Positions 1 through 64,000 of a DNA stretch of 64,000 nt are shown piece by piece. The translations under genes and the position numbers were made by a program. Positions within the stretch are counted from its first letter, which is position 1. Each line of letters starts with the position of its first letter. The notes below the pieces were generated by a model. That model did not search any database. It was not told the DNA's origin and saw only the letters and a list, made by a program, of their open reading frames with translations. This DNA comes from Xestospongia bergquistia (taxonomy: Eukaryota > Porifera > Demospongiae > Haplosclerida > Petrosiidae): positions 9,388,101-9,452,100 of the forward strand of contig OZ014413.1 in the NCBI GenBank assembly GCA_963965975.1, written 5' to 3'.

Positions 1-280
1 CTGACAAGCAATTGTTGATGCTGTCCAACCTTTTTTCTCTATTTCAAATAACCACTTTGTCTTTGAAGATTATGATCAGCATTTTCTTTGACCAACTCAA
101 TGACTCAGAAATAGCTATGAGTGGCAAACATCAAAGGATTCACACCATCTTGTTGCATGTGATAATACAGCTGTTTTCTTGTGTTTGAAGATTAGGATTA
201 GCCTTTCCTTGAGAAGAAGCTAAACAACTTGGTAATAGCCATTCTCACTGGCAAGAATATTGTTTATAGATAGTGTTTGT
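1..280 (-). pseudogene. Degenerate 3' fragment of a DEATH-ankyrin gene
   Basis: The first 50 or so bases closely resemble the last ankyrin repeat of the genes at 1056-4569 and 31328-38067, and the next 200 bases hold further decayed ankyrin-coding units (phrases such as 'ttgaagattaggat' and 'aacttggtaatagccattc' recur). No open frame spans the stretch. It looks like the left-over 3' end of one more ankyrin copy whose tail would lie left of base 1. Confidence 0.7.
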
Positions 281-570
281 ACATCCTCCATCATTTTATA
301 CATGTATCCATTCATTATATGATTAACAAGTTGATTGTCCAATCACTAATTTATTTAATGTGAAATTTTGTTACCTATTATTACCTTCATATCTCAACAG
401 AAAAATACAAAAAAGAGAAAAGTATGAAAAAAATACAAAGACAGGGATATTTTGAAGAAACAATCACATAAGACATACCAATGACTCTTCCTCTGTAGAT
501 GAAAGAAGTAGACAAGAGTCAAAGAAGATATTATTACAAGCATCATTATTCTTATCATCAAACTGATAGA
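281..570. other. No gene recognised
   Basis: AT-rich sequence without a convincing coding frame. It separates the worn ankyrin fragment from the 3' flank of the intact ankyrin gene A. The 65-codon minus-strand frame at 394-591 is Phe/Leu-rich low-complexity translation with no homologue I recognise. Confidence 0.5.
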
Positions 571-1055
571 GATAGGAAAAGTAGAAGACATGACAGTGAC
601 AACAACTGATTATGATCATTACATCTCACTATCTATAAAGCATAAAATTATTGATTACACTATATTCTATATATTTTGTTAACAATACTCTCATTATGTA
701 CTGTAGTTAAAAATAAACAGTAAAACAGTGACTGAGTATCTTATGTATTCTAGTAAACTCAAGACACATAAGATAGAACTGATGTAAATTTTATCATATA
801 TCATATAATATTGTCCATAGCAATTGCAAATGTATAGGAAATAATATCATGTTCTATCATCAATATCATGACGTTTTATTTAGAAACCTAACATTATATT
901 ACAGTACAATGCAATATAATTTATTACATGCCAAAAAGTAATTTTTATAAAATGACGTTTTTCTTTGCATTGATGGAAGACAGATATAATTAACAATCAT
1001 AACATTATACATTGGCTTTTACCAAACACATAACAACACATATTAACAATAACAA
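571..1055 (-). other. 3' flank / 3' UTR of ankyrin gene A, with poly(A) signal
   Basis: This segment is nearly the same as 30850-31327, which follows ankyrin gene D, so it was duplicated with the 3' half of the gene. On the minus strand an AATAAA lies at 875-880, 176 bases past the stop codon. The equivalent signal in D (31147-31152) is at the same distance. The start of the similarity near 570 marks a duplication boundary. Confidence 0.6.
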
Positions 1056-4000
1056 TTATTTGTTTACAATATTCTTTGTTGTAACATTATGTTGTTTTCT
1101 TTGTGTCCTTTTCAACTTCTTTCTTGAAATAGGTAATGGTAGCTGGATCAATGTAGAGCGATGTCGTTGTTGAGGTTGTTCCTGTTCATAAATTGTTGAT
1201 TTGTTATTTCTGATCTCTTTCTTTTTAGTATCTTTAAAAGTATGAAATGGTTGTTTGATAGATTTTATTAAACGATTTTGAAAAGACAGCTTTAGAGACG
1301 AGGAGTGGATAGTTGAGTGTGGAAGGACATCTTGTTCAACTACAGACTCTGTTGTCTTTATACTTTGTAATTGTTTATTAGGTTCCTCTGTCTGTTGATC
1401 AGGTATTAAAATATCAGAGCTGATAATTTCTATTGGTTGGTTTATTGAATGATCTAATTCTTTACAAGAACTACTTCTGGGATCAATGTACTTTTCTAAT
1501 AAATGAACTATTTCAAAATGACCATTCTGATTAGCGATTGTTGATGCTGTCCAACCACTTTGTGTTTGAAGACTAGGATCAGCATTTTCTTTGAGAAGAA
1601 GCTCAACAACTTGGTAATGACCATTTTCACTAGCAATCATTAAAGCAGTCCCACCTTCTTGGTCTTGAAGATTAGGATCAGCATTTTCTTTTAGTAGAAG
1701 CTCAACAACTTGGTAATGACCATTTTGACTAGCAAATATTAAAGCAGTCCAACCTTCTTGGTCTTGAAGATTAAGATCAGCATTTTCTTTTAGTAGAAGC
1801 TCAACGACTTGGTAATGACCATTTTGACTGACAAATATTAAAGCTGTCCAACCTTCTTGGTTTTGAAGATTAGGATCAGCATTTTCTTTTAGTAGAAGCT
1901 CAACTACTTGGTAATGACCATCTTCACTGGCCAATGTCAATGCAGTTGATCCTCTTTGTGTTTGAAGATTAAGATCAATATTTTCTTTGAGAAGAATCTC
2001 AACTACTTGGTAATGACCATTTTGACTAGCAAACATTAAAGCAGTCCAACCTTCTTGGTTTTGAAGATTAGGATCAGCATTTTCTTTGAGAAGAAGCTCA
2101 ACAACTTGGTTATGACCATTTTCACTAGCAATCATTAAAGCAGTCCAGCCTTCTTGGTTTTGAAGATTAGGATCAGCATTTTCTTTGAGAAGAAGCTCAA
2201 CAACTTGGTAATGACCATTTTGACTGGCAAATATTAAAGCAGTCACACCATCTTGTTTTTGAAGATTGGGATCAGCATTTTTTTCCAGTAAAAGCACAAT
2301 GACTTCATAATGACCAATTTCACTGGCCAATATCAATGCGGTTGATCCTTTTTGTGTTTGAAGATTAAGATCAATACTTTCTTTGAGAAGAAGCTCAACT
2401 ACTTGGTAACAACCATTTTGACTAGCAAACATTAAAGCAGTCCAACATTCTTGGTCTTGAAGATTAGGATCAGCTTTTTCTTTTAGTAGAAGCTCAACAA
2501 CTTGGTAATGACCATTTTCACTAGCAATCATTAAAGCATTCCAGCCTTCTTGGTCTTGAAGATTAGGATCAGCATTTTCTTTTAGTAGAAGCTCAACAAC
2601 TTGGTAATGACCATTTTGACTAGCAATCATTAAAGCAGTCCAGCCTTCTTGGTCTTGAAGATTAGGATCAGCTTTTTCTTTTAGTAGGAGCTCAACAACT
2701 TGGTAATGACCATTTTGACTGGCAAATATCAAAGCAGTCCAACCTTCTTGGTCTTGAAGATTAAGATCAACTTTTTTTTCCAGTAAAAGCTCAACTACTT
2801 GGTAATGACCATTTTCACTGGCCAATGTCAATGCGGTTGATCCTCTTTGTGTTTGAAGATTAAGATCAACATTTTCTTTGAAAAGAAGCTCAACTACTTG
2901 GTAATGACCATTTTGACTAGCAAACATTAAAGCAGTCCAACCTTTTTGGTCTTGAAGATTAAAATCAACATTTTCTTTGAGAAGAAGCTCAACTACTTGG
3001 TAATGACCATTTTGACTAGCAAACATTAAAGCAGTCCCACCTTTTTGGTTTTGAAGATTAGGATCCTGTTTTAAGTTAGGATTAACTTGAGCTTTCAATA
3101 ATAGATCTACTATGATGTACAGGTTACTTTCACAGGCTTTAATTAATGCAGTGTTACCATTGTTATCATGAATGTCAACATTAGCTCCTGCTGATATTAG
3201 TGTCTGTACAACTTGTTCATGTTCACCAATAGTAGCTAACATTAGTGCTGTTTGTCCGACTTCATTCTGGTAGTCAATATTGGCTCCTAATTCCAGTAGT
3301 ATAGTGACACCATTATTATGACCTGCTTGCGCCACTTGAAGTAGTGATTTTTCAATTGTAACGGGTTGATCTTCTAATATAATGGGATGGTCATTGATGA
3401 TTATTTCATAGATACCAACATGATATATGAACTCTGTTTTCTCAGCTGCCATAAGTATGAGAGATTGTGATTGTGAGAGAGGTGCCAGGAATCTAATACA
3501 AATTGATCCTGGCTCAATATGAATGTGGGTTAAAAAGTGTTTTTTTGTTGGAAATAAGTAATTGATAAGTTTATAGAAATTTTTTAAAGTCATTTGTCCA
3601 CATCTACCATGTAGTTTGATAATGACCTCACATGATGTTTCTGTGACCTCTTGTTTTGGTAGCAGTGCTTCTTCAATAGCTGTCTTGATATATTGTAGTT
3701 GAGATGATTCTGTAAATTCTCCAAGCAACTTTGAATACTCCTCTAGTTCAGATTGAAGAACATCTCCTGGTAGAAACTGTTCAACTAAGTTCTCTATCAG
3801 CTCACAATTGAGAAAGCAATAATGTGATCTAGCTTTATGGAATAATTCTTGAATGGTTGTCACATTACTTGCTAGCTTTGTTTCTTCTACATACTCTTCG
3901 ACAAATAGAGCAACAACTTCTAGTTGACATGTACCAGTGTTAACAGCTTCAGCTAAACATGTTCTGACTTTTGTTATAATTGATGTAAATTTTTTATGAA

Positions 4001-4569
4001 GCTGTTGTAAATCAATAGCTACTTGATCCTTAGAACTCATTTTTATTATCTTTTGTGAGTTACATTCTTTTTTCTCATCTTCTGATACAATACTGCAGAA
4101 TCCCTTCCCATCATTTACTGTCACAGCAGTGTCAGTTAATGTGTCATCTTGACTGTATGTACCTATAACAGAGTAATATAATCACATGAATATCTCTTGA
4201 CATCATTATACATTCACCTTGATAGTGATCTACTGGTGGTATGGTAGTAATAAGGTTTTCTTGTACTTTTGAGACTAGATAGTGTTCATTAGCTTTAGAT
4301 AGGGCAACAATTACTTTATCCCAGGTAGCATAAGAGTCAACTCTGAGCCATTTTGAAAAGAGAGCCATTTTTTGTTGATCTGTTGATGATTTATCTTTTA
4401 CAATCTCTCTTATCATTGCATCTGATATCTTTGGAAGAAAAATAGCAAATTTTTCCCACTCTACTAATGGTTCAAGTAGTTCCATTAGTTCAGACTCAGT
4501 AGGTCTGTTAGACAGTCTAGAACTATCTACTGGTAGAGTAGTAGTACATCTTGTAGGATTGTCAGACAT
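1056..4569 (-). CDS. DEATH-domain ankyrin-repeat protein A (1152 aa, two exons)
   Basis: Exon 1 is 4218-4569 and starts with ATG at 4569. Exon 2 is 1056-4162. The 55-base intron has GT-AG ends and the phases match, giving 1152 residues. Exon 1 carries a DEATH domain at about residues 24-108, with the typical 'FSKWLRVDSYATWDKVIVAL' core. Next comes a segment of about 240 residues, conserved in the sister genes, with motifs such as 'YCFLNCELIENLV' and 'HIEPGSICIRFLAP'. About 19 ankyrin repeats of 33 residues follow, then a basic Ser/Lys-rich tail. DEATH and ankyrin modules both mediate protein contacts, so a cytoplasmic signalling adaptor is likely; the partners are unknown. Exon 1 differs clearly from the other three copies, whereas the start of exon 2 is almost that of gene C. 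Confidence 0.88.
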
Positions 4570-5190
4570 ACTGGAAACACTATATAGCTATAGCTGTTTT
4601 GATAAACCTGAACACTTTAATAATATCCTTATATGGTCATAATTTCTAAATAACGCTACAGTATTCTAAAATTAGAATATCCTTATATAGTTGTTATTAT
4701 CATAACTGTGTGTGTGCTGTAGTACTATACACTATATGTATCTATATATCTTCTGTTTATCACAACTATAGCTAAAGTGATAAATACCACATATATTATA
4801 TATTAGTATTGTTAATAAGCACATATAAATTCATATATTAATTAATGCCATATATAATCATTATAACACATTAATATGTACACTGTTACGTAACAGGATA
4901 CTATCACTATATTTACTTCTATTATCATAATACTAATGTTAGTATCAACTAGTAAGTGTATTAATAATCAATAATAGTAAAATAATATTGTCCTCATTAT
5001 TGTTAATATAATAAACCTTTGCACAAAATAACAATAGAGGTATTACTAAAATATCACTATATCAGATATATTATTATTATTATTATTATATATAATAACA
5101 AAATGTAACCACTAAATAATTAATAGTTCAAATGTTCCTAATATTAAACTAACTACTAGTTCAGTAAACAAACTTAGTTCATGGACTTCT
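4570..5190 (-). promoter_or_regulatory. Upstream region of ankyrin A with two CArG boxes; also 3' flank of MYCBP2 copy A
   Basis: This roughly 600-bp spacer lies between the stop of the MYCBP2 copy and the ATG of the ankyrin gene and recurs in all four units. CCTTATATGG at 4627-4636 is a perfect CC(A/T)6GG box of the kind bound by SRF-type MADS factors; CCTTATATAG at 4681-4690 is a one-mismatch version. They lie about 60 and 110 bases upstream of the ATG. Promoter function is inferred from position and conservation. The rest is AT-rich with short (ATT)n runs. Confidence 0.45.
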
Positions 5191-8100
5191 TCAAAAGGTC
5201 TGTGCATTACGACAGACACCACATCCCAGAGCAAACTCATCTCCCGTGGGAGGGTGCTTCACATGAAGGGGACACTCAGTACCTGACAAAGGTTTAGCAC
5301 GAGGTCCTACTGGACATTGTGGTAACTCTGATTTGGGCATTGAGGTCAGACGTTGGAAATCATCATGACATGGGTTACAAAAGTGGGTGGTACCAAAACA
5401 AAAGTACACTGCCACAGAACAACAATAACGACATTTGTACTCCAAGAAATCCGTCCCATGTTTTGGACATATCTACACAACATAAAAAGAAGACTCATTT
5501 CTATTCTTATAGTATGAGAATGAGCCTGTACAATACATAACAATATATTACCTGAACTTGACCTCCAGTATTAGAACAAGCTGGACAAACTAGTTCAGTA
5601 GGATCATAATCATCACTAGCACCAACTGCTTCAGCACAATGTGCTTCACCACCATAATATGCCTAATGGATGAATAAAACAAGTAGATAGATGAATGGAT
5701 TAACAGATGGATGAATAAATGGTGAATATGAGAGATGATAGAATATTAGATAGACAGACATTAGAATGGACATATAGTCATACCTTGTAACAGACATAGT
5801 ATGCATATTTCCACATTGCATACTCGACAAGTGGTTTCTGATAGAACTTTGAAGAGGGAGAAGTGATAGCTTCACATTTTGATTGGTTCTCATACTCCAA
5901 ATGTAACTGACACTTCCTCTTAACATCATCATAGAGCTCAGAGAGGGGTGTGGCTACATCTGATAGATGAGGATGAGCTATAGGCTTGTCCTGTATAATG
6001 AAGAATGGGTTGATAATTATAGAAAGGACGACCAGAGATGATATAATGAATGAAGGTCATGTTAATGGATTAATATATATAGCTCAAATGGACAGTTACT
6101 ACCATCTTACCTCACAAATGGAGCAGAACATAAACCTGAAGGTAATCCTTGGTCCAGACCACTTCTTACTGAGAGCATTATGACAACATTGGTAATGGAA
6201 AACATGACCACATTCTAACTGAATAGCTGGAGCACATGACAGTCCCTCTGTATAACATATCATACACATATCGTCAGCATCTTGTTTTAATGGAGGGTGG
6301 GTGGAGTCATCTTGAGTGCCACACCCATGAAGACATGGGAGACACTTCTTCTCTCCTTTCACACCACAACAGAGATGACCACAAGACAGCGACTTATCGC
6401 AGACAGACTTAGCTCTCTCTTGACACTCAGGATCAGCACAAACATTACCAATAGCTAACAAACCAGTATTACTGGTAGTACCACAGAACCTACAAGCACC
6501 TTTACCTCCACCTGTAATATAGATACAGTGTTGTCATGGATACTGTTGCTATGCTATTATTAATCAATGTGAATTGGTTGCTATAACAAAATGGGGTCTT
6601 TTGGACATACATGTATGTTGCTATGGTGATTATCACTGAATATTAATATTGTATTCCTTACCTCCTACAGTGTCTTTGAATTCAACCATTCCTTTCAAAG
6701 TACGAGAGTCAGCTAATGCCATAGTCCAATAGAGTTTGATACGACCACACCCTTCATGAAGATCCACTTTAACAGCCTCTTCTTCTTCTTTGAACACCTA
6801 GAGAGAGATGGAGGTCATTATGACTCACATTAGTGAAGTTCTCACCTGTCGTTGATGGTTATCAGTACGTTTGTGATAATGTAGTACACGATCACATTCT
6901 CCACATAAGTTACCACAATGATCACATAATATAAGAGCTTTAGTTTCACCATCATCATGATTATCACATAGAGGCTAAAAGGACAAGAATGACAAAATTA
7001 TAAATAATTCTCTCTTCCTCAAATATACCTTTGTTTGAGGTTTGCCATCTTGTCCTAGCCATTGTCCTGAGGAGAGAGCATCGGCATGTTCTTCATCAAT
7101 GACACACAGAGCAGCTAAACAGAGCCAGAACTGTCAAGTGTGTGTGTGTGTGTGAGAGAGAGAGAAAGAGAGAGAGTGTGTTGTTACATGTACATATCAT
7201 ATCAACTACTACTAACAGTATGGGAGTACATTCCAGGATCAGCATTACAAGCTTCTTCATTAATCTTTGTCAAATGTAATACAGCTTGTCCAATTGCTGA
7301 CTTAGCATAATCCTTCCATTGACCTTTAAGTACAGACTATAAAGAGATAGGATATAATATAATATAATTCATAGATCATTAGACACTACTTATTAAATAT
7401 TTGTATACACTCTATATAATTACAAAGGTAAAGGTAAAGGTCACTTATCGATAACAATATAGAATACCACACAAGTTCTTCAAAATAATATTAGTCTTAA
7501 AAGACTACAGTAGGGGTTCACATTGAGAATGACTGTTGTTTAGTGGTATTCTAATAATGATATATGTCATCAACCTAACCTGGGTGTGGCATTATAGTTG
7601 AAAAGTTTTTCATACTTCTTTATTTGGTATCTCTTCTTTAACTAGTAAAAGTATTTTTGACACTTTCTGAGCTTTTCTGCAAGTATTTGGTAATAATATT
7701 ACAAATAACACATGATGTTACAACACTGTGGAATACTAATAATACCTTATATGGGATTTTTGGTTTGTGACTTTTCTAAATTACTACCACTCTAGCTTTT
7801 AATAAAATTTGAGGACTTGCAAGACATTTCTTGAATGGTACATCTCAAATGTTACAAACCATTCCTCTCTAGCTCACTTTTAACCATTGTTATAATATTG
7901 AGTTAGTATTCATTCTCAACACAAACAAGGGTATACCTGCTACAGTGTATTACTACCCAGTACCAAATATATACATGTACATGTACACATGTTAATGTTT
8001 ATACCTTCATCATATCTTTGAGTAATTTAACTATCTCTATAGCTACTTCTTTTTCAATGGATCCTTGTAGATACCATCGTTGACCTCTAACGTGAGCCTC

Positions 8101-8590
8101 TCCTACAACAGGTTTGGGATCTTTAAGAGTTGCTAGTGTCACTGCAGCAACAGCAGTATCACCAGTGAGTTTCTATAGTAACAATGATATATACAACATG
8201 TAGATATAATGTATCAATGATATGTGTAATGTTTGTATCATATACATGTACAATGTTATAAAACTATTATTGACTAGGTATAGCTGAACTACACTCATTT
8301 AAACACTATTGAACAACTAAACTGATAACATCAGTGGACATGTGTATACAAAGAGGTGGTTCTGATCTGTGAATGGACTTATTTACCTGCAATATATTTG
8401 AGCTCCTCCCCTTTACTTTAACTTGTACAGAGAGTGCTTTAGCAATAACAGCTAGCAGACAGTCTAGGAGGCCAAGTTGATTGATAGTAGCAGCTGCCTC
8501 ACCTATAGCACTGTAACCCAGAGGTGAACCTATTCCTAACACCTCCCACTTTTTCAAACTGTTTACATTGTGTATCAACTTTATAATCAT
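5191..8590 (-). CDS. Copy A: stand-alone MYCBP2 C-terminal module (RING-Cys-relay E3), 5'-truncated but open
   Basis: Ten exons with GT/AG borders are readable: 8387-8590, 8005-8172, 7217-7336, 7029-7130, 6846-6974, 6662-6797, 6111-6511, 5784-5990, 5552-5662 and 5191-5472. They join without a stop into 619 residues plus TAG. Similarity to the full gene ends near 8527. Above that, unrelated sequence supplies an in-frame ATG at 8590 (23 or so new residues), with an in-frame TGA at 8606-8608 further upstream. The product keeps the B-box-like finger, RING and TC domain including the two relay cysteines. All three coding indels against the full gene are multiples of three: minus 9 near 8495, plus 3 near 5825, minus 9 at 5784. 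The last removes a Cys of the TC domain. Transcription is unproven, so an unusually well-preserved pseudogene is the alternative. Confidence 0.6.
7139..7180. repeat. (GT)n/(GA)n microsatellite in an intron of copy A
   Basis: A (GT)n run followed by a GA-rich run lies between the exons at 7029-7130 and 7217-7336. Related tracts of other lengths sit at 18480-18512 in copy B and 40602-40660 in the full gene, so the tract predates the duplications. Confidence 0.85.
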
Positions 8591-9170
8591 ACATATCACA
8601 ACTCAATTTTATTTATTACATTATATGGACCAATTCCAGCTCAGAAAGCTCTTCTACAGTGAAATACACACATCATGATCTTGTTATTCTTGTTGCATTA
8701 CATGGAACAATTTGAGATGAGATACAATATAATTGTTGTTATGACATATATGAATGAAGGGGACATGATGAGTAAATAAGAATTTACAATGATTACAAAA
8801 ATGCTAGACTTTATTTCTTCATCAAATGTGTGTTATGTTCAGAGAGAATTATGTAAACAATGTGTAACTGTAGGGTGAGTTTGTAGTACTTATAACAACA
8901 ATTTTAAACCTATATACACCATTTTCAGACATCATTCTTTAGTGAACTTTGAAGGCTCATATCAGAAATCTATAATGAAACAACGAGGAAGAGACAACTA
9001 ATTATAATTATGGGAACAAAAAAGCTTATGGGCATCAAACAACTACTCTAACTACCTTGTAACTTGTTGTACATATGGCAAGATGTGAATAAAGTCATCT
9101 TTGTGCATTAATGAAAAGTATAGATAATTAATAGTCTTAACATTGTACTTGCCAACACATAGTAACACAT
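8591..9170. other. Spacer between copy A and the ankyrin remnant; no gene recognised
   Basis: This sequence has no counterpart in the other three units and no coding frame that I recognise. Its left edge provides the new 5' end of copy A. If copy A is expressed, its promoter should lie here; I see no clear core-promoter element. Confidence 0.45.
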
Positions 9171-10100
9171 ATTAACAATAACAATTATTTGTTCAAAATA
9201 TTCTTTGTTGTCACATTGTGTCCTTTTCCACTTCATTCTCGAAATAGGTAATGGTAGCTGGATCAATGTAGAGCAATGCTGTTGTTCCTGTTCCAAAATT
9301 GTTGATTTGTTAACTCTGAGTTCTTTCTTCTTAGTATCTTTTAAAATATGAAATGGGTGTTTGATAGATTTTATTAAATGATATTGGAAAGACTACTTTA
9401 GAGACGAGGAGAGGATAGTTGAGTGTGGAAGGACATCTTGTTCAACTACAGACTCTGTTGTCTTTATACTTTGTAGTTGTTTATTAGGTTCCTCTGTCTG
9501 TTGATCAGGTATTAAAATATCAGAGCTGCTACTTTCTATTTGTTCGTTTATTGAATGGTCTAATCCTTTACAAGAACTACTACTAGGATCAATGTACTTT
9601 TCTAATAAATGAGCTATTTAAAATTGACCATTTTGACTAGTAATTGTTGACACTGTCCACCAATTTTGTGCTTGAATAATAGAATCTGCTTTTTCTTTGA
9701 GAATCTGCTTTTTCTTGGTGGTGATGGCCATTCTCACTGGCAAACATTAAACCAGTCCAAAAAAATTGTCTTTGAATATTAGGATCTGCATTTGCATTGA
9801 GTATATCAACGACCTGATAATAGCCATTCTGACCAGCAAACATTAAATTAGTTCAACAATAAAGCATTTGAAGATTAGGATCAGCAGTTTCTTTCAGTAG
9901 AAGCCCAACAACCTGGTAATAGCCACTTTCACTTCTAACCACTAGAGCTGTCCAAACTTTGTCAATTAGGATCAGCATTAAATTTGAGTAGAAGCTCAAT
10001 GATTTGGTAATGACCACTTTCACTGGCAAAAATTAAACCAGTTCAATCATCTTGTGATTGAAGATTTAGATCAGCATTTGCTTTGATACATATCTATGTT
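9171..10100 (-). pseudogene. Remnant of the 3' half of a DEATH-ankyrin gene
   Basis: Read on the minus strand, this stretch starts with decayed ankyrin repeats and ends with the same Ser-rich, basic tail as genes A and D (compare 1056-1500). The frame is broken repeatedly: only short pieces at 9637-9843 and 9108-9296 are open. No DEATH exon or linker segment is present, so the 5' half has been lost. It marks a further, older unit between A and B. Confidence 0.8.
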
Positions 10101-11031
10101 GAAGTATAGACTAACAATTGATATTACATACAAAGAAATTTATGTTCATAGCTTTTTAAATGTTATTATATATTAATTTCTAAAATCAAAATCATAAACA
10201 AGCATTGTCATATGTCTTTAGAAATTCAATCAAATATTGTTTTTGCACACTCTGGGCAATTGTCTGGAGATCTGTCGATTGGTTTCCCAAGAAGAATAGG
10301 AACACACATGCCTTTGCTTTTGTTATTTCATTTTTGAAGCTTTATAATCAAGGTTCTCTGTCATTTCCTGGAATTCTGGACTGTAAGTTTCAGGTTGCTA
10401 GGTGATTTTACTTTTTAATGGTTGTACCAGACTCATCAGTTTCATTTTCTATTTTAATCTGAAGACATGAAGTCTGCCTTTAGCAGTGGTTCTACTTTTG
10501 ATTGCAACTCAGTGTTAAACTAAAAACAAACAAAGCAAATATGGAATATTTGATAAGCATATGAAATGTATCACAATATATTGTATACATATATGATTTG
10601 TATATGATGAGTGCATACAGATACTCATATATTGTATGCATATATGATACATATATATGATGAGTGAATACAGGTGTCTTATATATTAATTTAATGTATA
10701 ATACATATATGATACCATCAAATTGTGTCATATATTAGAGCTCATATATGAGACAGGTGTGATCAAAAATCACACTTGAATTAAATGTATCATTTCATGC
10801 AGTGAGAGTGCCATATATCATCCAATTAAAACAGTCATTTAAACCTCCTTTTTGCCCATGCAGTTTTATTCTCATTTCTTCATTACATCATAGACTGTAT
10901 CAACATAATTTTTGTTTGTTAAGAGAAAAAGATTCTTTTGAAAAGTAATCTTAAATTTATAAGTAACAACTAATAATAATAATAATAATAATAATTGTTC
11001 ACAATCCTCTTTGTTATGATATATCTTTTCA
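10101..11031. other. Spacer downstream of ankyrin gene B; no gene recognised
   Basis: AT-rich. From about 10550 to 10730 it contains imperfect repeats of 'catatatgat'-type sequence, and an (AAT)n run lies at 10974-10994 just past the stop of ankyrin B. The short plus-strand frame at 10205-10405 resembles nothing I know. This is not the 3' flank seen after ankyrin A and D. Confidence 0.45.
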
Positions 11032-14000
11032 TCATTTCTTTTTCATCTTCTGTCTTAAACTAAGTAATGGCTGCAGGATCAATGCAGAGTGATGTTGTTG
11101 TGATTGTTCCTGTTCCAAAATGGTTGATTTGTTATCTTTCTTTTTAGTATCTTTAAAAGTATGAAATGGTTGTTTCATAGATTTTATTAAAAGATACCAG
11201 AAAGACTGCTTTAGAGATGAGGAGCGAGTAATTGGGTGTAAAAGGACATCTTGTTCAACTACAGACTCTGTTGTATGCACACTTTGTGGTTGTTCCTCCA
11301 TCTGTTGATCATGTACTAAAATATCAGAGCTGTTACTTTCTATTGGTTGGTTTCTTGGATGGTCTAATTCTTTACAAGAACTACTACTAGGATCAATGCA
11401 CCTTTCTAATAAATGAGCTATTTCAAAATGACCATTCTGATTAGCATACACAGAGGCAGTCCAACCAATATATGAATGACAAGTAGAATCAGCATTTTCT
11501 TTAAGCAAAAGTTGAACAACTTGGTAATGACCATTCTGACTGGCAAGCATTAAAGCAGTACAATCATTTGCATCTTTAAGATTAGGATCAGCACCTGCTT
11601 TGAGCAGAACCTCAACAATTTGATAATGATCATTTGCACTGGCAAACATTAAAGCAGTCCAACCATTTTGGTTTAGAAGGTTAGGATCAGCCTTTTTGAG
11701 TAAAAGCTGAATGACTTGGTAATAAGCATTCTTACTAGCTAACATTACAGCAGTTGCACCATTTTCTGTTTCAATATCCAAATCACTATTTTCTTTGAGT
11801 AGAAAGTGGTAATGAATCAGGTCACTGGCAAAAATGGTATAATGTTCTTCTTGAATTTCCTTTTGTAGAAGATTAACACATTTATAAAGACCATATTCGC
11901 AGGCAAACATTAAAGCAGTCCAACCATCATAGTTTTGAAAATTAGGATCTGCATTTTTGTTGAGAAGAAGCTCTACAACTTGATAATTACCATTCTGACT
12001 GGCAAACATTAAAGCAGTCCAACCATCATGGTTTTGAAGATTAGGATCTGCATTTTTGTTGAGAAGAATCTCTACAACTTGGTAATCACCAAACTGACTG
12101 GCAAACATTAAAGCAGTCCAACCATCTTGCTCTTGAATATTAGGATCAACATTTTCTTTGAGTAGAAGGTCAACAACTTGGTAATGGCCATTCTCACTTG
12201 CAACCATTAAAACAGTCACACCACCTTGTATTTCATGATTAGGATCAGAATTTTCTTTGAGAAGAAGCTCAACAACTTGGTAATGCTCATTCTCAATGGC
12301 ACAAATTAAAGCAGTACAATCTCTTGTATTTTTCAGATTAGGATCAGCATTTGCCTTGAGTAGAAGCTCAACAACTTGGTAGTGGCCATTTTCACTGGCA
12401 CACATTAAAGCAGTACAATCTTCTTCATTTTTCAGATTAGGATTAGCATTTGCCTTGAGTAGAAGCTCAACAACATTGTAATGACCACTTTTACTGGCAA
12501 ACACCAAAGAAGTCCAACCATTTTGGTCTTGAAGATTAGGATCAGCATTTTCTTTGAGTAGAAGTTCAACAACTTGGTAGCAGCCATTCTCACTGGCACA
12601 CATTAAAGCAGTACAATCTTCTTTATTTTTCAGATTAGGATTAGCATTTGCCTTGAGTAGAAGCTCGACAACATTGTAATGACCATTTTTACTGGCAAAC
12701 ATTAAAGAAGTCAAATCATCTTGTTTTTTAAGATTAGGATCAGCATTTGCCTTGAGTAGAAGCTCAACAACATTGTAATGACCATTTTCACTGGCAAGCA
12801 TCAAAGAAGTGCTACCATAATGATTTTGAAGATTAGGATCAGCATTTTCTTTGAGAAGAAGCTCAACAACTTGGTAATGACCATTTTGACTAGCAAGCAT
12901 TAAAGCAGTCCCACCTTCTTGTGTTTGAAGATGAGGATCAGCATTTTTTTTGAGAAGAAGCTCAACGACTTGGTAATGGTCATTCTCACTGGCACACATT
13001 AAAGCAGTACAATCTTTTTCATCTTTCAGATTAGGATTAGCATTTGCTTTGAGTAGAAGCTCAACAACATTGTAATGACTGTTTTCACTGGCAGGCATTA
13101 AAGAAGTGCTACCATAATGATCTTGTAGATTAGGATCAGCATTTTCTTTGAGTAGAATCTCAACAACCTGATAATAGCCATTCTTACTGGCAATAATTAA
13201 AGGAGTCCAACCATTTTGATCTTGAAGATTAGGATCTGCCATTTCCTTGGTAAGAAGTTTAACAGCTTGGGAATGACCATTCGCACTAGCAAAAATTAAA
13301 GCAGTCACACCATTATTGTTTTGAAGGTTGGGATCTGCCTTTTCTTTGAGAAGAAGCTCAATGATTTGAGAATGACCATTCTCACTGGCAAGCATTAATG
13401 AAGTCCTACCATAATGGTCTTGAGTGTTAGGATCAGCATTATTTTTGAGTAGAAGCTCAACAATTTGGTAATTGCCATTATGACTGGCAAGCATTAAAGT
13501 AGCCACACCATCTTGGTTTTGAAGATTAGGATCTGCATTTTCTTTGAGAAGAAGTTCAACAACTTGGTAATGACCATTTTCACATGCAAACATTAAAGCA
13601 GTCGAATTATCTTGGTTTTGAAGATTAGGATCTGCATTTTCTTTGAGAAGAAGTTCAACAACTTGGTAATGACCATTTTTACTAGCAAACATTAAAGCAG
13701 TCACACCATTATCATTTTGAAGGTTGGGATCTGCCTTTTCATTGAGAAGAAGCTCAATGATTTGAGAATGACCACTCTCACTGGCAAAAATTAATGCAGT
13801 CATACCATCTTTGTTTTGAAGGTTGGGATCTGCCCTTTCTTTGAGAAGAAGCTCAATGATTTGAGAATGACCATTCTCACTGGCAAGCATTAATGAAGTC
13901 CTACCATAATGGTCTTGAGTGTTAGGATCAGCATTATTTTTGAGTAGAAGCTCAATAATTTGGTAATTGCCATTATGACTGGCAAGCATTAAAGTAGCCA

Positions 14001-15939
14001 CGCCATCTTGGTTTTGAAGATTGGGATCTGCATTTTCTTTGAGAAGAAGTTCAACAACTTGGTAATGACCATTTTCACATGCAAACATTAAAGCAGTCGA
14101 ATTATCTTGGTTTTGAAGATTAGGATCTGCATTTTTTTTGAGAAGAAGTTCAACAACTTGGTAATGACCATTTTCACATGCAAACATTAAAGCAGTCGAA
14201 TTATCTTGGTTTTGAAGATTAGGATCTGCATTTTCTTTGAGAAGAAGTTCAACAACTTGGTAATGACCATTTTCACATGCAAACATTAAAGCAGTCGACT
14301 TATCTTGGTTTTGAAGATTAGGTTCTGCATTTTCTTTGAGAAGAAGGTCAACCACATTGTAATAACCATTTTTACTGGCAAAGATAAGAGATGTCCAACC
14401 ATTTAGCTCTTGTAAGTTAGGATTACTTTGAGCCTTTAGTAACAATGTAACTATGATGTAGAAGTTTCTTTCACAGGCTTTCATTAATGCAGTGTTACCA
14501 TTGTTATCTTGAATGTTGACATTAGCTCCTGCTGATATTAGTGTCTGTATAACTTGTTCATGCTCACCATTAGTAGCTAACATTAATGCTGTTTGTCCAT
14601 CTTCATTCTGGTAGTCAACATTACCTCCTAGTTCAAGTAGTATTATGACATCATTATTATGACCAACTTGTGCTGCTTGAAGTAGTGAATCTTCAAAGGT
14701 GAAAGCTGTATTCTCTTCTTCCATTAAAATAGGTTGGTCATTGATGATCATTTCAAAGATACCTACTTGATACATGAACTCTGTTTTCTCAGCTGCCATA
14801 AGTATGAGAGATTGTGATTGTGAGTGAGGTGCCAGGAACCGAACACAAATTGATCCTGGCTCAATATGAATGTGGGTTAAAAATTGTTTCTTTGTTGGAA
14901 ATAAGTAATTGATAAGTTTATAAAAATTTTTCAAAGTTATTTTTTCGCATCTACCATGTAGTTTGATGATGACCTCACATGATATTTCTGTGACCTCTTG
15001 TTTTGGTAGCAGTGCTTCTTCAATAGCTGTCTTGATATATTGTAGTTGAGATGACTCTGAAAATATTTCAAGTTCACTGGAATATTCTTCTAATTCTGTT
15101 TGTATGGGATCTCTAGAAAGAAACCGCTTTACTAATTTCTCTATTAGTTTACAATTAAGGAAGCAATAGTGTGGTTGAATGGTATTAAACAACTCATGAA
15201 TATTTTCAATTTCAGTTAGTCCTTTTCCTTCAGTGTATTCCTCAACAAATAGAGCAATATCAACTAGTTTGTGTGTTCCATCTTTAATAGCACCAGCGAG
15301 ATGACTTCTGACTTTGGCTATTATAGATGTAAATTTGAAATGCAAGGTTTCTAAATTTACTGCAACTTGATCTTTAGAACTCATTTCTATTATTTTTGTT
15401 GAAGTTTGACTCTGTTGTGCTAAATTACTACCTTCTTTGCTCTCTTCTTTTGTCTTCACATCATTTGATTTGTCCTTCCTTGGGTCATTGGTACTAGTCT
15501 CAAGTAATGTGTCATCTTGACTGTGTGTATCTAAATTACAAAATAAGTCACAGAAATATATATGTCTTAGATAACTACTACACTCACCTTGATAGTGATC
15601 TACTAGTGGTATGGTAGTAATAAGGTTTTCTTGTACTTTTGAGACTAGATAGTGTTCATTAGCTTTTGATAGGGCAACAATTACTTTATCCCAGGTAGCA
15701 TAGGAGTCAACTCTGAGCCATTCTGAGAAGAAAGCTAATTTTCGAAGATCAGTTGATGAGTAATCATTTTCAATCTTCTTTATCATTGCAGATGATATCT
15801 TAGGGAGAAAAATTCCAAATTTTTGCCACTCTACTAATGGTTCAAGTAGTTCCATTAGTTCAGACTCAGTAGGTCTGTTAGATAGTCTAGGACTATCTAC
15901 TGGTAGAGTAGCAGTACATCTTGTAGGATTGTCAGACAT
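11032..15939 (-). CDS. DEATH-domain ankyrin-repeat protein B (1616 aa spliced, 1635 aa if the intron is kept)
   Basis: ATG at 15939; exon 1 is 15588-15939 and exon 2 is 11032-15530. The order is as in gene A: DEATH domain (about residues 24-108), conserved linker, then about 34 ankyrin repeats with one degenerate unit near 11760-11880, and a basic tail. The intron (15531-15587) is 57 bases, a multiple of three, and has no stop in the coding frame, so spliced and unspliced transcripts are both readable. Repeats are more varied in sequence than in gene D and include a short higher-order pattern (units 'DNSTALMF', 'DGVATLML' and 'YGRTSLML' in sequence, twice). An adaptor role is inferred from the domains; ligand unknown. 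Confidence 0.88.
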   Translation of the reverse strand: MSDNPTRCTATLPVDSPRLSNRPTESELMELLEPLVEWQKFGIFLPKISSAMIKKIENDYSSTDLRKLAFFSEWLRVDSYATWDKVIVALSKANEHYLVSKVQENLITTIPLVDHYQGECSSYLRHIYFCDLFCNLDTHSQDDTLLETSTNDPRKDKSNDVKTKEESKEGSNLAQQSQTSTKIIEMSSKDQVAVNLETLHFKFTSIIAKVRSHLAGAIKDGTHKLVDIALFVEEYTEGKGLTEIENIHELFNTIQPHYCFLNCKLIEKLVKRFLSRDPIQTELEEYSSELEIFSESSQLQYIKTAIEEALLPKQEVTEISCEVIIKLHGRCEKITLKNFYKLINYLFPTKKQFLTHIHIEPGSICVRFLAPHSQSQSLILMAAEKTEFMYQVGIFEMIINDQPILMEEENTAFTFEDSLLQAAQVGHNNDVIILLELGGNVDYQNEDGQTALMLATNGEHEQVIQTLISAGANVNIQDNNGNTALMKACERNFYIIVTLLLKAQSNPNLQELNGWTSLIFASKNGYYNVVDLLLKENAEPNLQNQDKSTALMFACENGHYQVVELLLKENADPNLQNQDNSTALMFACENGHYQVVELLLKKNADPNLQNQDNSTALMFACENGHYQVVELLLKENADPNLQNQDGVATLMLASHNGNYQIIELLLKNNADPNTQDHYGRTSLMLASENGHSQIIELLLKERADPNLQNKDGMTALIFASESGHSQIIELLLNEKADPNLQNDNGVTALMFASKNGHYQVVELLLKENADPNLQNQDNSTALMFACENGHYQVVELLLKENADPNLQNQDGVATLMLASHNGNYQIVELLLKNNADPNTQDHYGRTSLMLASENGHSQIIELLLKEKADPNLQNNNGVTALIFASANGHSQAVKLLTKEMADPNLQDQNGWTPLIIASKNGYYQVVEILLKENADPNLQDHYGSTSLMPASENSHYNVVELLLKANANPNLKDEKDCTALMCASENDHYQVVELLLKKNADPHLQTQEGGTALMLASQNGHYQVVELLLKENADPNLQNHYGSTSLMLASENGHYNVVELLLKANADPNLKKQDDLTSLMFASKNGHYNVVELLLKANANPNLKNKEDCTALMCASENGCYQVVELLLKENADPNLQDQNGWTSLVFASKSGHYNVVELLLKANANPNLKNEEDCTALMCASENGHYQVVELLLKANADPNLKNTRDCTALICAIENEHYQVVELLLKENSDPNHEIQGGVTVLMVASENGHYQVVDLLLKENVDPNIQEQDGWTALMFASQFGDYQVVEILLNKNADPNLQNHDGWTALMFASQNGNYQVVELLLNKNADPNFQNYDGWTALMFACEYGLYKCVNLLQKEIQEEHYTIFASDLIHYHFLLKENSDLDIETENGATAVMLASKNAYYQVIQLLLKKADPNLLNQNGWTALMFASANDHYQIVEVLLKAGADPNLKDANDCTALMLASQNGHYQVVQLLLKENADSTCHSYIGWTASVYANQNGHFEIAHLLERCIDPSSSSCKELDHPRNQPIESNSSDILVHDQQMEEQPQSVHTTESVVEQDVLLHPITRSSSLKQSFWYLLIKSMKQPFHTFKDTKKKDNKSTILEQEQSQQHHSALILQPLLSLRQKMKKK

Positions 15940-16543
15940 AGTGGAAACACACTATATAGCTAGATTTTTCCGAACACTTTAAAAATATCCTTATATGGTC
16001 ATGATTTCTAAATAACTCTACAGTATTCTAAAATTAGAATATCCTTATATAGTTGTTATTATCATACTGTGTGTGTACTGTAGTACTATACACTATATGG
16101 CCAATTCTCATCTATCTTCTGTTATCACAACTATAGCTAAAGTGACAAATATCACATATATTATAATTATATTAGTATTGTTCATAAGCACATATAAATT
16201 CATATATTAATTAATGCCACATATAACACATTAATAATGTACACTGTTACTTAACAGGATACTATCACTATATTTAGTTCTATTATCACAATACTAATGT
16301 CAGTGTCAACTAGCAAGTGTATTAATAATCAATAATAGTAAAACAATATTGTCCTCATTATTGTTAATATAATAAACCTTTGCACAAAATAACAATAGAG
16401 GTATTACTAAAATATCACTATATCAGATATATTATTATTATATATAATAACAAAATGTAAATCACTAAATAATTAATAGTTCAAATGTTCCTAATATTAA
16501 ACTAACTACTAGTTCAGTAAACAAACTTAGTTCATGGACTCCT
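15940..16543 (-). promoter_or_regulatory. Upstream region of ankyrin B with CArG boxes; 3' flank of MYCBP2 copy B
   Basis: Closely related to 4570-5190. The perfect CArG box CCTTATATGG is at 15989-15998 and the near match CCTTATATAG at 16043-16052. Both keep their distance to the ATG at 15939. No coding frame was seen here. Confidence 0.45.
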
Positions 16544-19500
16544 CTAAAAGGTCTGTGCATTACGACAGACACCACATCCCAGAGCAAACTCATCTCCCGT
16601 GGGAGGGTGCTTCACATGAAGGGGACACTCAGTACCTGATAAAGGTTTAGCACGAGGTCCTACTGGACATTGTGGTAGCTCTGATTTGGGCATTGAGGTC
16701 AGACGTTGGAAATCATCGTGACATGGATTACAAAAGTGGGTGGTACCAAAACAAAAGTATACAGCCACAGAACAACAATAACGACATTTGTATTCCAAGA
16801 AATCTGTCCCATGCTTTGGACATATCTACAAAATATTAAAAAGAAGACTCATTTCCATTCTTATAGTAATGAGAATGAGCCTGTACATAACAATATATTA
16901 CCTGAACTTGACCTCCAGTATTAGAACAAGCTGGACAAACTAGTTCAGTAGGATCATAATCATCACTAGCACCAACTGCTTCAGCACAATGTGCTTCACC
17001 ACCATAATATGCCTAATGGATGAATAAAACAAATAGATAGATAAATGGATTAACAGATGGATGAATAAATGGTGAATATGAGAGATGATAGAATATTAAA
17101 TAGACAGACATTAGAATGGACATATAGTCTTACCTTCTTACACTTGTAACAGACATAGTATGCATATTTCCACATTGCATACTCAAGTGGTTTCTGATAG
17201 AACTTTGAAGAGGGAGAAGTGATAGCTTCACATTTTGATTGGTTCTCATACTCCAAACGTAACTGACACTTCCTCTTAACATCATCATAGAGCTCAGAGA
17301 GGGGTGTGGCTACATCTGATAGATGAGGATGAGCTATAGGCTTGTCCTGTATAATGAAAAATGGGTTGATAATTATAGAATGGATGACCAGAGATGATAT
17401 AATGAATGAAGGTCATGTTAATGGATTAATACATATAGCTCAAATGGACAGTTGCTACCATCTTACCTCACAAATGGAGCAGAACATAAACCTGAAAGTA
17501 ATCCTTGGTCCAGACCACTTCTTACTGAGAGCATTATGACAACATTGATAATGGAAAGCATGACCACATTCTAACTGAATAGCTGGAGCACATGACAGTC
17601 CCTCTGTATAACATATCATACACATATCGTCAGCATCTTGTTTTAATGGAGGGTGGGTGGAGTCATCTTGAGTGCCACACCCATGAAGACATGGGAGACA
17701 CTTCTTCTCTCCTTTCACACCACAACAGAGATGACCACAAGACAGAGACTTATCACAGACAGACTTAGCTCTCTCTTGACACTCAGGATCAGCACAAACA
17801 TTACCAATAGCTAATAGACCAGTATTACTGGTAGTACCACAGAACCTACAAGCACCTTTACCTCCACCTGTAATATAGATACAGTGTTGTCATGGATACT
17901 GTTGCTATGCTATTATCAATCAATGTGAATTGGTTGCTATAACAAAATGGGGTCTTTTAGACATACACATGATTATCACTGAATATAATATTGTATTTCC
18001 TACCTCCTACACTGTCTTTGAATTCAACCATTCCTTTCAAAGTACGAGAGTCAGCTAATGCCATAGTCCAATAGAGTTTGATACGACCACACCCTTCATG
18101 AAGATCAACTTTAACAGCCTCTTCTTCTTCTTTGAACACCTAGAGAGAGATGGAGGTCATTATGACTCACATTAGTTAAGTTCTAACTTGTCGTTGATGG
18201 TTATCAGTACGTTTGTGATAATGTAGTACACGATCACATTCTCCACACAAGTTACCACAATGATCACATAATATAAGAGCTTTAGTTTCACCATCATCAT
18301 GATTATCACATAGAGGCTAAAAGGAAAATAATGACAATGTTATAAATAATTCTCTCTTCCTCAAATATACCTTTGTTTGAGGTTTGCCATCTTGTCCTAG
18401 CCATTGTCCTGAGGAGAGAGCATCAGCATGTTCTTCATCAATGACACACAGAGCAGCTAAACAGAGCCAGAACTGTCAAGTGTGTGTGTGTGTGTGTGAG
18501 AGAGAGAGGGATGTTACATGTACATATCATATCAACTACTACTAACAGTATGGGAGTACATTCCAGGATCAGCATTACGAGCTTCTTCATTTACTTTGTT
18601 AAATGTAATACAGCTTGTCCAATTGCTGACTTAGCATAATCCTTCCATTGACCTTTAAGTACAGACTATAAAGAGATAGGATATAATATAATATAATTCA
18701 TAGATCATTAGACACTACTTATTAAATATTTGTATACTCTATAGATTTATAAATAAAGTGCCAAGGTCACTATGAATAACAATACCACACAAGTTATTCA
18801 AAACTTAAAAAGTTCAAAAGTTAGTCTTAAGGATTACATTGGAGTTCACATTGAGAATGACTGTGGTTTAGTGCTATTCTAATAATGATCTATGTCATCA
18901 ACCTGTGTGGCATCTTAGTTGAAACATTTTTTACTTTAAGTAGTAAAAGTATTTTTGATAATTTCTGAACCTTTCTGCAACCTTTTGGTAATGATATTGC
19001 AAATTACACATGACATCAGAATACTGTGGAATTCATTTTATATGGGATTTTTGGTTTGTGACTTTCCTAAGTTACTAGCACTTTAGCTTTTGATAAATGT
19101 AAGGTGTTTCTTGAATGGTACAAACTATTTCTCTCTAGCTCATTTCTAACAAGTTACAACACAGAGTTAGTATTTATTCTCAACACAAACAAGGGTAAAC
19201 CTGCTACAGTGTACTACTAGCCAGTACCAAATATATACATGTACATGTACACATGTTAATGTTTATACCTTCATCATATCTTTGAGTAATTTAACTATCT
19301 CTATAGCTACTTCTTGTTCAATGGATCCTTGTAGATACCAACGTTGACCTCTAACGTGAGCCTCTCCTACAACAGGTTTGGGATCTTTAAGAGTTGCTAG
19401 TGTCACTGCAGCCACAGCAGTATCACCAGTGAGTTTCTATAGTAACAATGATATATACAACATGTAGATATAATGTATCAATGATATGTGTAATGTTTGT

Positions 19501-20795
19501 ATCATATACATGTACAAATAATGCTCTAGTGACTAAATATAGCAGAACTACACTCATTTAAACACTATTGAACAACTAAATTGATGACATTAGTGGACAT
19601 GTGTATATAAAGAGGTGGTTCTGATCTGTGAATGGACTTATTTACCTGCAATATATTTGAGCCTTGCCCCTTTACTTTAACTTGTACAGAGAGTGCTTTA
19701 GCAATAACAGCTAGCAGACAGTCTAGGAGGCCAAGTTGATTGATAGTAGCAGCTGAATTAACTGCCTCAGCTATAGCACTGTAACCAAGAGGTGGTAGGA
19801 CTGTCACATTAGTCATTGTAGCAAAGTCTCTTGGTTTTATATATGGAAGAATACGTCGTAATAGAGAACACACCTAATGGAAATTGAGAGAACAACATAC
19901 AATAATTGTACATGTAATAATAGTATATGTACATGTACATGTTGTAATGGTATTTGTAATAATGGTATATGTACATGTACATGTTGTAATGGTATTTGTA
20001 ATAATGGTATATGTACATGTACATGTTGTAATGGTATTTGTAATAATGATATGTACATGTACATGTTGTAATGGTATTTGTAATAATGGTATATGTACAT
20101 GTACATGTTGTAATGGTATTTGTAATAATGGTATATGTACATGTACATGTTGTAATGGTATTTGTAATAATGCTATGTGTAGTAATGGTATATGTATATG
20201 TGATGTGATTAAATGGGATTGTTAATAGCACAATAGATATTACTAAATAAATGATCAACTAAATACAGCTGTAACTAGATGGATAGTTAAATATATAGAG
20301 TGACTATTCAGTATTGCAGTATATCTGTTTTCTTACTTGTAATTTAATTCTACCAGAAGCAGTGTGTAAAAGAGAGACAAGATCTTGTATTAACTGGCTC
20401 TGTCCAGCCAAATAATTACATCCCAGTTCACTCTGACTCAGACCCTCTAACATAGTCAATAATTCATAACAATATGTATCAGGCCCTTTACTACGACTGC
20501 CAACTCCCTCAAGAGTACTGGGATCATGGCTAGCTTGGCGAGCAGGAGGCACTTTTGGTGCTGTTGGTTCCTTCAGACTCTTCTCCCATTCTTCTTTCAT
20601 ACGAGATGCTTCAGTGTGAACAGAGTCCATGATATGTTGACAGACTGCCTTTTGTAGACCAGAGAGACGACTCTTATTGAAGAGAATATTAGCCATTGAA
20701 GATGTTTCTTCTTCTGTTTGTTCTAAGTTAGAATCAGTCTCTTCTTCTTCTCCTTCTTTGGGTTGAGTGGTGGACAATAGGAGACCACCAAATAC
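16544..20795 (-). pseudogene. Copy B: MYCBP2 3' exons downstream of the DOC domain, frame broken
   Basis: Eleven exons align with the full gene: 20337-20795, 19646-19873, 19269-19436, 18547-18665, 18371-18472, 18188-18316, 18004-18139, 17467-17867, 17134-17346, 16902-17012 and 16544-16825. All have the same length as in the full gene except 18547-18665, which is one base short and so meets TAA at 18591-18593. A TAA at 20924-20926 in the exon above ends the frame earlier still. The RING and TC exons (16544-17867) stay open and keep the catalytic cysteines. Whether anything starts translation at them is unknown. Confidence 0.8.
19915..20200. repeat. 42-bp minisatellite in an intron of copy B (about 6-7 units)
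   Basis: The unit contains the self-complementary run 'tgtacatgtacatg' followed by 'ttgtaatggtatttgtaata'. The same intron has about 4-5 units in copy C (27125-27320) and about 3 in the full gene (42070-42215). Being free of stops in several frames, it yields spurious long open frames on both strands. Confidence 0.9.
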
Positions 20796-20923
20796 CTAAA
20801 TAGATAGAAGGATAGATAGACAGACAAACAGACAGATAGGTAAGTGAATAAAATTATATGAATGAATGGATGGTTGCCACTGGATGAATGAATGATGTAA
20901 CAGTTGTCAATTCTCTTTACCTG

Positions 20924-21767
20924 TTAAGTCAATAATCTAAACAATCTAAGTGCCTCAGTTTCACAATCTTTTTGCATAGCAACAGCAGTAGTTGGACAAG
21001 CATTAGGAGCAGGTTTATCAGGTCGACCCAGTATTATAACTTGTCTAGCTCGTATGTTATTTTGAACTCCACGCAATTCAAAACGTACAACTTTACACTG
21101 TTCATCAACTTCAGGTACTATAAGAGTCTTCCAACCAACATGACTAGTAGCTAATTTACACTATAAAGAGAATTTAAATTAGATGGAAATAACACATTAA
21201 TAGCATCAAAAAACTGAGGTATTTTATTGTAAACAGTAGTGTTGTATTTCTAACCTTATCAACTTCTTTCAGGCTGTCTTCATCAGGTCCAACAAAGAGA
21301 GATAACTGTTCAACACGTTGCTATATGAGATAGAAATATTAAATATTTATCTTATGTCTCTCTCTTTGTCCACTATTCCTTTGTTTTAAATATAAATCCT
21401 TCTATCCATCAACTACATATCTATTCATCCATTCTTACCCCAGAGTCCTTCTGATTGTCAATATGAATGGAGGCTGCAAATATCTTGATTACTTTATCAT
21501 AAGTTACAGTAATAGAACAAGGTTTACCACGTGGTTCATCACGAGATTCCCAAAAGGTTTCAGTAGATCTGTCAGTTAGACTATTGCTCATAGCATCATT
21601 AGAGGAGACCTTGACTTTACCATCAGATAATACATTGATCATTAACTCCACTAATGTGTCCTGTAATACAATGTTCATTTACTTCTTGTTAAGTATTCTA
21701 TCTCTCTACTAGCACATGTATTTCTAAATCTATCCATCATCTGATAGTCATCTATAGATTGTACATC

Positions 21768-21814
<47 letters not shown>

Positions 21815-21996
21815 TCAGTCAAATATCTTACCATTTGTTTTGTAGGTTGTTTCTCTCCCTCGACTTCTTCCATACCAGAGAGAGCTTCACTGATGTTAGC
21901 AAACACTTGACTTTGAAGCAGAAATGAGTGATCTTGAGGATGAAAGTTGAGACACGAGCTATAGAACCAACAGGTAACTAGAGAGAGAGAGAGTGA

Positions 21997-22043
<47 letters not shown>

Positions 22044-23920
22044 CAACTACTTGGTAATGACCATTTTGACTGGCAAATATCAAAGCAGTCCAACCTTCTT
22101 GGACTTGAAGATTAAGATCAGCATTTTCTTTTAGTAGAAGCTCAACAACTTGGTAATGACCATTTTCACTGGCCAATGTCAATGCAGTTGATCCTCTTTG
22201 TGTTTGAAGATTAAGATCAACATTTTCTTTGAGAAGAAGCTCAACTACTTGGTAATGACCATTTTGACTAGCAAACATTAAAGCAGTCCAACCTTTTTGG
22301 TTTTGAAGATTAAGATCAACATTTTCTTTGAGAAGAAGCTCAACTACTTGGTAATGACCATTTTGACTAGCAAACATTAAAGCAGTCCCACCTTTTTGGT
22401 TTTGAAGATTAGGATCCTGTTTTAAGTTAGGATTAACTTGAGCTTTCAATAATAGATCTACTATGATGTACAGGTTACTTTCACAGGCTTTCATTAATGC
22501 AGTGTTACCATTGTTATCATGAATGTCAACATTAGCTCCTGCTGATATTAGTGTCTGTACAACTTGTTCATGTTCACCAATAGTAGCTAACATTAGTGCT
22601 GTTTGTCCGACTTCATTCTGGTAGTCAATATTGGCTCCTAACTCCAGTAGTATAGTGACATCATTATTATGACCAGCTTGTGCCACTTGAAGAAGTGATT
22701 TTTCAATTGTAACAGGTTGATCTTCTAATATAATGGGATGGTCATTGATGATTATTTCATAGATACCAACTTGATACATGAACTCTGTTTTCTCAGCTGC
22801 CATAACTATGAGAGATTGTGATTGTGAGAGAGGTGCCAGGAATCTAATACAAATTGATCCTGGCTCAATGTGAATGTGGGTTAAAAAGTGTTTCTTTGTT
22901 GGAAATAAGTAATTGATAAGTTTATAGAAATTTTTTAAAGTCATTTGTCCACATCTACCATGTAGTTTGATGATGACCTCACATGATGTTTCTGTGACCT
23001 CTTGTTTTGGTAGCAGTGCTTCTTCAATAGCTGTCTTGATATATTGTAGTTGAGATGATTCTGTAAATGCTCCAAGCAACTTTGAATACTCTTCTAGTTC
23101 AGATTGAAGAACATCTCCTGGTAGAAACTGCTCAACCAAGTTCTCTATCAGCTCACAATTGAGAAAGCAATAATGTGATCTAGCTTTATGAAATAATTCT
23201 TGAATGGTTGTCACATTACTTGCTAGTTTTGTTTCTTCTACATACTCTTCGACAAATAGAGCAATAACTTCTAGCTGACATGTACCAGTGTTAACAGCTT
23301 CAGCTAAACATGTTCTGACATTTGTTATAATCGATGTAAATTTTTTATGAAGCTGTTGTAAATCGATAGCTACTTGATCCTTAGAACTCATTTTTATTAT
23401 CTTTTGTGAGTTACATTCTTTTTTCTCATCTTCTGATACAATACTGCAGAATTCCTTCCCATCATTTACTGTCACAGCAGTGTCAGTTAATGTGTCATCT
23501 TGACTGTATGTACCTATAACAGAGTAAGATAATCACATGAATATCTCCTGACATCATTATACACTCACTTTGATAGTGATCTACTGGTGGTATGGTGGTA
23601 ATAAGGTTTTCTTGTACTTTTGAGACTAGATAGTGTTCATTAGCTTTAGATAGGGCAACAATTACTTTATCCCAGGTAGCATAAGAGTCAACTTTGAGCC
23701 ATTCTGAGAAGAAAGCTAATTTTCGAAGATCAGTTGATGAGTAATCATTTTCAATCTTCTTTATCATTGTAGATGATATCTTTGGTAGAAAAATAGCAAA
23801 TTTTTGCCACTCTACTAATAGTTCAAGTAGTTCCATTAGTTCAGACTCAGTAGGTCTGTTAGACAGTCTAGGACTATCTACTGGTAGAGTAGTAGTACAT
23901 CTTGTAGGATTGTCAGACAT
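20924..23920 (-). CDS. Chimeric gene: DEATH-ankyrin N-terminus fused in frame to the MYCBP2 DOC region (predicted 852 aa)
   Basis: Exon 1 is 23569-23920 (ATG at 23920, DEATH domain). Exon 2 is 21832-23513. It holds the conserved linker and 6-7 ankyrin repeats, then crosses a (GA)n tract at 21980-22041, read as a Ser-Leu run, and runs into a MYCBP2 exon in its native frame. MYCBP2 exons 21439-21660, 21255-21320 and 20921-21160 follow with intact splice sites and matching phase, and encode the DOC domain. The frame ends at TAA 20924-20926, two codons before the end of that exon. Lengths sum to 853 codons. DOC folds (as in APC10) bind partners of ubiquitin ligases, so the product could link DEATH/ankyrin contacts to such a complex. 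That is inference. The stop lies upstream of further splice junctions, so the mRNA might be unstable unless it is polyadenylated early. Confidence 0.6.
21773..21812. repeat. (CT)n microsatellite
   Basis: It sits in the intron beside the donor site of the fusion exon (21832). A shorter version lies at 43782-43801 in the full gene. Confidence 0.9.
21980..22041. repeat. (GA)n tract at the ankyrin/MYCBP2 junction
   Basis: To its left is MYCBP2 sequence up to the exon acceptor and the start of its GA-rich intron. To its right is an ankyrin repeat cut mid-unit. The full gene has GA repeat at the same intron position (43990-44011), so the join most likely occurred within this simple repeat. Confidence 0.85.
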
Positions 23921-24523
23921 ATTGGAAATAACTATATAGCTATAGCTGTTAGCTTCTTGATAAACCTGAACACTTTAAAAATATCCTTATATGGTCATAA
24001 TTTCTAAATAACTTACAGTATTCTAAAATTAGAATATCCTTATATAGTTGTTATTATCATAACTGTGTGTGTGCTGTAGTACTATACACTATATGCATTT
24101 ATATATCTTCTGTTCATAGCTAAATTGATAAATACCACATATATTATATATTAGTATTGTTCATAAGCACAAATAAATTCATATATTAATTAATTAATGT
24201 CACATATAATTATTATAACACATTAATAATGTACACTGTTATGTAACAGGATACTATCACTATATTTAGTTCTATTATCATAATACTAATGTTAGTATCA
24301 ACTAGTAAGTGTATTAATAATCAATAATAATATTGTCCTCATTATTGTTAATATAATAAACCTTTGCACAAAATAACAATAGAGGTATTACTAAAATATC
24401 ACTATATCAGATATATTATTATTATTATTATTATATACTAACAAAATGTAAATCACTAAATAATTAATAGTTCAAATGTTCCTAATATTAAACTACTAGT
24501 AGTTCAGTAGTTCAAGGACTTCT
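23921..24523 (-). promoter_or_regulatory. Upstream region of the chimeric gene with CArG boxes; 3' flank of MYCBP2 copy C
   Basis: Same spacer as in the other units. Perfect CArG box at 23985-23994 and near match at 24038-24047, at the conserved distance from the ATG at 23920. If it drives the other ankyrin genes, it should also drive the chimera. Confidence 0.45.
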
Positions 24524-27124
24524 TTAAAAGGTCTGTGCATTACGACAGACACCACATCCCAGAGCAAACTCATCTCCTGTGGGAGGGTGCTTCACATGAA
24601 TGGGACACTCAGTACCTGACAAAGGTTTAGCACGAGGTCCTACTGGACATTGTGGTAGCTCTGATTTGGGCATAGACGTCAGACGTTGGAAATCATCGTG
24701 ACATGGGTTACAAAAGTGAGTGGTACCAAAACAAAAGTACACAGCCACAGAACAACAATAACGACATTTGTACTCCAAGAAATCCGTCCCATGTTTTGGA
24801 CATATCTACACATTATTAAAAAGAAGACTCATTCCTATTCTTATAGTATGAGAATGAGCCTGTACAATACATAACTATATATTACCTGAACTTGACCTCC
24901 AGTATTAGAACAAGCTGGACAAACTAGTTCAGTAGGATCATAATCATCACTAGCACCAACTGCTTCAGCACAATGTGCTTCACCACCATAATATGCCTAA
25001 TGGATGAATAAAACAAATAGATAGATGAATGGATTAACAGATGGATGAATAAATGGTGAATATGAGAGATGATAGAATATTAGATAGACAGACATTAGAA
25101 TGGACATATAGTCTTACCTTCTTACACTTGTAACAGACATAGTATGCATATTTCCACATTGCATACTCAAGTGGTTTCTGATAGAACTTTGACGAGGGAG
25201 AAGTGATAGCTTCACATTTTGATTGGTTCTCATACTCCAAACGTAACTGACACTTCCTCTTAACATCGTCATAGAGCTCAGAGAGGGGTGTGGCTACATC
25301 TGAGAGATGAGGATGAGCAATAGGCTTGTCCTGTATAATGAAAAATGGGTTGATAATTATAGAAAGGACGACCAGAGATGATATAATGAATGAAGGTCAT
25401 GTTAATGGATTAATACATATAGCTCAAATGGACAGTTGCTACCATCTTACCTCACAAATGGAGCAGAACATAAACCTGAAGGTAATCCTTGGTCCAGACC
25501 ACTTCTTACTGAGAGCATTATGACAACATTGATAATGGAAAACATGACCACATTCTAACTGAATAGCTGGAGCACATGACAGTCCCTCTGTATAACATAT
25601 CATACACATATCGTCAGCATCTTGTTTTAATGGAGGGTGGGTGGAGTCATCTTGAGTGCCACACCCATGAAGACATGGGAGACACTTCTTCTCTCCTTTC
25701 ACACCACAACAGAGATGACCACAAGACAGGGACTTATCACAGACAGACTTAGCTCTCTCTTGACACTCAGGATCAGCACAAACATTACCAATAGCTAACA
25801 GACCAGTATTACTGGTAGTACCACAGACTATATAAAGAGATAGGATAATATAATTCATAGATCATTAGACACTACTTATTAACTATTTATATACTCTATA
25901 TAATTACAAAGGTAAAAGTCACTTATCAATAACAATATAGAATACCACACAAGTTCTTCAAAATAGTATTAGTCTTAAAAGACTACAGTAGGGGTTCACA
26001 TTGAGAATGACTGTGGTTTAGTGGTATTCTAATAATGATATATGTCATCAACCTAACCTGGGTGTGGCATTATAGTTGAAAAGTTTTTCACACTTCTTTA
26101 TTTGGTATCTCTTCTTTAACTAGTAAAAGTATTTTTGATACTTTCTGAACTTTTCTGCAAGTATTTGGTAATAATATTACAAATAACACATGATGTCACA
26201 ACACTGTGGAATGCTAATAATACCATTCACTTTATATGGGATTTTTGGTTTGTGACTTTTCTAAATTGCTACCACTCTAGATTTTAATAAAATTTGAGGA
26301 CTTGCAAGACATTTCTTGAATGGTACATCTCAAATGTTACAAACCATTTCTTTCTAGTTCACTTTCAACCATTGTTATAATATTGAGTTAGTATTCATTC
26401 TCAACACAAACAGTATACCAGCTACAATCTATTACTAGCCAGTACCAAATATATACATGTACATGTACACATGTTAATGTTTATACCTTCATCATATCTT
26501 TGAGTAATTTAACTATCTCTATAGCTACTTCTTGTTCAATGGATCCTTGTAGATACCATCGTTGACCTCTAACATGAGCCTCTCCTACAACAGGTTTGGG
26601 ATCTTTAAGAGTTGCTAGTGTCACTGCAGCAACAGCAGTATCACCAGTGAGTTTCTATAGTAACAATGATATATACAACATGTAGATATAATGTATCAAT
26701 GATATGTGTAATGTTTGTATCATATACATGTACAAATAATGCTCTAGTGACTAAATATAGCAGAACTACACTCATTTAAACACTATTGAACAACTAAACT
26801 GATGACATTAGTGTACATGTGTATATAAAGAGGTGGTTCTGGTCTGTGAATGGACTTATTTACCTGCAATATATTTGAGCCTCGCCCCTTTACTTTAACT
26901 TGTACAGAGAGTGCTTTAGTAATAACAGCTAGCAGACAGTCTAGGAGGCCAAGTTGATTGATAGTATCAGCTGAATTAACTGCCTCAGCTATAGCACTGT
27001 AACCCAGAGGTGGTAGGACTGTCACATTAGTCATTATAGCAAAGTCTCTTGGTTTAATATATGGAAGAATACGTCTTAATAGAGAACACACCTAATGGAA
27101 ATTGAGAGAACAACATACAATAAT

Positions 27125-27320
27125 AGTACATGTAATAATAATATGTACATATACATGTTGTAATGGTATTTGTAATAATGGTATATGTACATGTACATGT
27201 TGTAATGGTATTTATAATAATGGTATATGTACATGTACATGTTGTAATGGCATTTGTAGTAATGGTATATGTACATGTACATGTTGTAATGGCATTTGTA
27301 ATAATGGTATATGTACATGT
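27125..27320. repeat. 42-bp minisatellite in an intron of copy C (about 4-5 units)
   Basis: Same unit and intron as at 19915-20200 with fewer copies. Confidence 0.88.
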
Positions 27321-29055
27321 GATGTGATTAAATGGGATTGTTAATAGCACAATAGATATTGCTAACTAAATGATCAACTAAATACAGCTGTAACTAGATG
27401 GATAGTTAAATATATAGAGTGACTATTCAGTATTGCAGTATATCTGTTTTCTTACTTGTAATTTAATTCTACCAGAAGCAGTGTGTAAAAGAGAGACAAG
27501 ATCTTGTATTAACTGGCTCTGTCCAGCCAAATAATTACATCCCAGTTCACCCTGACTCAGACCCTCTAACATAGTCAATAATTCATAACAATATGTATCA
27601 GGCCCTTTACTACGACTACCAACTCCCTCAAGGGTACTGGGATCATGGCTAGCTTGGCAAGCAGGAGGCACCTTTGGTGCTGTTGGTTCCTTGAGACTCT
27701 TCTCCCATTCTTCTTTCATACGAGATGCTTCAGTGTGAACAGAGTCCATGATATGTTGACAGACTGCCTTTTGTAGACCAGAGAGACGACTCTTATTGAA
27801 GAGAATATTAGCCATTGAAGATGTTTCTTCTTCTGTTTGTTCTAAGTTAGAATCAGTCTCTTCTTCTTCTCCTTCTTTGGGTTGAGTGGTGGACAATAGG
27901 AGACCACCAAATACCTAAATAGATAGAAGGATAGATAGACAGACAAACAGACAGATAGGTAAGTGAATAAAATTATATGAGTGAATGGATGGTTGTCATT
28001 GGATTACTGAATGATGTAACAGTTGTCAATTCTCTTTACCTGTTAAGTCAATAATCTAAACAATCTAAGTGCCTCAGTTTCACAATCTTTTTGCATAGCA
28101 ACAGCAGTAGTTGGACAAGCATTAGGAGCAGGTTTATCAGGTCGACCCAGAATTATAACTTGTCTAGCTCGTATGTTATTTTGAACTCCACGCAATTCAA
28201 AACGTACAACTTTACACTGTTCATCAACTTCAGGTACTATAAGAGTCTTCCAACCAGCATGACTAGTAGCTAATTTACACTATAAAGAGAATTTAAAGTA
28301 GATGGAAATAACACATTAATAGCATCAAAAAACTGAGGTATTTTATTGTAAACAGTAGTGTTGTATTTCTAACCTTATCAACTTCTTTCAGGCTGTCTTC
28401 ATCAGGTCCAACAAAGAGAGATAACTGTTCAACACGTTGCTATATGAGATAGAAATATTAAGTACTTATCTATGTCTCTCTCTTTGTCCTTTGTTTTAAA
28501 TATAAATCCCTCCATCCATCAACTACATATCTATCCATCTATTCATCCATTCTTACCCCAGAGTCCTTCTGATTGTCAATATGAATGGAGGCTGCAAATA
28601 TCTTGATTACTTTATCATAAGTCACAGTAATAGAACGAGGTTTACCACGCGGTTCATCACGAGATTCCCAGAAGGTTTCAGTAGATCCATCAGTTAGACT
28701 ATTGCTCATAGCATCATTAGAGGAGACCTTGACTTTACCATCAGATAATACATTGGTCATTAACTTCACTAATGTGTCCTGTAATACAAATGTTCATTTA
28801 CTTGTTGTTAAGTATTCTGTCGCTCTACTAGCACATGTATTTCTAAATCTATTCATCATCTGATTGTCATCCATATATTGTACATCTAATCTCCATCTCT
28901 CTCTCTCTCTCCCCTTCTCTCCATAAGTTTTCCTCCTTCAGACAAATATCTTACCACTTGTTTTGTAGGTTGTTTCTCTCCCTCAACCTCTTCCATAACA
29001 GAGAGAGCTTCACTGATGTTAGCAAACACTTGACTTTGAAGTAGAAACGAGTGAT

Positions 29056-29057
<2 letters not shown>

Positions 29058-29096
<39 letters not shown>
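29058..29096. repeat. (GA)n tract at a deletion junction in copy C
   Basis: The exon reading from 28955 stops here. The sequence corresponding to about 43930-44015 of the full gene, including the rest of that exon, is replaced by GA repeat. Confidence 0.8.
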
Positions 29097-29100
<4 letters not shown>

Positions 29101-30184
29101 ATGAACAAGAATTTGTTGAGTACCAGCACCATCAAGACCAGTAAGTGGATTTCTGCCAAGACTCCAATCCTTTGAGTCCTAACAAAATATACATAAACAA
29201 ACAATTATTATTATTGTTGTTGTTATTATTAATAATAATATTATTATTATTATGTATAATGTACAAGTAAATATATAAATAAATGTACTCTCTAATCCTA
29301 TAAGTACATGTCATCTATATTTATACTTAAGTAATCCTTTAGGTACTGAAAGGTCTTGAATTTGTTGTATTAACCATCCCAGAAACTAGAGAGAGAGAGA
29401 GAGAGAGTAGAGTAACAAACTGTTCACACATGTATTTATTAACATATACTAGTATTAAACATGAGACACTGTAAGTAGAATAGAACGGGATAGTTTAGTG
29501 AATGTTATACTTACCCATTCTCTTTCCATAAGAGCCTGGTTTTTTCTTGACAACACGTTTAATCTCTTCAGGTTCTATGTCTTCAAGGAAATCATCATTC
29601 TTAGCTTTACTGTAAGAGAGTGCATAGCCTTCTCTCTTCATGCATTTCAACTCAATTAATGAAGTATTGGATAACTTAATCCAACAACCAGCACCATTCT
29701 CTGTCTATAGGGAGAGAGATCACATGATTATCACATGACATTGTGAGGTATCAAGATGATAAATATCAAGTTAACATACAACAACTTTTCATATGACTAT
29801 CACATGACTTACTTTCTCTGAGTACAACAAGACCATTCCAGGTTTGATCAGTGCAATAGAAGGAACTGTAAAAGATGGGCGACCATGTACTCTCAGACCA
29901 GTTGCCTTCAATCCTGTAAACATTTTTAACAACTACAATAACAGTCTCCTCCTCTTGTTTGTCATCTAATGGTGGCTGTGAAACTTTGTCACTCTCCCTT
30001 TCTGTCTCCTCAGGTGAGGTCTCCAAAGATAATACATTATATGCTCCTATTAAGACAGAAGATATATAAATCATATAACATGTAGTGGGAGGGGCTGTAA
30101 TTACATATACATGTAAATCAATGTATATACAGCATGTAGTGGGAGGGGCCACCAATCTCAGCACAATGTATGGTTTGGAAAATG

Positions 30185-30598
30185 GCAATTATATTACATC
30201 ATATTACATTATTATATTATATTATATTACATTATTATATTACATTATTATATTATATTAGATTACATTATTATATTATATTAGATTATATTACATTGTA
30301 TATTACATTAGATTACATTATTATATTACATTATATTACATTATTATATTACATTATTATATTATATTAGATTACATTATTATATTATATTAGATTATAT
30401 TACATTGTATATTACATTAGATTACATTATTATATTACATTATATTACATTATGTTACATCATATTACCTTATATTACATTATTATATTATATTATACTA
30501 CATAATATTACACTATGTTACATTATTATATTACATTATATTACATTATGTTACATTATTATATTACATTATATTACATTATTTTATTACATTGTCTT
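30185..30598. repeat. ATTAC/ATTAT-type simple repeat in an intron of copy C
   Basis: About 410 bases of 'attatattacatt' variations. The same intron in the full gene has only about 65 bases of it (48070-48135), so it expanded after or during duplication. Frames through it are Ile/Leu/Tyr-only artefacts. Confidence 0.9.
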
Positions 30599-30690
30599 AC
30601 CTGCTACTGATCCATCAATACGAACTTGTACATCACAAGAACCAGCTGACGTTGGTACCCATGTTTATGTGAGGTAACAGCAACATAATT

Positions 30691-31327
30691 TACATTGAAG
30701 AGCTTAGGAATGGAGTCTGGGTGCTATTAAAATTTGAAGAAGGAATAAAGTTGAACTGAGTTATACATAAATCCCTAAGCAAAGTTTGTCCACATCACAC
30801 TGAAGTAAGCTGCATCAGATATGTCCTGTTGTAAATGTAACCACTCAGAAAAGTAGAAGACATGACAATGACAACAACTGATTATCAACATTACATCTCA
30901 CTGTCTATAATGCATACAATTATTGATTACACTATATTCTATATATTTTGTTAACAATACTCTCATTATGTACTGTAGTTAAAAATAAATAGTAAAACAG
31001 TGACTGAATATCTTATGTATTCTAGTAAACTCAAGACACATAAGATAGAACTGATGTAAATTTTATCATATATCATATAATATTGTCCATAGCAATTGCA
31101 AATGTATAGGAAATAATATCATATTCTATCATCAATATCATGACGTTTTATTTAGAAACCTAACATTATATTACAGTACAATGTAATATAGTTTATACAC
31201 GCCAAAAAAATAATTTTTATAACATTACTTTTTTCTTTGCATTGATGGAAGACAGATATAATTAACAATCATAACATTATACATTGGCTTTTACCAAACA
31301 CATAATAACACATATTAACAATAACAA
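30691..31327 (-). other. Junction spacer and 3' flank of ankyrin gene D, with poly(A) signal
   Basis: From 30691 to about 30850 I recognise nothing. From 30850 the sequence matches the 3' flank of ankyrin A. AATAAA (minus strand) lies at 31147-31152, 176 bases past the stop at 31328. Confidence 0.55.
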
Positions 31328-34300
31328 TTATTTGTTTACAATATTCTTTGTTGTAACATTATGTTGTTTTCTTTGTGTCCTTTTCAACTTCTTTCTTGAA
31401 ATAGGTAATGGTAGCTGGATCAATGTAGAGCGATGTCGTTGTCGAGGCTGTTCCTGTTCATAAATTATTGATTTGTTATTTCTGATCTCTTTCTTTTTAG
31501 TATCTTTAAAAGTATGAAATGGTTGTTTGATAGATTTTATTAAATGATATTGGAAAGACTGCTTTAGAGACGAGGAGTGGATAGTTGAGTGTGGAAGGAC
31601 ATCTTGTTCAACTACAGACTCTGTTGTCTTTATACTTTGTAGTTGTTTATTAGGTTCCTCTGTCTGTTGATCAGGTATTAAAATATTAGAGCTGGTAATT
31701 TCTATTGGTTGGTTTATTGAATGGTCTAATCTTTTACAAGAACGACTACTAGGATCAATGTACTTTTCTAATAAATGAGCTATTTCAATATGACCATTCT
31801 GACTAGCTATTGTTGATGCACTTTGTGTTTGAAGACTAAGATCAGCATTTTCTTTTAGTAGAAGCTCAACAACTTGGTAATGACCATCTTGACTAGCAAA
31901 CATTAAAGCAGTCCCACCTTCTTGGTTTTGAAGATTAGGATCAGCATTTTCGTTTAGTAGAAGCTCAACTACTTGGTAATGACCATTTTGACTGGCAAAT
32001 ATTAAAGCAGTCCCACCTTCTTGGTCTTGAAGATTAGGATCAGCATTTTCTTTTAGTAGAAGCTCAACAACTTGGTAATGACCATTTTCACTGGCCAATG
32101 TCAATGCGGTTGATCCTCTTTGTGTTTGAAGATTAAGATCAACATTTTCTTTGATAAGAAGCTCAACTACTTGGTAATGACCATTTTGACTGGCAAATGT
32201 CAATGCGGTTGATCCTCTTTGTGTTTGAAGATTAGGATCAGCATTTTCTTTTAGTAGAAGCTCAACAACTTGGTAATGACCATTTTCACTGGCCAATGTC
32301 AATGCGGTTGATCCTCTTTGTGTTTGAAGATTAAGATCAACATTTTCTTTGAGAAGAAGCTCAACTACTTGGTAATGACCATTTTGACTAGCAATCATTA
32401 AAGCAGTAACACCTTCTTCTTGTTGAAGATTAGGATCAGCATTTTCTTTTAGTAGAAGCTCAACTACTTGGTAATGACCATTTTGACTGGCAAATATTAA
32501 AGCAGTCCAACCTTCTTGGTTTTGAAGATTGGGATCAGCATTTTCTTTTAGTAGAAGCTCAACTACTTGGTAATGACCATTTTCACTGGCCAATGTCAAT
32601 GCGGTTGATCCTCTTTGTGTTTGAAGATTAGGATCAGCATTTTCTTTTAGTAGAAGCTCAACTACTTGGTAATGACCATTTTGACTGGCAAATATTAAAG
32701 CAGTCCAACCTTCTTGGTTTTGAAGATTGGGATCAGCATTTTCTTTTAGTAGAAGCTCAACTACTTGGTAATGACCATTTTCACTGGCCAATGTCAATGC
32801 GGTTGATCCTCTTTTTGTTTGAAGATTAAGATCAACATTTTCTTTGAGAAGAAGCTCAACTACTTGGTAATGACCATCTTGACTAGCAAACATTAAAGCA
32901 GTCCCACCTTCTTGGTTTTGAAGATTAGGATCAGCATTTTCTTTTAGTAGAAGCTCAACTACTTGGTAATGACCATTTTGACTAGCAATCATTAAACCAG
33001 TAAAACCTTCTTGGTCTTGAAGATTAGGATCAGCATTTTCTTTTAGTAGAAGCTCAACAACTTGGTAATGACCATTTTCACTGGCCAATGTCAATGCGGT
33101 TGATCCTCTTTGTGTTTGAAGATTAAGATCAACATTTTCTTTGATAACAAGCTCAACTACTTGGTAATGACCATTTTGACTGGCAAATATTAAAGCAGTC
33201 CAACCTTCTTGGTCTTGAAGATTAGGATCAGCATTTTCTTTTAGTAGAAGCTCAACTACTTGGTAATGACCATTTTGACTGGCAAATATTAAAGCAGTCC
33301 AACCTTCTTGGTCTTGAAGATTGGGATCAGCATTTTCTTTTAGTAGAAGCTCAACTACTTGGTAATGACCATTTTCACTGGCCAAACTCAATGCGGTTGA
33401 TCCTCTTTGTGTTTGAAGATTAAGATCAACATTTTCTTTGATAAGAAGCTCAACTACTTGGTAATGACCATTTTGACTAGCAATCATTAAAGCAGTAACA
33501 CCTTCTTCTTGTTGAAGATTAGGATCAGCATTTTCTTTTAGTAGAAGCTCAACTACTTGGTAATGACCATTTTGACTGGCAAATATTAAAGCAGTCCAAC
33601 CTTCTTGGTTTTGAAGATTGGGATCAGCATTTTCTTTTAGTAGAAGCTCAACTACTTGGTAATGACCATTTTCACTGGCCAATGTCAATGCGGTTGATCC
33701 TCTTTGTGTTTGAAGATTAGGATCAGCATTTTCTTTTAGTAGAAGCTCAACTACTTGGTAATGACCATTTTCACTGGCCAATCTCAATGCGGTTGATCCT
33801 CTTTTTGTTTGAAGATTAAGATCAACATTTTCTTTGAGAAGAAGCTCAACTACTTGGTAATGACCATCTTGACTAGCAAACATTAAAGCAGTCCCACCTT
33901 CTTGGTTTTGAAGATTAGGATCAGCATTTTCTTTTAGTAGAAGCTCAACTACTTGGTAATGACCATTTTGACTAGCAATCATTAAACCAGTAAAACCTTC
34001 TTGGTCTTGAAGATTAGGATCAGCATTTTCTTTTAGTAGAAGCTCAACAACTTGGTAATGACCATTTTCACTGGCCAATGTCAATGCGGTTGATCCTCTT
34101 TGTGTTTGAAGATTAAGATCAACATTTTCTTTGATAACAAGCTCAACTACTTGGTAATGACCATTTTGACTGGCAAATATTAAAGCAGTCCAACCTTCTT
34201 GGTCTTGAAGATTAGGATCAGCATTTTCTTTTAGTAGAAGCTCAACTACTTGGTAATGACCATTTTGACTGGCAAATATTAAAGCAGTCCAACCTTCTTG

Positions 34301-35346
34301 GTCTTGAAGATTGGGATCAGCATTTTCTTTTAGTAGAAGCTCAACTACTTGGTAATGACCATTTTCACTGGCCAATGTCAATGCGGTTGATCCTCTTTGT
34401 GTTTGAAGATTAAGATCAACATTTTCTTTGAGAAGAAGCTCAACTACTTGGTAATGACCATCTTGACTAGCAAACATTAAAGCAGTCCCACCTTCTTGGT
34501 TTTGAAGATTAGGATCAGCATTTTCTTTTAGTAGAAGCTCAACTACTTGGTAATGACCATTTTGACTAGCAATCATTAAACCAGTAAAACCTTCTTGGTC
34601 TTGAAGATTAGGATCAGCATTTTCTTTTAGTAGAAGCTCAACTACTTGGTAATGACCATTTTCACTGGCCAATGTCAATGCGGTTGATCCTCTTTTTGTT
34701 TGAAGATTAAGATCAACATTTTCTTTGAGAAGAAGCTCAAGTACTTGGTAATGACCATCTTGACTGGCAAATATTAAAGCAGTCCAACCTTCTTGGTCTT
34801 GAAGATTAGGATCAGCATTTTCTTTTAGTAGAAGCTCAACAACTTGGTAATGACCATTTTGACTAGCAATCATTAAACCAGTAAAACCTTCTTGGTCTTG
34901 AAGATTAGGATCAGCATTTTCTTTTAGTAGAAGCTCAACAACTTGGTAATGACCATTTTGACTAGCAATCATTAAACCAGTAAAACCTTCTTGGTCTTGA
35001 AGATTAGGATCAGCATTTTCTTTTAGTAGAAGCTCAACAACTTGGTAATGACCATTTTGACTGGCAAATATTAAAGCAGTCCAACCTTCTTGGTTTTGAA
35101 GATTGGGATCAGCATTTTCTTTTAGTAGAAGCTCAACTACTTGGTAATGACCATTTTCACTGGCCAATGTCAATGCGGTTGATCCTCTTTGTGTTTGAAG
35201 ATTAGGATCAGCATTTTCTTTTAGTAGAAGCTCAACTACTTGGTAATGACCATTTTGACTGGCAAATATTAAAGCAGTCACACTTTCTTGGTTTTGAAGA
35301 TTAGGATCAGCATTTTCTTTTAGTAGAAGCTCAACAACTTGGTAAT
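31328..35346 (-). pseudogene. 3' part of DEATH-ankyrin gene D, out of frame with its 5' part
   Basis: One long open frame encodes about 36 almost identical 33-residue ankyrin repeats plus the basic tail shared with gene A. It is cut off from the DEATH exon by a 26-base deletion at about 35343-35347, which shifts the frame. It would be silent unless translated internally, or unless the deletion is an assembly or sequencing error in this very repetitive region. The length and openness of the frame argue that the break is recent or artificial. Confidence 0.7.
32500..34700 (-). repeat. Higher-order ankyrin repeats (10- and 11-unit blocks)
   Basis: The variant phrase 'tttgataacaagctc' recurs at about 33141 and 34131, exactly 990 bp (10 x 99) apart. 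The phrase with two RGSTAL-type units around 32582 recurs about 1089 bp (11 x 99) further on. The DNA flanking these points is almost identical, showing multi-unit unequal exchange. Confidence 0.75.
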
Positions 35347-38067
35347 GCGGTTGATCCTCTTTGTGTTTGAAGATTAAGATCAACATTTTCTTTGATAAGA
35401 AGCTCAACTACTTGGTAATGACCATTTTGACTAGCAATCATTAAAGCAGTAACACCTTCTTCTTGTTGAAGATTAGGATCAGCATTTTCTTTTAGTAGAA
35501 GCTGAACTACTTGGTAATGACCATTTTGACTGGCAAATATTAAAGCAGTCCAACCTTCTTGGTCTTGAAGATTAGGATCAGCATTTTCTTTTAGTAGAAG
35601 CTCAACTACTTGGTAATGACCATTTTGACTGGCAAATATTAAAGCATCTTGGTTTTGAAGATTGGGATCAGCATTTTCTTTTAGTAGAAGCTCAACTACT
35701 TGGTAATGACCATTTTGACTAGCAATCATTAAACCAGTAAAACCTTCTTGGTCTTGAAGATTAGGATCAGCATTTTCTTTTAGTAGAAGCTCAACAACTT
35801 GGTAATGACCATTTTCACTGGCCAATGTCAATGCGGTTGATCCTCTTTGTGTTTGAAGATTAAGATCAACATTTTCTTTGATAACAAGCTCAACTACTTG
35901 GTAATGACCATTTTGACTGGCAAATATTAAAGCAGTCCAACCTTCTTGGTCTTGAAGATTAGGATCAGCATTTTCTTTTAGTAGAAGCTCAACTACTTGG
36001 TAATGACCATTTTGACTGGCAAATATTAAAGCAGTCCCACCTTCTTGGTTTTGAAGATTAGGATCAGCATTTTCTTTTAGTAGAAGCTCAACTACTTGGT
36101 AATGACCATTTTGACTAGCAATCATTAAACCAGTAAAACCTTCTTGGTCTTGAAGATTAGGATCAGCATTTTCTTTTAGTAGAAGCTCAACAACTTGGTA
36201 ATGACCATTTTCACTGGCCAATGTCAATGCGGTTGATCCTCTTTTTGTTTGAAGATTAAGATCAACATTTTCTTTGAGAAGAAGCTCAACTACTTGGTAA
36301 TGACCATCTTGACTAGCAAACGTTAAAGCAGTCACACTTTCTTGGTTTTGAAGATTAGGATCAGCATTTTCGTTTAGTAGAAGCTCAACTACTTGGTAAT
36401 GACCATTTTGACTAGCAATCATTAAAGCAGTCCAACCTTCTTGGTCTTGAAGATTAGGATTAGCATTTTCCTTTAGTAGAAGCTCAACAACTTGGTAATG
36501 GCCATTCTCACTGGCATACATTAGTGCTGTTTCTCCACATTCATTCTGGGAGTCAATATTGGCTCCTAACTCCAGTAGTATTGTAACAATATTATTATTA
36601 CCAGCTTTTGCTGCTTGAAGTAGTGATTGTTCAAAGGTAAATGTTATATCCTCTTCTTCCATTAAGATGGGTTGCTCATTTATTACTATTTTGATAATAC
36701 CAACTTGATGCATAAACTCTGTTTTTTCAGTAGCCAGTTGTATGAGAAGTTGTGATTGTGAGCGAGGTGCAAGAAAACTAACACAAATACATCCTTGTTT
36801 GATATAAATGTGACTAAAAACATTGTCCATCATAGGAAAAAGGTAATTTATAAGCTTACGAAAAATGTCTAATGTCATTCTCCCACATCTTCTTTGTAAT
36901 TTGATCTCTACTTTACAAGTCGTCTCAGTAATTTCATGATTTGGTATCAGTGCTTCTTCAATAGCACTCTGGATGTGTTGTAGTTCAGCTGATTTATCAA
37001 ATACTTCAAGTTCTTCCAAATACTTGGCAAATTCAGTTTGTAGGTCACTTTCAGGAAGGAATGTATTAACAATGCTCTCTATTAATTCACAGTTACTAAG
37101 AAAGCAGTAGTAAGGCTCTATCTCAACAAACAATTCATCAATGGTTGTAACTTCAATCAATTTGTCCAGTTCCTTTTCTTCAGATAGCCAGGGTAGTAAT
37201 TTAATATGTCTTGCTATGTCAATTAATTTACATTTATTAATTTTTATCATCTCTTCAAGATGACTTACAATTTTACATACTAAAGATGTAAATTTGTCTA
37301 CAAGTCTTTTCAGCTCTTTTGCAACTTGATCTTTAGAACTAATTTCTATTATTTTCTTGTTCATTTTGATGTGTTCATCTGCTACTGTAACACTGGATTG
37401 ATTGTCATCTTTTTTCAGTGCACTATCAATTAATTTAACATCTTTACTGTGTGTACCTAAATAATACAGATGAAGACACTCATAACCATCTTTAATAAAT
37501 CCAATGCACTCACCTTGATTGGAATATACTGGTTTTATTTCAGTTTCACTATGGCTCCCTAGGGTTTGACAATGCTGTGCTGAATGAATATTACCTTGTT
37601 TGTATTGTTTACTTTCTTTATCATCAGTTTCAGTTAATGTGTCATCTTGACTGTATGTACCTATAACAGAGTAAGATACTAATATAAATATATCTTGACA
37701 TCATTATATACTCACCTTGATAGTGATCTACTAGTGGTATGGTAGTAATAAGGTTTTCCTGTACTTTTGAGACTAGATAGTGTTCATTAGCTTTTGATAG
37801 CGCAACAATTACTTTATCCCAGGTAGCATAAGAGTCAACTCTGAGCCACTTTGAGAAGAGAGCTAATTTTCGAAGATCAGTTGATGAGTAATCATTTTCA
37901 ATCTTCTTTATCATTGTAGATGATATCTTTGGTAGAAAAATAGCAAATTTTTGCCACTCTACTAATGGTTCAAGTAGTTCCATTAGTTCAGACTCAGTAG
38001 GTCTGTTAGACAGTCTAGAACTATCTACTGGTAGAGTAGTAGTACATCTTGTAGGATTGTCAGACAT
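35331..38067 (-). CDS. DEATH-ankyrin gene D, 5' part (874 aa, then frameshift)
   Basis: Three exons: 37716-38067 (ATG at 38067, DEATH domain), 37514-37660 and 35331-37456. All borders are GT/AG and the phases match. The 147-base second exon is a polar spacer not used in the other genes, and the linker in exon 3 is clearly divergent while keeping the shared motifs ('YYCFLSNCELIES', 'SFLAPRSQSQ'). About 13 ankyrin repeats follow; one unit near 35645 has lost 12 bases in frame. The frame then shifts at the 26-base deletion and stops at 35331. As it stands the product is a truncated DEATH-ankyrin protein. It is the copy next to the full MYCBP2 gene, probably at the original locus. Confidence 0.75.
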
Positions 38068-38667
38068 AGTGGAAATAACTATATAGCTATAACTGTTAGC
38101 TTCTTGATAAACCCGAACACTTTAAAAATATCCTTATATGGTCATAATTTCTAAATAACTCTACAGTATTCTAAAATTAGAATATCCTTATATAGTTGTT
38201 ATTATCATAACTGTGTGTGTGCTGTAGTACTATACACTATATGGCCAATTCTCATCTGTTTTATAGCTAAAGTGATAAATATCACATATATTATATATTA
38301 GTATTGTTCATAAACACATATAAATTCATATATTAATTAATGTCACATATAACACATTAATAATGTACACTGTTATGTAACAGGATACTATCACTATATT
38401 TAGTTCTATTATCATAATACTAATGTTAGTATCAACTAGTAAGTGTATTACTAATCAATAATAATATTGTCCTCATTATTGTTAATATAATAGTTTCCTT
38501 TGCACAAAATAACAATAGAGATATTACTAAAATATCACTATATCAGATATATTATTATTATTATTATTATATATAATAATAAAATGTAATCACTAAATAG
38601 TTAATAGCTCAAATGTTCCTAATATTAAACTACTAGTTCAATAAACAAACTTAGTTCACAGACTCCT
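38068..38667 (-). promoter_or_regulatory. Upstream region of ankyrin D with CArG boxes; 3' flank of MYCBP2
   Basis: Perfect CArG box at 38132-38141 and near match at 38186-38195. The spacer between MYCBP2 stop and ankyrin ATG is only about 600 bp, so the MYCBP2 terminator and the ankyrin promoter must both lie within it. Confidence 0.45.

Positions 38668-64000
<25,333 letters not shown>

Follow-up and report, generated by a model that had tools for sequence, protein, structure and literature searches.

The window analysed here is the whole 64,000-nucleotide stretch of Xestospongia bergquistia DNA at C3:9388101-9452100, and the genome-wide searches covered the 146.46-Mb, 21-contig assembly to which it belongs. 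The minus strand of the window carries the intact 3′ end of a MYCBP2 gene (38668..44221, hereafter P), for which the exon model comprises 16 exons (E1-E16), is open to its stop and has AG and GT at every internal exon boundary. Downstream of P, DEATH-ankyrin genes alternate with partial copies of MYCBP2, all of the latter also on the minus strand, and a further copy is located on contig C4. Copy B (24524..29178) is cut in E1 and E2, contains a TAA in E5 and has lost E9-E12 and the start of E13 by deletion. Copy C (about 22000-16544) keeps its splice sites through E6-E16 (16544..20795); compared with the intact P, it lacks E1, E2 is shortened by a 22-bp deletion, E5 contains a TAA, and the loss of 1 bp in E9 (18665-18547) creates AAG TAA. 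Measured against the intact gene, the MYCBP2 fragment of copy C thus carries disabling lesions and is a pseudogene. Copy A (5191..8527) starts inside E7, does not include the DOC exons and is truncated only, with E8-E16 free of stops and frameshifts; the generalization that every MYCBP2 copy has a frameshift or a stop was therefore rejected, as the changes in E14 of copy A are in frame (9 nt lost, 3 nt gained) and its splice donor is usable. In the C4 copy, E1 is truncated, E5 contains two TGA codons and E13 has a 7-bp deletion; the match to P extends only to about the E14 donor. An apparent alignment of E15-E16 in C4 is not real homology, since the match ends at P 39236, and these exons were left out of the substitution comparison. 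At L009 (C4:5603500-5612500), together with L012 and L013, this dispersed copy matches window positions 50767-39236 in pieces at 90-99% identity.

The frame under study begins in the DEATH-ankyrin gene located between copies B and C and ends within copy C. Rebuilt as a spliced minus-strand frame from 23920 to 20921, it encodes 852 residues and ends at a TAA (20926-20924), giving 853 codons in the exons 23920-23569, 23513-21832, 21660-21439, 21320-21255 and 21160-20921, with AG at each acceptor, GT at each donor and phase 0 for the three DOC exons. Exon 1 (23569..23920) is the Death-domain exon, with an ATG, a GT donor and a Pfam Death match below the cut-off. The ankyrin-gene part of exon 2 (22042..23513) contains a helical region, a TRADD-N-like region (about 22819-22923, the extent of the Pfam match) and ankyrin repeats, as indicated by Pfam, comparison with paralogues and a structure model; relative to the paralogues, the remaining repeat array and the C-terminal tail are missing. 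The ankyrin repeat is joined directly to a slightly interrupted (CT)n tract of 62 bp (21980..22041), which is the polypyrimidine tract preceding MYCBP2 exon E2, and this is followed by the remnant of E2 (21832..21977), which retains its acceptor AG and measures 146 nt compared with 168 nt in P. The DOC exons are E3 (21439..21660), with two copy-specific changes, G>R and R>C, E4 (21255..21320), with the same donor GTTAGA as in P, and E5 (20921..21160), which ends in TAA CAG where P has TCA in place of TAA at 20926-20924. In Pfam searches with the fused protein, ankyrin repeats were found, and ANAPC10/DOC was matched at 23.8 bits (cut-off 21.0). An alternative transcript with exon 1 spliced directly to E2 or E3 was considered and rejected, because exon 1 has 352 nt and the frame is lost.

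These observations bear out much of what the earlier note had described, namely a DEATH-ankyrin front end joined in frame to the DOC exons of MYCBP2 through a (CT)n tract, with splice sites and phases intact and a TAA at 20924. That TAA, however, is a nonsense mutation of the TCA found in P and C4, and the MYCBP2 exons E6-E16 continue beyond it to 16544. The sum of exactly 853 codons was rejected as evidence of design, because the exons are copied from P. An ankyrin-type promoter region had also been placed ahead of the gene, and the usual 5′ region is indeed present: between the stop of copy B and the ATG of the ankyrin gene, positions 23921..24523 (minus strand) are 88-92% identical over 569-608 bp to the upstream regions of three paralogous genes, and this segment is the presumed promoter and 5′ UTR.

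The manner in which the frame is open differs from that first proposed. The frame does run without a stop into the MYCBP2 exon, although not in the reading frame of that exon, as the first 22 nt of E2 are read out of frame, as VTCWFYSS. The native E2 frame is entered only past the 22-bp deletion, which follows these 22 nt (between 21956 and 21955) and is found in copy C and not in P or C4; in copy B, the corresponding part of E2 is gone. Followed back through the (CT)n tract, the frame native to E2 runs into the TAG at the acceptor. With the deleted E2 of copy C, one of the three possible join phases is open, compared with none of the three with the undeleted E2 of P. The fusion is thus open only because copy C carries the frameshifting 22-bp deletion, which within MYCBP2 itself is a frameshift, and the open frame depends on two events. 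If both were random, a fitting join phase and the right class of deletion would coincide in roughly 1/9 of cases by our own estimate (1/3 x 1/3). The two events may be coincidental, or the deletion may have been retained for opening the frame; among the arguments for an expressed chimera this coincidence is the strongest, yet it is modest. The absence of a stop through the repeat, by contrast, was rejected as evidence and says little, since a pure CT tract cannot contain a stop in any frame.

The front end belongs to a large family. At least 106 protein matches to the Death exon were found in the genome, and the family is represented on C3, C5 and C14, among other contigs. The Death match of the fusion scores 17.5 bits against a Pfam cut-off of 22.6, and among the paralogous first-exon ORFs one of three exceeds this cut-off (22.8 bits), the other two scoring 20.2 and 21.5. 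Similarly, the Pfam TRADD-like_N match is sub-threshold in the fusion (E 0.003) and in four of five exon-2 ORFs, and the fifth, that of copy A, has no match, though it is 97% identical there. A structure model based on 12 sequences (mean pLDDT 65) has the order strand-helix-strand-strand-helix at residues 176-240; in a PDB fold search, no match reached E <= 0.001, and alpha/beta ferredoxin-like domains were among the weak listings. On the basis of the sub-threshold matches, the order of strands and helices and these weak listings, the front end is tentatively assigned to the Death-like, TRADD-N and ankyrin expansion described in the sponge Amphimedon, with 357 TRADD-N proteins; that family is reported to have Death-like and TRADD-N front ends and C-termini that vary and often evolve fast (PMC8195603). 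The likeness to this expansion (NCOA6 clade), as described in that section, lies in the order of Death, helical region, TRADD-N-like region and ankyrin repeats and in the many fast-changing family members (PMC8195603), with the caveat that the TRADD-N and Death matches of the fusion are below the Pfam cut-offs. Unlike in the members of that family, most of the repeats and the C-terminal tail are gone from the fusion, and a DOC segment takes their place. The ankyrin half of the fusion contains no stop; its nearest copy is that of A, with 1096 of 1140 sites identical, and in the non-repeat region the two differ by 17 synonymous and 27 nonsynonymous changes (omega 0.43; other pairs 0.36-0.61). 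The DEATH-ankyrin gene adjoining P (31328-38121) looks frameshifted, because it falls into two ORFs that overlap (35331-37700 and 31328-35407), and stops at 6635 and 6176 interrupt the gene in L011.

The C-terminal part resembles MYCBP2, an E3 ligase of the PHR family, in that E2-E5 of the fusion are MYCBP2 exons and a DOC/APC10-like domain is present. It is unlike MYCBP2 in that the RING exon lies downstream of the fused frame, which stops in E5, leaving no C-terminal RING in frame, and in that the RCC1 and PHR parts are absent. The proposal that the gene had gained a ubiquitin-ligase partner-binding fold is upheld for the presence of the DOC domain, although the function implied goes too far: RING is not in frame, and passages of a PHR review place FSN-1/FBXO45 binding in FBD1, with no mention in them of a DOC domain (PMC4806438). 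With the DOC part as query, protein searches found a single relative; among the 7992 most word-sharing candidates scored in one of these searches, the nearest protein was a MYCBP2 fragment from a JGI metagenome (69% identical).

At the stop site in E5, P and C4 have TCA, and B and C have TAA; since the TAA is common to B and C and not found in P or C4, it was not made with the junction, and it is older than the junction or independent of it, gene conversion between B and C also being possible. The TAA is located 3 nt before the E5 donor, in an inner exon with the spliceable exons E6-E16 beyond it, a position that would be premature in a transcript running through them. These exons keep AG and GT in copy C, and a transcript spliced as in P would contain 11 exon junctions after the TAA. 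In a motif scan from the TAA to the E6 acceptor, no AATAAA or ATTAAA was found; the first ATTAAA past the TAA is at 20348, inside E6. A transcript in which exon junctions follow the stop codon is expected to undergo nonsense-mediated decay. With 11 junctions after the TAA, the fusion transcript is predicted to be mostly removed by this route.

Substitutions in the MYCBP2 exons are consistent with a recent loss of function. Between P and C, there are 6 synonymous and 6 nonsynonymous differences in E3-E5 (omega 0.28) and 31 synonymous and 3 nonsynonymous differences in E6-E16 (omega 0.03). From these low values, the divergence arose mostly under constraint, and copy C was therefore functional, or an allele, until recently; this would fit copies that were taken from divergent alleles of a living gene and died only recently. 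The changes unique to C, namely 4 nonsynonymous and 0 synonymous in E2-E5, 5 and 2 in E2-E8, and 2 and 3 in E9-E14 (no excess of nonsynonymous changes), amount to 7 nonsynonymous and 5 synonymous in E2-E14. The probability of 7 or fewer nonsynonymous changes among 12 is 0.11 under neutrality, and that of 7 or more is 0.017 under an omega of 0.1. The changes unique to C thus appear to be free of constraint, which is weak evidence against function, the weakness being due to the few changes and the young copy; furthermore, too little time may have passed since the fusion for selection to be visible. Exon E6 is identical in P (42824-42366) and C (20795-20337) over 459 of 459 bp, unlike the neighbouring stretches, which differ by several per cent, and this suggests a possible conversion or recombination tract.

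Taken together, the locus is quite probably a young fusion pseudogene produced by a deletion in a tandem duplication. In the proposed course of events, a tandem array of units, each consisting of a MYCBP2 3′ end and a DEATH-ankyrin gene, would have undergone a deletion that connected the unit-B ankyrin gene, at a point in its repeat array, with the (CT)n tract preceding E2 of copy C, possibly helped by short CT homology; the MYCBP2 fragment of copy C would already have been broken when it was joined. The 5′ region of the ankyrin gene may start a transcript, which would be spliced through E3-E16 and, with its premature stop and 11 junctions, would mostly be lost to nonsense-mediated decay. The outcome would be a loss-of-function allele of one member of the DEATH-TRADD-N-ankyrin family, from which traces of truncated DEATH-ankyrin-DOC protein might still arise. 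Directly observed are both parent structures, the junction with its open frame, the TAA in common with copy B, the 22-bp deletion and the exons further downstream; the fusion is perhaps transcribed and probably degraded, and most likely leaves no lasting protein. Against a pseudogene stands the modest argument that 852 open codons called for a suitable join phase together with a deletion that shifts the frame, and the splice sites are kept; in addition, the ankyrin half has no stop and an omega similar to that of its family.

The alternative nearest to the original proposal is a young expressed chimeric gene, in which the front end gained DOC as a new C-terminus within a family known to vary its C-termini. 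The 852-codon open frame, the conserved splice sites, the 5′ region shared with the paralogues and a DOC match above the Pfam cut-off would all accord with such a gene, as would the variable C-termini described behind Death-like and TRADD-N front ends in Amphimedon (PMC8195603); however, DOC is not among the C-termini given in section 10 of that paper, and among the eight homologues with the front-end region, ankyrin Pfam domains occur in every one and ANAPC10 in none. In addition, the stop lies in an inner exon and is common to copy B, no synonymous change occurs among the copy-specific changes in E2-E5, and the G>R and R>C changes in E3 fall at positions kept as G and R in P, B, C4 and the MYCBP2 relative P0001. 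The claim that a chimeric gene was born here as a unit is not supported: its stop is older than the junction or independent of it, shared with copy B and placed where decay is expected, two further lesions are present in E2 and E9, and the unique changes appear free of constraint. Support for a new functional gene is weak, and an expressed chimera of this kind is considered unlikely. That the DEATH-TRADD-N front end is expressed with DOC and escapes decay, for example through a transcript end before E6 or weak decay, would be decidedly improbable. An assembly error, a collapse or misjoin at the CT tract, is also considered unlikely. The locus is a tandem duplication, and GA/TC tracts have been associated with HiFi dropouts and gaps, although the passages concerned deal with far longer tracts (PMC10234299) than the interrupted one of 62 bp found here; moreover, the window contains no N, both sides of the junction differ from every other copy seen (the 22-bp deletion and own substitutions on one side, 1096/1140 in the ankyrin part on the other), and the DOC search gave no orphan half, P, B, C and C4 being the only copies at 94% identity or more. 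A 453-bp query across the junction matched at full length only to itself among the matches listed for the assembly. Finally, the functional part could be the retained E6-E16 of copy C, as a short RING protein, and not the fusion. The omega of 0.03 against P and the identical E6 would be compatible with this; however, the 1-bp deletion creates a TAA in E9, and the identity of E6 fits a recent conversion tract or an allelic origin equally well. A short RING protein is very improbable.

The proposed origin has a parallel in the chimeric genes of Drosophila yakuba made by tandem duplication and deletion (PMC5460883). As in the cases described in the relevant passages of that study, neighbouring genes would have been joined in a tandem duplication, with the 5′ region of one and exons of the other (PMC5460883); unlike in those cases, the acquired exons come from a broken copy and the frame ends at an inherited nonsense codon. 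Among the papers listed first in literature searches (6 of 124 and 6 of 151), neither a MYCBP2-ankyrin fusion nor a sponge chimeric gene was found, which does not prove absence. If the fusion were expressed and escaped decay, the locus would show a segmental duplication in the act of replacing the C-terminus of a DEATH-TRADD-N immune-type protein with a DOC domain, and would illustrate how the diverse C-termini of this family come about. One concrete route by which this diversity could begin would be the repeated duplication of a block beside MYCBP2, followed by deletions through dinucleotide tracts. For annotation, the locus is a warning, as automatic gene prediction would probably report a clean 'DEATH-ankyrin-DOC' gene of 852 residues despite three lesions and the position of the stop, both of which argue for a pseudogene.

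The same CT tract is the break site in two copies, B and C. In copy B (28955-29178), the (CT)n tract runs directly into the middle of E2, and the acceptor is lost. Elsewhere in the assembly, a search with the DOC exons gave 66 DNA matches, of which the 62 other than P, B, C and C4 are located on contig C9 between 2.3 and 6.0 Mb, at 70-90% identity and in 34 clusters (including L020, L021 and L026-L028). In all three of the C9 stretches that were read (27 kb), the MYCBP2 pieces are interrupted by in-frame stops, and the C9 matches represent a MYCBP2 block that is old and amplified. DNA-level matches to the first part of the Death exon also occur in six places on C9 (2359326, 3329269, 3512522, 4188669, 4716835 and 5459148), and all of these remnants except that at 5459148 follow a DOC match, on the same strand, at a distance of 2.4-2.8 kb downstream. 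The proximity of these remnants to DOC fragments suggests that the MYCBP2 3′ end and the Death exon may have been copied together as a block before, and that the block has since decayed.
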